In this document: positions 1 through 64,000 of the stretch, piece after piece | How the letters are laid out: each line of letters opens with the position of its first letter | How positions within the stretch are numbered: position 1 is the first letter of the stretch | Assembly: GCF_037094685.1 (NCBI RefSeq) | Contig: NZ_CP146614.1 | Location: 4,836,001 to 4,900,000 of the forward strand | Reading direction: 5' to 3' | Length of the DNA stretch: 64,000 nt | Source: Massilia sp. METH4 | Lineage (GTDB): Bacteria; Pseudomonadota; Gammaproteobacteria; Burkholderiales; Burkholderiaceae_D | Program-made: the position numbers and the translations under genes | Notes under the pieces: generated by a model | Told to the model about the DNA's origin: nothing | Seen by the model: the letters and a program-made list of their open reading frames with translations, nothing else | The model's database searches: none

Positions 1-39
1 TCGCTCCGTTGTCAGGATTGCTGCTTGGTCATCGGAGCT

Positions 40-1548
40 TCAGGCGTCGAAGCGCAGCACATAATGGCCCGCCACCAGGTGATGACCCGGCGGCAGCACG
101 ACCGGCGCGTCGTCCTCGATGGCGGCGACGAAGCGTAGCCCGGCATCGAGGTGGTACAGCGCCTGCGTGGCGGACTGCCGCGTGATCGTCAAGCCCTGGG
201 GCGCCGCGTCGAACGCGAACGCCGTGCGGGACAGGCCGATGCGGTCCGGGCTGGCCTCGGCCGCACCGTCCTCCCGTGCCAGCAGGCGCGAGACGTCCAG
301 CACGCGCAAGGTGGCCAGTGCCGGGGTGCCGCGCCCGAAGCTGCCCCGGGTGACCGGCGCGGCCACCGGCACGGGCAGCGCGACGAAGGCCGCGTAGCGC
401 TCGGCAAGTTGCGGCGGCACCGCTTCGATGCGGATGCTGCGCTCTCCGCAGGGGGCGAAGCTGGATGGCAAGGCGATCGGCTCGCGGCCGGCTGGCGTGA
501 CGGCGTACAGTGCATCCTCGGCATCCACGGTCAACGTCAGCGCGCTCTCCGCGGCCGGCGCGACGGCCAGCGTGCGGTCGAACGGGACGGACAGCGCGGA
601 GGCCCCGGTGCCCCGATAGCGGCTCAGGCGGGGCAGGGCCAGCGCGGCCAGCGTCAGGCGTTGCCGCGCGCCCGGCGCGAACGTGGCGTCGCTCTGGCCC
701 GGCCGGAACGCGGCGGGGCGGGGCGGCTGGGGCACCGCCGTCGGCTCGTCCAGCGGCGCCGGCGCCGCCATCGGGGCTTGCACGCGCGCTTGCCATACGG
801 CCGGCCTGGCCAACGGCTGTGCCGGCGGCGGCATCGTTGCCGGCATGCCGGCGCGCGCTACCTTCAGCAGCAGGCGCTTGCCCTGCAAGTCGCCCTTGCG
901 GGTGACCACGTAATAGCCGAGGCGTTCATCCAGCCGGCATTCGAGGGCATCCTTGGGCCGTACCTGGATCACCGGCGGCGCGTCCGCACCTTCGTTGATC
1001 AACAACAGCGTGCCCGCGGTGCCGAACGGCCAGCCCGGCGCGCTGTCCTGGTCGATCACGGCCAGGCGCTGGTTCGGGTAGACGGGGCACACGCTCTTCC
1101 ATACGGCCGAGTCGATGGACGTGCTGACATGGAACAGCACCTTTTCGTCCGGCCCCGGCAGGTACACGGCATGGCCGAAGCGCACCTCGATCTCGCCCGG
1201 CTCGAGCTCGTCGGCACCGGCGACGTGGTAGCGCACCTGGTCGGTGCCCAGCAGGTCGCCGAAGTCCTTCTGGTGCAGCGCCGCCAGCGTCTGCGCCAGG
1301 TCGCGGGCCCGGTTGCCGCGCGTGAGGTGGTAATCGTCGTCGACGTCTTCCTGCGGCAGCCGCAGCGTCACGTGGGAAAAGCAGCGCGTGGCGGCCTTGC
1401 CGCGCTGCTCGCGCGGGCAGCGTTCCAGCAGGTCGCGCAGCAGCGGGCGGCGCGCGAACAGGGCCAGGCCCGGCGCCTGCCAGATCGCCTCCGCGTTGAA
1501 AACGTCGGGAATGCGGCCCAGGACTTCGTGTTGGACATAGATCGGCAT
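40..1548 (-). CDS. Unknown protein, third gene of kinase/SEDS operon
   Basis: A 502-residue protein I cannot assign to a family with certainty. The N-terminal half (about residues 1-230) is a compact mixed region with few hydrophobic stretches. It is followed by a Pro/Ala-rich linker (about 235-290) and a C-terminal beta-rich region (about 300-502) whose pattern of short strands and Gly turns resembles FHA-like phosphopeptide-binding folds; that resemblance is inference only. No signal peptide or membrane segment is visible. It starts 3 bp after the stop of the SEDS-like gene, so it is almost certainly co-translated with it and with the upstream kinase, and it could be a kinase substrate or adaptor. 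The operon may continue past the window edge, but bases 1-39 hold no open continuation. Confidence 0.8.
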   Translation of the reverse strand: MPIYVQHEVLGRIPDVFNAEAIWQAPGLALFARRPLLRDLLERCPREQRGKAATRCFSHVTLRLPQEDVDDDYHLTRGNRARDLAQTLAALHQKDFGDLLGTDQVRYHVAGADELEPGEIEVRFGHAVYLPGPDEKVLFHVSTSIDSAVWKSVCPVYPNQRLAVIDQDSAPGWPFGTAGTLLLINEGADAPPVIQVRPKDALECRLDERLGYYVVTRKGDLQGKRLLLKVARAGMPATMPPPAQPLARPAVWQARVQAPMAAPAPLDEPTAVPQPPRPAAFRPGQSDATFAPGARQRLTLAALALPRLSRYRGTGASALSVPFDRTLAVAPAAESALTLTVDAEDALYAVTPAGREPIALPSSFAPCGERSIRIEAVPPQLAERYAAFVALPVPVAAPVTRGSFGRGTPALATLRVLDVSRLLAREDGAAEASPDRIGLSRTAFAFDAAPQGLTITRQSATQALYHLDAGLRFVAAIEDDAPVVLPPGHHLVAGHYVLRFDA

Positions 1549-1551
1549 GGT

Positions 1552-3888
1552 TTACTCCTGTGGTGAACCGACATGGATGGTCATCCCTAGCAGGGGGAGC
1601 AGGAAAAACAGCAGATGGCTGCCACCGGCGGAGAGAAAACTCATCGGCTGGCCCATGACCGGCAGGATCGCCAGGTTCGTCCCCCAGGACAGCAACAGGT
1701 GCCCGGCCACGAATGCCGCGCCGCCGCACAGCGTGAACGCTTGCAGGCGCAGCAGCCACGCCTGGCGGAAGCCGCGCGCCGTGGCGCCGGCACGACCTAG
1801 GCGCACCGCGGCCGCCACGAGGCCCGCCACCAGCGCCGCCTGTGCGCACCACAGCGCCAGCGCAGCGAGCAGGCCGTGGCGGTGCAGCAGGAACGCCGGC
1901 GCGAAGTCGTCCTGCACGGCCGGCAGTGCCATCACGCCGCCGCCGGCCTGGCCGAGCGTGGCCAGGCCGAACATGCCGTCGCTGCCCAGCCAGCCGCCGG
2001 CGGCGATGGCGGCCGCGCCTTCCTGCACTTGCTGCCCCGTGTGCGGATGCCGTGCCGGCTCCAGCCACACCTGGAAGCGATCGCCGTAGAACGAGGCCGG
2101 CACGTGTTCGGGCCCGCCGGTGCGCAGCGCCGCGACGATGGCAATGCCGGACAGCACGACGCAGCCCAGCAGGCCGGCGGCGAGCCAGCGCCGCGCGGTC
2201 AGCGCGTAGGCAAACGTCATTGCTCCGGTCCACAGCAGCAGCAGGATCAGCGGCGAGTAATCGTCCACCTGCACGAGCGCGCAGCCGAGCAGCGCCAGGA
2301 ACAGCAGGGCCGGCGCGATCAGCCGCAGCCAGCGCGCCCCGTGGCCCGGCTGTTCGCGATGATCCGCGCGCCAGCCCATGCGCAATGCCAGGCAGTGCGC
2401 GGTGAGGAGCGTGAGCACGAGCTTGGCCCCTTCCACCGGCTGCATGTCGAACACGCCCGTCTCGTCGCCCCACACGACCTGCGCGGCCAGCAGCAGCAAC
2501 GTGCATGCGGCCGCTGCGGCCAGCAGCCATTCGATGCGGCGCTGCGAGACGGCCGCCGGATACAGGCGCCACAAGGCGATCGCGCCGCTGCCGATCGCCA
2601 GCAGCGCCGCCGTCTTGCCGTAGTAGCGCAGCCAGCCGGTGTCCATGCCGGCCAGGCCCAAATTCAGCTGGCACAGCAGGCCGGCGCCGATCAGCAGCAG
2701 TGCCGCCGCGGCGGGCGGCGGGACGCGGCCGGTGGGCATGAACCACGCGCCCACCGCGCAGGCGGCCAGCAACAGCGAGCAGCCGGCCGAGGGCGGCTCG
2801 CCGCCACGCTGGAACAGCAGGGCGGCGCACCCGGCCGCGAGCACGAGCGCCGCGGCCGGTGCCCGCAGGCGCCGGGCGAACGGCGCCAGGGCCGAGCGTT
2901 GCCGGCGCATGTCGGCAAGCGGTCCCAGGATATTGCCGCGCCGGCGGGCGGGCTCCCGGCCCAGCCGGGCTGCCGCGAACAGAGCCAGCGCGGGGGCGCC
3001 CGTCGCCAGCCACATCGCGGCAGGCGCCTGCCACAGCGCGCGCTGCCGCCATTGCCACGTGGCCTGTGGCGGCAGTGTCATTTCCGCCACCGCGTGCAGG
3101 GCCACGCGGCGCGCCGGGGTCAGGGTCAAGGTGCCATCGTGCAGCGCGATGGCGTAATGCGTCCGGCCGACAGTCAGCGCGCCGACGCCGGCGAGCGCAC
3201 GCTCGTCGTCGCCCAGGCTGGCGCCGTCAGCCTGCATGCTTGTCTGTCCCCCCAGCACGAGTCCGTCGCCATGGCGCGCGACCTGGCCGCCGCTCTCGAC
3301 ACCGACCAGGCCGACCCGATTGCCGCAATGGAGGTTGCCGCCGAAGACGAGCGGCCGCGCGATCGACAACGCCTGCGGCACGGCGCGGTTCCACAGCGCC
3401 ACCGCATGCGCGGACCACGGCGCGCCGGGGCATTGCGGCTGTGCTGCGCCATCGCGAAAGACGGTCGCGCCATCGAAACGCCAGCGCGTCGCCCCATCGG
3501 TAAACGCCAGCTGGCCAGACGCGGCCGGCAGCACGGCGAACCGGTGCGCGCCGATCCCGAAGCTGCGCAGCGTGGCCGGGTCGGCGGTGCCCAGGCGGTC
3601 GTCGCTGCCGTTGCGCCTCAGCACGGGCCGTGCCGGACCCGATGCACGGACGCGCCAGGCGCCATCGGCGCCGCGGCTGAACACGAGGCGCGTGCCCGGC
3701 GCGCCGACGGCCGCGAGCTGCGCCGCTTCCAGCGTGGCGGTGCCGGTCCGCTCCAGGCGGATCGCGATGGCGGAGGGCAGCCACATGGCCGGGGCCCGCA
3801 ACAGTGCGAACAGCTGGAGCCCGAACAGCGCGGCCAGCAGCGCGAGCAGCAACCTGAACAGGAGCCCCTGGCTCGCCGGCGCCGTCAT
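1552..3888 (-). CDS. FtsW/RodA-like SEDS membrane protein with large N-terminal extension
   Basis: 778 residues, about twice the usual length of FtsW or RodA (roughly 370-415). One N-terminal membrane segment (about residues 8-28) is followed by a soluble beta-rich domain of about 230 residues, then a polytopic C-terminal half with about ten hydrophobic helices. Family hallmarks near the C-terminus are a Gly-rich loop (GGWLGSD), a VQDDF motif with the Asp (about residue 660) expected for the SEDS glycosyltransferase site, and PVMGQPMSFLSAGGS, matching the FtsW/RodA signature. SEDS proteins polymerise lipid II glycan strands; whether this paralogue does is unknown. Its ATG overlaps the kinase stop in an ATGA junction, which suggests that kinase and SEDS protein act together, perhaps with the N-terminal domain as a regulatory sensor. 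Confidence 0.85.
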   Translation of the reverse strand: MTAPASQGLLFRLLLALLAALFGLQLFALLRAPAMWLPSAIAIRLERTGTATLEAAQLAAVGAPGTRLVFSRGADGAWRVRASGPARPVLRRNGSDDRLGTADPATLRSFGIGAHRFAVLPAASGQLAFTDGATRWRFDGATVFRDGAAQPQCPGAPWSAHAVALWNRAVPQALSIARPLVFGGNLHCGNRVGLVGVESGGQVARHGDGLVLGGQTSMQADGASLGDDERALAGVGALTVGRTHYAIALHDGTLTLTPARRVALHAVAEMTLPPQATWQWRQRALWQAPAAMWLATGAPALALFAAARLGREPARRRGNILGPLADMRRQRSALAPFARRLRAPAAALVLAAGCAALLFQRGGEPPSAGCSLLLAACAVGAWFMPTGRVPPPAAAALLLIGAGLLCQLNLGLAGMDTGWLRYYGKTAALLAIGSGAIALWRLYPAAVSQRRIEWLLAAAAACTLLLLAAQVVWGDETGVFDMQPVEGAKLVLTLLTAHCLALRMGWRADHREQPGHGARWLRLIAPALLFLALLGCALVQVDDYSPLILLLLWTGAMTFAYALTARRWLAAGLLGCVVLSGIAIVAALRTGGPEHVPASFYGDRFQVWLEPARHPHTGQQVQEGAAAIAAGGWLGSDGMFGLATLGQAGGGVMALPAVQDDFAPAFLLHRHGLLAALALWCAQAALVAGLVAAAVRLGRAGATARGFRQAWLLRLQAFTLCGGAAFVAGHLLLSWGTNLAILPVMGQPMSFLSAGGSHLLFFLLPLLGMTIHVGSPQE

Positions 3889-4877
3889 GCCCGGCCTTCC
3901 AGCGCCGCGGCGCAGCCGCGCACGATGGCGGCGCGGCCACCGAGGGCGATGCGCACCGTGTCCAGCATGCGGCTGATGTGCAGCGCGTTGCGAGGCCGCT
4001 CGCCCGGTTCCCTGGCCAGCAGGGCCGTCAATAGCCGCAGCGCCGGCTCGCGCGCGGCGGCAGGAAGACTGGCGGCGAAGGTGGCCGCCTCATCGTCGGC
4101 CAGAACAGGCTGGAGCGGCCCGCGTTCCAGCATGACCCGGGCGCCATCAGCCAGGTGCTCGCGGTAGGCATCGCCACAGGCGGCGCACCAGCGCAGCGAA
4201 GAGCCGGTGACGAGGAAGAAGTACAGCGCCCCCAGCGCGAAATAATCGCTGTGGCGGCCCGTGGCATAGCCGCCGCCCGCGGCAGGGAAGAACTGTTCGG
4301 GCGCCTGCCAGTTCGCCGTCCCGCAATACGTGTGCGCCTGCGCCGCCGCCAGCAGGCGGTTGGTGCCGAAATCCGCCAGCTTCACGGTGCCGGTGGCGGC
4401 ATCGACCAGCACATTGGCCGGCTTCAGGTCCAGGTAGCGCCAGCCATACTGGTGCACCTTGGCCAGCGCGCCGTTCAATTGGCTTATCCAGTCCAGTACC
4501 TGGCGCACGTCCGGTGCGTCGTCCTGGGCGCGGCGGCGGGCCACATGGCGGCCGAGATCCCCACCCATCAGCTCCAGCGCCAGTACCGGCAGGCCATCGT
4601 GCCAGCCGCTGTCGACGAGGCGCACGATGTGGCGGCCGTCCCATGGCCGCAGCGCTTCCAGGAAAGCGATCTCGTTGCACGCGCTGTCGATCCAGCGCTC
4701 GCGCTGCCCCGGCTGCGCGCGTTCCATCTGCTCCGCGTTCACGAGCTTCAACGCCACGTCGGGCATGCCCGCCGGTGCCGCGGCACGCCAGATGGTGCCG
4801 TACACGGACCCGCCGATCCGCTCCCGCAATTGGTAATGGCCCTTTCCGAGGGCGATGGTGGTCTCGCGTGCCGGCAT
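3885..4877 (-). CDS. Hanks-type serine/threonine protein kinase
   Basis: 330-residue cytoplasmic protein kinase. A Gly-rich loop (IGGSVYG, residues 21-27), Lys44 in VALK, helix-C Glu69, catalytic Asp150 with Lys152 and Asn155 (YLDLKPAN), DFG at 169-171 and APE at 192-194 are all present, so it should bind ATP and be catalytic. The usual HRD triad reads YLD: the Arg that normally clamps the activation-loop phosphate is missing, so activation may not need loop phosphorylation. No transmembrane segment or PASTA domain follows the kinase domain. It is the first gene of a three-gene minus-strand operon with an enlarged SEDS protein and an unknown protein. Likely targets are those neighbours (inference). 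Confidence 0.93.
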   Translation of the reverse strand: MPARETTIALGKGHYQLRERIGGSVYGTIWRAAAPAGMPDVALKLVNAEQMERAQPGQRERWIDSACNEIAFLEALRPWDGRHIVRLVDSGWHDGLPVLALELMGGDLGRHVARRRAQDDAPDVRQVLDWISQLNGALAKVHQYGWRYLDLKPANVLVDAATGTVKLADFGTNRLLAAAQAHTYCGTANWQAPEQFFPAAGGGYATGRHSDYFALGALYFFLVTGSSLRWCAACGDAYREHLADGARVMLERGPLQPVLADDEAATFAASLPAAAREPALRLLTALLAREPGERPRNALHISRMLDTVRIALGGRAAIVRGCAAALEGRA

Positions 4878-4931
4878 CGTTCACTTTCACGTTATCGATG
4901 GCCGCTAGCGGGGGGAGGGGGAAAGCAGCAA

Positions 4932-4952
4932 GCGCTGTTCGCCGAACAGCGC
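4932..4952. other. 9-bp-stem hairpin upstream of kinase operon
   Basis: Perfect inverted repeat GCGCTGTTC / GAACAGCGC with a 3-base loop, between the start of the kinase gene and the terminator of the glycine-zipper gene. It may extend the termination signal of the upstream gene or act as a leader structure or operator for the kinase operon. Nothing else identifies its role. Confidence 0.45.
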
Positions 4953-4954
4953 CA

Positions 4955-4981
4955 AACAAAAAGCCCGGCAACGCCGGGCTT
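4955..4981 (-). terminator. Rho-independent terminator after glycine-zipper gene
   Basis: Read on the minus strand, an 8-bp GC stem (AGCCCGGC / GCCGGGCT, loop of 3) is followed by a run of T residues. It lies about 20 bp after the stop of the gene ending at 5001 and insulates the kinase operon that follows on the same strand. Confidence 0.85.
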
Positions 4982-5000
4982 CGTTCAGGCCATGACCGGA

Positions 5001-5414
5001 TCAGTCGTGGTGGTGGTGATGCTTGTGGTGGCCCCGGCCATGGCCGCGGCCCGGATGGCCGCGGTATTCGTGCACCACGCGGCGCTCCACGTACACGCGC
5101 TGGGGACGCACATAGCGCGGCGCCTCGTAGTACACGGGCTGCGGCTGCGCATACACGCGCTGGCGCGGGTAATAGTGGTCGTGGTGATCGTGGCGGTCGC
5201 GGTCCCTGGAACTGAGCGCATTGCCGACCAGGCCGCCGACCACGCCACCCACCACGGTACCCGTGGTGCCGTTGCCGGTCTGGCTGCCGATGGCGGCGCC
5301 AACCACGGCGCCGGCGGCGGTGTTGAAGGCACGGTCGCCGGCGGCAAGGGCGGCGGAAGACGTGGTGATCGCTGCACCCAGCAGCACGACACCGAAGATT
5401 TTCTTGCTCAACAT
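5001..5414 (-). CDS. Secreted glycine-zipper (2TM) protein with His-rich tail
   Basis: 137-residue exported protein. The chosen ATG at 5414 is preceded by a purine-rich ribosome site (AGGGGGAA) and opens a typical Sec signal peptide ending in AALAAG; a longer reading from 5477 lacks such a site. The mature part begins with a glycine-zipper region (about residues 25-70, repeated GxxxG in AAGAVVGAAIGSQTG and VVGGVVGGLVGNAL), typical of the Gly-zipper 2TM / Rick_17kDa outer-membrane-associated proteins. It then turns into an Arg/Tyr/Pro-rich segment and a terminal His/Gly tract with five consecutive His. The His tail could bind metal, but that is inference. Monocistronic, with its own terminator. 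Confidence 0.88.
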   Translation of the reverse strand: MLSKKIFGVVLLGAAITTSSAALAAGDRAFNTAAGAVVGAAIGSQTGNGTTGTVVGGVVGGLVGNALSSRDRDRHDHHDHYYPRQRVYAQPQPVYYEAPRYVRPQRVYVERRVVHEYRGHPGRGHGRGHHKHHHHHD

Positions 5415-5538
5415 ATTATTTCCCCCTTTTATGCGCGGCGGCATCGAAATGATGGCTGCCGTTTGATATGGCTCCACTTTATCGAGCGCAGGAGGAATTG
5501 CCAGCGAATAAACAGATTATTACAAACGGGCTCGAGTA

Positions 5539-5556
5539 TGTAACACGGCTGTTACA
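5539..5556. other. Hairpin just after GNAT gene
   Basis: Inverted repeat TGTAACA / TGTTACA with a 4-base loop, 4 bp beyond the GNAT stop and about 125 bp upstream of the glycine-zipper gene. There is no T-run, so it is a weak terminator candidate; it could equally be an operator. Confidence 0.35.
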
Positions 5557-5559
5557 GGT

Positions 5560-6126
5560 TCAGCCGTGCCGCCGCCGCTCCGCATCCTGGCCCATTCGTT
5601 GTTCCCACTCTTGCCGCAGCACGCTCATCACCTGCACATCCTGGTAGTGGCCATTGATGAAGAATGCGTCGCGCAGCACGCCTTCCGCGACGAAGCCGCA
5701 TTTCTGCGCCACGCGCACGGAAGCGACATTGCCCGGCGCGACCAGCACTTCCAGCCGGTGCCAGGTATGCACGCGGAACAGGTGGTCGGTCACCATGCGC
5801 AATGCCTCGGTCGTGTAGCCGCGGCCCGCCAGCTCGGTGTCGAACAGGCGGTAGCCGATCTCGCGGGTGGTCGGCGTGCGGCTCTTGAAGTGGCTGATGA
5901 CGCCGACGATGTGGTGGTACTGGTCTTCCACCACGAACAGTTCGCTGTCGTCCGTGACGAAACCGTGCTGGATGAATTCCTTGCGCATCGCCTCGGGTGA
6001 CTTGAACTGGCTGGAAAAATAGTCGCCCCGCGACGGCAGGTCGTTGACCAGCGCGATAAACGTGTTCAAGTCCGTGTTCAGCAGGTGCCGCACGGTGCAG
6101 AGAGGTCCCTTCAGCATGGTCATCAT
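5560..6126 (-). CDS. GNAT-family N-acetyltransferase (RimJ/RimL type)
   Basis: Cytosolic acetyl-CoA dependent N-acetyltransferase. The core shows VGVISHFKSRTPTTREIGYRLF, followed by the acetyl-CoA binding region ELAGRGYTTEALRMVTDHLF and the distal VAPGNVASVRVAQKCGFVAEGVLRD, the arrangement of the RimJ/RimL subgroup that acetylates ribosomal protein N-termini or small amines. The substrate cannot be read from sequence. In-frame ATGs occur at 6153, 6126, 6123 and 6117. I chose 6126 because it fits the family N-terminus, but no strong ribosome site decides it. Divergent from the M28 peptidase gene. Confidence 0.87.
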   Translation of the reverse strand: MMTMLKGPLCTVRHLLNTDLNTFIALVNDLPSRGDYFSSQFKSPEAMRKEFIQHGFVTDDSELFVVEDQYHHIVGVISHFKSRTPTTREIGYRLFDTELAGRGYTTEALRMVTDHLFRVHTWHRLEVLVAPGNVASVRVAQKCGFVAEGVLRDAFFINGHYQDVQVMSVLRQEWEQRMGQDAERRRHG

Positions 6127-6261
6127 GCTATGCGAGGAAAAGCGCAAGGTCAAACAAGAGCTTTATTTGATCGGGATGGTATAAGTTGCCTTGCAATATT
6201 GCCAAATGCTATCGTGTTGAACCCGACAACACGCATTCATACCACTTACGGAACGCCACGC

Positions 6262-7704
6262 ATGAATTTCAGCAAGCCAGTCCTCACCGCCATCGCCGCC
6301 AGCCTGTTCGCCATCGGTCCCGTGCACGCAGCGACCCCTGCCAATGCTGCCAATGACGCCGCCACCCTCGCCAGCATCCGCGACACCGCCATGGCAAGCG
6401 ACTGGGCCTACCAGCGCCTGGAAGACATGACGGATCTGATCGGCCCGCGCCTGTCCGGCTCGCCGGGCGCGGCCGCGGCGGTGCAGCAGGTGGCCGACGC
6501 GATGCGCAAGCTGGGGGCGAAGGTCACGCTGCAGCCCGTGAAGGTGCCGCACTGGGTACGCGGCGAGGAGCGCGGCCAGCTGGTCGAGTACGCGGGCCGC
6601 CCGCAGGGCGTGGTGCAGAACGTGGTGCTGACGGCGCTGGGCGGCTCCGGTGCCACGCCGGCGGAAGGCTTGACGGCGCCGGTGATCATCGTGCGCGACT
6701 TCGACGAGCTGAAGGCGCGCGGCGCCGAGGTGAAAGGCAAGATCGTACTGTTCGAGGTGGCGTTCGACCAGGGCATGGCGAACGCCGGCCTGGGCGGCCC
6801 GGCCTATCGCCACGGTTCCGCGTTCCGCACGCGCGGCCCGGCGCTGGCCGCGGAACTGGGCGCGGCCGCCGCGCTGGTGCGCGCCGTCGGCGGGGCCGAC
6901 TACCGGCTCACGCACACCGGCACCACGTCGCTCAGCGACGGCAAGCGCATTCCGGCTGCATCGGTGACGGCGGAAGACGCGATGCTGATCGCGCGCCTGT
7001 CCAGGCGCGGCCCCGTCACGATGAAACTGGTGCTCACGCCGAAGACGCTGCCGGACGCGGACAGCTACAACGTGATTGCCGACCTGCCGGGAACCGACAA
7101 GGCCGACGAAGTCGTGATCGTATCCGGCCACCTCGATTCCTGGGACCTGGCCACCGGCGCGCATGACGACGCCGCCGGCGTGACGGCGTCGATGGGCGTG
7201 CTGGAAACGCTGCAGAAGCTGAAGCTGAAGCCGCGCCGCACGATCCGCATGATCGCCTGGATGAACGAGGAAAACGGCGGCCGTGGCGGCGAGACCTACC
7301 ACCAGGCCAACAAGGCCGCGCTGGACAAGCAGTTCGCCGCGATCGAGAGCGATGGCGGGGTGGCGGGCCGCACCTTCGGGGTGCAGGCCGGCATCCGCCC
7401 GCAATACGAGAAACTGTTCGCGCCGTTGCAGGCCTCGCTGGTGCCGATCGGCGCCGGCGTGCTGCAGCGCCGCGACGTGATCGGGGCCGGCGACCTGCAC
7501 ACGATGGAGGCGGACGGCGTGCCGTCGTTCACGCCGCTGGTCGATTCCAGCGTCTATTTCAATTACCACCACACCCCGGCCGACACCTTCGACAAGGTGG
7601 ACCCAAACCTGCTCAAGCGCCACGTGGCCGTGATGTCGGCGCTGACGTGGTACCTGGCCAACATGGAGCAGCCGATCGGCCGCGCGCCGGAACAGCTGCG
7701 CTGA
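6262..7704 (+). CDS. Secreted M28-family zinc metallopeptidase (carboxypeptidase Q-like)
   Basis: 480-residue exported aminopeptidase/carboxypeptidase. The ATG at 6262 follows a GGAA site and opens a signal peptide ending near PVHAAT. The first third carries a PA-type domain (about residues 130-260). The M28 catalytic core follows: SGHLDSWD (first zinc His, about 290), GAHDDAAG (bridging Asp, about 302), NEENGG (general-base and ligand Glu, about 336), ESDGG, and YHHTPADT (final His, about 437). All metal ligands are present, so it should be active on peptides in the periplasm or medium. The longer open frame from 6085 lacks a signal sequence and was rejected as the start. Confidence 0.93.
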   Translation: MNFSKPVLTAIAASLFAIGPVHAATPANAANDAATLASIRDTAMASDWAYQRLEDMTDLIGPRLSGSPGAAAAVQQVADAMRKLGAKVTLQPVKVPHWVRGEERGQLVEYAGRPQGVVQNVVLTALGGSGATPAEGLTAPVIIVRDFDELKARGAEVKGKIVLFEVAFDQGMANAGLGGPAYRHGSAFRTRGPALAAELGAAAALVRAVGGADYRLTHTGTTSLSDGKRIPAASVTAEDAMLIARLSRRGPVTMKLVLTPKTLPDADSYNVIADLPGTDKADEVVIVSGHLDSWDLATGAHDDAAGVTASMGVLETLQKLKLKPRRTIRMIAWMNEENGGRGGETYHQANKAALDKQFAAIESDGGVAGRTFGVQAGIRPQYEKLFAPLQASLVPIGAGVLQRRDVIGAGDLHTMEADGVPSFTPLVDSSVYFNYHHTPADTFDKVDPNLLKRHVAVMSALTWYLANMEQPIGRAPEQLR

Positions 7705-7708
7705 GAGG

Positions 7709-8614
7709 CTACAACGGTGGCTCGGCCGGCTGGGCCGTGGCTGGCTCCTTGCCGGCCCGGCTCGTCATGGCCGCGCCGACCGACGACGCGATGACGGCGG
7801 CGATGGCGAGCCACTGCATGCCCGTCAGCCGCTCGCCCAGCAGGACCAGCCCCATCAACGCGCCGATCGCCGGCTCCGCGCTCAGCAGCGTGCTGAACGT
7901 GTTGGCCGGCATGTGCCGCAGCGCCACCAGTTCCAGCGTGTAGGGGATGGCGCTGGAGACGATCGCCACGCCGAAGCCGATCGCCAGTACCTTCATGTCG
8001 AGCAGCGCCGTGCCGGCATGGGCGACGCCGATCGGCGCCACCAGCAGCGCGCCCACCAGCGTGCCCCAGGAAGCGGCCGCGGCGCCGTGGTGCGCGCTGG
8101 CCCGCTTGCCGGCCAGGATGTAGACGGCCCAGCAGGCGCCGGCGCACAGGGCCAGTGCGATGCCGCGCCAGTCCAGCGCCGCGGCCGGCTTTCCCTCCGG
8201 GTGCCACACGGGCAGCAGCAAGGCGAGGCCGGCTAGCGCCAGCGCGATCCACAGGAAGTCGATGCGGCGGCGCGACGTGAACACGGCCACGGCCAGCGGC
8301 CCGGAAAACTCGATGGCGATCGCGATGCCGAGCGGGATATACGCCAGCGACGAATAAAAGGTCAGGTTCATGACGCCAAGCGACACGCCATAGACCGCCA
8401 GCGGCCGCCACTGCCCGCGCAAGCCCGCGCGCCAGGGCCTGAACACGGCGGCCAGGATCACGGCCGCGAAGGCGAGGCGCAATGCCGTGGCGCCGGCCGC
8501 CCCCACTACTGGAAACAGCCCCTTGGCCAGCGAGGCGCCGGCGGTCAGCGAGACCAGCGACATCAGGAGCGCGGCAAAGGGCAGGAAGGGCTGCGGGGCG
8601 GGAGTGCTCGGCAT
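7709..8614 (-). CDS. EamA-family exporter, RhtA-like
   Basis: 301-residue inner-membrane protein with ten predicted helices in two EamA repeats. The second segment reads [21 protein letters not shown], close to the pattern of E. coli RhtA (threonine/homoserine efflux, 295 residues), and the length matches. The substrate is therefore probably amino acids such as threonine or homoserine, but EamA members vary widely. The start at 8614 begins at the predicted first hydrophobic segment; the open frame upstream of it is Arg-rich and unlike the family. Convergent with the M28 gene, only 4 bp between stops. Confidence 0.85.
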
Positions 8615-8773
8615 GCAGGAATGTCCATCGGTATGAAGGATGCGCACAATAGCATCAACGGCGCCGTGGCGGCCAGCGCGCGCCGATGGACGCTTTGCCA
8701 AGATTGTAAGTTGTGTAAGAATGCGATGTTGCCGCCGCGCTGGCGGCCGCCTTTTCCTTTTCATGGAACCATC

Positions 8774-8989
8774 ATGCAAACCTTAATGACGATCGCCGCG
8801 ATGACCACTCTGGCGGCCGCGCTTGCCGGCTGCGGCAAGGTCGACCCGCAACTGACGGCCGACCAGATGACGATGACGGACGCGACCTGCGCCCCGGCCG
8901 AGCTCGAGAAGATCGCCGATGCCGACGTACGCAAGGCGTTCGCGGCCCGTTGCGAGCGCCGCGCCCAGCTCCGGCAGCCCGGCCAGTAA
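8774..8989 (+). CDS. Small predicted lipoprotein
   Basis: 71-residue lipoprotein: a short hydrophobic signal ends in the lipobox LAGC, so Cys20 would be lipidated. The mature part is small and charged, with two further Cys residues (in DATCAPAE and AARCERR) that could pair. It resembles small TrbK/EexN-type or uncharacterised lipoproteins, but no function can be given. It lies 39 bp upstream of the copper-type cassette on the same strand and may be its first gene. Confidence 0.7.
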
Positions 8990-9028
8990 GCGCTGCATGC
9001 GCGTGCGCGCCGTGGTACCATCGCGCCG

Positions 9029-9430
9029 ATGAAAGCGCTGCTCCGTACCTTGCTGCTGTGGTTCCTGCTGGCCGCCGTGCCGTTCGGCGGCTTTGCCTCG
9101 GCCACGATGCTGCTGTGCGGGCCGCAGGCGGCCGGGCGCGCGGCGGCGGAGCACGCGATGGGGGCGGACGCCCACCATGACCACGCGGCCATGCTCGCCG
9201 CCCAGCAGGGCGATGACGGCGAGCATCACGCCTCGGGCGCTTCCCACGATAACCATACCAAGTGCGCCAGCCCGGGCGCCTGCTGCATCGGCGCGCCGCT
9301 GGCGCCCGCGCCGCCGGCCGCCCCGCCATCGCAGGACGGCCGCTGCGCCACTGTTCCCTTCGTGACGCCGCCCCCCGCGGCCGTCGACCTGGCCGGCCTG
9401 GAGCGGCCACCGAAATCCCCGTTCGCCTGA
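9029..9430 (+). CDS. Secreted Cys/His-rich small protein (CopL / DUF2946-like)
   Basis: 133 residues with an N-terminal hydrophobic signal (about residues 5-25), a His/Asp-rich middle (HHDHAAM, EHHASGASHDNH) and a Cys cluster KCASPGACC. This is the layout of small exported proteins found in front of copper resistance genes in proteobacteria (CopL or DUF2946 families). Metal binding by the His and Cys clusters is likely but inferred. It heads the plus-strand run of His-rich protein, TolC-like lipoprotein and multicopper oxidase. The start has only a weak ribosome site. Confidence 0.78.
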   Translation: MKALLRTLLLWFLLAAVPFGGFASATMLLCGPQAAGRAAAEHAMGADAHHDHAAMLAAQQGDDGEHHASGASHDNHTKCASPGACCIGAPLAPAPPAAPPSQDGRCATVPFVTPPPAAVDLAGLERPPKSPFA

Positions 9431-9496
9431 ACCATCGGTCCGGCATACGCCGGCTTGGCCCGCATTGCCGCGGGTTGTTCACGAACGAGGTCCATC

Positions 9497-9973
9497 ATGA
9501 AACGAATCACCATGGCAGCCGGCCTGTGGCTGGCTGCCTCCTGCGCGCTCGCCCAGCCCGGCGCCGCCGATCCGGCACGCGCCGACGCGCCCGTGCCCGC
9601 CACCCGGTATGTGTCGCCGCTGGCGCAATTCCGCCAGGCCCAGCCGATGACCCAGGCCCCTTCGGCAGGCTGGAGCACGGCCAATGCCGCCGTGGCCGGG
9701 CAGGGCCACATGAGCCACGCCGCCCATGGGGAGCATGGCGCCCGCCATGAGCACGGGAACCATGGCGCCCGCCAGGGACACGAGAATCATGGCGCCCGCC
9801 AGGAGCACGGGAACCATGGCGCCCACCAGGGACAAGAGAATCATGGCGCCCGCCAGGAGCACGGGAACAAGGGTGCTGGCCAGGGGCACGAAGATCACAG
9901 CATGCACCAGGGCCACGCGGGCCACGGAAAGCGCGTCAATACGGCACCCAGGGAGGAAAAGCATGAACATTGA
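9497..9973 (+). CDS. Exported His-rich protein with 9-residue tandem repeats
   Basis: 158-residue exported protein. The ATG at 9497 follows GAGG and opens a signal peptide ending CALAQ. After a short region (about residues 20-70) the C-terminal half is a tandem array of a 9-residue unit of the form NHGARQ(G/E)H(E/G), rich in His, Gly and Gln, ending in HSMHQGHAGHGK. The unit is mirrored in DNA as a 27-bp repeat (9728-9890). The architecture suggests a periplasmic metal buffer, probably for copper given its neighbours. It overlaps the next gene by 11 bp, indicating translational coupling. Confidence 0.85.
   Translation: MKRITMAAGLWLAASCALAQPGAADPARADAPVPATRYVSPLAQFRQAQPMTQAPSAGWSTANAAVAGQGHMSHAAHGEHGARHEHGNHGARQGHENHGARQEHGNHGAHQGQENHGARQEHGNKGAGQGHEDHSMHQGHAGHGKRVNTAPREEKHEH
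9728..9890 (+). repeat. 27-bp tandem repeats inside His-rich gene
   Basis: About six units of a 27-bp sequence whose core is CATGGCGCCCGCCA, alternating two versions (ending in GGGACACGAGAAT or GGAGCACGGGAAC) so that a 54-bp higher-order period is visible. Units are nearly identical, suggesting recent expansion by slippage or unequal exchange. The repeat number may vary between strains. Confidence 0.85.
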
Positions 9974-11357
9974 CAAGCCGCTGCGGCTGGCGTCGGGCGC
10001 CGTGCTGGCGCTCGCGGTGTCGGGCTGCGCCACCTTTTCCGCCGACGGCGGCATGGGCGCCGTCGACCAGGCCACGCAGGCGAAGGCGGGCGCCGCAACG
10101 AAGCTGCTGCGCACGGACGATGACCGGCAAGCGCTGGCCGGGCAACTGCGGGCCATGCTGGCGCAGCCACTGTCCGCCGACGATGCAGTGCGCATTGCGC
10201 TGCTGAACAACCGCGGCCTGCAAGCCACGTACTGGGAGCTGGGCATCGCCGAGGCGGACCTGGTGCAAGCGGGCCGCCTGCAGAACCCCGCCTTCGGCTA
10301 CCAGCACAAGCGGGGCGGCGGCGAGACGTCGATCGAACGGTCGCTTACGTTCAACCTCGTCAGCCTGGTCACCGCGCCGCTGGCCTCGCGTATCGAAGGC
10401 CGCATGTTCGAGGGGGCGAAGCTGCGCGTTACGGCCGAAGCCCTGCGCGTGGCGGCCGACACCCGCCGTGCCCACGTCGAGGCGGTGGCCGCCGCCCAGG
10501 CCCTGGACTATGCCCGGCAGGTGGCCGGCGCCGCCGATGCCAGCGCCGAACTGGCCGAGCGCATGCGCAGGGCCGGCAACTGGAGCGCCTACGACCAGGC
10601 CCGCGAACAGGCGTTCCATGCCGAGGCGATGGCCGACGTGGCGCGCGCTGCGAAAGCCGCCACGGCGGCGCGCGAGCGGCTCACGCGGCTGCTCGGCCTG
10701 TGGGGCGAGGATGCCGGATACCGCCTGCCGGAACGGTTGCCCGACCTGCCCGCCGCGCCGCGCGAGCTGCCCGAGGTGGAACGGGCCGCGCTGCGCGAGC
10801 GGCTCGACGTGCAAGCGGCCACGAAGGAAACGGAGCACACCGCGTCCTCGTTCGGCCTGACGCGTGCGACCCGCTTCATCAACGTGCTGGAACTGGGCGC
10901 CGTCCGCGAACGCGACGGCGGGGAGCCGGCCAGCAAGGGCTACGAGATCACGCTGGAAGTCCCGCTGTTCGACTGGGGCGGGGCGCGCACGCGCCGTGCC
11001 GAGGCGGTCTACATGCAGGCCGTGAACCGCCTGGCGGAAACGGCCGTCAACGCGCGCAGCGAGGCCCGTGAAGCCTATCTGGCCTACCGCACGTCGTACG
11101 ACCTGGCGAAGCATTACCGCGACGTGGTCATCCCGCTGAAGAAGCAGGTGTCCGACGAAACGCTGCTGCGCTACAACGGCATGCTGGTCAGCACCTTCGA
11201 ACTGCTGGCCGACGCCCGCGAGCAGCGTGTGGCCGTGGCCGCCGCGATCGACGCGCTGAAGGACTACTGGCTGGCGGACGCCGACCTGGAAACCGCCCTG
11301 GGCGGCCGGCTGCCCGCGAGCGCACAAGCACATGGAGCACATCATGACATCAAGTAA
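9963..11357 (+). CDS. TolC-family outer-membrane efflux lipoprotein (CusC-like)
   Basis: 464-residue outer-membrane factor. The signal ends in a lipobox (VSGC, Cys near residue 21), as in CusC/OprM-type lipoproteins. The rest is Ala/Arg/Glu-rich, with the two long coiled helical repeats typical of the family (about 70-260 and 280-450) and the fold-defining EVPLFDWGGARTRRAEA turn. Such proteins form the exit duct of tripartite metal or drug pumps. Here no pump (RND) or adaptor gene accompanies it, so it may work with a pump encoded elsewhere. It starts inside the preceding gene (11-bp overlap) and overlaps the following oxidase gene by 14 bp. Confidence 0.9.
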   Translation: MNIDKPLRLASGAVLALAVSGCATFSADGGMGAVDQATQAKAGAATKLLRTDDDRQALAGQLRAMLAQPLSADDAVRIALLNNRGLQATYWELGIAEADLVQAGRLQNPAFGYQHKRGGGETSIERSLTFNLVSLVTAPLASRIEGRMFEGAKLRVTAEALRVAADTRRAHVEAVAAAQALDYARQVAGAADASAELAERMRRAGNWSAYDQAREQAFHAEAMADVARAAKAATAARERLTRLLGLWGEDAGYRLPERLPDLPAAPRELPEVERAALRERLDVQAATKETEHTASSFGLTRATRFINVLELGAVRERDGGEPASKGYEITLEVPLFDWGGARTRRAEAVYMQAVNRLAETAVNARSEAREAYLAYRTSYDLAKHYRDVVIPLKKQVSDETLLRYNGMLVSTFELLADAREQRVAVAAAIDALKDYWLADADLETALGGRLPASAQAHGAHHDIK

Positions 11358-12729
11358 TTCCCGCCGGAGTTTCCTCGCCGGCGCCACTACCCTGCTGGGC
11401 GCGGGCGTGGTCAGCCGCGCCGGCGCCGCCACGCTGCCGGAAGCCCCGGTCGGCCCGTCGGCCGCCACCGCCGCGCCGCTGGTGCCGCCGAACGGCCGGC
11501 CGTACAACCCCGTCGTCACGCTCAATGGCTGGAGCCTGCCGTGGCGCATGAAGAATGGCGTGAAGGAATTCCACCTCGTGGCCGAACCGGTGGTGCGCGA
11601 GGTGGCGCCCGGCATGCTGGCCAACCTGTGGGGCTACAACGGGCAAAGCCCCGGCCCCACGATCGAGGTGGTGGAGGGCGACCGCGTGCGCATCTTCGTT
11701 ACCAACAAGCTGCCGGAACACACGAGCATCCACTGGCACGGCCAGATCCTGCCGAACGGCATGGATGGCGTATCCGGCGTGACGCAACCGTCGATCCAGC
11801 CGGGCAAGACCTTCGTGTACGAGTTCGTCGCCAGACATGCCGGTACCTTCATGTACCACCCCCATGCGGACGAGATGGTGCAGATGGCGATGGGCATGAT
11901 GGGCTTCTGGGTCACGCACCCGAAGGATATCCGCCAGCATGCCGTGGACCGCGACTTCGTGTTCCTGCTGGGGGCCTACGACATCGAGCCGGGCAGCTAC
12001 ACGCCCAAGGTCAACACAATGCTGGACTTTAACCTGTGGACCTTCAACAGCCGCGTCTTCCCGGCGATTGACCCGATGGTGGTGCGCCAGGGCGACCGCG
12101 TGCGCATCCGCGCCGGCAACCTCACCATGACGAACCACCCGATCCACCTGCACGGCCACACGTTCGAGGTGGCGGGCACGGACGGCGGCTGGGTGCGTCC
12201 CTCGGCGCGCTGGCCGGAAGTGACGACCGACATCGGCGTGGGCCAGATGCGCGCCATCGAATTCGTGGCCGACAACCCCGGCGACTGGGCCTTCCACTGC
12301 CACAAGTCGCACCACACGATGAACGCGATGGGGCACGACGTGCCCACGCTGATCGGCGTGGATCACCGCGGCGTGGCCGAGAAGATCAACAAGCTGGTGC
12401 CGGGCTATATGGTGATGGGCGAAAAGGGCGGCGCGATGGGCGGCATGCAGATGCAGCTGCCCGAGAATACGCTGCCCATGATGACCGGCACCGGCCAGTA
12501 CGGCGAGATCGAGATGGGCGGCATGTTCACGCTCGTGAAGGTGCGCGAAGGACTGGCGCGCGGCGACTACCGCGACCCGGGGCATTACAGGCATCCGAAG
12601 GGCACCGTCGCCTACGAGTGGAAGGGCGAGCTGCCCCCCGCGCCGCAGGCGCCGGGCATGCAGCAGCTGGCACCGGCGCAGGGCAAACCGCTGGAGTTGA
12701 AGCGTGGGGGAGGGCATGAGCATCATTGA
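11344..12729 (+). CDS. Tat-exported multicopper oxidase
   Basis: 461-residue periplasmic multicopper oxidase. A twin-arginine signal (SRRSFLAGA) precedes the copper-binding motifs in order: HWHG (about residue 130), HPHAD (about 174), HPIHLHGH (about 266) and HCHKSHHTMNAM (about 319). These supply the type 1, 2 and 3 copper ligands with normal spacing, including the axial Met. The Met/Gly-rich segment near the C-terminus (GGAMGGMQMQ) and terminal GGGHEHH are typical of copper-handling oxidases (CopA/CueO-like), which oxidise Cu(I) or phenols with reduction of oxygen. A start four codons earlier (11332) is possible. It completes the copper-type cassette. Confidence 0.92.
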   Translation: MTSSNSRRSFLAGATTLLGAGVVSRAGAATLPEAPVGPSAATAAPLVPPNGRPYNPVVTLNGWSLPWRMKNGVKEFHLVAEPVVREVAPGMLANLWGYNGQSPGPTIEVVEGDRVRIFVTNKLPEHTSIHWHGQILPNGMDGVSGVTQPSIQPGKTFVYEFVARHAGTFMYHPHADEMVQMAMGMMGFWVTHPKDIRQHAVDRDFVFLLGAYDIEPGSYTPKVNTMLDFNLWTFNSRVFPAIDPMVVRQGDRVRIRAGNLTMTNHPIHLHGHTFEVAGTDGGWVRPSARWPEVTTDIGVGQMRAIEFVADNPGDWAFHCHKSHHTMNAMGHDVPTLIGVDHRGVAEKINKLVPGYMVMGEKGGAMGGMQMQLPENTLPMMTGTGQYGEIEMGGMFTLVKVREGLARGDYRDPGHYRHPKGTVAYEWKGELPPAPQAPGMQQLAPAQGKPLELKRGGGHEHH

Positions 12730-12810
12730 GGTGCCGGGGGCGCATTTGGCGTAGCTTGCGGCCGACACCAACTCCCTCAGCTTGCGCCGGCTCCCGGCTG
12801 ACTGGCATCC

Positions 12811-12860
12811 GTGTCCGACATCATTTTCCGCAGGAAAATGGTGTCAGACACAGGTTTTCT
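12811..12860. repeat. GTGTC-type hairpin repeat (locus A)
   Basis: One copy of the dispersed intergenic element: a GTGTCCGACAT core, an arm ATTTTCC / GGAAAAT around a short loop, then GTGTCAGACA and a trailing GGTTTTC. It lies between the multicopper oxidase and the CLC gene. Confidence 0.85.
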
Positions 12861-12894
12861 TAAGCCAACAATGCTGCATGCTATATTCCCCCGC

Positions 12895-14118
12895 ATGTCG
12901 CTCCTACCCCTCCGCTACCTCTTCAAATGGTCGCTCCTCGCGACCCTGATCGCCCTCCTGGCCGGCACGGCCTCCGCCCTGTTCCTTCACTCGCTGGAAG
13001 CCGCCACGGCCTACCGTGAGCAGCACCCGGGCATCATCTGGCTCCTCCCGCTGGCCGGCTTCCTGGTCGGCTGGATCTACCTGCGTTGGGGCCGGGAGGT
13101 CGAGGCGGGCAACAACCTGCTGATCGACGAGATCCACGATCCGCGGAACGTGGTGCCCTTGCGGATGGCGCCGCTGGTGCTGGGCGGCACCGTGATCTCG
13201 CACCTGTTCGGCGCCTCGGTGGGCCGCGAAGGCACGGCGGTGCAGATGGGCGGCACGCTGGCCGACCAGATCACGCACATCCTGAAACTGCGGCCCGAGG
13301 ATCGCCGCATCGTGCTGATGGCCGGCATCAGCGCCGGCTTCGCCTCCGTGTTCGGCACGCCGCTGGCGGGCGCCATCTTCGGCCTCGAAGTGCTCGTGAT
13401 CGGCCGCATGCGGATGGAAGCGATCTTCCCCTGCGTGGCGGCGGCGATCCTGGCCGACCAGGTGGGCCTGGCCTGGGGCGTGCACCACACCCATTACGCC
13501 GTCGGCGCCGTGCCCGCGCTGACGGCATGGACGCTCGGCGCCATCCTGGCCGCCGGCGTCGTGTTCGGGCTGGCGGGCATGCTGTTCGCCCGCGCCACGC
13601 ACGCGCTGTCGGCATTCATGAAGGGCCGCGTGGCTTATCCGCCGTTGCGGCCGCTGATTGGCGGGACAGTGGTGGCCTGCGCCGTATGGGCCGTCGGCAC
13701 GCAGCGCTACGTCGGCCTGGGCATTCCCGTGATCGTGGAAGCGTTCGCCCACCCGCTGCCCATCTGGGATGCGCTGGGCAAGCTGGCGTTCACGGTGGCC
13801 TCGCTGGGCACCGGTTTCAAGGGCGGCGAGGTCACCCCGCTGTTTTATATCGGTGCCACGCTGGGCAACGCGCTGGCGCCGCTGCTGCACCTGCCGTTCG
13901 CGCTGCTGGCCGGCGTGGGGTTCGTGGCCGTGTTCGCCGGCGCGGCCAATACGCCGCTGGCCTCCACGGTGATGGCACTGGAACTGTTCGGCCCCGCGAT
14001 CGGGCCGTATGCCGCGCTGGCGTGCGTGGTGGCTTACCTGTGCTCGGGCCATGCCGGCATCTACAAGGCGCAGCGCGGCGCGAAGGCGGTGCTCAGCGCG
14101 GATCGACGAGTGGAGTAA
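12895..14118 (+). CDS. CLC-family anion channel/transporter, probable fluoride type
   Basis: 407-residue polytopic membrane protein with CLC helices: VGREGTAVQMGG (residues about 107-118, carrying the gating Glu), GISAGFASVFGTPLAGAIFGLE (about 145-165) and GTGFKGGEVTPLFYIG (about 303-318). The canonical chloride-selective GSGIP loop is absent; the equivalent position reads EAGNNLL, and GREGP is GREGT. To my knowledge these are traits of the CLC-F fluoride/proton antiporters, so fluoride export is the best guess. ATG 12871 is an alternative start. Its 3' end overlaps the convergent DUF72 gene by 26 bp. No fluoride riboswitch is recognisable upstream. Confidence 0.88.
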   Translation: MSLLPLRYLFKWSLLATLIALLAGTASALFLHSLEAATAYREQHPGIIWLLPLAGFLVGWIYLRWGREVEAGNNLLIDEIHDPRNVVPLRMAPLVLGGTVISHLFGASVGREGTAVQMGGTLADQITHILKLRPEDRRIVLMAGISAGFASVFGTPLAGAIFGLEVLVIGRMRMEAIFPCVAAAILADQVGLAWGVHHTHYAVGAVPALTAWTLGAILAAGVVFGLAGMLFARATHALSAFMKGRVAYPPLRPLIGGTVVACAVWAVGTQRYVGLGIPVIVEAFAHPLPIWDALGKLAFTVASLGTGFKGGEVTPLFYIGATLGNALAPLLHLPFALLAGVGFVAVFAGAANTPLASTVMALELFGPAIGPYAALACVVAYLCSGHAGIYKAQRGAKAVLSADRRVE

Positions 14119-15007
14119 GCCCCGCGTCCGCATCCAGCCGGGCGAGCAGGCGCCGCGCGTCGAACGGCGCGTGCACCTTGATGTCGTTGTCGAAGTAGCA
14201 GAAGATGTCGCGGCTCGCCCGCCTGGGCGGCGCCGCGGCGGAGATCAGCCGGGCGCCCTCGGGCTGGCCGCCCGTGCTCCACGCGCGGATCTTGCGAGCC
14301 CAGTCGTCCAGCGCCGCATCCGTGTAGCCGCCGGCGTACAGTTCCTTCTCGCCGTGCAGGCGCAGGTACATGAAGTCGGCCGTCACGTCTTCGTAGTCCG
14401 GCCATTTGCCCGCCGTGTCGGCAACCACCAGGGCCACCTTGTACTTGCGCAGCAGCTTGACGAAGGCGGGATCGTTGAAGCTCTCGTGCCGGATCTCCAG
14501 CGCATGCCGCAGCGGGCGCTTCCGGTCGATCTCCAGGTAAGCCCGGCCGTCCATGCGGGCCTCGTGGCGTTGCGCCATCTCCAGGGCGCCTTGCGTATCG
14601 TGCGGCAGGGCGGCGAGGAATGGCTCGATCACCTGCGCATCGAACTGGAAGTTGGGCGGCAGTTGCCACAGGAAGGGGCCGAGCTTGTCGCGCAGCGCCA
14701 GCACGCCCGAGGCGAACACATTGCACAGCGAAGGTACGGGATCGCGCAGCCGCCGCATGTGCGTGATGAAGCGGTTGCCCTTGTGGGAAAAGACAAAGCC
14801 CGGCGGCGTGGCGTCGTACCACTCCTGGTAGCTCTTCGGCCGCTGCAGCGAATAGAAGGAACCGTTGATCTCGATGGTGGGCAGGGCGCGCGAGGCGAAG
14901 TCCAGTTCGCGTGCCTGGGCCAGGTCGTGCGGATAGAAGACCTTGCGCCACGGTTCGTAGCGCCAGCCGGAAATGCCGATCCGCAGTTGTGCGCGCGCAG
15001 TTGCCAT
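14093..15007 (-). CDS. DUF72 (YecE-like) protein
   Basis: 304-residue cytosolic DUF72 protein. The N-terminus RIGISGWRYEPWR, followed by FASRALPTIEINGSFYSLQ, TPPGFVFSHKGNRFITH, ALEIRHESF and MYLRLHGEKELYAGGYTD, gives the conserved landmarks of this TIM-barrel family in order. The biochemical role of DUF72 is not established. The start at 15007 is chosen because the family motif begins within ten residues. Its final 26 bp overlap the CLC gene on the opposite strand. Confidence 0.92.
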   Translation of the reverse strand: MATARAQLRIGISGWRYEPWRKVFYPHDLAQARELDFASRALPTIEINGSFYSLQRPKSYQEWYDATPPGFVFSHKGNRFITHMRRLRDPVPSLCNVFASGVLALRDKLGPFLWQLPPNFQFDAQVIEPFLAALPHDTQGALEMAQRHEARMDGRAYLEIDRKRPLRHALEIRHESFNDPAFVKLLRKYKVALVVADTAGKWPDYEDVTADFMYLRLHGEKELYAGGYTDAALDDWARKIRAWSTGGQPEGARLISAAAPPRRASRDIFCYFDNDIKVHAPFDARRLLARLDADAGLTPLVDPR

Positions 15008-15065
15008 GCGCCGAGTATAGGCAAGCTCGGCAGCTAGCAGCGCACGGCTCGGCTCTGGCTGATGC

Positions 15066-16883
15066 TCAAGGGTTGGCGAACAGCTCCCGCACGTCGCCAT
15101 CCTGGACCGTCTGGCGGGCGCGCTGGCCCCAGGCGCGCAGCAGGTGTTCCACCCCCTGCGGGGGCAGGGCGGAACAGAAGTACCAGCCCTGCACGCAATA
15201 GGCGTGCTGGTGGCGCAACCAGTCCAGGTCGACCTGCCGCTCCAGCCCTTCGCACAGCAGTTCCGCGTCGCTCACCTCGGCCACGCCCTGGATCAGGCGG
15301 AACAGGCTGGCCGTCACGGCGCTGTCCGCCACCCCGTGCACGAAGCGGCGATCGACCTTCAGGCGGTCGAACGGCAGGCTGCCGATCGCGTCGAGGTTCG
15401 AGTAGCCGATGCCGAAGTCGTCGATGGCGATGCGCAGGCCCAGCTCGCGCAGCGCGGCCACCCGTTCGCCGAGCGCCTCCGGCGCTTCGAGGAGCTGGCT
15501 TTCCGTCACTTCCACTTCCAGCAGTGCACCCGGGAGCGCGTGTTCTTCCAGCAGGGCCGCGATGGCTTCCGGCAGGCCGGGGTGCAGCAGCGAGGAGCGG
15601 GAAAAATTGAGCGAGACGGGTACCTGGGGCAGGCCGGCGTCGGCCCAGCCGCGCATGTCGCGGCACACCTGCCGCATCACGTGCAGGTCGAGCGCATAGC
15701 TGTTGCCCGAACTCTCGGCCAGCGGCACGAAGGTGGCGGGTGGCACCGTGCCGCGCTCCGGGTGCTCCCAGCGCACCAGCGCCTCCAGCCCGATCAGCTT
15801 CTGCTTGGCGAAGTTCACCTGCGGCTGGTAGTGCATCGACAGCTCCCCGGCGTCCGGATGGCCTTCCAGCACGCCGGCCAGGTCGTGCAGGAAGCACGAA
15901 CGTTCGCGCATTTCGCTGCCGTACTCGCGCGTGACGGAAAAGCTGTCGACGTCGCCGATGCTGGCCGCCGCCGTCTCCGCCATGTCCAGCAGCGCCGCCG
16001 CGGCCATGTGGGAGGGCAGCTTTTCGCGCACGAAGCCGATGCGCGCGCGCAGCACCTGGGTGCGCTCGCCCGGCAGCATGACGGGCACGTCGATCGTGCG
16101 GCACAGGGCCTGCAGGCGGTCGGTGCTCGTCGGGCCGAGCAGGGCGAAGCAGAAGCGGTCGCCGCCCAGGTGGCCCACCAGGTTGTCCGGGCCGGCCCAG
16201 CCGATCACGCGGCCGGCGATCTCGGCCAGCGTGGCATTGCCGGCGGCGCGGCCGTACACCTCATTGATCTGGTGGAAGCCGGACAGGTCGATGTAGCCGA
16301 CCGTCATTTCCTGCGCCTCGGCGCCGATCTTGGCCTGCTGCAGGTGCTGCACGAAGGCGCCGCGGTTGCACATGCCGGTGATCGCATCGCTGTAGCGCAG
16401 TTCCAGCGTATCGGTGACGAGGCGCCCCAGCCCGTGCAGCATGGTGCGCTGCGCGTCGTCGAGCCGGCCCGGCGCCAGCCACATCACCCACAGGGTGCCG
16501 AGCAGGTAGCCGCGGTTGCCGTACAGCGTGACGGCCGCGTAATGCCGGTAATGGGGTTCCCGCCGTACCAGGGGCTTGGCGGCCGACCAGTCCTCGGCGA
16601 GGCCATCCTCGATCTCGAAGAAGTCGTGCTCGGAGGCGACCGCTTCGCCGCAGAACGATTCGCAGCGGTCCACTTCGCGCACCGTGATGCCCACCGTGAC
16701 GGGCAGCCAGATGTGCGAGCGGTAGACCAGGCTGACGCCGCCAATGTCGGCGCCCATCGTGCGCACGGCCAGCTCCACGATGAAGCGCAGTTGCGGATCG
16801 GGCTTGTCCAGCGCCAGCTCGTAGCGCGACAGCTCCTGCACGCGCCGCTGTTCCGAGTCGTCCTGTTCGATCCGCGTTTCCAT
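15066..16883 (-). CDS. GAF - degenerate GGDEF - EAL cyclic-di-GMP phosphodiesterase
   Basis: 605-residue soluble signalling protein. The start at 16883 follows a strong GGAGGAA site. Residues about 20-180 form a GAF sensor, about 185-330 a GGDEF domain and about 340-600 an EAL domain. The GGDEF signature reads GGDRF and the substrate-binding LTGLxNR region reads ITGMCNRG, so cyclase activity is probably lost. The EAL domain keeps LEALVRW (about 366), VSLNFS, and DDFGIGYS followed by KVDRRF, so it should hydrolyse c-di-GMP, with the dead GGDEF acting as a GTP sensor (inference by analogy with other composite proteins). No membrane segment. Divergent from the TMEM175 gene. Confidence 0.92.
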   Translation of the reverse strand: METRIEQDDSEQRRVQELSRYELALDKPDPQLRFIVELAVRTMGADIGGVSLVYRSHIWLPVTVGITVREVDRCESFCGEAVASEHDFFEIEDGLAEDWSAAKPLVRREPHYRHYAAVTLYGNRGYLLGTLWVMWLAPGRLDDAQRTMLHGLGRLVTDTLELRYSDAITGMCNRGAFVQHLQQAKIGAEAQEMTVGYIDLSGFHQINEVYGRAAGNATLAEIAGRVIGWAGPDNLVGHLGGDRFCFALLGPTSTDRLQALCRTIDVPVMLPGERTQVLRARIGFVREKLPSHMAAAALLDMAETAAASIGDVDSFSVTREYGSEMRERSCFLHDLAGVLEGHPDAGELSMHYQPQVNFAKQKLIGLEALVRWEHPERGTVPPATFVPLAESSGNSYALDLHVMRQVCRDMRGWADAGLPQVPVSLNFSRSSLLHPGLPEAIAALLEEHALPGALLEVEVTESQLLEAPEALGERVAALRELGLRIAIDDFGIGYSNLDAIGSLPFDRLKVDRRFVHGVADSAVTASLFRLIQGVAEVSDAELLCEGLERQVDLDWLRHQHAYCVQGWYFCSALPPQGVEHLLRAWGQRARQTVQDGDVRELFANP

Positions 16884-17043
16884 GTGCCGTGGTTCCTCCG
16901 ATCCGTTCACGCCCAAGCTTACGGACGTTTTGTCATGGACGCAACCGTTGTCGTGCTGGCCCGCCGCGCCGCTCTGCCATCCGGGCGATGCGGCGGAGCG
17001 GCGGCACCCACTAAGATGGCCGTCCCTTTTATCTGGAGGAAGC

Positions 17044-17676
17044 ATGCACGAAGGAAGCAAACAAGACAGCCCGGAAATTCACACAACGGCGCCGATGGGA
17101 AAGTCGCGGCTGGAAGCGTTCAGCGACGGCGTCATCGCGATCATCATCACGATCATGGTGCTGGAACTGAAGGTGCCGCACGAAGCCACGCTCGATGCGC
17201 TGCTGCCGCTGTGGCCCCTGTTCTTCAGCTATGTGCTCAGTTTCGTCTATGTGGGCATCTACTGGAACAACCACCATCACCTGCTGCAGCTGGCGCGCCG
17301 CGTCGACGGCCGTGCGCTGTGGGCCAACCTGCACCTGCTGTTCTGGCTGTCGCTGATCCCGTTCATGACGAACTGGCTGGGCGAGCAGCGCATGGCCGCC
17401 TGGCCGATGGCGCTTTACGGGCTGGTCCTGCTGATGAGCGCCATCGCCTACGACCTGCTGGTGCGCAGCCTGGTGCGGCTGCACGGCCCGCAATCGGCGC
17501 TGACACGGGCCATCGGGCGCGATACCAAGGGATGGCTGTCGATCGTGCTGTATGCGGTGGGGGTGCCGCTGTCGCTGTGGCAGCCGGTGGTGGGGGCCGC
17601 CTTTTATGTGGGGCTGGCGCTGGTGTGGGTGCGGCCGGACCCGCGGGTGGAGCGGAGTGTGGAGGGACGGGAATAG
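17044..17676 (+). CDS. TMEM175-family (DUF1211) potassium channel-like protein
   Basis: 210-residue membrane protein with a GGAGGA site just before its ATG. The first helix begins RLEAFSDGVIAIIITIMVLEL, containing the FSDG signature that lines the pore of TMEM175 channels, and about six hydrophobic helices follow, as in bacterial members of about 200 residues. Bacterial TMEM175 proteins conduct potassium with low selectivity. The internal KTSGRDTKGWLS-like loop region and short charged tail are unremarkable. Single gene. Confidence 0.9.
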   Translation: MHEGSKQDSPEIHTTAPMGKSRLEAFSDGVIAIIITIMVLELKVPHEATLDALLPLWPLFFSYVLSFVYVGIYWNNHHHLLQLARRVDGRALWANLHLLFWLSLIPFMTNWLGEQRMAAWPMALYGLVLLMSAIAYDLLVRSLVRLHGPQSALTRAIGRDTKGWLSIVLYAVGVPLSLWQPVVGAAFYVGLALVWVRPDPRVERSVEGRE

Positions 17677-17686
17677 CCCGAGGTAT

Positions 17687-17745
17687 CGGTGTCGGACATT
17701 TTTTCCGGGTGCTTCATCCGGAAAATGTGTGCGACACCGGTTTTC
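17687..17745. repeat. GTGTC-type hairpin repeat (locus B, left copy)
   Basis: Copy of the dispersed element: GGTGTCGGACATTTTTTCCGG, loop, CCGGAAAATGTGTGCGACACCGGTTTTC. It is the left member of an inverted pair; its partner is split by the insertion sequence (GAAAAC at 17776-17781 and CGGTGTCGCACACC from 19191). Confidence 0.85.
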
Positions 17746-17870
17746 TCTTGAGGCGGCCGGGTCGGCTCCGGACAAGAAAACCAATGGGATGGACGCCCCC
17801 ACCCTGAGACGGCATCGATGTGCCAAAGTGGAGCTGTCGAAGTTTCACTTAACCAGAGAGGGGCGTCACC

Positions 17871-18896
17871 ATGAAGATTACGACATGCAGTATGGATCTG
17901 GCAAAGGAAGTTTTCCAATTCCATGGCGTTAATGCGAGCGGCAAGGTCGAGATGCGATGCCAGCTCCGGCGTGGCAAGGTGATGAGGTTTTTCTCTAACA
18001 TGCCGCCGTGTCTAGTTGGGATGGAGGCGTGTGGCAGCGCGCATTACTGGGCACGGCAGTTGCAGAGCCTGGGCCACACGGTCAAGCTGATAGCTCCGCA
18101 GTTCGTCAAGCCATACGTGAAGACCAACAAGCACGATGCAGCCGATGCCGAGGCAATCTGCGAGGCAGTGCAAAGGCCAAACATGCGCTTTGTGCCGATC
18201 AAGACTATTGAGCAGCAGGCGATTATCGCTGTTCACACGGCGCGTAGTGGGTTCGTCAAGCAGCGTACTGCTCAGGCCAACCAGATTCGCGGCCTGCTGG
18301 CGGAGTTTGGCCTCGTTGTCCCGAAGGGTTTGGCCGTGCTCAGGGAGCGAGTACCGGCACTGCTCGACGAAGCGAAGGATGAGTTGCCCGGCATTTTTCG
18401 CCAGACCATTCTGGAACTTCTCGATCACTTGAAGGTGCTGGATAGAAGAGTCAACGAATTCGAGCTGGAAATTCTGAAATGGCACCGCTCGAACCCGATG
18501 TCCAAACGGTTGGAGAAGATACCCGGCATAGGACCGATCACAGCCAGCGCTTTGGTCGCGGCGATCGGTAACGCGAGGAACTTCGCCAATGGCAGGCAAC
18601 TCGCAGCGTGGATCGGCCTAGTACCCAAGCAGCATTCGACAGGCGGTCGCACGAATCTTCTGGGCATCAGCAAAAGGGGCGATACGTACCTGCGTACTTT
18701 GCTCATTCATGGAGCCCGAGCGGTGATCCAGCATGCAGTCAAAAAGGATCCAAGCAAGAGCGGCTGGCTTCACTCACTGCTTGGGCGACGGCACAAGAAC
18801 GTTGCGGCAGTAGCATTGGCCAACAAGAATGCAAGGACTGTCTGGGCCCTATTGGCTCATGACAGAGAGTTCCGAGCCGATTACGCTGCCGCGTAA
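17871..18896 (+). CDS. IS110-family transposase (bridge-RNA guided recombinase)
   Basis: 341 residues. The N-terminal RuvC-like domain shows the DEDD tetrad (Asp9, Glu52, Asp89, Asp92). The C-terminal Tnp domain begins with a helix-hairpin-helix (IPGIGPITASALVAAIGN) and contains QHSTGGRTNLLGISKRGD, where the Ser (about residue 256) is the expected nucleophile. Length and all catalytic residues are intact, so the element may be active. IS110-family recombinases use an RNA encoded by the element to choose donor and target. The ATG is preceded by a GAGAGGGG site. Codon choice differs from neighbouring genes, as expected of an acquired element. Confidence 0.95.
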   Translation: MKITTCSMDLAKEVFQFHGVNASGKVEMRCQLRRGKVMRFFSNMPPCLVGMEACGSAHYWARQLQSLGHTVKLIAPQFVKPYVKTNKHDAADAEAICEAVQRPNMRFVPIKTIEQQAIIAVHTARSGFVKQRTAQANQIRGLLAEFGLVVPKGLAVLRERVPALLDEAKDELPGIFRQTILELLDHLKVLDRRVNEFELEILKWHRSNPMSKRLEKIPGIGPITASALVAAIGNARNFANGRQLAAWIGLVPKQHSTGGRTNLLGISKRGDTYLRTLLIHGARAVIQHAVKKDPSKSGWLHSLLGRRHKNVAAVALANKNARTVWALLAHDREFRADYAAA

Positions 18897-19175
18897 TCGG
18901 CTCGGCTGAGGGCCTTCGCGGAGGGTAGCGGACAGTTTTTTGGAAGCGGAGCAGTACATTCCACCGATTGCACAAGCGATCAAGAAGTGATGGCAAACCA
19001 GGTAAGACCGTGGTCGGCTTAGCCCGCGCGACACCAAGCACCTTGAGTGCGTTAAACCGAGGGGGCGTCGACCAGCAAATCCCATCAGGGACAGTGGCAT
19101 CAGCCACATCAAAGTCCGAATGTACGGGTGCAATCTTTACCTACAAACCATCACGAAAAGAAAGCTTGGCATACC
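18897..19175 (+). ncRNA. Predicted IS1111-type bridge RNA region
   Basis: The non-coding segment between the transposase stop and the right inverted repeat is where IS1111-subgroup elements encode their bridge RNA. Supporting details: GCAAACCA (18993-19000) resembles the left target flank (GAAAACC); GCGACACC (19028-19035) is the exact reverse complement of the right target flank (GGTGTCGC); and between them TAAGACCG / CGGCTTA can form a stem, giving the internal-loop layout expected of a target-binding loop. ATCCCAT (19079-19085) is complementary to ATGGGAT in the left end of the element. Boundaries of the RNA and the guide assignment are inference. Confidence 0.55.
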
Positions 19176-19190
19176 GGGGGCGTCCATGTA

Positions 19191-19244
19191 CGGTGTCGCA
19201 CACCATTTTCGGGCATGAACCGCCCGAACATGGTGTTCGACACC
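19191..19244. repeat. GTGTC-type hairpin repeat (locus B, right copy, IS-split)
   Basis: CGGTGTCGCACACCATTTTC, loop, GAACATGGTGTTCGACACC. Its first six bases (GAAAAC) are left behind at 17776-17781 on the other side of the insertion sequence. Confidence 0.85.
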
Positions 19245-19269
19245 TGCGACGCGAACGCCGCGGGGCGGA

Positions 19270-19962
19270 TCAGGCGTGTGCCGGGTTCGCCACCGGCCAC
19301 GGCACGCACAGCAGGAACGCCACCGCGGCAATGGGCGCCAGCAGGCACCAGAAGCCGAGCGTGACATAGCCGGCGCCGCCGAGAATGCATCCCACGGCGA
19401 AGGCGAGCACGGGCCACACGAAGCGCACGAATTTCTCGCGGGCGGCCGGGGTGGCATGGCCGGTGGCCAGGTCCGTCATGTCGATCAGCAGTTCCGTGAC
19501 ATTGCCGGTCATGACCGTGGTCGGCGCGATGCGCGAGAATTGCAGCTTGCCGGCCGCGTTGTGCACGCCCATCGCGGCGGCGCCGAGCATGCCGGTGACG
19601 AGCACCAGCGGCGCATCCGGGCTTGTGATCGGCACGGCGGCCAGGGCGGTGGCCATGAAGGCGGCGAGCAGCACGAGCTGCATTGCCAGCATCGGGCGGA
19701 TCGGCACCGTGCCCTTGCGCTCGCAGGCGTTGCCGAGCAGGCGCGTGGCCACCACGCCCGCCCCGAAGGCGGGGAAGGCGAGGCACTTCAGCAGCAGGGT
19801 GGTGTGCTCGGGGTGCGTGAGCGTGGCGCCGATCAGCACGAAGTTCCCCGTCACGTGCGCCGTGAACAGGCCGTACAGCGCCACGAAGCCGGCCGTGTCG
19901 ACATAACCGGCCAGGGCCCCGAGGCAGATGCCGAGGAACAGGTCGCTGGGTGGAACGCGCAT
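19270..19962 (-). CDS. DUF1275 (YoaK-family) membrane protein
   Basis: 230-residue inner-membrane protein with about six or seven helices. The N-terminal LGALAGYVDTAGFVALYGLFTAHVTGNFVLIG is the DUF1275 signature, and MGVHNAAGKLQFSRIAPTTVMTGNVTELLID is the matching second half. Function of the family is unknown. The start codon overlaps the stop of the upstream hydrolase by one base (TGATG), so the two are translated together. Its 3' end is close to the hairpin repeat beside the insertion sequence. Confidence 0.88.
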   Translation of the reverse strand: MRVPPSDLFLGICLGALAGYVDTAGFVALYGLFTAHVTGNFVLIGATLTHPEHTTLLLKCLAFPAFGAGVVATRLLGNACERKGTVPIRPMLAMQLVLLAAFMATALAAVPITSPDAPLVLVTGMLGAAAMGVHNAAGKLQFSRIAPTTVMTGNVTELLIDMTDLATGHATPAAREKFVRFVWPVLAFAVGCILGGAGYVTLGFWCLLAPIAAVAFLLCVPWPVANPAHA

Positions 19963-20801
19963 CAGGACTTCAGGAAGGCCAGCAGGTCCGCGTTCAGGCG
20001 GTCCTTGTGCGTGGTCGGCAGGCCGTGCGGCGCGCCTTCGTACACCAGCAGGGTGCCCTGCGGGAGAATCTCGGCGGCGCGGCGCGCGGTGGCGGCGATG
20101 GGCACGATCTGGTCGTCGTCGCCGTGGATCACCAGCGTCGGGATCGTCATTTTCTTCAGGTCCTCGGTGAAGTCCGTTTCCGAGAACTGCTTGATGCACG
20201 CGTAAGCGGCGCGGATGCTGCACTGCATGCCCTGCAGCCAGAACGTGTCGCGCACGCCCGAGGATTCCTTGGCGCCGTCGCGGTTGTAGCCGTAGAACGG
20301 AATCGTCAGGTCCTTGAAGTACTGCGAACGGTCGGCCTTCACGCCGGCGCGGATACCGTCGAACACGTCCATCGGCACGCCGCCCGGGTTGTCCGGCCCC
20401 ACCAGCATGCGCGGCGTGACGGCGCCCACCAGCACGGCGCGCTTGACGCGGCCGGTGCCATGGCGGCCGATGTAGCGGGCGACCTCGCCGCCGCCGGTCG
20501 AGTGGCCGACCAGCGTCACGCTGTGCAGGTCCAGCGACTCGATCACGGCGGCCAGGTCGTCCGCGTAGTGATCCATGTCGTTGCCGTGCCAGGGCTTGCT
20601 GGACAGGCCGTGGCCGCGGCGGTCGTGCGCGATCACGCGGTAGCCGTGGTCGGCCAGGAACATCATCTGGTCTTCCCAGGCGTCGCCCTGCAGGGGCCAG
20701 CCGTGGCTGAATACCACCGCCGGGCCGTCGCCCCAGTCGGTGTAGCGGATGATGACGTTGTCACGGGTGGTGACGGTATTGATGGTGCGTTGCACGGTCA
20801 T
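19962..20801 (-). CDS. Alpha/beta hydrolase, non-haem chloroperoxidase-like
   Basis: 279-residue serine hydrolase. A GGAA site precedes the ATG at 20801. Motifs are [15 protein letters not shown] (oxyanion region), [10 protein letters not shown], nucleophile elbow GHSTGGGE (Ser about 97), Asp in [11 protein letters not shown] and His in [10 protein letters not shown], i.e. a complete triad. SHGWPL and GHSTGGGE are typical of the group annotated as non-haem chloroperoxidases or perhydrolases; the physiological reaction is more likely ester hydrolysis. No signal peptide. Operon with a DUF1275 protein through a one-base overlap. Confidence 0.9.
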
Positions 20802-21071
20802 GGCGTTCCTTTCTGAACGTTGTTGCGATACGGGCATTGTCCGCGCTGGCCGCAAGCCGGACCACTGCACTAAGGGAGAGGGCCCGGCGCCACGGCCGGG
20901 GGAGCCGCGCGCGCTGGTTGGATGGCGCGGCGGAAAGATGTCATGCGGCCCGGACCGACCCAAGCACGGGATCGGCTCCTACACGCTATTGCTGAGCAGG
21001 ATGGCAAAATTGACATGTCATCCCGGCATCGTGCCGGAACGTTGCACGGCCATCGGCCGAAGGAGAACATC

Positions 21072-21503
21072 ATGCACATGCAATTCATCGCGGCTGTTGC
21101 CGCGCTTGCCTTCACGGGCGTCGCCGCCGCGCAGAGCCATTCCGTGTCGAACATGGCGAATCCGCCGCAGACGCAGTCGGACAATAAGGCCGCCACCGAG
21201 GCGACCCCGGGCCGGACGGCCACGGCGCACCGCAACAGCAACAAGCAGGAAGACAAGAATTCCGGCCAAAGCCGCAATGCGCCGACCGCCGTTCAGGGCG
21301 ACAGCAAGGTCGAGACCAGCGGCAGTTCGGTGACGGGCGAACGGGTGAGCGCCGGGTCCAGCGCCACGGCCACCACCGGCATGGGGGCCGGCAACGGCGA
21401 CCGCGGCGCGGAAGGCGCCATGGAGATCAAGCCCTCCGACGCCTATGTGAACCCGTCCGAGCGCCGCGCGCTGGACGAGGCGCCGAAGAGCGGCAAGAAG
21501 TAA
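21072..21503 (+). CDS. Secreted low-complexity hypothetical protein
   Basis: 143 residues with an AGGAG site 6 bp before the ATG. A Sec signal peptide (about residues 1-22, ending AAAQ) is followed by a disordered, Ser/Thr/Asn/Gly-rich sequence with almost no hydrophobic residues, ending in a Lys-rich tail. I recognise no domain. It faces the hydrolase gene across a 270-bp divergent region and converges with the VWA lipoprotein gene (17 bp between stops). Confidence 0.78.
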   Translation: MHMQFIAAVAALAFTGVAAAQSHSVSNMANPPQTQSDNKAATEATPGRTATAHRNSNKQEDKNSGQSRNAPTAVQGDSKVETSGSSVTGERVSAGSSATATTGMGAGNGDRGAEGAMEIKPSDAYVNPSERRALDEAPKSGKK

Positions 21504-21520
21504 CGATCTACGGGCAGGGA

Positions 21521-23260
21521 TCAGCGGCGCAGCAGACCGGGCTCCCGGCCGGCCTGCGGTCCCACCTTGTCGAGCGACTCGGCCATGCGCACGAGCTTCA
21601 CGAACTCGGCGCGGTAACCCTCGGGGTCCTGGCCGCGCGCGCCATTGGCCAGCGCGGCGATGTCGGCAAAGCTCATGTCCGCCACCTGCTGCTCGCCGCG
21701 CAGGCGCTGCGCGAACGCGGCCACGGCGACGGCGAAGCGCTGGTCATCCGGCGCCGCCTCGAATTGCCTGCGTGCCGAGGCGGCGGCCACCGGGTGGTCG
21801 ATCTGCCGGCTGGCGGCCTGGCCGGGCAGCTTGTAGCGCACCTTCACGAAGCACAGCTCGTCGCCATTGGCCGCGGCAGGCTTGCCGCGGGCATTGCCGC
21901 CGTAGCGGGGCGGATCGACGAGACCCGCGGCGGCGGCGGCCGGCGTGATCTCGTAGATCGCCGTCACCGTGTGGCCGGCGCCGATATCGCCGGCGTCCAC
22001 CTTGTCATCCTTGAAGTCCTGCTTCTGCAGCATGCGCGTCTCGTAGCCGATCAGCCGGTAGGCGGCCACCTGTGCCGGATTGAACTCGACCTGCACCTTC
22101 ACGTCGTTGGCGATCGGGAACATCGTCGATCCCAGCTCCTCGCCGAGCGCCTTGCGCGCTTCCAGCAGCGAGTCGATGTACGCGGCATTGCCGTTGCCCG
22201 ACTGGGCCAGCCGCTGCATCAGCGCGTCGTTCAGGTTGCCCGCGCCGACCCCGAGGATCGACAGGTAGATGCCGCTCTTGCGCTTGTCCACGATGAAGCG
22301 CTCCAGTTGCCGCGGGTCCGTGATGCCCAGGTTGAAGTCGCCGTCCGTGGCCAGGATCACGCGGTTCACGGCTTTCGGGTCGAAATGGCGCTCGGCCAGT
22401 TCGTAGGCCCGCTGCAGCCCCGCGCCGCCCGCCGTGCCGCCGCCGCCCTTCAGGGCCGCGATGGCGTCGACGATCTTGCCGCGCTCCTTGCCGGCCGTGG
22501 GCTCGAGCGCCACAGTGGTGCCGTCCGCGTAGGTGACGATGGCCACGCGGTCCTCGTCGCGCAACTGCTGGGCGAACAGCCGGAATGCCTGCTGCAGAAG
22601 TGGCAGCCGGTCCGGGTAGGCCATCGAGCCGGACACGTCGACCAGCAGCACCACGTTGGCGCTCGGCCGCTCGGCCGCCTTCACGTCGTAGCCGCGCACG
22701 GCGATGTGCAGCAACTGGTTGCCGGCCGTCCATGGGCTCGGCATGACTTCCGTGCCGATCGCGAACGGCCGGGCCGGGTCGCGCGGCGCGCTGTAGCGGT
22801 AAGGGAAGTAGTTGACCATCTCCTCGACGCGCACCGCGTCCGGCGGCGGCAGCCGGTTTTCGGTCAGCATGCGCCGCACGAAGGCGTAGGACGCGGTGTC
22901 GACATCGGTGCTGAAGGTGGACACCGGCTGCTCGGCGACCAGCACGGCCTTGTTCGCTTCCTTGCCGGGGAACTGGTCGGCGCCTTCGGGCAGCACCGGC
23001 ACGGGATACGGGAAGGCGGGAGTGCGCTTGCCGTGCATGCTCCGGTGAGCGGAGACGATGACATTGCCGGGTGCGTAGGGCGCCGCCATGGGGGCGGCTG
23101 CGTAGGGGGGCGCTGGAGGGGCCTGAGGCGCGGGAGGCGCCGACGCCGGCTGGGCCGCCGCCCCGGGCACGCTCGCCTGGCGGTCGACCGGCTGGCTGCA
23201 GGCGGCCAGCAACGCCAGAGTGCAAGCGCAGGATGAAAGCAACAAGACGCGCGGTTTCAT
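21521..23260 (-). CDS. YfbK-like von Willebrand factor A lipoprotein
   Basis: 579 residues. A lipoprotein signal ends in LAAC (Cys near residue 21), then a Pro/Ala-rich linker, a vWF_A N-terminal domain (about 90-190), a VWA domain with the MIDAS motif DVSGSM (about 210) plus VIVTYAD and ATDGDFN, and a DUF3520-type C-terminal domain (about 390-570). This is the organisation of E. coli YfbK and relatives. The MIDAS is intact and should bind a divalent metal and a partner protein at the membrane; the partner is unknown. It lies on the same strand as and 94 bp downstream of selC, with no evident functional tie. Confidence 0.9.
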   Translation of the reverse strand: MKPRVLLLSSCACTLALLAACSQPVDRQASVPGAAAQPASAPPAPQAPPAPPYAAAPMAAPYAPGNVIVSAHRSMHGKRTPAFPYPVPVLPEGADQFPGKEANKAVLVAEQPVSTFSTDVDTASYAFVRRMLTENRLPPPDAVRVEEMVNYFPYRYSAPRDPARPFAIGTEVMPSPWTAGNQLLHIAVRGYDVKAAERPSANVVLLVDVSGSMAYPDRLPLLQQAFRLFAQQLRDEDRVAIVTYADGTTVALEPTAGKERGKIVDAIAALKGGGGTAGGAGLQRAYELAERHFDPKAVNRVILATDGDFNLGITDPRQLERFIVDKRKSGIYLSILGVGAGNLNDALMQRLAQSGNGNAAYIDSLLEARKALGEELGSTMFPIANDVKVQVEFNPAQVAAYRLIGYETRMLQKQDFKDDKVDAGDIGAGHTVTAIYEITPAAAAAGLVDPPRYGGNARGKPAAANGDELCFVKVRYKLPGQAASRQIDHPVAAASARRQFEAAPDDQRFAVAVAAFAQRLRGEQQVADMSFADIAALANGARGQDPEGYRAEFVKLVRMAESLDKVGPQAGREPGLLRR

Positions 23261-23354
23261 GACGGACCTCGGGAGTGGGAGATCCCCGCAAGATGCCGAA
23301 ATGGCATCGATCGGTCAACCGGCGTTACATCTCGCAACGGGTCCGGAAAGGAAG

Positions 23355-23450
23355 TGGCGGAAGGCAGAAAGAGTCGAACTTACAGAGGAACGGCTGACGC
23401 CCCTCACCGGGTTTGAAGCCCGGCCCCATCACCGGATGAGAATGCCTTCC
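23355..23450 (-). tRNA. selC: tRNA-Sec (selC), anticodon TCA
   Basis: A 96-nt tRNA on the minus strand beginning GGAAGGCA and ending TGCCTTCC-G-CCA, i.e. an 8-bp acceptor stem plus discriminator G and encoded CCA. The D arm has a 6-bp stem with a 4-base CGGT loop. The anticodon arm CCGGG-CTTCAAA-CCCGG carries TCA, which reads UGA. A long variable arm (GAGG...CCTC) follows, then a T arm with GTTCGACTC. These long-acceptor, long-D-stem features define tRNA-Sec. The T stem has one apparent T.T mismatch. It starts 61 bp after the selB stop on the same strand. Confidence 0.97.
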
Positions 23451-23511
23451 GTGGTGTGCAACGTGGGTCGGACCGGGAGCTGAATCACTTCGGGATCGCT
23501 TCGGATCACTT

Positions 23512-25401
23512 CTAGATCGCTTCGGGCCAGCTCGCATTGGGCCGCACCAGATGACTGTTGCGGACGCGGCGAGTATAGCCGACGCGGTCGAAAAACTCCA
23601 ACACCTGGATCGCCCGCTTGCGCCCCAGTTGGGTCGCGTCGCGGAACGTGGCCGCCTGGGTGTCGGGCAGCGTGGCGACGATCTTCGCCATCTCCGCCAG
23701 CGGGCGCGGGTGATAGAACAGGTCGGGCACGACCTGCGACAGCTCGCCGGCGCGCGCCAGCTTGCGCAGCAGGCGCCGCACCTCGCCTTCCGGCACCCGG
23801 TGTTCTTTCGACAGGTCGCGCACCCATGGCGGATCGAAGCGGCCCTTTTCCAGCGCGGCGAGCAGCGGCGCGGCGAGCGCCTGCTCCTCTCCCGTCAGCT
23901 CCACGCTACGGCCGGGCAGGTGCAGGCTGTGGCCGCGCTGGGCGATTGAACCCGCGGCCAGCATGCGGGCCACGAGCGCGGACCACAACGCGTCTTCGGC
24001 ATCCGGCTGCGCCATGCGTTTCAGGCGCCACAGTTCGGGGCCGGCATCGTCCGGATGCTTCGCGTGAAAGCCGCCCAGCGCATCGAGCACGGATTGCTCG
24101 AGCCGGGCCAGCGCGTCTTCCGTGATCAGGAGTTCCTCCCCGCCGGGCAGGGGAATGCGCAGGCACGTCGGCGGCAGGGCGAGCGCATCGCCAGGACTTT
24201 GCGTCAGGCGCACCAGCGCGGCGGCGCGCACGCCCAGGGGGCTTTGCGCCAGCAGGGCCGACACGCCGCCGCCGTCCACATAGCTTTGCAGCGCGTCGAG
24301 CCAGGCCAGCCGCGCGGGGCTGCGGCGCTTGCGCGCGGCGCCGAAGGGGTCGAGCACGATGCCGCCGCCGATCGTTTGCGTGGCCTGCGCATTGCGCACC
24401 ACGAAGCGGTCGCCCGGCACCGCGTGCACGGCCACGTCGAACACCAGTTGCACGCGGGCCGGCCGGCCCGGCTGCACCGTGTCGCCATCGAGCGGCACCA
24501 CGTGGGCAGTATGGTGGGCGGCGCCCAGGTGCACGTGCACCGGCGACCAGGCTTTCAACACACCGGTCGCCAGCGCCAGCTGCGCGTCGACGCGCTCGGA
24601 ACACGCCTGCAGGGCCGGGGCGACGATCCACGTGCCACGTTCGATCTCTTCCTTTGCCACGCCTGCCAGGTTCAGGGCGAGCCGCTCGCCCCCGCGGCCC
24701 TCGCCGGCGGTGCGCCCCTGCGCATGGATGCCGCGCACGCGCGCCTGTTGCCCGCCCGGCGCCAGCACGAGCGTGTCGCCGACCGCCACGCGGCCGGCCA
24801 GCGCCGTGCCGGTGACCACCGTGCCCTGGCCCGTCAGCGTGAACACGCGGTCCACGCCCAGGCGGAACAGGCGCCGGTCGTCGCGCGAGGGGAGCGTGCC
24901 CGCCACCTCGGCGAGATGGGCGAGCAGGGCGGCCACGCCGGGGTCGCCCGGTTGCGTGGCGGCGGTGCGGAACACAGGCGCGCCGGCGAAGGGCGTGTCG
25001 GCCAGCAGGGCGGCGATATCGCCTTCGACGGCGGCGATGCGGGCGGCATCGGCCCGGTCGGTCTTCGTGAGGGCCACGGCACCGCGGCGCACGCCCAACA
25101 GGCGCAGGATGGCCAGGTGTTCGACGGTCTGCGGCATCACGCCATCGTCGGCGGCCACCACCAGCAGCGCGTAGTCGATGCCCGTCACGCCCGACGCCAT
25201 CGTGCGGATGAACTTCTCGTGACCGGGCACGTCGATCACGCCCAGCATCTCGCCGTTGGCGAGCGGCAGGTAGGCGTAGCCCAGTTCGATGGATATGCCG
25301 CGCGCCTTTTCCTCCTTCAGGCGGTCGGTATCGACACCCGTGAGCGCCCGGGTCAGCGTGGTCTTGCCATGGTCGATGTGGCCGGCGGTACCGACGATCA
25401 T
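23512..25401 (-). CDS. selB: Selenocysteine-specific elongation factor SelB
   Basis: 629 residues, the usual SelB size. The N-terminal GTPase has G1 GHIDHGKT (7-14), DVPGH (57-61) and TKTD (112-115), followed by EF-Tu-like barrels (about 170-370) and four winged-helix repeats at the C-terminus that in the family bind the SECIS hairpin of the mRNA. It delivers Sec-tRNA to UGA codons of formate dehydrogenase mRNA. The ATG forms an ATGA overlap with the selA stop, so the two are translationally coupled; a longer open frame upstream (to 25908) is antisense-like shadow and was discarded. Confidence 0.97.
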
Positions 25402-26885
25402 GCGGTTTCCAGGTCCTTCAATTGATTGATGAATTCTTCCGCCTGCCCGTCTTCCAGGCAGCGCAGGTCGAGCCACAGGGTGTCGTCGGCAATGCGGCCG
25501 ATCACGGGCACGGGCAGTGCGCGCAGGCGGCGTTCCAGAACGCCCAGCGGGTTGCCGCGCGTGCCTTCGGGGGCGCGCAGCGCCAGGCCGAAGCTCGGCA
25601 GCACGTCGACGGGCAGCGCGCCGCTGCCGATCTGGCTGGTCATGGGCTCGGCCGTCACGCTGTAGCCGTCGCCCAGCGCCCCCTGCACCGGGCCGCGCAG
25701 GCGTTCGGCCAGCGCACGCATCGATGACGCGGGCCGGGTCAGCAGGCGCAAGGTCGTCAGCCGTTCGGGCAGCAGGTCGGGCGCGTGGTACAGCGCCAGC
25801 ACCGGCTCGAGCGCGGCGAGCGTGAGCTTGCCCACGCGCAGGGCGCGCTTCAGCGGGTTCTTCTTGATCGCGGCAACGAGGTCCTTGCGCCCGGCGATGA
25901 TGCCGCATTGGGGGCCGCCCAGCAGCTTGTCGCCGCTGAACGTGACGAGATCGGCCCCGCCCTCGATGGTTTCGCGCACCGTGGTCTCATGCGGCAAGCC
26001 GTATTTTTCCAGGTCGACCAGCGTGCCGCTGCCCAGGTCCACCGCCACCGGGATGCCGCGCTCGCGGGCCAGCGGCACCAGCTCGGGCAGCGTGACTTCG
26101 CGCGTGAAGCCCGTGATGGCGTAATTGCTGGTGTGGACCTTCATCATCAGCGCCGTGCCGGCGTTGACGCCTTCCTCGTAATCCTTCGGATGGGTGCGGT
26201 TCGTGGCGCCCACCTCGCGCAGGATCGCGCCGGCGCGCGTCATCACGTCCGGAATGCGGAAGGCGCCGCCGATTTCCACCAGCTCGCCGCGCGAGACGAT
26301 CACTTCGCGCCCCGATGCCAGCGTGTTCAGCATCAGCAGCACGGCGGCCGCGTTGTTGTTGACGATGGTCACGGCTTCGGCACCGGTGAGCTTCAACAGG
26401 TGTTCCTCGACGAGCGTGTCGCGGTCGCCGCGCTTGCCCGTCTCCAGGTCCCATTCCAGGTTCATGGGCCAGCGCAGGGCGTCGGCCACCGCCTGCACGG
26501 CCACGTCGGGCAGCAGGGCGCGGCCCAGGTTCGTGTGCAGCACCGTGCCGGTCAGGTTGAACAGGCGGCGCATCGCCCTTCGATTAGCGCCTTGCAGGCG
26601 CCGGGCCAGCGCCGCCAGCACGGCCGGCTCCGACGTGTCCGCAGTGCCGCCGCCCAGCAAGTTACCGCGCAGCTCGCCCAGCAGGTCGCGCAGCGCGGCC
26701 ACGGTCTGTTCGCGCCCGTATTGCGCCACGAGCGGCTGGCAGCCCGGGGCGGCCAGCAGCACGTGGACCGCCGGCAGCCGGAACCTCGACGCTGGCTGCG
26801 TCGATTTGTTAACCTGCGCTGGCTGCGTCGATTTGTCGCCCTGCGCCGGCTGCGTCGCCTGATCGTCCTGCACGGCTTTCGTCAT
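25398..26885 (-). CDS. selA: L-seryl-tRNA(Sec) selenium transferase SelA
   Basis: 495 residues; converts Ser-tRNA-Sec to Sec-tRNA-Sec using selenophosphate and PLP in a decameric enzyme. The PLP lysine is in [11 protein letters not shown] (Lys320); [17 protein letters not shown] and [19 protein letters not shown] are family signatures. It is about 30 residues longer than the E. coli protein (463) because of an N-terminal tract of three 9-residue repeats (QPAQxxKST). It is joined by 4-bp ATGA overlaps to fdhE upstream and selB downstream. Confidence 0.97.
26787..26868 (-). repeat. 27-bp repeats encoding SelA N-terminal tract
   Basis: Three head-to-tail 27-bp units with core GGCTGCGTCGATTTGT on the plus strand, encoding [18 protein letters not shown] and a decayed QPAS. 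They sit in front of the conserved SelA start and appear to be a recent lineage-specific expansion. Confidence 0.75.
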
Positions 26886-27910
26886 GCCGGGGAACCCAGG
26901 CGCAGCAGCGGGTTGCCGCTGGCGCGGGCATAGCCCAGTTCGGAGACCAGCACGTCCAGCACGAGGCTGGCGAGGTCGTCGGCCAGCGGGTCCACGTTAT
27001 AGTCGTGTTCCTGGTTGAAGATCTTGCGGTAGGAGTGGCACTGGTCGCAGGTTTCGGCGCGCGCCACGCGGGTCGGGTCGTTCGCCTTGTTCAGGGTCTT
27101 GCCTTCCTTGGCGGCGGCGATGTTTTCCGCCACCGGGTCGGCATCGGCATCGGTGAGACCCTGGTATGCGACCTTCGAATTGTCCTCGCAGCACGAACAC
27201 TTCACGCGCACCATATGCCATTCGCTGGCGCACACGGCGCAATGCAGGTAGCGGTAGCCCTGCGACTGGCCGCCGATGCGGATCACGCTGGCGACCGGGT
27301 GCGAGCCGCACACGGGGCACAGCGTGCCCGTCATGAGTGGCTGGGCCCAGCGCTCGTCGAGCTGGGCGGCCATCGCGCTCCACGTCACTTGCAAAGCGGC
27401 GGCGACGAACGGCGCATGCAGCGGGTCGATGCCTTCGGCGAATTCGCCCAGCACCGCGTCGGCGGCGCCTTCCAGTTGCGCATCCGTCAACGCGCGCAGG
27501 GCTGCCAGCGCGGTGCCCAGCTGCGGGTACTCGGCCGTCTTGCCGTCGAGTTTTTCCAGGATGGCGGCAAAGACGGCGCGCCACTCGGCCGGGCGCTTGC
27601 CCGACACCGGCAGAACCGGCATATTGTGTTCGTGCGCCACGCGCAGCGCTTCCTGCGGGGGCAGCGGAACGCCGGCCGGCGGCAGGTTCTTGACGACATC
27701 GGCCTGTGCCTGGACGAGCTCGGCCATCAGACGCACATAGCTGGCCAGGTTTTCCTCGACGGGGATGCCCTTGATATTGTTCTGTGCCAGCTGGCGCAGG
27801 CGCTCCGCGCGCGCCGTGTACAGTTCGCCCGGCCGCGGCAGCAGCAGGCGGGGGATGGCGGTGTGATCGAGCGATTCGATTTCGCCCGGTTCCAAAAGTC
27901 GCTGTACCAA
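26882..27910 (-). CDS. fdhE: Formate dehydrogenase accessory protein FdhE
   Basis: About 342 residues. The C-terminal half holds four Cys pairs typical of FdhE rubredoxin-like metal sites: CPVC, CAVC, CSCC and CDQC (between about residues 190 and 310). FdhE is needed for maturation of the formate dehydrogenase-N/O type enzyme, binding the catalytic subunit before export. I start it at TTG 27910, which has GGAG six bases upstream and begins next to the conserved RLLEPGEIE. The first in-frame ATG (27961) lies inside a hairpin repeat and would add a repeat-encoded tail. ATGA overlap with selA. It heads the fdhE-selA-selB run. Confidence 0.93.
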   Translation of the reverse strand: MVQRLLEPGEIESLDHTAIPRLLLPRPGELYTARAERLRQLAQNNIKGIPVEENLASYVRLMAELVQAQADVVKNLPPAGVPLPPQEALRVAHEHNMPVLPVSGKRPAEWRAVFAAILEKLDGKTAEYPQLGTALAALRALTDAQLEGAADAVLGEFAEGIDPLHAPFVAAALQVTWSAMAAQLDERWAQPLMTGTLCPVCGSHPVASVIRIGGQSQGYRYLHCAVCASEWHMVRVKCSCCEDNSKVAYQGLTDADADPVAENIAAAKEGKTLNKANDPTRVARAETCDQCHSYRKIFNQEHDYNVDPLADDLASLVLDVLVSELGYARASGNPLLRLGSPA

Positions 27911-27945
27911 GATAACTCCAAATTCATTGTTGGCGCTCGAGGGCT

Positions 27946-28070
27946 TGGTGTCGCACACCATTTTCTTAGAAAATGGTGTGCGACACCGGTTTTCCCTCGA
28001 GGCGCCCTGTGCATCCGCCGAAAACCGGTGTCTGACACCTTTTCCCGTCGGGAAAAGGTGTCAGACACCA
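27946..28070. repeat. Inverted pair of GTGTC-type hairpin repeats (locus C)
   Basis: Two full copies in opposite orientation: 27946-27994 (GGTGTCGCACACCATTTTC, loop, GAAAATGGTGTGCGACACC, GGTTTTC) and 28020-28070 (GAAAACCGGTGTCTGACACC, TTTTCCC, GGGAAAA, GGTGTCAGACACC), 25 bp apart. The pair lies between fdhE and the fdo operon terminator and supplies a spurious upstream ATG to the fdhE frame. Confidence 0.9.
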
Positions 28071-28100
28071 GGCGTCAGCGCAATTCCGCAACGGATACCA

Positions 28101-28131
28101 ATAAAAAAGCCGGGCCACGCGGGCCCGGCCA
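28101..28131 (-). terminator. Rho-independent terminator after fdoI
   Basis: On the minus strand an 8-bp GC stem (GCCGGGCC / GGCCCGGC, short loop) is followed by TTTTTTAT. It ends the fdoGHI transcript about 30 bp after the fdoI stop, so fdhE-selA-selB need their own promoter. Confidence 0.9.
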
Positions 28132-28160
28132 ATTTTAGTCGAATACAGAAAACTCCGTAC

Positions 28161-28820
28161 TCAGCGCTTCGCCTTGCGGATCTCGTCCTCGAACCAGCGC
28201 GCGTGGTGCTTGCGCGCCCAGCCGTAGGTGACGGTGCCGCGGATCATGGCGCCCATCGAGCCCTTGACCCAGATGCCCGCGTACACGTGCACGATGATCG
28301 AGACGATGATCACGAACGCGAAGAACGCATGCAGCAGCGAGGCGATGCGGATGATCTCGACGGCGAACAGGTGCGAGAACCACGCACGCCACATCACGAT
28401 GCCGGTCAACAGCAGGCCGACCATCGACACGATCAGCACCCAGAACAGCAGCTTCTGGCCGGCGTTGTACTTGCCGACCTTGGGCAGCTTTTCCTCGCGG
28501 TTGGCCAGCACGTCGTTGAACTGGCGCATCCACTGGCGATCGGTCGCGTCGAGGAAGTTGTGGTGCCAGAAACGCAGCACCAGCACCAGGAACGACACGA
28601 ACATCACGATGCCGATGAACGGATGCAGGATGCGGGTCCATTGACCGCCGCCGAGGAACACCATCATCCACGACATGGCCGGGTGGAACAGGGCCAGGCC
28701 GGACACCGCCAGCAGCACGAAGCTGATGGCCGTGATCCAGTGGTTCGTGCGTTCATTCGGCTTGTACCGCTGGATGACCGGGTTGCCGTCCTTGTCCTGC
28801 AGGATGTCATCGCGATTCAT
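28161..28820 (-). CDS. fdoI: Formate dehydrogenase cytochrome b556 (gamma) subunit
   Basis: 219-residue inner-membrane protein with four helices, the membrane anchor of periplasmic formate dehydrogenase. [20 protein letters not shown] and the His residues in [17 protein letters not shown] and IVHVYAGIW fit the haem b ligands and quinone site of FdnI/FdoI. It passes electrons from the beta subunit to quinone. It overlaps fdoH by 14 bp and is followed by a terminator. I use the Fdo name because fdoGHI and fdnGHI cannot be told apart here. Confidence 0.93.
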
Positions 28821-29730
28821 GGCGTTCCTCCGAAATGCGCTTCGCTTCGTGCACTGCCTCTTCCTCTTCCTTGCGCGAGACCTCGTTCGGGCCCACGCGG
28901 GTGTAGTGGAAGAAGCCGGCGATCGCGGCCGCGGCCATGCCGGCCAGGGCCAGCGGCTTCGTCAGGCCCTTCCACAGGCCCACGGTCGGGCTGATGGACG
29001 GGTTGGCCGGCAGGTTGCTGTACAGCGCCGGACGGTCCGCATGGTGCAGCACGTACATCACGTGCGTGCCGCCCACGCCGGCCGGGTCGTACAGGCCCGC
29101 GTTCTCGTAGCCGCGCGACTTCAGGTCCTCGATCCGCTCGGCGGCGTGCACCTTCATGTCTTCCTTCGTGCCGAAGACGATGGCGCCGGTCGGGCAGGTC
29201 TTCACGCAGGCCGGTTCCTGGCCCACGGCCACGCGGTCCGAGCACAGCGTGCACTTGTACGCGCGGTTGTCCTTCTTCGAGATGCGCGGCACGTTGAACG
29301 GGCAGCCCGTCACGCAGTAGCCGCAGCCGATGCAGTTCTCTTCGTGGAAGTCGACGATGCCGTTGGTGTACTGCACGATCGCGCCCGGCGAAGGACAGGC
29401 CTTCAGGCAGCCCGGCTCTTCGCAGTGCATGCAGCCATCCTTGCGGATCAGCCACTCGAGGTTGCCGTCGTTGTTCTCGTGTTCCGTGAATTTCATCACG
29501 GTCCACGACTGCGGCGCCAGGTCGATCGGGTTGTCGTACACGCCGACGTTTTCGCCGACGTCGTCGCGCAGGTCGTTCCACTCGGAGCACGCCGTCTGGC
29601 ATGCCTTGCAGCCGATGCACTTCGAAACGTCGATCAGCTTGGCGACGGTCCCGGTGATCGGTTCACGGGCCGCCGGAGGCTGCACCGTGGTGGCCGATAC
29701 CCGCTTGATGTCTAGAGATTGTAATGCCAT
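28807..29730 (-). CDS. fdoH: Formate dehydrogenase iron-sulfur (beta) subunit
   Basis: 307 residues with four ferredoxin-type Cys clusters: [31 protein letters not shown] and CTLCSDR with CVKTC. The order matches FdnH/FdoH, which wire the selenium/molybdenum subunit to the membrane cytochrome. A C-terminal helix (about residues 262-283, [20 protein letters not shown]) anchors it. It has no signal peptide of its own; it is exported with the Tat-targeted alpha subunit. The ATG lies 9 bp after the fdoG stop. Confidence 0.95.
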
Positions 29731-29739
29731 GGTTGTTCC

Positions 29740-32700
29740 TTATGCCTTCTCCACCTTGACCAGGAACGACTTGAATTCCGGTGTCTGGGAATTGCCGTCG
29801 CCCACCACCGGGGTCAGCGTATTGGTCAGGTAGCCAGGCTTGGTCAGGCCCGTGAAGCCGAAGTGCAGCGGAATGCCGACCGTGTGCGTGGTCTTGCCGT
29901 CGATGTTGAGCGACTTGATCCGCTTGGTCACCACGGCTTTCGCCACGATCACGCCGCGCTTGCTCGACACTTTCACCTTCTGGCCGGCCACGACGCCGAT
30001 TTCCTTCGCCAGGCCTTCGCCGATTTCCACGAACTGTTCCGGCTGCGCGATCGCGTTCAGGCGGGCGTGCTTGGTCCAGAAGTGGAAGTGCTCGGTCAGG
30101 CGATAGGTCGTCGCCACGTGCGGGAACTCGGTGTGCTTGCCCATCTGGGCGCGGTCGCCCGGGAACACGCGCGCGCCGGGATTGCTGGTCGCCTTCGGGT
30201 TCTTCGGGTGCATCGGGTTGTAGCCCAGCGGGTTCTCGAACGGCTCGTAGTGCTCGGGGAACGGACCTTCGTTCATCTGGCCACGGGCGAAGAAACGCGC
30301 CACGCCTTCGGCGTTCATGATGAACGGGTTCATGCCGTTCGCCGGATCCTCGTCCAGCTTGAAGTCAGGCACGTCCGCGCCGCTCCACGTGGTGCCGTTC
30401 CAGCCCACCAGCTTGCGCTTCGGATCGAACGGCTTGCCCTGCGTGTCGCACGAGGCACGGTTGTACAGCACGCGGCGGTTCGCCGGCCATGCCCAGGCCC
30501 AGCCCAGCGTGTTGCCGATGCCGGTCGGGTCGCTGTTGTCGCGGCGGCCCATCTGGTTGCCCGCGGCCGTCCAGCTGCCGGCGAAGATCCAGCAGCCCGA
30601 AGCCGTCGAACCGTCGTCGCGCAGTTGAGCGAACGATGCGACCTGCTCGCCTTTCTTCAGCAGCACCTTGGTCGGATCCTTCGGATCCATCACTTCCTTC
30701 AGCGCCTTGCCGTTGAATTCCATCGCCAGTTCTTCCGGCGTCGGATGCGCGGGGCGTGCATACGGCCACGTCAGGTTCAGGATCGGGTCCGGGAACTTGC
30801 CGCCTTCGGTCTGGTACATCTTGCGCAGGCGCAAGAACAGGCCCGACATGATCTCGATGTCGCCCTTGGTCTTGCCCGGCGGCTCGGCGCCTTGCCAGTG
30901 CCACTGCAGCACGCGCGAGGAGCTCACCAGGGAGCCGTTTTCCTCGGCGAAGATCGCCGTCGGCAGGCGGAACACTTCCGTCTGGATCTTGGTCGGGTCG
31001 ACGTCGTGGAATTCGCCATGCGGCTTCCAGAATTCGCCCGTCTCGATCGCCAGCGGATCCATCACCACGAGGTACTTCAGCTTCGACAGCGCCTCGGTGA
31101 CTTTCTGCTTGTTCGGGGCCGACGCGATCACGTTGAAGCCCTGGCAGAAGTAACCGTTCATCTTGCCCTGGTGCATCAGCTCGATCGTCTGCAGCAGGTC
31201 GTACGGCTTGTCCAGCTTCGGCAGGTAGTCGAAGGCCCAGTTGTTGTCCTCGGTCGCGGCGTCGCCCCACCAGGCCTTCATGAAGCTGACGTGGAACTTC
31301 TTGTAGTTGCTCCAGTAAGACAGCTGGTTCGGGCGCAGCGGCTTCGGTGCACGCGCATCGATGTAGGCGTTGAAGTCCTGTTCCTTGTCGAACGGCAGGG
31401 TCATGTAGCCCGGCAGCAGGTTCGACATCAGGCCCAGGTCGGTCAGACCCTGGATGTTCGAGTGCCCGCGCAGGGCGTTCATGCCGCCGCCGGCGATACC
31501 GATGTTACCCAGGAGCAGCTGGACCATCGCGCCCATGCGGATCGTCTGCGCGCCGGTCGAGTGGTGCGTCCAGCCCAGTGCGTACAGGATCGTGCCGGCG
31601 CGGCCGGGCACGGCTGTCGACGCGAGCGCCTCGGCAACCTTGTGGAACTGTTCGGGCGACACGCCGCACACGCGCTGCACCATCTCGGGCGTATAGCGGG
31701 CGTAGTGCTTCTTCATCAGCTGGTAGACGCAACGCGGATGCTGCAGGGTCGGGTCGACCTTGGCATAGCCATCCTCGCCGATCTCGTAGTTCCAGCTGGC
31801 CTTGTCGGTGTACTTGCCGGCCTGTTCGTCGTAGCCCGAATAGATGCCGTCATTGAACGCGAAGTCTTCGCGGACGATGAAGGACATGTCCGTGTAATTG
31901 CGGACGTATTCGTGCTGGATCTTGTCGTTCGTGATCAGGTAATTGGCGATGGCGCCCAGGAACACGATATCCGTGCCGGTACGCGTGGCAACATAGTAGT
32001 CCGCCACGGACGCAGTACGGGTGAAACGCGGGTCCACCACGATCAGCTTGGCCTTGTTATGTGCCTTCGCTTCGGTGACCCATTTAAAACCGCAGGGGTG
32101 TGCTTCGGCGGCATTACCGCCCATAACCAGAATCACGTCGGCATTCTTGATGTCGACCCAGTGATTCGTCATCGCACCACGGCCAAACGTCGGGGCAAGA
32201 CCTGCCACCGTCGGACCGTGTCAAACACGCGCCTGGTTATCGAATGCGAGCATCCCGAGACTGCGGACAGTCTTGTGGGTGAGGTAGCCGACTTCGTTGC
32301 TGGCGGCCGAGGCAGCCAGGAAACCGGTGGTCAGCCAGCGGTTGACGGTCTGGCCGTCGGCGTTCTTCTCGATGAAGTTCGCGTCGCGGTCGGCCTTCAT
32401 CAGCTTGGCGATGCGGTCGAGCGCGTCGTCCCAGGAGATCTTCTGCCATTCGGTGCCGCCCGGTGCGCGGTATTCCGGCTCCATCAGGCGGTTCGGAGAA
32501 TGGATGAAGTCGATCAGGCCGGCGCCCTTCGGGCACAGCGTGCCGCGGTTCACCGGATGGTCGGCATCGCCTTCGATGTGGATGATGCTGGCGGCGGCGT
32601 TCTTGGAGCCATCGCCCAGGCCGTACATCAGCAGGCCGCAGCCCACCGAGCAATACGGGCAAGTATTGCGGGTTTCGGTCGTGCGCGCGAGTTTGTATTG

Positions 32701-32811
32701 CCGGACTTCGGCCATGGCCGTTGCCGGCGCAAAACCGAGCGCTGCGATACTCGAACCCGCGATGGTTGCGCCAGTCACCTTGAGGAACTGGCGCCTTGAC
32801 ATCTGGTTCAT
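29740..32811 (-). CDS. fdoG: Formate dehydrogenase alpha subunit, selenoprotein (UGA-coded Sec197)
   Basis: 1,023 residues including selenocysteine. A TGA at 32223-32221 sits in ARV-U-HGPTVAGLAPTFGRG, exactly where E. coli FdnG/FdoG have Sec196, and the reading frame continues to 29740. Calling two separate genes (32811-32221 and from 32208) would be an error. A Tat signal (SRRQFLKVTG, residues 5-14) precedes the [4Fe-4S] ligands Cys51, Cys54, Cys58 and Cys93; the rest is the molybdopterin-binding fold. It oxidises formate to CO2 at the periplasmic face. An AGAGGA site precedes the ATG. The frame depends on selA, selB and selC, all present next to it. Confidence 0.97.
32186..32220 (-). promoter_or_regulatory. 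SECIS-like hairpin in fdoG
   Basis: Immediately 3' of the UGA in the mRNA: nested stems CACGG/CCGTG and CGG/CCG lead to an apical GGCA/TGCC stem enclosing GGTCT. The apical GGUCU is the SelB-binding element of E. coli formate dehydrogenase mRNAs, and its distance from the UGA is similar. Confidence 0.85.
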
Positions 32812-33162
32812 GAAAATCCTCTGTAAGGAGATTATTTGTTCTGCGAAGTGATGTTATCACCGCTGAGAATATATTTTCGCAGCGAAACGTAAATTAACAA
32901 GCACACAGATACAAGACTACGTGTTATCCCTTATCAAAAAACGACAAAATATTTGATCAGACGGCATGATCTTGGCTAAAAGACCAAGAAATAAAATGAG
33001 AATCATTCTCATCAATATGTTTCCGAATAACCGGGGCCGGACTCCAACTCGTGGAAATATTTCCTGGACTTGGGCTCTGCCCCCGGTTCATGTAAACAGT
33101 TGGTATCAAACGCGTTCGCGTGCTTATGGCATGATGTCCGCCTCGCCTGAAAGAACCTCGCC
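32812..33162. other. Divergent fdoG-fdhD intergenic region
   Basis: 351 bp without a gene, noticeably AT-richer than its surroundings, holding the promoters of fdoGHI (minus) and fdhD (plus). Apart from the Fur-type palindrome at 32996-33012, I see only imperfect FNR-like half sites (TTGAT at 32953) and no clear sigma-54 element. Confidence 0.7.
32996..33012. promoter_or_regulatory. Fur-type operator palindrome
   Basis: Perfect 17-bp palindrome ATGAGAAT-C-ATTCTCAT, matching the 7-1-7 Fur consensus TGATAATNATTATCA with G/C at one position of each arm, the form common in beta-proteobacteria. It lies about 185 bp upstream of fdoG and 150 bp upstream of fdhD. It suggests iron control of the iron-rich formate dehydrogenase or its maturation (inference). 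Confidence 0.7.
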
Positions 33163-34011
33163 ATGATCGACAATCCCGCCCCCGCCTGTCCCACCACGTT
33201 TGGCCAGGAACCGCCTCCCGCCACGGAACAGCGCGAGGTGCTACGCGTGCGCGACGGAATCGCGGCGCCCGGCGAGGACGCGCTGGCGGACGAAGTGCCG
33301 GTGGCGCTCGTCTACAACGGCATTTCGCACGCCGTGATGATGGCCACGCCGCAAGACCTGGAAGACTTCGCCCTCGGCTTTTCGTTGACGGAGGCGCTGA
33401 TCGACCATGCCGGCGAGTGCTATGGCATCGACATCGAGGCGGGTCCCGGCGGCGTCGCGGTGCAGCTGGAGATCGCCAGCCGCGCCTTCGTGGCGCTGAA
33501 GGAGCGGCGCCGCTCGCTGGCCGGCCGCACGGGCTGCGGCCTGTGCGGGGTGGACAGCCTGGACCAGGTGTATCGAACGCTGCCGGCGCAACGCTCCGGT
33601 GCCGTGCTGACCGGTGATGGGGTGCGCGCCGCGCTGGCCGCGCTGCCGGCCCGGCAGGCGCTCAACCAGATCACCGGCGCCACGCACGCGGCGGCCTGGT
33701 GCGGGCCAGATGGCGCGCTGGCCGTCGTGCGCGAGGACGTGGGCCGCCACAACGCGCTCGACAAGGTGGTGGGGGCGCTGGCCCGCGACCCGGCGTTGCG
33801 CGCCGACGGTGGCTTCGTGCTCGTGACGAGCCGCGTCAGCGTGGAAATGGTGCAGAAGGCGGCCATGGCCGGCGCCGCGGGCATCGTCGGCGTCTCGGCA
33901 CCGACGGCGGCGGCCGTGCGCATGGCGGACGGGGCGGGGCTGGTACTGCTGGCCTTCGCGCGCGGCGACAAGTTCACCTGCTACGCGGGGCGGGAGCGGG
34001 TAGCCCCATGA
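33163..34011 (+). CDS. fdhD: Formate dehydrogenase sulfurtransferase FdhD
   Basis: 282 residues; FdhD moves sulfur from the cysteine desulfurase IscS to the molybdenum cofactor of formate dehydrogenase. The CGLC motif (Cys125, Cys128) matches the essential CxxC. EVPVALVYNGISHAVMMATPQDLEDFALGF at the start and VREDVGRHNALDKVVG and TSRVSVEMVQKAA later are family landmarks. Divergent from fdoG, sharing the intergenic region with the Fur-type box. Confidence 0.96.
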   Translation: MIDNPAPACPTTFGQEPPPATEQREVLRVRDGIAAPGEDALADEVPVALVYNGISHAVMMATPQDLEDFALGFSLTEALIDHAGECYGIDIEAGPGGVAVQLEIASRAFVALKERRRSLAGRTGCGLCGVDSLDQVYRTLPAQRSGAVLTGDGVRAALAALPARQALNQITGATHAAAWCGPDGALAVVREDVGRHNALDKVVGALARDPALRADGGFVLVTSRVSVEMVQKAAMAGAAGIVGVSAPTAAAVRMADGAGLVLLAFARGDKFTCYAGRERVAP

Positions 34012-34116
34012 TCCCGGCACCGCCAGACGATGCGGCGTAGGCTGACACGCGCGTGAGACATACGCTGACGCAACACGATCACCGCTTTTGATTAAATGGC
34101 GGTGAGGATGCACACC

Positions 34117-34368
34117 ATGGAAAAACATCAAGCCAGCGGCGCCGTGCCGCACTACAAGCTGGGCCTTGAACAGGTCGCCATGGACGACGTGCTCGAGGCC
34201 TGCGAACTCGTCGGCCGCGTGCTGCGCGCCGTGGCGCCGGACATGAACGCGCGCGCGGCGGCCCGCCTGCTGGCCGAAGCCACCCGCCTCGAACACCACG
34301 ACGAACCGCTGACCCGCTCGATTCTGGTCGAGGTTGCCCGCGCGCTGCAGCGCCGCGACCTGCGGTAA
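34117..34368 (+). CDS. Small hypothetical protein downstream of fdhD
   Basis: 83-residue helical, charged, cytosolic protein. The ATG at 34117 has GGTGAGG nine bases upstream; in-frame ATGs at 34096 and 34108 are alternatives. It contains LEACELVGRVLRAVAPDMNARAAARLL-type amphipathic helices but no recognised domain. It lies about 100 bp after fdhD on the same strand and may be co-transcribed with it; a link to formate dehydrogenase is possible but unsupported. Confidence 0.65.
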   Translation: MEKHQASGAVPHYKLGLEQVAMDDVLEACELVGRVLRAVAPDMNARAAARLLAEATRLEHHDEPLTRSILVEVARALQRRDLR

Positions 34369-34498
34369 TACCGCGCCCACTGTCCGGAAACGGACAGGCG
34401 GTTGACCGCTTCCGCTCGCCGCCGCCACGCCGCGGCTGCCGGATCGTCATGGCATGCAAGTTGCAGAGTGCCCATCATTTCATTTGCTACAGTGAGGG

Positions 34499-36979
34499 AT
34501 GGAGACGATGACTGCCACGGCGACGAAGAGCGAAAGACCGGATACCCATGTGCTGCGCGACGGATGGCGCGCGTTGGCGCGCCATCCCTGGCCGACCCTG
34601 CTTGCCGTCGGCGTGCTTGCGGTCGGCATCGCCGTGTTCGCCCTGCTGGGCGGCTTCGTACGCCACGCCCTGAACGTCAATGCGCACCTGCCCGACGGTC
34701 TTTTCATCATCAAGCAGCGCGACAATACGGCGGCCCAGGCGACCTGGTTCGACCAGGCGCCGATGGTCCTGGCCCGGCACGCGGCGGCCTTGCCCGGCGT
34801 GACTGGAGCGACCGTGCTCGTTCCCCTGCGCCCGCAGATGAAGGGCATGACGGTGCGGGCCGGCGCGCGGTTGCTGCCCTTGCAGGGCTTGACCGTGCTG
34901 CCCGGCTTTGCCGGCATGCTCGGCTTGCGGGCCGCCGGCGGGGAAGACCTGGAACGCGCGCTGGCGCGGCCGGACGGCATCGTGCTGACCAGCGATGCCG
35001 CACTGCGCCTGTTCGATACCGCCGACGCCGTGGGCCGCACGCTGCGGGCCGAAGGGCATGTACTGCGGGTCGCCGCCGTGCTGACCGCCCAGCCGGGACC
35101 GACCACGCTGCCGTTCGACGCGCTGACGGGCGTGCACAGTACCCTGGTGGAGCCGGTGATCCGCGAAGAGGTGCTCACGGGACGGCAGGGCTGGCCCGGC
35201 AAGGTCCTGCTGCGGCTGGCGCCTGGCACCCCGCCGGAAGCGGTAAGCGCCGCCCTGCAGGCTGCCGTTCAACACGTGCCCGGCTTGCAACAGCATGGGC
35301 CGGACGTCGCCGCCCGGCTGGGCGGCCGCCCGCCGCTCGAGATCGCGCTGGCGGCGCTGCGTGGCGCCTATTTCGACCATGAGCTCGGCAGCAATTTCCT
35401 GTGGAGCGCTGGCGAGCGCAGCAACCCGGCGCTGGTGGCCGGGCTGGGCGCCGTGGCGCTGCTCATCCTTGCCCTGGCCGGCGCCAACTACATGAACCTG
35501 GCGGCGGTGCGCGTGCTGCGCCGCCAGCGCGAACTGGCGGTGCGCAAGGTGCTGGGCGCGCGGGCCCGCGACATCGTGGCGCTGTGCGTCGCCGAGGCGA
35601 TGATGGTGACGCTGGCCGCCACGCTGCTCGGCTTGTTGCTGGCCTGGCTGGCGCTCCCGGTGTTCGCGGTGCTCGCCGGACGCGCGCTGCATGGCATGCT
35701 GGCGCCTGGCCACGTCGCCGGCGTGCTGGCCGCCGGGATCGCGCTCGCCTGTCTCGCCGCCGTCTATCCCGCCTGGCTGGCCCTGCGCGTGCGGCCCGAC
35801 TGCGTGCTATCCGGCAAACCCGATACGGAATCGCCCGGCGCGGCCCGGGCCCGCCGCGTGCTCACGGTGCTGCAACTGGCCGTGGCGATGGGCGTGGCCG
35901 GCGTGGCACTGGCCATCGCGTGGCAGACGCGCTACGCGGCCCAGGCCGCGCCCGGCTTCGATCCGGCCCCGCTGACCCTTGTCGACATGCCCGGGCAGGT
36001 GCGCCATTCCACCGGGGCGCGGGGGCTGCTGGCCGCGCTGGTGGCCCAGCCGGGCATCGATGGCGTGGCCGTGTCGCTGGACGCCGTCGGGCGCAACGAG
36101 GACACGCTCGGCCGCACCTTCGAACGGCCGGGCGGGCAGGGCGCCACCCTCGACGTGCGCTGGGTGAGCGCGAATTTCTTCACGCTGTACGGCGTGCGTG
36201 CCGCCGCCGGCCGCCTGTTCGATCCGCGCATCGACCGCGAGGACGATCCCGCGCCGCTGGTGCTCAACGCGGTGGCGGCGCGCGCGCTGGGCTTTGGCGA
36301 CCCGGCGCTGGCGCTGGGAAAGACGGTGCTGTTCCGCGACTGGGATGGCAAGGCTTCGCCGCGGCGCGTGATCGGCATCGCACCGCCGCTGCGCTTCCAG
36401 TCGTTGCGCGAGCAACCGCGCCCGGTGGCATTCGAACTGTCGACCGCGGGCGCCACGCTGACGGTGCGCTCGGCGCTGCCGGCGGGCCAGGTGGATGCGC
36501 TGGTACGCCGCCTGTGGCCGCGCCATTTCCCCGACGCGCTGCCGCGCATCCACCGCGCCGGCGCGGTGCTGGACCGTAATTATGCGGACGACGCCCGGCT
36601 GGCCCGGTTGCTGGCAATTGCCGCCGGCATGGCGCTGGCGCTGGCCGCCGCCGGCTGCTACACGCTGGCGGCACACACGGTACAGCGGCGCACGAAGGAG
36701 ATCGTGCTGCGCAAGCTGCACGGCGCCTCGCGCGGCGCCATCGGACTCCTGGTACTGCGCGAGACGGGCATGCTGGCGCTGCTGGGGGGCGTCGCCGGGT
36801 TGCCGGTGGCGGCGCTCGTGATCGAACGCTACCTCGCCGGTTATGTGGAAAGAGCCCCGGCCGGGCAGTGGGCACTGCCGTGCGCCCTGGGCGTGACGGC
36901 GGTCGTGGCGCTGGCGGCGGCGGCGCGCCATGCGTGGGCAGCGATGCGGGTGGCACCGGCGGGGGCGCTGAGGGTTTGA
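34499..36979 (+). CDS. ABC-type FtsX/MacB-like permease
   Basis: 826-residue inner-membrane protein with an N-terminal helix (about residues 30-52), a MacB-type periplasmic domain (about 55-290), a first FtsX domain (about 309-435, with RRQRELAVRKVLGA), a second periplasmic domain and a second FtsX domain (about 700-826, with QRRTKEIVLRKLHGA). This is the duplicated form of macrolide/lipoprotein-type permeases used for efflux or mechanotransmission. No ATPase gene adjoins it, so its partner is elsewhere or missing. A start at 34508 is equally plausible, having GGAG before it. Confidence 0.85.
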   Translation: METMTATATKSERPDTHVLRDGWRALARHPWPTLLAVGVLAVGIAVFALLGGFVRHALNVNAHLPDGLFIIKQRDNTAAQATWFDQAPMVLARHAAALPGVTGATVLVPLRPQMKGMTVRAGARLLPLQGLTVLPGFAGMLGLRAAGGEDLERALARPDGIVLTSDAALRLFDTADAVGRTLRAEGHVLRVAAVLTAQPGPTTLPFDALTGVHSTLVEPVIREEVLTGRQGWPGKVLLRLAPGTPPEAVSAALQAAVQHVPGLQQHGPDVAARLGGRPPLEIALAALRGAYFDHELGSNFLWSAGERSNPALVAGLGAVALLILALAGANYMNLAAVRVLRRQRELAVRKVLGARARDIVALCVAEAMMVTLAATLLGLLLAWLALPVFAVLAGRALHGMLAPGHVAGVLAAGIALACLAAVYPAWLALRVRPDCVLSGKPDTESPGAARARRVLTVLQLAVAMGVAGVALAIAWQTRYAAQAAPGFDPAPLTLVDMPGQVRHSTGARGLLAALVAQPGIDGVAVSLDAVGRNEDTLGRTFERPGGQGATLDVRWVSANFFTLYGVRAAAGRLFDPRIDREDDPAPLVLNAVAARALGFGDPALALGKTVLFRDWDGKASPRRVIGIAPPLRFQSLREQPRPVAFELSTAGATLTVRSALPAGQVDALVRRLWPRHFPDALPRIHRAGAVLDRNYADDARLARLLAIAAGMALALAAAGCYTLAAHTVQRRTKEIVLRKLHGASRGAIGLLVLRETGMLALLGGVAGLPVAALVIERYLAGYVERAPAGQWALPCALGVTAVVALAAAARHAWAAMRVAPAGALRV

Positions 36980-36986
36980 CTGTCGC

Positions 36987-38942
<1,956 letters not shown>

Positions 38943-39101
38943 GGTTTTCGGGTGCCGATGGGCTGTCGCCACTATACCGGAGTCGGGCATCCGGCGATGG
39001 ACGGCTGGATGGAAGGGGGAAGGGTGCTGCGAGCGGCGCTGGAAGCGGCGCGCGCGGCCTGCTACCATGCGCCCGGATCATGTGAGGAGGTTTCGGCGGG
39101 G

Positions 39102-39779
39102 ATGTGCGTCAATTATGTGACCGTGAAGAGGGACAGCCTGGCGCGCTTCGCGGCGCTCGACCAGCGCGTGCCGTTCGCGCCGCGCGGCGAGTGGGAGCAC
39201 GAGGTGTGGCAGGATTATGCCGCCCCCATCGTCGTGGCGGCGCCGGAAGGGCGGCGCTGCCTGGTGGCAAGCTACGGCATGGTCCCGCAGCACCGCTTGC
39301 CCGCCGGCAGCCGCGCCTACTCGACGATGAATGCGCGCATCGAGACGGTGGCCGAACTGCCGAGCTACCGCGACGCCTGGCAGCACAGCCGTTTCTGCCT
39401 GGTGCCGATGGAACGCTGGTTCGAGCCGAACTACGAGAGCGGCCGGCACCAGCGCTGGTCGATCGGCCGCGCGGACGGCCAGCCGCTTGCCGTGGCGGGC
39501 CTGTGGCGCGCCTGGGAAGAGCCGGACGGGCGGCGGGTGTGCTCGTTCACCCAGCTGACCGTGAACGCCGATGCCCATCCGCTGCTGTCGCGCTTCCACC
39601 GGCCCGGGGACGAAAAGCGCGCACTGGTGCCGCTGGCGCCCGAGCAATGGGAAGACTGGCTGCGCTGCCGCGACCCGGACGCGGCGCGGCGGATGCTGGC
39701 GCTGCCGGAAGAAGGGGTGTTGACGGCGGGGCCGGAGCCGCTCGGCGGGGTGGAGGAGCCGCAGGCGGCGTTGTTCTAG
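39102..39779 (+). CDS. SRAP-family protein (YedK/HMCES-like)
   Basis: 225 residues. Begins MCVNY, giving the catalytic Cys2 that cross-links abasic sites in single-stranded DNA. STMNARIETV supplies the Asn, RFCLVPMERWFEP the conserved Glu region, and FHRPGDEKRALVPL the expected His-containing motif. Some positions differ from the usual MCGRY and HxRMP, so it is a divergent member. Such proteins shield abasic lesions during replication. A GGAGG lies 12 bases before the ATG. Followed by a cluster of hairpin repeats. Confidence 0.88.
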   Translation: MCVNYVTVKRDSLARFAALDQRVPFAPRGEWEHEVWQDYAAPIVVAAPEGRRCLVASYGMVPQHRLPAGSRAYSTMNARIETVAELPSYRDAWQHSRFCLVPMERWFEPNYESGRHQRWSIGRADGQPLAVAGLWRAWEEPDGRRVCSFTQLTVNADAHPLLSRFHRPGDEKRALVPLAPEQWEDWLRCRDPDAARRMLALPEEGVLTAGPEPLGGVEEPQAALF

Positions 39780-39794
39780 CGGGTGCCTCATGGG

Positions 39795-39973
39795 GAAACC
39801 GGTGTCGGACACCATTTTCCATGGTTGCCTCATGGGAAAACCGGTGTCGAACACCATTTTCCAGGGAAAATGGTGTTCGACACCAAGGACTCCACCGCCG
39901 CCGGCCGCGCACTGGTGTCGTACACCTTTCCTGGATGGTTCTTCCAGGAAAGGTGTACGACACCGGTTTTCTC
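39795..39973. repeat. Cluster of GTGTC-type hairpin repeats (locus D)
   Basis: About 180 bp with one partial and two full copies: a partial unit at 39796-39820 (GGTGTCGGACACCATTTTCC), a full unit at 39836-39884 (core GGTGTCGAACACC) and a full unit at 39912-39973 (core GGTGTCGTACACC), the last carrying a longer loop. The GGGAAAACC flanks before the first two units are near-identical, suggesting local duplication. Confidence 0.88.
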
Positions 39974-39994
39974 ATGCCGTAGCCAGCGGTTTTC

Positions 39995-42754
39995 TCATGC
40001 CGTGGCCACCGACTCCACAGCCACTCCCCCAAAAATCTCCAGGCACACCTCCGCCGGCAACGGCTCCCCATACAGATACCCCTGGATCTCGTCGCAACCG
40101 TTGGCGCGCAGCGATGCCAGCTGGGCGGCGTCTTCCACGCCTTCGGCGATGACGCGCAAGCCCAGGCTGTGGGCGAGGGCGATCACGGCGCGCGTGATGG
40201 CCAGGTCTTCGCTGTCGGCCGGCAGGTCGCGTACGAAGGCGCGGTCGATCTTCAGCGCGTCGAGCGGAAAGCGCTTCAGGTACGACAGGCTCGAATAGCC
40301 GGTGCCGAAGTCGTCGATGGACAGTCCGATACCGGATGCCTTCAGGCGCCGCAGCACGGCTTCCGAGGCCGCCGGGTCGCTCATCAGCATCGACTCGGTC
40401 AGCTCGAAACCGAGCGCCGACGGGGCGATGCCCGCCTCGCGCGCCGACGCCAGGATCATGTCCACCAGGTTTTCCTGCTGGAACTGGCGGGCCGACAGGT
40501 TGACGGCCACGGTCACTCCTGGCATGCCGGCGTCGCGCCAGGCGCGCACCTGGGCGCACACGGAACGGATCACCCAGGCGCCCACCGGCAGGATCAGCCC
40601 CGTGTCTTCCAGCACGGGCACGAATTCGGATGGCTGCACGGTGCCGTGCGGGCCATGCCAGCGCAGCAGCGCCTCGAAGCCCGTCAGCCGGCCGGACGCC
40701 ACGTCCTGCTTCGGTTGATAGGCGAGCGTGAACTCGCCCCTGTCGAGCGCGCCGCGCAGGCCGGATTCGAGCGCCACCCGGCGCGCCACCCGCTCGTTCA
40801 TCTCGCTGCGGAAACGGCAGCCGCGGGCGCGGCCGTGCTGCTTGGCCGCGTACATGGCCGTGTCGGCGTTGCGCACCAGGTCTTCGGCCACGCGGCCGTC
40901 GCGCGGCGCGCAGGCGATGCCGATGCTGGCTCCGATGAACACCTGCTGGCCGTCCAGCGTGAACGGCCTGGTGAGGCTGGCCACCACCGTGTCGGCGCAG
41001 GCGTCGGCATCCTCGTCCGGGTAGCCCGGCGGGCAGATCACGGCGAATTCATCGCCCCCCAGGCGCGCCACGAAGGCGCGCGCCGGCACGGCCGCCAGGA
41101 GCCGCCGCGCGGCCTCCAGCAGCAGCTCGTCGCCGGCCGCGTGGCCGAGCGTGTCGTTGACGTTCTTGAAGTGGTCGAGGTCGATGATCAGGAGCTGCAC
41201 CGCCTTGCCCTCGCCCAGCATGCCGGCCAGGCGCTCGCCGAAGGCAGCGCGGTTGGGCAGCGCCGTCAGCGGGTCATGGGAAGCCAGGTAGCGCAGCCGC
41301 AGGCTGCTGTGGTGCCGTTCCACCGCGTTGGCGAAGGTGCCGGCGAGGCTGTCGAGGAAGTGGCGGTCGTGGTCGGTGAACGCCGCGTCGTCCGCACCCT
41401 GCACGGCCAGCGTGCCGCGCACGTCGCCCCAGCGCAGCGCCACCTCGGCGCGGTCGGTGCCGTCCCCGCGCGGGGCGCGCCTGGCCTGCATGGGCGGCCA
41501 CTCGGCCACGCTGGCGGCGCCGCCGTCGGCGTGCTCCAGGAGCTCGGCGTAATCGGCTTGCAGGCCGACCGCGGCGGCACGCACCAGCAGCCGGCACAGC
41601 GTGTCGTAATCGGATTCCACCAGCGCGCAGCGGGCGAAGGCCGCGGCCTGCTCGTGCTTTCGCGCATGGGCGAGCGCCAGCTGCTCGCTGCGGCGGCGGT
41701 CCGTGATGTCGATTTCGATGCAGATGTATTTCTCGACATTCTTCGCCGCGTCGAAGATCGGCACCACGGTACGGCGGTGCCAGCGCGGACGGCCGGAATG
41801 GTCCACCAGCCGCACTTCGCAGGTCAGCGTGGACGCGCCGTGGCGGCCGTGGCGCCGCGGTTCGAGCAGTTCGCCGATCTGGTCGATCGGCATGTGCAGC
41901 AATTCCTCGCGGCTGTGGCCGGAGGCGGTGACATAGCGGTCGTTGGCGGCGACGATGCGGCCGGCCGGGTCCAGCTCGCACACGCTGCACGCTTCGTCGA
42001 GGGCGCTCTTGTGCTGGATCAGCGAATCGATCAGCGTGTCGATACGCTGGTCCAGGCTGCTGCGGATGCTGTGCGTGATGCGGTCCACCGCGCGCATCGC
42101 CTGTTCGATCTCGAGCGGGGTGTCGCCGCCGCGCGGCGTTGCCGCGGCGACGCCGGCCGACAGGTCGGCTTCGTAGCGCTGCAGCCGGGTGAGCTGGCCG
42201 AGCCAGCGGCGCAGCAGCCGGTGCATGGCGAACAGCGACAGCAGCACGCAGGCCGTGGCCAGCCAGAGCGTGTCGCGCATCAGGAGCCACAGCCGCTCGG
42301 CGATCGCGGCTTCGTCGAAGGAGAGGCGCATCACGCCGTAGTCGCGGCCGCCAACCGAGATCGGCCGGTTCACGTCGAACAGCTGGTCCGACACCATGGC
42401 GACGATGAAGCCGGGCGGGCGCGCGCTTTCGCGCGGCTGGGCGGAGATCCGCAGCGCGTGGCCGCCCACGTCGATGAAGGCGGCGGAGCGGAATGGCGAG
42501 GAGTGCAGCGCCTTGGCCAGCGTGCGCTGCACCGTGTCGTAGTCGCCCACGACGACACCATCCTCGACGGCCTGCGACGCCACTTCGGCCACCATGGTGC
42601 CCATGTCCTGTACTTCCTCGATCTCGCGCACGAACTGCACGCGGTAGTAGGTGCACAGCGACAGCACGAGAAAGCACAGCAGCGTCACGCTGTACAGCGC
42701 GAACATGCGGCCCCACAGGGTACGCGGCGTCAGGCGGCGCAGCGCGGCAGCCAT
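39995..42754 (-). CDS. Membrane PAS-GAF-GGDEF-EAL cyclic-di-GMP enzyme
   Basis: 919 residues. Helix 1 (about 16-36), a periplasmic sensor segment (about 40-150), helix 2, a PAS domain (about 230-350, ending in the CIEIDITDRR type linker), a GAF-like domain (about 365-500), GGDEF (LGGDEF intact, about 570) and EAL (EALLRW about 690, [15 protein letters not shown]). Both catalytic domains look intact, so net c-di-GMP output depends on regulation. Its ATG is 2 bp beyond the stop of a PhnD-like periplasmic binding protein, which is probably the ligand-sensing partner for its periplasmic segment (inference). The longer open frame reaching 43816 covers that neighbour in another frame and is not one fused gene. 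Confidence 0.92.
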   Translation of the reverse strand: MAAALRRLTPRTLWGRMFALYSVTLLCFLVLSLCTYYRVQFVREIEEVQDMGTMVAEVASQAVEDGVVVGDYDTVQRTLAKALHSSPFRSAAFIDVGGHALRISAQPRESARPPGFIVAMVSDQLFDVNRPISVGGRDYGVMRLSFDEAAIAERLWLLMRDTLWLATACVLLSLFAMHRLLRRWLGQLTRLQRYEADLSAGVAAATPRGGDTPLEIEQAMRAVDRITHSIRSSLDQRIDTLIDSLIQHKSALDEACSVCELDPAGRIVAANDRYVTASGHSREELLHMPIDQIGELLEPRRHGRHGASTLTCEVRLVDHSGRPRWHRRTVVPIFDAAKNVEKYICIEIDITDRRRSEQLALAHARKHEQAAAFARCALVESDYDTLCRLLVRAAAVGLQADYAELLEHADGGAASVAEWPPMQARRAPRGDGTDRAEVALRWGDVRGTLAVQGADDAAFTDHDRHFLDSLAGTFANAVERHHSSLRLRYLASHDPLTALPNRAAFGERLAGMLGEGKAVQLLIIDLDHFKNVNDTLGHAAGDELLLEAARRLLAAVPARAFVARLGGDEFAVICPPGYPDEDADACADTVVASLTRPFTLDGQQVFIGASIGIACAPRDGRVAEDLVRNADTAMYAAKQHGRARGCRFRSEMNERVARRVALESGLRGALDRGEFTLAYQPKQDVASGRLTGFEALLRWHGPHGTVQPSEFVPVLEDTGLILPVGAWVIRSVCAQVRAWRDAGMPGVTVAVNLSARQFQQENLVDMILASAREAGIAPSALGFELTESMLMSDPAASEAVLRRLKASGIGLSIDDFGTGYSSLSYLKRFPLDALKIDRAFVRDLPADSEDLAITRAVIALAHSLGLRVIAEGVEDAAQLASLRANGCDEIQGYLYGEPLPAEVCLEIFGGVAVESVATA

Positions 42755-42756
42755 CG

Positions 42757-43623
42757 TCAGCGCAGGCTGGCCGGAATGCGGCCGTAGAATTCGCGGTAGG
42801 CGGCGTAGTCGGCCTCGCCGGCCGGCACGAAGGCGAACGGCGCGGTCTTCACGAGCGCCGCCGCCTCGGCCAGCACGCGGCGCCCTTCGGGATCGTCGGC
42901 CATGCCGATGAAGGCGCGCGCCACCGCCTCGGCCGTGGCGGGCGGCACGCGCGGCGACACCATCAGCGCCAGGTCGTTGAACGGCTCCGATTGCCACAGC
43001 ACCCGCAGCGGTTGCCGGGTGCGCGCGATGTACGAGGCGGTGAGCTGGGCGTTCGCGCCCACCGCGCGCACCTTGCCGCTGGCCAGCTGGGCAAACGCCC
43101 CATCCATGTTGCCGGCGAAGACCACGTTGACGGGAATCTGGCGGCGCAGCAGTTCCGCATAGCTCACCTTGTAGGCCACCGTCGCCTCGGGCCCCGGGAA
43201 CGCCACGTCGGCGCCGGCCAGGTCCTTCAGTTCGCGCGCGGGCGAGCTGGCCAGCGTGACGATCTGCGAACGCACCGGCGCGCCGTTGCGCCGCGCCAGC
43301 AGGCGCCAGCCCATGCGAGCGCGTTCCGGCGCGAACAGGTGGTTCGTGAAGGCGAAGTCCACTTCCTGCGCCAGCACGAAGCTGGTGGTGTCGGCCGAGG
43401 TGCGGCCCAGTTTCAGGCGCAGCGTGGCGCCGCTGGCGCGCGACACGTAATCCATGATGGGATTCCAGTAGGCTGCCGTGATCTGCACATTGTGCTGGTT
43501 CACCGGGGAGAACTGGTAGACCGTAGCCGAGTCCGCGGGCATGCCGGACGTCGGCGCGGCATGCGCGGCCCAGCAGGCGACCAGCAGGCCGGCGGCCATG
43601 CCGGCAAATCGGGTTGGGTACAT
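42757..43623 (-). CDS. PhnD-like phosphate/phosphonate-type periplasmic binding protein
   Basis: 288 residues with a signal peptide (about 1-22, ending AAHA). The sequence follows the PhnD/SsuA-type fold: VYQFSPVNQHNVQITAAYWNPIMDYVSR, VDFAFTNHLFAPERARMGW, ASSPARELKDLAGADVAFPGPEAT, and the hinge region NMDGAFAQLASGKVRAVGANAQL. There is no ABC transporter nearby; instead the gene is fused by a 2-bp gap to a GGDEF-EAL gene, so it is more likely a ligand sensor for c-di-GMP control than a transporter component. GGAG lies upstream of the ATG. Confidence 0.88.
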   Translation of the reverse strand: MYPTRFAGMAAGLLVACWAAHAAPTSGMPADSATVYQFSPVNQHNVQITAAYWNPIMDYVSRASGATLRLKLGRTSADTTSFVLAQEVDFAFTNHLFAPERARMGWRLLARRNGAPVRSQIVTLASSPARELKDLAGADVAFPGPEATVAYKVSYAELLRRQIPVNVVFAGNMDGAFAQLASGKVRAVGANAQLTASYIARTRQPLRVLWQSEPFNDLALMVSPRVPPATAEAVARAFIGMADDPEGRRVLAEAAALVKTAPFAFVPAGEADYAAYREFYGRIPASLR

Positions 43624-43959
43624 CCGGGCTCCATCGAAGGGCGTCGCGGGACGCGGTGAAGGGGGCCGCTCGCGCGACGCCGGGCATTTTACCGCAAAAC
43701 AATGTCGGATGAACAATGACCGGCCGTGATTTATTTTGCCAGCCTGTCTGTCGCGACTTTTCACCCGCTGTCACATTCGCGGCCACATATTTTCTAACTA
43801 CTTGAAAACGCTGCAATATTTCGAGCGGGTCAATTATCTGGATATAAACAGTAAACCTTTTATATCGTTACTCAAAAACCCCTGATTTTTCGTCATCAGC
43901 CTGTTGATTTGTGCCGCATCCGTCTGCATATCGAGCAGGTAGCGATTGACAAGGAGAAC
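43624..43959. other. AT-rich divergent region
   Basis: 336 bp without a gene between the PhnD-like gene and the small HTH gene. The right two thirds (43700-43910) are clearly AT-rich with TATAAA-like stretches and should hold promoters for both. I see no hairpin repeat and no well-matched operator; a CTG-N8-CAG pair at about 43838 has the wrong spacing for LexA. Confidence 0.6.
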
Positions 43960-44298
43960 ATGATGGAACCACTACTCAACCAGGGCGGGGCCGATCAGGA
44001 AATCGGTCAATACAATCCGGGCCGCCTGCTCGATGCGCTGGCCGAACGGCTCGGCGCGAAGAATGACGCGGCGCTGTCGCGTGCCCTCGAAGTGGCACCG
44101 CCCGTGCTCAGCAAGATCCGCCACGGCCGGTTGCCGGTCGGGGCGACGATCCTGCTGCGCATGCACGAGGCCAGCGGCATCCCGATCCGGGAGCTGCGCG
44201 ACCTGATGGGCGACCGGCGCGGGCGCATGCGCATGAGCCCCCAGGAGTTCCGCCCGAAATCGGCGCAACAGCCGGGCGAACAGCAGGTGGGGCGCTGA
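43960..44298 (+). CDS. Small HTH (phage CI / XRE-like) protein
   Basis: 112 residues; AGGAG precedes the ATG at 43960 (a second ATG follows immediately). Residues about 15-80 (LLDALAERLGAKNDAALSRALEVAPPVLSKIRHGRLPV) have the helical pattern of a CI-repressor-like helix-turn-helix, with a basic Arg/Met-rich tail. No dimerisation or sensor domain is visible. It probably binds DNA, perhaps as an adaptor or autoregulator; targets are unknown. Confidence 0.75.
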   Translation: MMEPLLNQGGADQEIGQYNPGRLLDALAERLGAKNDAALSRALEVAPPVLSKIRHGRLPVGATILLRMHEASGIPIRELRDLMGDRRGRMRMSPQEFRPKSAQQPGEQQVGR

Positions 44299-44392
44299 AC
44301 CGCTGACGGGCGGGTGACGCGCGGTCGTCCCGATGGGAGATGCGCCGGCGGGCGCATTGCCCGGCGCGCACTCGCGCGTCTGCAATCGGGTG

Positions 44393-44668
44393 ATGAACCG
44401 GACCGGCGAGCCGCGGCAAAACCATTATTTCCTGACCCTGGTGCAGGAGCTGCACTTCGGCCGTGCGGCCGAGCTGTGCTTCATCGCGCAGCCGGCGCTG
44501 AGCCAGCAGATCGCCCGTCTCGAGGACGCGGTCGGGGTGCGCCTGTTCGTGCGCGGGCAGCGCAGCGTGTCGCTGACGCCGGCTGGCGAAGTATTCCGCG
44601 ACGGCGTACGGCAGCTGTTCCGGCTGATCGAGGACACCACGCGCAACGGCAAACGCTCATCAAGGTGA
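44393..44668 (+). pseudogene. Truncated LysR-type regulator
   Basis: About 91 residues that match only the N-terminal winged helix-turn-helix of a LysR regulator: HYFLTLVQELHFGRAAELCF, IAQPALSQQIARLEDAVGVRLF, RGQRSVSLTPAGEVF. The normal effector-binding domain (about 200 further residues) is missing: the frame ends in a short unrelated tail and only 70 bp remain before the GntR gene. It is most likely a remnant after deletion; a functional short DNA-binding protein cannot be excluded. Confidence 0.75.
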
Positions 44669-44738
44669 TCGGTGGCGCGCCCGCGTGCATGCGGCGGGCT
44701 CGGGCCGGTACAATCGCGGCGGGCCATAACGATATCCG

Positions 44739-45446
44739 ATGATGAGCGAACCTTCCTTGCCAGGCACTTTCCGGCTCGACCGGGCCCGCAGCGCGGCCGT
44801 GCAGGTGTACGAGCACCTGCGTGAACTGATCGTCACGCTCGCCCTGCCGCCCGGCGCCGTGCTGTCGCGCAGCGAGCTGGCCGGGTATTTCGACGTGTCG
44901 GTGACGCCGGTGCGCGACGCGCTGGCGCGGCTGGACGATGAAAAGCTGGTCGAGGTGTTCCCCCAGCACGCCACGCGGGTGCGCGCGGTCGACCTGTCGT
45001 CGGCGCGCGAGGCGCACTTCCTGCGTCTGTCGGTGGAACTGGAACTCGTGCACGCGCTGGCCCGGCGGCCCGACCGGCAACTGGCCGACCGGCTGCTCGG
45101 GCTCGTGGCCCGGCAGGAGAACTGCCTGGAGCGGGGCGACCTGGCCAGCTTCACGGCCGTGGACATGGCATTCCACCGCACGATGTACGAGGCCGCCTCG
45201 CTCGAGGGCCTGTGGCACCGCCTGCGCGACGGCAGCGGCAACCTGGACCGCCTGCGCCGCCTGCATCTGCCGCTGAACGGCAAGGCCCGGTCCATCCTCG
45301 AACAGCATGGCGCGATTGCCCGCGCCATCGGCGACGGCGACGCCGCGCGCGCCCAGGCGTGGGTGCGCGAGCACTTGTCGGGAACGCTGTCCGAGCTCGA
45401 TGCGCTGCGCGCGAGGTATCCGGATTTCGTGTTGCCGGTGCAGTAG
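44739..45446 (+). CDS. GntR-family regulator, FCD (FadR) subgroup
   Basis: 235 residues. The N-terminal winged helix (about 20-85) contains VYEHLRELIVTLALPPGAVLSRSELAGYFDVSVTPVRDAL. The C-terminal FCD domain (about 95-220) shows the metal-ligand pattern Asp and His in VDMAFHRTMYE, His in EQHGAI and His in REHLSG. Such regulators respond to small organic acids or sugar acids and usually act next to a catabolic operon, but none adjoins here, so the regulon is elsewhere. Preceded by a LysR remnant. Confidence 0.92.
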   Translation: MMSEPSLPGTFRLDRARSAAVQVYEHLRELIVTLALPPGAVLSRSELAGYFDVSVTPVRDALARLDDEKLVEVFPQHATRVRAVDLSSAREAHFLRLSVELELVHALARRPDRQLADRLLGLVARQENCLERGDLASFTAVDMAFHRTMYEAASLEGLWHRLRDGSGNLDRLRRLHLPLNGKARSILEQHGAIARAIGDGDAARAQAWVREHLSGTLSELDALRARYPDFVLPVQ

Positions 45447-45467
45447 CCCGCGGCGCGTACCGGCGAG

Positions 45468-45522
45468 GAAAACCGGTGTCGCACACGTTTTCCGGGAACG
45501 GCACCCGGAAAACATGTCCGGA
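45468..45522. repeat. GTGTC-type hairpin repeat (locus E)
   Basis: One copy: GAAAACCGGTGTCGCACACG, TTTTCCGGG, loop, CCCGGAAAACATGTCCGG. The second core is decayed (CATGTCCGGA rather than a GGTGT arm). Confidence 0.8.
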
Positions 45523-45526
45523 AGGA

Positions 45527-45548
45527 GTGATGGCATGCATGCCATCAC
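45527..45548. other. 22-bp perfect palindrome
   Basis: GTGATGGCATG / CATGCCATCAC is a gap-free 22-bp palindrome in the 154 bp between the convergent GntR and hybrid kinase genes, directly beside a hairpin repeat. No T-run follows, so it is not an obvious terminator. It could be a protein-binding site or the scar of a mobile repeat. Confidence 0.6.
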
Positions 45549-45600
45549 CGCCTGGCAGGCGCGGAGCATGCTCCGCGAAACCCCTGCCAGGCCACCAGTG

Positions 45601-48600
45601 CTAGCGATATTTGCCCAACACCTCCATCAGCTCCCCCTCGTCGATCGGCTTGCCGATGAAATCGTCCATGCCCGCCACCGTGCAGGCATCGCGCTCTTCC
45701 TGGGTGACGCCGGCCGTCATTGCCACCACCGGCACCTTCAGCCCCAGCGCGTTGCGGATCTCGCGGGTGGCGGTCAGGCCGTCCATCACCGGCATCTGCA
45801 CGTCCATCAGCACCACGTCGTAGCCGCCTGGTGCGCGCGACAGCAGGTCGACGGCCTCGGCGCCGTCGCCCGCCACGGTGACGGTGGCGCCGGCGAAGTC
45901 GAGCAGCGCGATGGCCACCGTCTGGTTGATCGGATTGTCCTCGGCGAGCAGCACGCGCATGCCGTCCAGCGCCGGGGCGGCCTCGTCCGTCTCGAGGACG
46001 GGCGCGGCCTGCGGCTGCGCCTCCAGGGCGGCGCAGCGCGCTTCCAGCACGGCCGCGTGTAGCGCGGCGCGCGTCGCCGGCACATGCATCACGGCGGCGG
46101 GGAAGGGCACAGGGCCGTCGTCGGCCGGCACGTCGAAGCCGTCGAGGATGCGCAGCAGGACGAAGCCGGCGGGCAACTGCGCGCGCCGTGCGGCCAGCGC
46201 CGCGATCACCTGCGGCGCATCCACCCCGGGTCCGAGGACGGCCAGCTCGTAGGGCAGCGGCCCCGGTACCGCAAGCAGCAGGCCGGCGCGCGCCGCGTCG
46301 TGGGCCACGTGCAGGTGCCAGCACCAGCGCGCCGTGGCATTGGCCAGCGCCGCCACCACGCGCGCCGCGGGCTCGCACAGCAGCACGGGCAGGTGCAGGT
46401 GTTCCGGCGGCAGCATGTAGCGGTCCACCGCCGGCCCGCCCGGTATACGCAGCGGCACCGTCAAGGTGAATGTGCTGCCCACGCCGGGCGTGCTGTCCAC
46501 CTCCAGCGTGCCCTCCATCAGCTCGGCCAGGCTGCGCGCGATCGTCAGGCCCAGGCCCGTGCCGCCGAAGCGCCGCGTGGTCGAGGCGTCGGCCTGCGCG
46601 AAGGCGGAGAACAGGCGCTTCTGCTGTTCCGGTTCGATGCCGATGCCGGTGTCGGTGACGTCGACCCGCAGCGCCGGGCCGCCGGCGATCGTGCCGCGGA
46701 TGAAGCGGCACTCGACCGCGCCCCGCTCGGTGAATTTCAGGGCGTTGCCGATCAGGTTCGTCAGGATCTGCTCGAGGCGCAGCGCGTCGGCCACGATCGT
46801 GGCGGGCAGGGCGGGCGCCACGTCGACCAGCAGGCGCAGCTGGCCGCCGCCATGCACGGCCATCAGGCGCGCGCAGGCCAGGGCCACGTCGTCCAGCGCC
46901 ACCGCCTCGGGGTGCAGTTCGACCTTGCCCGCCTCGATCTTGGAAAAATCGAGGATATCGTTCAGCACCGCCAGCAAGGTCTCGCCGGAGGTGCGGATCA
47001 TGCGCACCAGGTCGCGCTGCTCCTTGTCGAGCCCGCTGCGCTCGAGCAGGGCGGCGATGCCCAGCACGCCGTTCATCGGCGTGCGCAATTCATGGCTCAT
47101 ATTGGCCACGAAGGCGCTCTTGGCCTGGCTGGCGCTTTCGGCGATCGCCACCGCGCGGCGCAGCTGTTCTTCCGCCTCGCGGGCGGTGGTCACGTCGTAG
47201 ACGATGCAGGCGAACCCGGTCGGTACCCCGTCGCGGCGCACGGTCGTCAAGGTCAGCTCACCCAGGAAGCGCGAGCCATCCTTGCGCACCAGTTCCGTGA
47301 TGGCGGTGGCGCTGTCGCGCGCCATCGCCTCGGCCAGCAGCGCGCGGCCGCGTTCCGGGTCGGCCCACAGGTCGAGGGCGCGGCCGATCGCCTCGCCGTC
47401 CGCGTGGCCGAACTGGTTCGCGGCGCCGTCGTTCCACGCTTCCACGTGGCCAGCCGCGTCCAGGAAGATGATGGCGTGGCTGCGCACGCTGGCGGTGAAC
47501 AGCCGGAACCGCTCCTCGCTCTCGCGCGCGGCGCGCTGCTGCAGCTGCAGCTCGCGGGTGATCTGGTGGGCGATCTCCAGCGCGCGCGCCCGGGTGGAAG
47601 CGAGCCCGCGCACGATGCCGAACAGCAGGAAGCTGATCAGCGAGCCCAGGCCCAGCGTCAGCAGCGGGCTCTGGCGGTCCACGCCGGCTTCGAAACTGGG
47701 GCTGGCGGTGAATTCGAGGCGCCAGCCGTGTCCGGCCGAGTCGATTGCCAGCATGCGCACGGCGGACAGCGGCTTCGTGTAGCGCGTGCCGCGCGGCACT
47801 TCGCCCTCGTTGGCGTAAATGGTGTTGGCATGCGCCCCCGGGTACTGGTCTACGATGCGCAGCGTGAACGACCGGCGCCCGCCGATCAGGTTGCCGACCA
47901 TGTCGTTGATGCGGAACGGGCTGTAGATGTAGCCGCGCAAGGCCGCGTCGCGCTCCGCGGCGGTCGCTGTCGGCGCGCCCGGCTGGTACAGCGGCAGGAA
48001 CATCAGGAAGCCGTGCTGGCCGCGCCGGTCGAAATCGTGCACCAGCCTCACGACGCCGGTGCTGCCGATCGCGCCAGCCGCCGCGGCCGCCTGCAGGGCG
48101 CGGCGCCGGTTCGCCTCGGACATCATGTCGTAGCCCAGCGGGCGCCGGTTCGGCAGGTTCATCGGCGCCAGGTAGGTCACGGGCACGGCGGGCCAGCGCC
48201 CCGGTTCCGGCCAGATGCGGTAGGTGCCGCGCGCGGCGCGCTGCCGCTCCACGAAGGCGGCGGCCTCGGCCCGGTCGCGCAGCACGGTGGCGTAGCCCAG
48301 CCCCAGGGTGCCGGGGAAGGCCCGTTCCACGTCCAGGGTGGCCACGTAAGTCTCCCACTCGGCGGCGGTGATTGTCTCCGAGGCCTCGAAGAACGCCCGC
48401 CCGGCGACGAGCAGGCGGCGGTAATTGTTCAGCCGGTAGTCCATCTGCTGCCATGTCATGTCGATGACCGCATCGAACTGTTCGCGCGTGCGCCGCTCCG
48501 CATTCACGGTCACGGCCCGCCATGCCATGGCCGTGATGGCCAGGCAGAGGGCCAGCGTGGCGACCGGCCAGCGCCCCGGCCCCGGGCCCTTCGTCGGCCG

Positions 48601-49503
48601 CCGGCGGCACACGGCCGTGTTGGTGACGAGCATGGACGCCAGTGCCGTCAGCGCCAGGTACACGGCGAGGGTGAGCATCGAATGGACCTGGTCGCGCGTG
48701 GCGAAGGGGCCCGCACCCGTCAGCGTGGCGGCCACCGCGCCGGTGGCGACGATGGCCGCCGCCGCCGAGCCGCCGGGTGCGCCGAACCGGTAGGCGGCGC
48801 CGATCACGCATGCCACCAGCAGGAAGGCGCCCCACGCTTGCAGCGCCTCGGGCGCCAGCCCGAACACGGCATGGGTCGCCAGCGCCGCCGCCGCCAGCAG
48901 GGCGGCGAGCTCGCCGGCCGCGCGCGGCTGGCGCAAGGCACGCAAGGCGGGTGCGGAAGTCCAGGCCGACACCAGCGGCGTCACCAGCAGCATGGCCATC
49001 ACATTGCCGAGCCACCACAGCACGATCACGGTTGCCAGCGCCTCCCACCGGACCTGGCCGGCGCCCGCCAGCGTCAGCGCGCCCGGCGCGGCGCCCACCA
49101 TCCCGGCCACCAGCGCCACCAGTACGTAGCCATAGACGACCAGCGCGCTGTCCGGCCGCAGGGTGCGTTCGCCGTGGCGGATCAGCCGCCATGCGATCGC
49201 GACGGCCAGTGTGTTGCCGGCGGCAATGGCGACCGCCGCGAAGATGGTGGAGACGGCGACGCCCGCCCACCCTGCCAGCAGGTACAGGTTGACGAGGAAG
49301 GCGCCGGCCGCCACGCCGGCAAGCATGGGCCGCCCGTAGCGCAGCACGGCCGCCAGCGCGATCCCCGTCGGTAGCCACACGGGGCTGTTGTTTCCTGTTG
49401 GCACAGACACGGCGATGCAGGCCGCGGCGGCCAGCAGGTAGGCGAGCGTGCACAACATGACCCTGCCGGCCGTGGCGATGAGTGGCCTGGAACGTGTCTC
49501 CAT
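45601..49503 (-). CDS. MASE1-CHASE-PAS hybrid histidine kinase
   Basis: 1,300 residues. An N-terminal MASE1 membrane sensor of about eight helices (1-320), a CHASE domain between two helices (about 340-610; NNYRRLLVAGRAFFEASETITAAEWETYV), a PAS domain (about 655-770), HisKA (AFVANMSHELRTPMNG, His about 804), an HATPase domain (NALKFTE, GGTGLGLTIARS) and a C-terminal receiver (phospho-Asp about 1232 in VVLMDVQMPVMDG). Between kinase and receiver lies a second, decayed receiver-like segment (about 1040-1160) lacking the Asp pocket. CHASE domains bind small extracellular ligands. All catalytic residues are intact. No cognate regulator adjoins it. Confidence 0.92.
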   Translation of the reverse strand: METRSRPLIATAGRVMLCTLAYLLAAAACIAVSVPTGNNSPVWLPTGIALAAVLRYGRPMLAGVAAGAFLVNLYLLAGWAGVAVSTIFAAVAIAAGNTLAVAIAWRLIRHGERTLRPDSALVVYGYVLVALVAGMVGAAPGALTLAGAGQVRWEALATVIVLWWLGNVMAMLLVTPLVSAWTSAPALRALRQPRAAGELAALLAAAALATHAVFGLAPEALQAWGAFLLVACVIGAAYRFGAPGGSAAAAIVATGAVAATLTGAGPFATRDQVHSMLTLAVYLALTALASMLVTNTAVCRRRPTKGPGPGRWPVATLALCLAITAMAWRAVTVNAERRTREQFDAVIDMTWQQMDYRLNNYRRLLVAGRAFFEASETITAAEWETYVATLDVERAFPGTLGLGYATVLRDRAEAAAFVERQRAARGTYRIWPEPGRWPAVPVTYLAPMNLPNRRPLGYDMMSEANRRRALQAAAAAGAIGSTGVVRLVHDFDRRGQHGFLMFLPLYQPGAPTATAAERDAALRGYIYSPFRINDMVGNLIGGRRSFTLRIVDQYPGAHANTIYANEGEVPRGTRYTKPLSAVRMLAIDSAGHGWRLEFTASPSFEAGVDRQSPLLTLGLGSLISFLLFGIVRGLASTRARALEIAHQITRELQLQQRAARESEERFRLFTASVRSHAIIFLDAAGHVEAWNDGAANQFGHADGEAIGRALDLWADPERGRALLAEAMARDSATAITELVRKDGSRFLGELTLTTVRRDGVPTGFACIVYDVTTAREAEEQLRRAVAIAESASQAKSAFVANMSHELRTPMNGVLGIAALLERSGLDKEQRDLVRMIRTSGETLLAVLNDILDFSKIEAGKVELHPEAVALDDVALACARLMAVHGGGQLRLLVDVAPALPATIVADALRLEQILTNLIGNALKFTERGAVECRFIRGTIAGGPALRVDVTDTGIGIEPEQQKRLFSAFAQADASTTRRFGGTGLGLTIARSLAELMEGTLEVDSTPGVGSTFTLTVPLRIPGGPAVDRYMLPPEHLHLPVLLCEPAARVVAALANATARWCWHLHVAHDAARAGLLLAVPGPLPYELAVLGPGVDAPQVIAALAARRAQLPAGFVLLRILDGFDVPADDGPVPFPAAVMHVPATRAALHAAVLEARCAALEAQPQAAPVLETDEAAPALDGMRVLLAEDNPINQTVAIALLDFAGATVTVAGDGAEAVDLLSRAPGGYDVVLMDVQMPVMDGLTATREIRNALGLKVPVVAMTAGVTQEERDACTVAGMDDFIGKPIDEGELMEVLGKYR

Positions 49504-49793
49504 GCGTTTTGTTTTCCTTCCGGCGACAGCGAGCATAATGCCTCAGTTGGCATAAAGATGCATTCTGTGGCTGTGCGGCATGCAGGCACTGCCTTCACTC
49601 TTGGTATCGTGGGCTTAAGACAACAAATGCCGCCTTGGCGCATCCGGTGGCCATTGCCGCCGGTATAATCGTGTCATCGCGGATCCGCCCCGATGCCACG
49701 TGCATTCCGCCTTCCTGGCCCAATCCCCCGCCGGACCACCTTTGACGCGCATTGACGCCGTATCGACGTGCCGCCGATGTGCCAGGAGTCGTC

Positions 49794-51475
49794 GTGTTCC
49801 CGGCTGCCCTCACATTCAAGAGCTTCAAGTTCAAGGTTTCCGCCCTGGTGGCGGTCATGGTACTGATTGCCGCCGTCGCCGTGTGCGGCATCTCGCTGCT
49901 CATCGCGCAATCGCAGGTCGAGCGCATGATCGCACGCCAGGAAATCTCGGCGCTTTCCGGCGCCGCCGCCTTCCTGGACAACGATGTGCGCGCCAAGCAG
50001 GACGTGCTGCGCAGCATCGCGGAAGAAGCGCAGGCGCGCCGCCTCGGCGCCGGCGACATGCAGGCGCTGCTGGACTCTCACCCGCTGCTGCGTGACGAGT
50101 TCTCCGACGTGGTGGCGTTCGACGCGCGCGGTGATCGCATCGCCACGCTGAAGCAGCGCGATGCGCGACCGCTCAACGTCGCGGCACGGCCGTATTTCCA
50201 GGCCACGCTGCGCAGGCGCGACGGCGTGATCACGGCACCGTTCCGCAGCGCGCTGTCGGGCCGGCCCGTGGTGTCGGTGACGCAGCCGCTCATCGATGCG
50301 CGCGGCGATGTCCACGCATCCTTGCCGGCGGCCTGGATTTGCTTCGGCCCGCCTTCGCCGCGCAGATCGACGCGTTGCGCACCCGCGAACAGGGCTATAT
50401 ATTCATCGTCGCCGGCGATGGCACCATCGTCCACCACCCGCGCAAGGAACTGATCCTCACGCGCCCCTCGGCCGCCACGATGCCGGCCCTGTCGGCACCG
50501 CTGGCGAGCGAGGAAGGCTGGCGCACCGACCTCGCCGACGGCAAGGAGCCCACGCTGGTGGCATGGAAGCGGCTGCGCCACGTGGACTGGACCGTGGCCG
50601 TTTCCTATCCGTTGCGCGAGGCGTTCGCGCCGATGTCCTCGGTGTGGGCCAATGCGCTCGTGGCGGCCGCGCTGTTCACCGCGCTGGCCGGCGTGATCGG
50701 CTGGAGCCTGGTGAAGGTGCTGATGGAACCGCTGGACGAGTTGCAGAACGTGGTCGAATCGATCGACGCGGGCGTGACCGACATCAGCGCCTTCAACGTC
50801 GACCATGCGGATGAATTCGGGGTGCTGAGCCGCGCGCTGTACCGGCTGTCGCACACCCGCAAGCAGGCGGCGGACGACCTGCACCGCCTCGCCACGACCG
50901 ACGCGCTCACCGGCGCCCACAACCGCCGCATGTTCGACCAGTTCCTGCCCGCGGCGCTGGCGCGGGCACGGCGCTCGGGCGACTCGGTGGCGGTTGCCTT
51001 CCTGGACATAGACTGCTTCAAGCAGATCAACGACACGCACGGCCACGCGGTGGGCGATGCCGTGCTCGCCGAGTTCGTGCGCCGGCTGCAGGCAGCCGTG
51101 CGCTGCACGGATACCGTGGCACGGCTGGCCGGCGACGAATTCGTGGTCGTGTTCGAACAGGTGCGCGGCACGGGCGAGGCGAACCACCTGGGCGACAAGA
51201 TCCTCGCCGCGATGATGCAGCCGTTCCAGGCCGGCGAGGCGACGCTGCGCGTGACGGCCAGCATCGGCATCGCCATCGCGGGCGTGCCGACCAGCCCCGA
51301 GAGCATCATGCAGTCGGCCGACCATGCGCTGTACGGCGTGAAGGCCGCCGGCCGCAACGGCTACGCGGTGAACGTGGTCGGCGCGGAAAAGCTGGCCAGC
51401 GTGCGCGGGCACGACGATCACGGCGCGCGCGCCCGCATCGAGGACGTTCGCCTGCAAGAGGGACTCGTCAGCTGA
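49794..51475 (+). pseudogene. dCache-GGDEF diguanylate cyclase gene, interrupted by a 1-base frameshift
   Basis: A membrane diguanylate cyclase split into two frames. The first part (GTG 49794 with AGGAG five bases upstream) encodes a membrane helix and most of a double-Cache sensor as far as LIDARGDVH. The second, from about 50320 to 51475, encodes the rest of the sensor (TREQGYIFIVAGDG), a second helix and a GGDEF domain with TTDALTGAHNRRMF, I-site RCTD and AGDEF. Restoring one G near 50316 (CACGCATCC to CACGGCATCC) rejoins the protein through GILAGGLDLLRPAF. It is either a recent pseudogene or an assembly error. AGDEF is a variant tolerated in some active cyclases. Confidence 0.88.
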
Positions 51476-51549
51476 GCGGTGCCGGATGAAGGCGTCGAAT
51501 CTGGAAGTTCCGTGATGGAGGGAAAGCCTGGCTTCGGCGAACGGCGCGC

Positions 51550-51578
51550 AAAAGAAAGCCCGCTGCGGGAGCGGGCTG
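51550..51578 (-). terminator. Terminator-like hairpin
   Basis: An 8-bp stem AGCCCGCT / AGCGGGCT with a 5-base loop; the T-rich side is on the minus strand although the nearest upstream gene (cyclase) is on the plus strand about 80 bp away. It may act in either direction; assigned with low confidence. Confidence 0.4.
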
Positions 51579-51676
51579 AAGTTCCGATGTGATCCGAACA
51601 CTCGGAGGAGACGGATCGATTATGGCCGCGCATCCTTGGCACGGCCAATTGTCAGTTCTCATACGCACTATCCGTT

Positions 51677-51721
51677 TCGTGCATGCCGGCAGTGTCGTGC
51701 AATTTCGTGCACAATCGTGCA
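51677..51721 (+). promoter_or_regulatory. Direct TCGTGCA repeats upstream of DUF4406 gene
   Basis: Four copies of TCGTGCA at 51677, 51695, 51705 and 51715; the last three are exactly 10 bp apart, placing them on one face of the helix. They end 45 bp before the DUF4406 start. This arrangement suits cooperative binding of a regulator (operator iterons); no known regulator consensus is recognised. Confidence 0.55.
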
Positions 51722-51765
51722 AATCGGAGTACCATTGCGCTTCCGTCAATACCATGGAGGTACAA

Positions 51766-52128
51766 ATGAAACCGATGACCATCCTGATCGCCGGCCCCTA
51801 CCGCAGCGGTACCGAGGGCGACTTGCAGCGCATCGCGCGCAACCTGCACACGCTCGAGGAAGCGGCCTGGCAGGTGTACGCGAAGGGGCACGTGCCCCTG
51901 ATCGGCGAATGGCTGGCGCTGCCGCTGGCCGGGCACGCGGGCCACGGGCGCGTGGCCGAATACGTGCCGGCCGAGTTCCTGTACGAGGTGGCGCGCCGGA
52001 CGATCGCGCAGTGCGACGCGATCTACCGTATTCCGGGCGCCTCGCGGGGGGCGGACGGCGACGTGCGCGCAGCGCGCGAACTGGGCCTTCCCGTGTATTT
52101 CAGCCTGGACGAGGTGCCGGCCGTGTGA
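51766..52128 (+). CDS. DUF4406 (nucleoside deoxyribosyltransferase-like) protein
   Basis: 120 residues. GGAGG ends five bases before the ATG at 51766. ILIAGPYRSG at the N-terminus, a helix with Glu in NLHTLEEAAWQVYAKGHVPLIGEWLALPL, and CDAIYRIPGASRGADGDVRAARELGLPVY match the small Rossmann-like DUF4406 group related to nucleoside 2-deoxyribosyltransferases. Family members remove or exchange bases of nucleosides or nucleotides; the substrate here is unknown. Direct repeats lie just upstream. Confidence 0.83.
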   Translation: MKPMTILIAGPYRSGTEGDLQRIARNLHTLEEAAWQVYAKGHVPLIGEWLALPLAGHAGHGRVAEYVPAEFLYEVARRTIAQCDAIYRIPGASRGADGDVRAARELGLPVYFSLDEVPAV

Positions 52129-52235
52129 CGGCGGCGCCAGCAAAATCGCAAGGGGATTGCGCGTTTTCGGCATTGCGGCGGCGGCTGCGGGCCAGCAAAA
52201 TTGCCGGACAAGCCCATATACCGCACAGGAGACCC

Positions 52236-54953
52236 ATGCTTTTCGCATCCCACCGCCGCCGCCCGTTATCGACCACCGCGCACACCAACCGGCATCCCAT
52301 GATGGCCGCGCTGCCGCTGGCGCTTGCGCTGGCCTGCGCGCCCGGCCTCGCCACGGCCGACGCGGTGCCCGCCTACCGCGACACCTCGCTCTCGCCCGAA
52401 GCACGCGCGAAGGATCTGGTATCGCGCATGTCGCTGAAAGAAAAGGCGGCCCAGATGCAAAATGGCGCGCCGGCGATCGAGCGCCTCGGCTTGCAGCGCT
52501 ACGACTGGTGGAACGAGGTGCTGCACGGCGTGGCGCGCGCCGGCCGCGCCACCGTCTTCCCGCAAGCGATCGGCCTGGCGGCCACCTGGAATACGGCGCT
52601 CATGGAGCGGCTGGCCGATGCGATCGCGCTGGAAGGCCGCGCCAACTTCAATGCCGCGCTGCGGCGCGACCCCACCGGCACTGCGCGCTACTTCGGCGTC
52701 AATTACTGGACCCCGAACATCAATATCTACCGCGACCCGCGCTGGGGCCGCGGCCAGGAAACCTACGGCGAGGACCCGCACCTGACGGGCCGGCTGGGCA
52801 TGGCCTTCATCCGCGGCATCCAGGGCACCGACACGACGCTGTACAAGGGCGTCGCCACGCCCAAGCACTTCGTCGTGCATTCCGGCCCGGAACCCGAACG
52901 CCACAGTTTCAACGTCGACGTGTCGCCGTTCGACCTGGAAGACACCTATCTGCCGGCGTTCCGCAACGCGATCGTCGACGCGAAGGCGTATTCGCTGATG
53001 TGCGCCTACAACGCCGTCGACGGCATTCCGATGTGCGCCCATCCTCTGCAGAATGGCCTGGTGCGCCGCGACTGGGGCTTCGCGGGCTTCATCGTGTCCG
53101 ACTGCGATTCCGTGCGCGACCTCGTCACCGGCCACAAGACGTCGCCGGACATCCCCCATGCCGCGGCGACGGCCGTGAAGGCGGGCACCGACCTGGTGTG
53201 CGGCCAGAGTTACCTGGGCCTGCCGAAAGCGGTGGCACAAGGCCGCATCTCGGAGGCCGAGATCGACACCTCGCTGGAGCGCCTGATGGCGGCGCGCATC
53301 CGCATGGGCCTGCTGGACGGCAGCGTGTACGACGAGGTGCCGTACAGCGCCATCAATTCGCCGCGGCACCGCGCGCTGGCCCAACAGGCGGCCGAGGAAG
53401 CCATCGTGCTCCTCAAGAACGCGGGCAACACGCTGCCGCTGGCCGCAAATGCGCGCATCGCCCTGATCGGCCCGAACGCGGCCCTGCTGCAAAGCCTGGA
53501 AGGCAACTACAACGGCACCATCGTCCAGCCTGTGCTGCCGGTGGAGGCATTGCGCAAGGCCTTCGGCGCCGCCCGGGTTGCCTATGCGGCGGGTGCGCCG
53601 CTGATCGACGGCATGCGCATGCCGATTCCGGAAAGCTGCCTGAGGGCGGCGGCGGACGGCGGACAGCCCGGCTTGAAGGGCGAGTACTTCGACAACCTGG
53701 AATTTGCCGGCACGCCGAAGCTCACGCGCATCGATCCCGTCATCAATTTCAATTTCGAGCACAGCGCGCCCGCCGGCTTCGAGCCGCGCCGCTTCTCGGT
53801 CCGCTGGACGGGCGTGCTGGTGCCGCCGAAGCCGGGGAAGTACGAGCTGGGCTTTCGCATGATCGTGCCGCGCGACCGGCCGCTGCCCAACATCAAGGTG
53901 TGGATCGACGACGAGCTGGTGGTCTCGCCCGAGCTGGCCGGCATCGGCGCGGGCAATACGGCCCAATGCGTGGCCGGCAACTGCCAGCAACGCATGAACA
54001 GGATCGCGTTCACGTTCGACGACACGCGGCCGCGCCGCGTGCGCATCGATTATGCGCGCACCGAAAACGACCGTCACAGCGCGTTCGAGTGGGTGGCGCC
54101 CGCCGATGCACTGGTCGATGGCGCGGTGGCGGCCGCGAAGGCCAGCGACGTGGCGGTGGCCCTGGTCGGCCTGTCGCCAGACCTGGAAGGCGAGGAAATG
54201 AAGGTCGATTTCCCCGGCTTTCGCGGCGGCGACCGCCTCACGCTGGCGCTGCCGGACGCCCAGCGCCGCATGCTGGAGGCCGTGAAGGCTACCGGCAAGC
54301 CGCTGGTCGTGGTCTACCTGACGGGCGGCCCGATCTCCGACCCATGGGTGGAAGCGAATGCCGACGCCATCGTGCACGCCTGGTATCCAGGCGAGGGCGG
54401 CGGCGCGGCGATCGCGCGCGTGCTGTCGGGCGCCGTGAGCCCGGCCGGCCGCCTGCCGTACACGATTTACCGCTCCGAGCAGGACCTGCCGCCGTTCGCC
54501 GACTATTCGATGAAGAACCGCACCTACCGCTATTTCACGGGCCCGGTGCTGCACCCGTTCGGGCACGGCCTGGGCTACACGACCTTCCGCTACGGCGCCC
54601 CCGTGCTGTCGGCCGCGCAAGTGGAAGCGGGGCAGGGCGTGAAAGCCACGGTCACCGTGCGCAATACCGGCAAGCGCGACAGCGACGAGGTCGTGCAGCT
54701 GTACCTGGCCAGGCCGGGCGACCGCGCGAACCCCGTGCTGGCCGCCTTCCAGCGCGTGCATGTGAGGGCGGGCGGCAGCCGGACCGTGACGCTGGACATC
54801 GACGCGCGCGCATTGTCGCAGGTGGACGAGCAGGGCAGGCGCCTGGTGCGGGCGGGTGATTACACCGTGTACGCTGGCGGCGGGCAGCCCAAGTTCGTGC
54901 AAGCGGGTGAAGCGAAGCTGCGTGTCGATGGCGAGGCGGCGTTGCCGAAGTAG
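52236..54953 (+). CDS. Secreted GH3 beta-glycosidase with PA14 insert
   Basis: 905 residues, exported (signal helix about residues 24-44, or shorter if translation begins at the ATG at 52302; AGGAG precedes 52236). The GH3 barrel includes YWTPNINIYRDPRWGRGQETYGEDP, ATPKHF and the nucleophile Asp289 in GFIVSDCDSV. The second GH3 domain is interrupted by a PA14 domain (about 480-615, LKGEYFDN ... KPGKYELGFRM), and a fibronectin-III-like tail ends the protein. This is the arrangement of beta-glucosidases and beta-xylosidases of plant-polymer degraders, PA14 covering the sugar site. The linkage specificity cannot be read. No adjacent regulator or transporter. Confidence 0.93.
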   Translation: MLFASHRRRPLSTTAHTNRHPMMAALPLALALACAPGLATADAVPAYRDTSLSPEARAKDLVSRMSLKEKAAQMQNGAPAIERLGLQRYDWWNEVLHGVARAGRATVFPQAIGLAATWNTALMERLADAIALEGRANFNAALRRDPTGTARYFGVNYWTPNINIYRDPRWGRGQETYGEDPHLTGRLGMAFIRGIQGTDTTLYKGVATPKHFVVHSGPEPERHSFNVDVSPFDLEDTYLPAFRNAIVDAKAYSLMCAYNAVDGIPMCAHPLQNGLVRRDWGFAGFIVSDCDSVRDLVTGHKTSPDIPHAAATAVKAGTDLVCGQSYLGLPKAVAQGRISEAEIDTSLERLMAARIRMGLLDGSVYDEVPYSAINSPRHRALAQQAAEEAIVLLKNAGNTLPLAANARIALIGPNAALLQSLEGNYNGTIVQPVLPVEALRKAFGAARVAYAAGAPLIDGMRMPIPESCLRAAADGGQPGLKGEYFDNLEFAGTPKLTRIDPVINFNFEHSAPAGFEPRRFSVRWTGVLVPPKPGKYELGFRMIVPRDRPLPNIKVWIDDELVVSPELAGIGAGNTAQCVAGNCQQRMNRIAFTFDDTRPRRVRIDYARTENDRHSAFEWVAPADALVDGAVAAAKASDVAVALVGLSPDLEGEEMKVDFPGFRGGDRLTLALPDAQRRMLEAVKATGKPLVVVYLTGGPISDPWVEANADAIVHAWYPGEGGGAAIARVLSGAVSPAGRLPYTIYRSEQDLPPFADYSMKNRTYRYFTGPVLHPFGHGLGYTTFRYGAPVLSAAQVEAGQGVKATVTVRNTGKRDSDEVVQLYLARPGDRANPVLAAFQRVHVRAGGSRTVTLDIDARALSQVDEQGRRLVRAGDYTVYAGGGQPKFVQAGEAKLRVDGEAALPK

Positions 54954-54972
54954 GCCCGCGGCGCGGCCTCGC

Positions 54973-55112
54973 TTGGTGTCGTACACTATTTCCCCCGAGG
55001 GGAAATAGTGTACGACACCGGTTTTCCTCGCCGATAGTCGCGACCTCGGGCGAAAACCGGTGTCGCACATTTTTTTCCGGGTGAAGCGTCCGGAAAAAAA
55101 TGTCCGACACCG
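54973..55112. repeat. Inverted pair of GTGTC-type hairpin repeats (locus F)
   Basis: Left copy 54973-55026 (GGTGTCGTACACTATTTCCCC, loop, GGGGAAATAGTGTACGACACC, GGTTTTCC) and right copy 55051-55112 (GAAAACCGGTGTCGCACAT, TTTTTTTCCGG, loop, CCGGAAAAAAATGTCCGACACC). Compensating changes in both arms keep each stem paired. The pair lies between the convergent GH3 and GH2 genes. Confidence 0.9.
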
Positions 55113-55116
55113 ATCG

Positions 55117-58100
55117 CTACTGGCGCGGGCTGGGCTTTGCGGGCGCGTTTGGCCGCCGATCGTCCATCCCCGCCTCGTCCACGTCGGCCGACGTCGATCG
55201 CGACCGCTGGTACCGCAATTCGCTCTCCTCGTCCGGCAGCGCCGGCCCGGTGTACGACACGGCCACGTCGGCCAGCGCGCTGGCGCGGTCGGCGCCGAAG
55301 CCGGCGAGGGCCGTCAGCTTCAGCCAGCGGGCCGTCACGCCGGCGTCGAAGCGGATCGTCTGCGGCTCGAATGTCGACCCCAGCGTGGCGCGCTTCGCGT
55401 CGCGCCATGCCTTGCCGTCGTCGCTCACCTGCACGAGCCATTCGCGCACGTCGCCCTCATGGTCGCGATGGTTCTGGCGCGGCATCAGCACCAGGCCGTC
55501 GAACGGCACGGCGGCGGGGAAGGCGATGGTCAGTGCCGGTTGCGGCCGCGGGCCGTCGTTCTTGCCGGACTCCAGCGCATACGTGTTCGGATCGCCGTCG
55601 ATCGCCTTCTCCGCATCGGGCCAGCCGCTGGCGGTGGCGCCCAGTTTCTTCATCACCCGGGTATCGAACAGCGAAGCGCGCAGCGCCTCGGGCGCCACCT
55701 CGGTGACGGGCGCGAAGGCCGGGCCGGCCATGTAGTCGAGCACGGACTTGCGCAGCTGGCGCGCCACCACGCGCTCGTCGAGCCGGCTGTCCAGGTCCGC
55801 CGTCGAAACGACGAGGCGGCCCTGGCCCACGCGGGCCTCGAACAGCAGGCCCAGCTTGTAATTGCGGTTCCAGTCGTCGATCGGCTGCACGATCGGTTGC
55901 AGGCCGCGAGGCAACCGCGCCAGGTTCATGCCGCGCGCCGGCGCGGCCACCTCGGCCCATTGCCAGTCGTAGTGCTCGTCGGTCGGAAAGCCCGCCAGGG
56001 CGGGGTGGTCCCTGGCGATCCACAGGCCCAGCATGCGGCTCCAGCCGGGGTTCATCAACCGGTTCCAGAACACCGGCACGTCCGCCAGCGGCGGCGAAGT
56101 CCAGTCCAGGTCCGCCGTGCGCGGCAGGTACAGCACCTTGCCGCCGGCCGCCAGACGCCGTTCCGCTTCGGGCCAGGCGCGGGTCACCAGCACGTCCGCC
56201 GGCGCCTTCGCGTCGACCGCCTGCGGATAGACCCAGAAGTTCCAGTCGTTCTCGATCGCCGTATCGGCGAGCCCCACCACGAGCCGGTACCGCGCCGGCG
56301 CGCGCAGGCCGGCCAACGGCAGGGCGATGCGCCCCAGCTGCGCGTTGCGGCCCACCGGCAGGTCGGTGGGCGCGAAGCTGCCGCCGGCCACGCTGTTGCC
56401 GGCACCGTCGACGATCTTCCACCACGGCCGCGCGCCGCGCAGCGCCTCTCGGCCGTAGTGGGCGATTTCCACCGGCACGTCGAGCATGTCGGCCGTCGTC
56501 AGCACCAGGCGTGTCACGCGCGCCAGCGGCACCGTCTCGCCATTGAAGCGGCGGAACCGTTCCGGCGTGGCATAGCCCTTCGATTCCCAGAACGTGTCGA
56601 GCAGGCCCACGAGCGCCGTGCCCTGGCCCAGGTAATCGTGCAGGTCGAGCAACTGGTAGCCGCTCATGCCGGGCGTGCGCAGGATCGCCTCGATCTCTTC
56701 CTTGTAGCAGGCCAGCTGCCAGCGCCCCGAAGCCAGCGCGAAGTCGCGGCTCTTGTCCAGCACGCCGCGCGCGGCCGCGGAATCGCGAAAGATCTCGTAG
56801 TTCCCGGGCCGCAGGTAGCCCGTGAACTTGCCGATCACCGCATAATCGGGGTAGGCCACCCACTGGCCGTTCTCGTGTGACAGCACCGGCACGGCAATAC
56901 CCTCCAGCGACGCGGCGTAGTCGCGCCCGAACCAGCCGGTCTTGTTGCGCAGCGGCTTCGGCCCGATACGCTGGATCGCCAGGTAATCGGTGCCCTTGTC
57001 GACATCGGGCACGTTCGGCTCCGTGTGGCCGGTGCCGTTCGTGTACAGGCGCCGCGGGTCGGCCCGGCGGTAGTGGGCGATCCACCTGTCGAACGCCTCC
57101 TTCCAGTTGCCCTTCGGTTCATTGCTCGGCGAAAGCAGCAGGAACGATGGGTGGTTGCCATAGGCGCGGATCATCCTTTCGGTTTCCTCGTACAGCATCG
57201 CTTCCATCGGCGTGCCGGGCGATACGGCATTCCACATGCCCGGTTCCGGCTGCAGGTAGATGCCCACCTCGTCGGCGGCCTGGAACGCCGCTTCCGGCGG
57301 ATTGAACGAGTGGAAGCGCACGTGGTTGATGCCCCAGGCCTTGTTGATCGTGAAGATCTTCTTCCAGTACGCTACATCCGTCGGCGGATGGCCGGTCAGC
57401 GGAAAGTCGCCGCCGTGGTGGGTGCCGCGCAGGAATGTCGGGCGGCGGTTCACGAGCATCCGCTTGCCGTCGGCGCGGATCTGCACGAAGCCGAACTTCA
57501 CGTTCCGCGCGTCCCGTGCCCCAGGGCCGGAAAGCGCCAGCTCCAGGGTCTGCAGCGCGGGATTCCATTCATCCCACAGCGGAACGTCCTTCGGGTAGCG
57601 CACCGTGAATTCGGCGCTGCCGCCGGCAGCCGTCCAGGTCACGGCAATGCGCTGTCCGTTTGCATGCACGGTGCCCGCGCCCGCCTTGCCGCCGGCATTG
57701 CCGATCCTGACGCGCACGCGGGCGGTGCGCGCCGCCACGTCCGGGAACACCTGGGCATCGTCGATGTAGACCGGCGAGGTGGCGCGCAGTTCCACCTTGC
57801 CCACGATGCCGTTCCAGCTCATGCCCAGCGAATCGGAGACGCTGTGCGAATCCGGCCGGTAAGGCATCAGCATGCGGCTGTCCACCCGCACCGTGAGGCG
57901 GTGGCGGCCCGGCGCGAGGGAGCCCAGGTCGTAGGCATGTTCGGCCACCAGGCTGCGGTTGCCACCGATTTCGCGCTCGCCGAGCCACACCGTGGAATTC
58001 CAGCGTGGCCGTTCCAGGTGCAGTACCACCCGCTTGCCGCGCCAGTCGCCCGGCACCTCGATCTCGCGCTGGTACCAGGCGGCGCCCAGGTAGTGGCGCG

Positions 58101-58467
58101 GCGGTTGCGACAGGAACGGCACCTTCACCTTGCCGGGCTGGGTATAAGCCTTGTAGTCCTCGCGCTGGTGCCAGTCCTTGTCGTACAGCGACAGTACCCA
58201 AGGCGTGCGCGTGGAGATCTCGTCGCCGAAACCCTGCGCGTTCAGGATGCCGGGCAGCGCGATCCGATCCGGCAGGGCCGTCCCGTACCAGCGCGCGGCC
58301 ACGCCTTCGTCGTTGCGGTCGAGCGCGAAGCGCCAGGTGCCGGAAAGGTCGCGCACTTGCGCGCCGGGGCCCGCATGGGCCGGCACCAGCCCGGCAAGGC
58401 AGAGCAGAAGGGCGGCGCAGGAGCGGCGGAAGGCGGCACGGCAAGGCGGCAGGATCGGATGCTTCAT
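55117..58467 (-). CDS. Secreted GH2-like glycosidase with C-terminal discoidin-like domain
   Basis: 1,116 residues with a signal peptide (about 1-32, ending AHAG). A sugar-binding jelly roll (about 40-190, HYLGAAWYQREIEVPGDWRGKRVVLHLERPRW), an Ig-like domain, then a GH2 barrel with acid/base Glu450 in PSNEPKG and nucleophile Glu532 in SHENGQW. A long middle region (about 600-930) is of unknown fold, and a C-terminal F5/8 type C (discoidin-like) domain (about 940-1080) should bind carbohydrate. Both catalytic Glu are kept, so it is likely an active exo-glycosidase; beta-galactosidase or glucuronidase activity cannot be separated. Converges with the GH3 gene. Confidence 0.9.
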   Translation of the reverse strand: MKHPILPPCRAAFRRSCAALLLCLAGLVPAHAGPGAQVRDLSGTWRFALDRNDEGVAARWYGTALPDRIALPGILNAQGFGDEISTRTPWVLSLYDKDWHQREDYKAYTQPGKVKVPFLSQPPRHYLGAAWYQREIEVPGDWRGKRVVLHLERPRWNSTVWLGEREIGGNRSLVAEHAYDLGSLAPGRHRLTVRVDSRMLMPYRPDSHSVSDSLGMSWNGIVGKVELRATSPVYIDDAQVFPDVAARTARVRVRIGNAGGKAGAGTVHANGQRIAVTWTAAGGSAEFTVRYPKDVPLWDEWNPALQTLELALSGPGARDARNVKFGFVQIRADGKRMLVNRRPTFLRGTHHGGDFPLTGHPPTDVAYWKKIFTINKAWGINHVRFHSFNPPEAAFQAADEVGIYLQPEPGMWNAVSPGTPMEAMLYEETERMIRAYGNHPSFLLLSPSNEPKGNWKEAFDRWIAHYRRADPRRLYTNGTGHTEPNVPDVDKGTDYLAIQRIGPKPLRNKTGWFGRDYAASLEGIAVPVLSHENGQWVAYPDYAVIGKFTGYLRPGNYEIFRDSAAARGVLDKSRDFALASGRWQLACYKEEIEAILRTPGMSGYQLLDLHDYLGQGTALVGLLDTFWESKGYATPERFRRFNGETVPLARVTRLVLTTADMLDVPVEIAHYGREALRGARPWWKIVDGAGNSVAGGSFAPTDLPVGRNAQLGRIALPLAGLRAPARYRLVVGLADTAIENDWNFWVYPQAVDAKAPADVLVTRAWPEAERRLAAGGKVLYLPRTADLDWTSPPLADVPVFWNRLMNPGWSRMLGLWIARDHPALAGFPTDEHYDWQWAEVAAPARGMNLARLPRGLQPIVQPIDDWNRNYKLGLLFEARVGQGRLVVSTADLDSRLDERVVARQLRKSVLDYMAGPAFAPVTEVAPEALRASLFDTRVMKKLGATASGWPDAEKAIDGDPNTYALESGKNDGPRPQPALTIAFPAAVPFDGLVLMPRQNHRDHEGDVREWLVQVSDDGKAWRDAKRATLGSTFEPQTIRFDAGVTARWLKLTALAGFGADRASALADVAVSYTGPALPDEESELRYQRSRSTSADVDEAGMDDRRPNAPAKPSPRQ

Positions 58468-58726
58468 GGGCGGGCGGGGGGAACGGGGACCGCGCATTAT
58501 GACCCGCGCCGGCGGCGCCGCGCGGTGCGGCCGCGAAGCAGTCAACAGAATGATCAGGGATTGCCGTTGTCGCAAGCATTGGTGCGATATACGGCCTGGA
58601 TGTTGCATTTGCGCACAAAACGTTACATATAAAACATTTTACGACACATTCCTTTTCCGACAGCGGTAACATATTGCCTTAAGTAAATAATCCGTCGGCA
58701 GGATGTCAATGCCGTGACCCAATACC

Positions 58727-60718
58727 ATGTCCCGTCGATTCTTCCGCCGCAATCTCGTCCTCGTCCTGGCCTTGCAGGCCGCGTTCGCCCATGCCGCCGC
58801 GCCGGACGAGCCGGAAGGCGACCTGGCCGGCATGCCGCTGGAAAGCCTGATGGGTGTCACCGTCGTCACCTCCGCCTCGCGCTTCGAGCAGCGGGTGAGC
58901 GATGCCCCTTCGGCCGTTTCCGTGCTGACCTCGCAGGATGTGCGCGAGCACGGCTGGCGCACGCTGGCCGAGGCATTGGCCAGCCTGCCGGGCGTCTATA
59001 TCTCCAATGACCGCAATTACGCGTACATCGGCGCGCGCGGTTTCCAGCGGCCTGGCGACTACAATGGCCGCTTCCTGCTGCTCATCGACGGCGCGCGCGT
59101 CAACGACAGCGTGTACGACCAGGCCGGCATCGGCACCGAGGGCCTGCTGGACATGGACCTGGTCGAGCGCATCGAATACGTGCCCGGCCCCGGCGCGGCC
59201 GTGTATGGCTCGAACACGATCTTCGGCGTGATCAATGTCGTCACCAAGTCGGGCAGCGCGCTGGCCGGGCCGCAGGTGTCGCTGGCCAGCGGCAGCCAGG
59301 GCGAGCGCCGCGGCCGCGCCAGCCATGGCTACCACGCGCAGGACGGTACCGATGTGCTGCTCTCGGTCAGCGGCTTCCATCGCGACGGCGGCAATCTGTA
59401 CGCGGCCGAATTCGACACGCCGGAGCAGAACCATGGCGTGGCCGTGGGCCTGGATCACGATCGCTCGCGCAGCGCCTTCGTGAAGGCCTCGCGCGGCCCC
59501 CTGTCCTTCAGCGCCGGCCATGTCACGCGCGTGAAGGGCATCCCCACCGCCTCGTTCGGCGCCGTGTACAACCTGCCGAACCAGACCAGGGACGCGCAGA
59601 GCTTCGCCAGCTTCGGCTATACCAGGCAGGTGACGGACGACCTGGCCCTGGCGGCACGCCTTGACTGGGGCCGCATCGCCTACGTGGGCGTGGGCTGGTA
59701 TCCGGACGAGGAAGGCAACCCGCGCATCAATGTCGACGGCGCCAAGGCCTCCTGGTATGGCGTGAACGCGACGGCCACGTACACCGGCCTGGCCAGGCAC
59801 AAGATGCTCTTCGGTGTCGAAGTGCAGCGCAATGCACGCCGCGACCAGTACAATTTCAACACGGATCCCTACGAACCGTTGATGGACGACCGCCGCGCCG
59901 ACAGCCGCGCTGGCGTGTTCGCCGAGGACGAAGTTCACCTCACGCAGGACCTGATCCTGAACGCGGGTGCTCGCTACGACCGCGACACCACCACCGGCAG
60001 CCGCGTCAACCCGCGCGCCGCGCTGATCTGGCATGCGAACCCGAAGGATACGTTCAAGCTGATCTACGGCACCGCCTACCGCTCGCCCAATGCCTACGAG
60101 CTGTACTACGATGTCGGCGCCTACGCCGTCTCGAACCCGGACTTGCGGCCGGAGGAAATCGCCACCAGCGAATTCGTGTGGGAGCGCCAGCCCGACGCGT
60201 ACAGCAAGGTATCTCTGTCGGCCTTCCACTACCGGATCGACGGGTTGATCACGGAAACGCTGCGGCCGGATGGCCTCCTCATGTTCGACAATACCGAACG
60301 GGCCACGGCCAGCGGCGTCGAGCTGTCCGCCGAACGCCTGTTCGCCGGAGGCACCCGGTTGCGCGGCAGCTACACCTACCAGCATGCGCAGGGCGAGCAC
60401 GGCGAATGGATCGTCAATTCGCCGCGCCATCTGATGAAGCTGAACGCCACTTTCGCGCTGCCGGGCGACCGGCTGCGCCTCGGCACGGAAGGGCAGTGCA
60501 CGTCGCGCCGCCTGACCGAGCATGCCAGCACCGGCGGCTTCTGTAACTGGAACCTCACCTTGCTGCCGGCCCGCCGCACCGGCAAGTTCGACTGGTCGGT
60601 CAGCCTGTACAACGCGACCGACCGCCAGTACGGGGATCCCGCCGGCCCGGCCTTCGTGCAGGAAGCGATCCCGCGCGAGGGCCGCTCGGTCCTGGTCAAG
60701 ATGGGTTATGCGTTCTGA
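58727..60718 (+). CDS. TonB-dependent outer-membrane receptor
   Basis: 663 residues. A short signal (about 1-25, ending AHAA) leads to a plug domain (about 50-170: VTVVTSASRFEQRVSDAPSAVSVLTSQDV, RGFQRPGDYNGRFLLLIDG, VERIEYVPGPGAAVYGSNTIFGVINVVTK) and a 22-strand barrel ending in the aromatic residue of GYAF. Such receptors take up siderophores, vitamins or sugars, but in this operon the receptor is coupled to YfiR-like and GGDEF-EAL proteins, pointing to a signalling role. The stop overlaps the YfiR start by 11 bp. Confidence 0.92.
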   Translation: MSRRFFRRNLVLVLALQAAFAHAAAPDEPEGDLAGMPLESLMGVTVVTSASRFEQRVSDAPSAVSVLTSQDVREHGWRTLAEALASLPGVYISNDRNYAYIGARGFQRPGDYNGRFLLLIDGARVNDSVYDQAGIGTEGLLDMDLVERIEYVPGPGAAVYGSNTIFGVINVVTKSGSALAGPQVSLASGSQGERRGRASHGYHAQDGTDVLLSVSGFHRDGGNLYAAEFDTPEQNHGVAVGLDHDRSRSAFVKASRGPLSFSAGHVTRVKGIPTASFGAVYNLPNQTRDAQSFASFGYTRQVTDDLALAARLDWGRIAYVGVGWYPDEEGNPRINVDGAKASWYGVNATATYTGLARHKMLFGVEVQRNARRDQYNFNTDPYEPLMDDRRADSRAGVFAEDEVHLTQDLILNAGARYDRDTTTGSRVNPRAALIWHANPKDTFKLIYGTAYRSPNAYELYYDVGAYAVSNPDLRPEEIATSEFVWERQPDAYSKVSLSAFHYRIDGLITETLRPDGLLMFDNTERATASGVELSAERLFAGGTRLRGSYTYQHAQGEHGEWIVNSPRHLMKLNATFALPGDRLRLGTEGQCTSRRLTEHASTGGFCNWNLTLLPARRTGKFDWSVSLYNATDRQYGDPAGPAFVQEAIPREGRSVLVKMGYAF

Positions 60719-61187
60719 GACATTCGCCGCGATCGCGCTGGCATTGGCCTTCCTGCCGTCCGCGCGTGCGCAGACGGACGATGCCATGCTGAAGGCCGCC
60801 TACATCTACAACATCGCGCAGTTCACGACGTGGCCCGCGGCGGCCGCAACGCGGCCGCTGATCATCTGCGTCGACAGCGGCCACGCGTTGTGGCAAAGCG
60901 TGCGCCAGCTGCAGGGCAAGCTGGTGGGGGATCGCAAGGTGGCGGTCGTCGAGCCCGCGGCCGGAACGCCGTGCGACGTGGCGGTGCTGCGCGCCGGCGC
61001 CCGGCGCCCGGCCGCGGACGGCGGCACGCTGGCGATCGTGGACGAGCCGGGCAGCGGCTATGCGGGCGCCGTGGCGCTGGTCGAGGAAGACCAGCACCTG
61101 CGCTTCGATATCGATACCGCCGAAGCGGCGCGCGCCGGGCTGCGCTTCAGTTCGCGACTGCTCCGCCTGGCGAGGAACGTGCGATGA
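60708..61187 (+). CDS. YfiR-family (DUF4154) periplasmic protein
   Basis: 159 residues with a signal peptide (about 1-21, ending ARAQ). The mature start [18 protein letters not shown] is the YfiR/DUF4154 signature, followed by [21 protein letters not shown] and the terminal [11 protein letters not shown]. In Pseudomonas YfiR is a periplasmic repressor of the diguanylate cyclase YfiN. Its place between an outer-membrane receptor and a membrane cyclase-phosphodiesterase fits the same job. ATGA overlap with the next gene, 11-bp overlap with the previous one. Two Cys residues in the mature part may form the redox-sensitive bridge known from YfiR. Confidence 0.9.
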
Positions 61188-63052
61188 TCTTTCTTTCTTC
61201 CCGACGCGGCGCGAACATGCCGATTGCCGCGGCGCTGCGCAGCGGCCAGTTGTGGGCCGCGATGGCGGCGCTCGTGATTGCCGGCGCCGTACTGGTCGCC
61301 TACCAGCTGCACGAGACGCGCCAGGCGCTGACCGATGGCGCGCGGGTGCAGGTGGCGATCGTCGCCGACAGCGTGACGGCGCCCCTGATGTTCGGCGACC
61401 GCGAGGTGGCGCAGGAAACGCTGCGCGCGTTCCGCTACGCCCAGGGCTTGAAGGCCGTGGGCATCTACGACCGCGGCGGGCAGCGCTTCGCCGAATTTTC
61501 CTATCCGGAAAGCCGGCTCCCACCGCAACTGGCGGCGGCCAGGGCCGGGCGTGGCGGCGACATCGTGGTGTCCGAGGTGGTGCGCTATCGCGGCCAGGTC
61601 GTCGGGCACACCGTGCTGCACGTGGGCACCGAGCAGTTGCGGGGCGCGATGTTTCGCTACGTGGGCCTGCTGGTGCTGGCCTCGGTGGGCGCGATGCTGG
61701 TCGTCTCCACCCTGGGGCGCGCCACGCGCGCGCGGGTGGCCGCCGCCGAGCGCGAGCTGGACTACATGGCGCACACCGATCACGTGACGCGGCTGCCGAA
61801 CCGGCATGCCACCTATGCGCGGCTGGAACGCGCGCTGGACGAGGCGCGCGCCGGGGGCACGCAGGTTGCCCTGCTGCTGGTGGACCTCGACAACTTCAAG
61901 ACCGTCAACGACACCGCCGGCCATGCCGCCGGCGACGAGCTGCTGCAGAAGGTGGCCGCCGCGCTTGCCGGCGCGGTGCGTACGACCGATATGGTGGGGC
62001 GCATCGGCGGCGACGAGTTCGCGATCATCGTGGCCCCGGTGCCGGGCCGCGACACGGCGGTGGCGATCGCCGACAAGGTCACGCAGGCGCTGCGCCAGCC
62101 GATCACCGTGGCGGGAGGCGAATTCTTCGCCACCGCCAGCGTGGGCATCTGCCTGTACCCCGACGACGCGGCCACGCTGAGCGACCTGGTCTCGAGCGCC
62201 GACACGGCGCTGTACCACGCCAAGCAGGCCGGGCGCAACCGGCTGGCCGAGTTCGTGCCAGCGATGACAGCAGCGACGCAACGCCGCGCGGCCCTCGAGC
62301 GCGAGCTGCGGCGCGCCGTCGCCGCGGGGCAGCTGGACGTGCACTACCAGCCGCAGTTCGATTGCGCCGGCGGCACCCTGGTCGGGGTGGAGGCGCTGCT
62401 GCGCTGGCGCCATCCCGAACACGGAGCCGTGTCGCCCGCCGAATTCATTCCGATCGCCGAAGAGAGCGGCCTGATCGTACAACTGGGCAGCTGGGTGCTG
62501 CAGCGGGCCTGCGCCGACGTGGCCGGGTGGACGCGCGCGGGCGCGCCGGCGCTCACGGTGGCGGTCAACATGTCGGCCCGCCAATTGCGCGAGCCGGGCT
62601 TCATCGACGAGGTGACGCGCGCGCTGGCCACCAGCGGCCTGCCGCCGCAGCGCCTGGAACTGGAGTTGACGGAGAGCCAGCTGATGGAGGACGTGGCGGC
62701 GGCCGTGGCCTTCATGCAGGCCGCGCGGACCATCGGCGTGCGCCTGGCGATCGACGACTTCGGCACCGGCTACTCGTCGCTGGCCTACCTGCAGACGTTC
62801 CCCATCAACCAGCTGAAGGTGGACCGCAGCTTCGTGCAATTGTTGCCGGAACGGGGCGCGACCATCATCCATGCCGTGCTGGCGCTGGCCCGAGGCTTTG
62901 GGCTGACCGTGGTGGCCGAGGGCGTCGAGGAAGCGGCGCAGCTGGCCTGGCTGCGCGAGGCGGGGTGCGACGTGGTGCAGGGCTACCTGCTGGGGCGGCC
63001 GATGGATGCGCGGGCGTTCGAAGAACGCTTCCTGCCGCGCGACGCCGCCTGA
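61184..63052 (+). CDS. YfiN-like membrane GGDEF-EAL protein (CHASE8-type sensor)
   Basis: 622 residues. Helix 1 (about 22-42), a periplasmic CHASE8-like domain (about 45-155, [30 protein letters not shown]), helix 2 (about 160-182), GGDEF (IGGDEF intact, about 285) and EAL (EALLRW about 405, [19 protein letters not shown]). Both output domains look active. It is translated from an ATGA overlap with the YfiR gene. By analogy with YfiBNR, ligand or envelope stress sensed by the receptor and YfiR would tune this enzyme and the c-di-GMP level. Confidence 0.93.
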
Positions 63053-63219
63053 GCGGCGCTACTACCTGAGCCGCAAGGCTTGCGCGCGGTGCCGCCACCG
63101 CGCCCCCTTCGATGCGGAACACCGCCACCTGAGCGGCGCTGCTACCTGAGCCGCAAGGCTTGCGCGGGGTGCGCGCGCGGTGCCGCCACCGCGCCCCCTT
63201 CGATGCGGAACACCGCCAC
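63050..63219. repeat. Tandem duplication of chemotaxis gene 3' end
   Basis: Copy 1 (63050-63129, 80 bp) and copy 2 (63130-63219, about 90 bp) are near-identical, from TGAGCGGCGCT to ACCGCCACC; copy 2 has a 10-bp insertion in a GC-rich run. Copy 2 encodes the true C-terminus of the chemotaxis protein ([15 protein letters not shown]) and copy 1 is a displaced duplicate lying beyond its stop codon. Confidence 0.85.
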
Positions 63220-64000
63220 GGCCTGGGCCAGCCGCGCCGCCTCCTCGCGCATGGATTCCGACGCGGCGGCGGCCTGTTCGACGAGCGCCGCGTTCTGCTG
63301 CGTGACCGCATCCATTTCCACGACGGCGCGGTTGATCTGTTCGATGCCGGCCGACTGCTCGGCGCTGGCCGACGAGATCTCGGCCATGATGTCGGTAACG
63401 CGCCGCACGCTGTCGACGATCTCGCGCATCGTGTCGCCGGCCTCGCCGACCAGCTGGCTGCCCGCCTCGACCTTGCCGGTCGACTCGCCGATCAATTCCT
63501 TGATTTCCTTCGCCGCCGCGGCCGAGCGCTGCGCCAGGGCGCGCACCTCGGAAGCCACCACGGCAAATCCGCGGCCCTGTTCACCCGCGCGCGCCGCTTC
63601 GACCGCCGCGTTCAAGGCAAGGATATTGGTCTGGAACGCGATGCCGTCGATCACCCCGGTGATGTCGCCGATGCGGCTGGCCGAGGCGCGGATCTCGTCC
63701 ATCGTGCCGACCACGCGGCCGATCACGGTCCCGCCGCGCGAAGCGACTTCCGACGCGGCGGCTGCCAGCGTGTTGGCCTGGCGCGCATTGTCGGCATTCT
63801 GCTTGACCGTGGACGCCAGCTGTTCCATCGACGATGCCGTCTGCTCCAGCGCGCTGGCCTGCTGCTCCGTGCGGGAGGACAGGTCCTGGCTGCCGGTGGC
63901 CACTTCGGCCGCCGCGGTGGCGATGATGTCGGTACCGCGGCGCACCGTGGCCACGGTGGCGGCAAGGCTCTCGTTCATCCGGCGCAGCGCGCGCAGCAGC
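63142..64000 (-). CDS. Methyl-accepting chemotaxis protein (partial, 5' end outside window)
   Basis: Only the C-terminal 285 residues are inside the window; the open frame continues past position 64000. It is the cytoplasmic signalling domain: a heptad-rich adaptation helix with [22 protein letters not shown], the hairpin tip [36 protein letters not shown] that binds CheA and CheW, and a return helix with EIQEI-like [28 protein letters not shown]. The tail after residue about 270 is duplicated downstream. No CheB/CheR pentapeptide is seen at the C-terminus. Confidence 0.95.

Follow-up and report, generated by a model that had tools for sequence, protein, structure and literature searches.

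An IS1111-group insertion sequence in Massilia sp. METH4 with a predicted guide RNA fitted to the edge of a REP-like repeat

The 64,000-nt stretch of DNA analysed here (the window) carries a complete insertion sequence (IS) of the IS1111 group, and we consider it very likely (with a probability of roughly 0.93) that a bridge (seek) RNA encoded downstream of its transposase gene directs its insertion into the edge of a REP-like repeat. In the model that we propose, the downstream non-coding region would yield the RNA, whose right guide (19028-19035) would pair with the top strand immediately to the right of the insertion point and whose left guide (19052-19059) would pair with the bottom strand so as to span that point. 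Using both guides, the recombinase would insert the element between GAAAAC and CGGTGTCG, which together form the edge of a REP-like hairpin (the target being GAAAACCGGTGTCG, also written GAAAACCGGTGTCGC). Two further slots would read the element's own ends, and transcription would probably start from a promoter that exists only when these ends are joined in an excised circle. By analogy with published elements, the RNA would be made and bound by the recombinase, it would pair with DNA as outlined, and recombination would proceed through the circle as an intermediate. The element and its copies, the fold, the covariation of guides with targets and with ends, and the target repeat were established by comparing sequences. 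The features on which this model is built are as follows (window coordinates).

17688..17745, minus strand: second REP-like unit, inverted, upstream of the element (hairpin and GGTTTTC)
17776..17781, plus strand: GAAAAC, the target's left half and the head of the REP-like unit; identical in all seven copies
17782..19190, plus strand: whole IS1111-group element, 1,409 bp, from CAATGGG (7-nt left extension) to GTA (3-nt right extension)
17789..17800, plus strand: left subterminal inverted repeat, ATGGACGCCCCC (from its sequence and the end parse)
17871..18896, plus strand: transposase/recombinase, 341 aa, with DEDD and Transposase_20 domains (Pfam PF01548, PF02371)
18986..19137, plus strand: predicted bridge/seek RNA (leave-one-out covariance model R1, 143.5 bits, E = 5.2e-46)
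18993..19000, plus strand: left guide of the original prediction, here read as scaffold (no covariation with targets)
19011..19018, plus strand: 5' side of the helix that closes the target loop (two-sided changes in 8 of 8 pairs; helix also in R1)
19028..19035, plus strand: right target guide, GCGACACC, predicted to pair with top-strand GGTGTCGC; slot covaries with the right flank in 67 elements
19038..19050, plus strand: hairpin separating the guides (19038-19041 pairing with 19047-19050; two-sided changes in 2 of 4 pairs)
19052..19059, plus strand: left target guide, (TT)AAACCG; slot covaries with the left flank in 67 elements
19067..19074, plus strand: 3' side of the helix that closes the target loop, pairing with 19011-19018
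19079..19085, plus strand: candidate donor guide 1, ATCCCAT, complementary to left-end ATGGGAT (17784-17790); covaries with the left end
19120..19125, plus strand: candidate donor guide 2, ATGTAC, the same as right-end ATGTA/C (19186-19191; slash, element boundary); covaries with the right end
19166..19171, plus strand: -35-like box TTGGCA of a putative circle-junction promoter, read from sequence only
19176..19187, plus strand: right subterminal inverted repeat, GGGGGCGTCCAT (from its sequence and the end parse)
19191..19244, plus strand: right half of the target, C followed by the REP-like hairpin GGTGTCGCACACC...GGTGTTCGACACC

The element, its copies and the repeat it occupies

The transposase matches both PF01548 (DEDD_Tnp_IS110) and PF02371 (Transposase_20) above the curated cut-offs, and four residues that are invariant across eight sequences (D9, E52, D89 and D92) probably constitute the catalytic DEDD. 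A DEDD (RuvC-like) transposase with a Transposase_20 domain characterizes the IS1111 group of the IS110 family, and so does the long non-coding region that follows tnp (18897-19175, 279 nt). The subterminal inverted repeats of the window element measure 12 bp and are extended by CAATGGG on the left and by GTA on the right, a layout (inverted repeats with 7-nt and 3-nt extensions) that likewise places it in this group. A right extension of 3 nt is typical of IS1111-group elements. For the left side, a 7-bp extension is named as a group feature in PMC11187229. The boundaries were drawn from seven copies with differing flanks and by analogy with 80 parsed loci (see below), in 75 of which the element and the right flank begin with the same base; the exact crossover of the window element is ambiguous by one C.

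Seven near-identical copies of the element were found in the genome, every one at a different place, and their 279-nt regions were reported as 100% identical over all 279 bases (six matches at 504 bits and one at 499). GAAAAC precedes the element in all seven, and CGGTGTCG follows it in six. The remaining copy (L011, G000:C1:3313030-3315230) has CGACACC as its right flank and matches the right guide at 3 of 8 bases; there the REP hairpin may have been deleted after the insertion, or the site may be defective.

Joined across the element, the flanks (GAAAAC directly followed by CGGTGTCG) give a 14-mer that is intact at 116 sites of the 6.88-Mb genome, these being sites of the repeat elsewhere; the element may thus have inserted without target duplication, a trait of the IS1111 group. 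With at most one mismatch 263 sites were counted, and for the reversed pattern none. The original prediction had called the target a high-copy repeat, which these counts bear out. In the 30 exact sites inspected in context, the target forms the edge of a hairpin, with the closing arm CGACACC lying within 70 bases downstream (exactly in 26, with one mismatch in the other 4). The edge of an inverted unit occurs at most 80 bases upstream at 13 of these 30 sites, and at least 11 inverted pairs within 125 bp were registered among 100 of the 116 exact sites. REPIN-like inverted pairs, with tens of bases between the units, are frequent, and upstream of five of the seven IS copies lies a second, inverted unit. 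Among the insertion sites the hairpins differ in length and loop, and what the copies have in common is linear sequence.

Four Y1_Tnp (RAYT-type) genes are present in the genome. One of them (L077, 1234-1866; G000:C1 near 350,000) is flanked by REP-like units: one side carries an intact unit, and the other, directly beyond the stop codon, a unit split by an IS copy. No unit with at most two mismatches was found near the other three in 3.3 kb per locus. We classify the repeat as REP-like because of its high copy number, hairpin edge, inverted pairs and the unit beside a Y1_Tnp gene, all read at the sequence level; the RAYT of L077 may be what mobilizes it. Exact target sites were recovered from 10 of 74 genomes of the genus (host included), with at most 14 per genome in the 73 others as against 116 here.

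The predicted RNA and its target guides

A covariance model (R1), built from 37 relatives, the RNAs of the consensus fold below minus that of the window's element, found a single match in the window (18986-19137), which upholds the original proposal of a bridge RNA in this region, and exactly seven matches across the whole genome, all of them element-borne copies. Applied to 47 loci outside the model (distant, unparsed or near-duplicate), R1 reached at least 50 bits in 42, matched weakly in L118 and gave no match in L060, L086, L121 and L126. Two loci (L062 and L151) contained two bridge-RNA matches each, indicating neighbouring IS1111 elements. No bridge-RNA family of Rfam matched; the only family returned was a miRNA one, at 21.7 bits (far below its gathering threshold of 150), on the upstream hairpin.

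The consensus fold was derived from 38 of 45 RNAs (identity >= 57%), seven more divergent ones having been left out by hand (L090, L111, L128, L130, L131, L134 and L153). It comprises 33 pairs, with 96.5% of cells paired (vs 86.8% when shuffled) and changes on both sides in 17 pairs, and the helix best supported by such changes is the one that closes the target loop (19011-19018/19067-19074). Within this loop GCGACACC (19028-19035), a small hairpin and TTAAACCG (19052-19059) follow one another from 5' to 3'. Since the outermost helix differs between the predictions (GATGGCA/TGCAATC in the 38-sequence fold; UGAUGG/CCAUCA in R1, where it overlaps donor slot 1), our confident claim is limited to the target loop. 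Folded as a single sequence, the RNA is unremarkable (z = -1.51; 17 of 200 shuffles as good).

On the right side, reverse-complementing GCGACACC gives exactly GGTGTCGC, which occupies bases 2-9 of the right flank; this exact 8-mer arose by chance in 1.1% of 5,000 sequences simulated for the 279-nt region with a first-order Markov model. On the left side, the guide would pair with the bottom strand of AAAC/CG across the insertion point, its first two bases being mismatched; no site matching it at the mismatched position -5 (TAAACCGGTGTCG) occurs in the genome. Across the seven copies the right guide matches at 8/8 bases in five, 7/8 in one and 3/8 in one (L011), and the left guide AAACCG at 6/6 in all. 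The segment matching the top strand (19028-19035) therefore lies 5' of the segment matching the bottom strand (19052-19059), as in a bridge/seek RNA of this group.

The two slots were compared with the targets of related elements. A total of 110 loci were gathered (30 by a family search, the window's own included, and 80 from named genomes), of which 80 passed a strict parse of both ends and 30 failed it: 8 were truncated, 20 had no convincing end pair, and 2 (L058 and L091) had a good end pair but too little left flank. Setting aside 3 loci without a clear donor slot and 10 redundant ones left 67 elements. A looser parse (93 loci) was discarded, as it had misread the donor guide for an inverted repeat in several loci.

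In these 67 elements the right target guide (RTG) slot scored 7.42/9 against its own right flank and 4.70 against those of other elements, and the left target guide (LTG) slot 6.79/8 against its own left flank and 3.88 against the others; none of 20,000 permutations reached either observed value. As permutations ignore relatedness, a nearest-relative test (against the relative with a different site) was added to account for kinship, and the own target won in 60 cases for RTG (1 loss, 6 ties) and in 62 for LTG (3 losses, 2 ties). In the best register, right-flank bases 8 to 1 were paired with the RTG in 78-93% of elements; for the LTG the range was 88-97%, over left-flank bases -5 to -1 plus bases 1 and 2 of the right flank. 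We stress that the scores are maxima over a small position window (for own and other targets alike), so these per-position frequencies are somewhat inflated. For the RNA of the window, all of the 66 other targets scored lower than its own in the right slot, and 2 of the 66 equalled or exceeded it in the left.

Guides for the element's ends, and other readings

Two further slots of the RNA appear to correspond to the ends of the element. Candidate donor guide 1 is complementary to the left end; candidate donor guide 2 is the same as the right end and would therefore pair with the bottom strand of that end. Over the 67 elements, slot 1 scored 1.61/2 with its own end vs 1.15 with those of others (permutation maximum 1.40), being Watson-Crick at both bases in 45 elements and pairing with a G-U in 9 more; two earlier, wrong registers of this slot gave null results (2.58 vs 2.56, P = 0.34; 1.48 vs 1.49, P = 0.63). 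Slot 2 scored 6.52/7 vs 5.48 (permutation maximum 5.82), its landmark being, as judged by eye, mislocated in 8 of the 67 rows, which were kept in the counts. The nearest-relative test gave 58 wins, 1 loss and 8 ties for slot 2, and 48 wins, 11 losses and 8 ties for slot 1, where the position was chosen partly by its own left-end match and the test is thereby tilted in favour of slot 1. The scaffold-only placement behind the 1.61/2 value agreed with the end-matched placement in 63 of 67 elements. Taken as comparative evidence, these patterns argue for donor guides in the IS1111 group, with two slots reading the element's ends; potential donor-binding bases have been noted in the multiloop of many IS1111 RNAs (PMC11208160).

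The joined ends would also form a promoter, as expected of an IS1111-group circle (TTGGCA-17-TACAAT): its -10 box, TACAAT, arises from 19189-19190 joined to 17782-17785, at a spacing of 17 from the -35-like TTGGCA. A junction -10 box of TATAAT or TACAAT was found in 57 of the 67 elements, and the -35 match was best at spacing 17 (spacings 13 to 22 compared).

The original prediction had built the target loop from GCAAACCA (18993-19000) and GCGACACC, as the two sides of one internal loop, and we now regard this arrangement as extremely improbable. Its right half stands, for the match of GCGACACC is exact, the slot tracks the right flank across the 67 elements, and the consensus fold does place GCGACACC in the target loop. 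Its left half fails in the same comparisons: the partner of GCGACACC in the fold is 19052-19059, and 18993-19000 falls outside the loop, within a largely conserved stretch (GATGGCAA...); the slot scores 4.03 with its own target vs 4.11 with others (P = 0.84, 67 elements), and against the nearest relative it records 21 wins, 30 losses and 16 ties. GCAAACCA does match GAAAACCA of the left flank at >= 6/8 bases, but such a match turned up in 88% of simulated sequences, so that the resemblance is no more than expected by chance. In this layout the bottom-strand match would moreover come first (5'), whereas in the IS1111 seekRNAs tested in PMC11187229 it follows the top-strand match.

Other readings do without guides altogether. 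The transposase could recognize the REP hairpin through contacts between protein and DNA or through the shape into which the hairpin folds, with the RNA matches incidental, and the position of the insertions (all at the same place beside a palindrome that adjoins the target) is what this reading would expect. We nevertheless judge it very unlikely, since targets differ among the 67 elements and the guides follow them, and since the copies share linear sequence while hairpin length and loop vary. That the downstream RNA mainly regulates expression of the transposase, with no guide function, has a precedent in what was proposed for Ssr9 of ISPpu9, an RNA encoded downstream of tnp in a REP-targeting IS110-family element and reported as an Asr9 antagonist (PMC8450116); regulation would not predict four slots covarying with the target and the element's ends, and for the element studied here we find this account scarcely credible. 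The reading that we favour remains a downstream RNA whose guides would direct insertion into the REP-like repeat edge.

Relation to known systems and biological meaning

Published work on the seekRNAs of IS1111 and IS110 elements describes a downstream RNA, a circle and a junction promoter (PMC11187229), and the traits described there (strand order included) agree with the window element in sequence. For ISEc11 (IS1111 group), that source reports a seekRNA from the downstream non-coding region, subterminal inverted repeats and a circle-junction promoter, as well as a short 82-nt seekRNA form that sufficed for transposition; ISEc11 and the window element share the placement of the top-strand match 5' of the bottom-strand match (PMC11187229). 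The ISEc11 target, GTGAAAATACTG, is not the repeat targeted by the window element. In the RNA of IS621 (IS110 group) the order of the target guides is reversed. The same reversal is described for the IS110-type RNA of ISEc21 (PMC11187229). The IS621 bridge RNA bears target and donor guides, and its natural targets are REP elements; RNAs of the IS110 group reside in the left end, with subterminal inverted repeats of only 2-3 bp observed (PMC11208160), whereas the window element has its RNA downstream of tnp and 12-bp repeats.

Among the closest known counterparts is ISPa11 (IS1111 group, Pseudomonas aeruginosa), all six PAO1 copies of which lie in REPs, between the sixth and seventh REP bases (PMC1525189), and with whose transposase a 96-nt seekRNA co-purified (PMC11187229). 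The insertion offset is the same as that of the window element (if the unit is taken to start at GAAAAC), while host and REP are different. ISPpu9 and ISPpu10 (IS110 family, Pseudomonas putida KT2440) each have seven of seven copies in REPs (PMC1525189). Downstream of its tnp, ISPpu9 encodes a small RNA that was read as a regulator (PMC8450116); this element differs in also having solitary copies of the RNA gene, and in this genome R1 found only the seven element-borne RNAs. An IS110-family recombinase aimed at a high-copy repeat had thus already been published (PMC1525189, PMC11208160), and since both REP targeting (ISPa11, ISPpu9, ISPpu10, IS621) and IS1111 guide RNAs are on record, the kind of system is known. 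The original prediction is partly supported: its idea was right, as was the right half of its guide pair, and the left half was wrong. A search of titles and abstracts (mostly outside subscription journals and wholly outside bioRxiv) returned nothing on this element or this repeat.

What the present data add is a guide-by-guide demonstration in 67 elements, together with comparative data in favour of IS1111-group donor guides. We put forward tentatively, at somewhat less than even odds, the wider reading of an IS1111 RNA with four separately evolving guide slots, carried by an element that follows a REP family expanded in this species. If so, target choice and self-recognition would both be coded in RNA (two slots each), and the element would be a parasite on another repeat, tracking it even to a site beside that repeat's own RAYT gene. 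Its pair of target guides would have become tuned to a REP family whose expansion, among the genus genomes searched, is confined to this species, with the left guide still mismatched to the repeat, as if retuning were recent or incomplete. The simple rule by which targets and ends can be read from sequence would help in choosing natural RNA-guided recombinases, and the element would provide another host and another repeat for IS110-family elements that use REPs as numerous landing sites.
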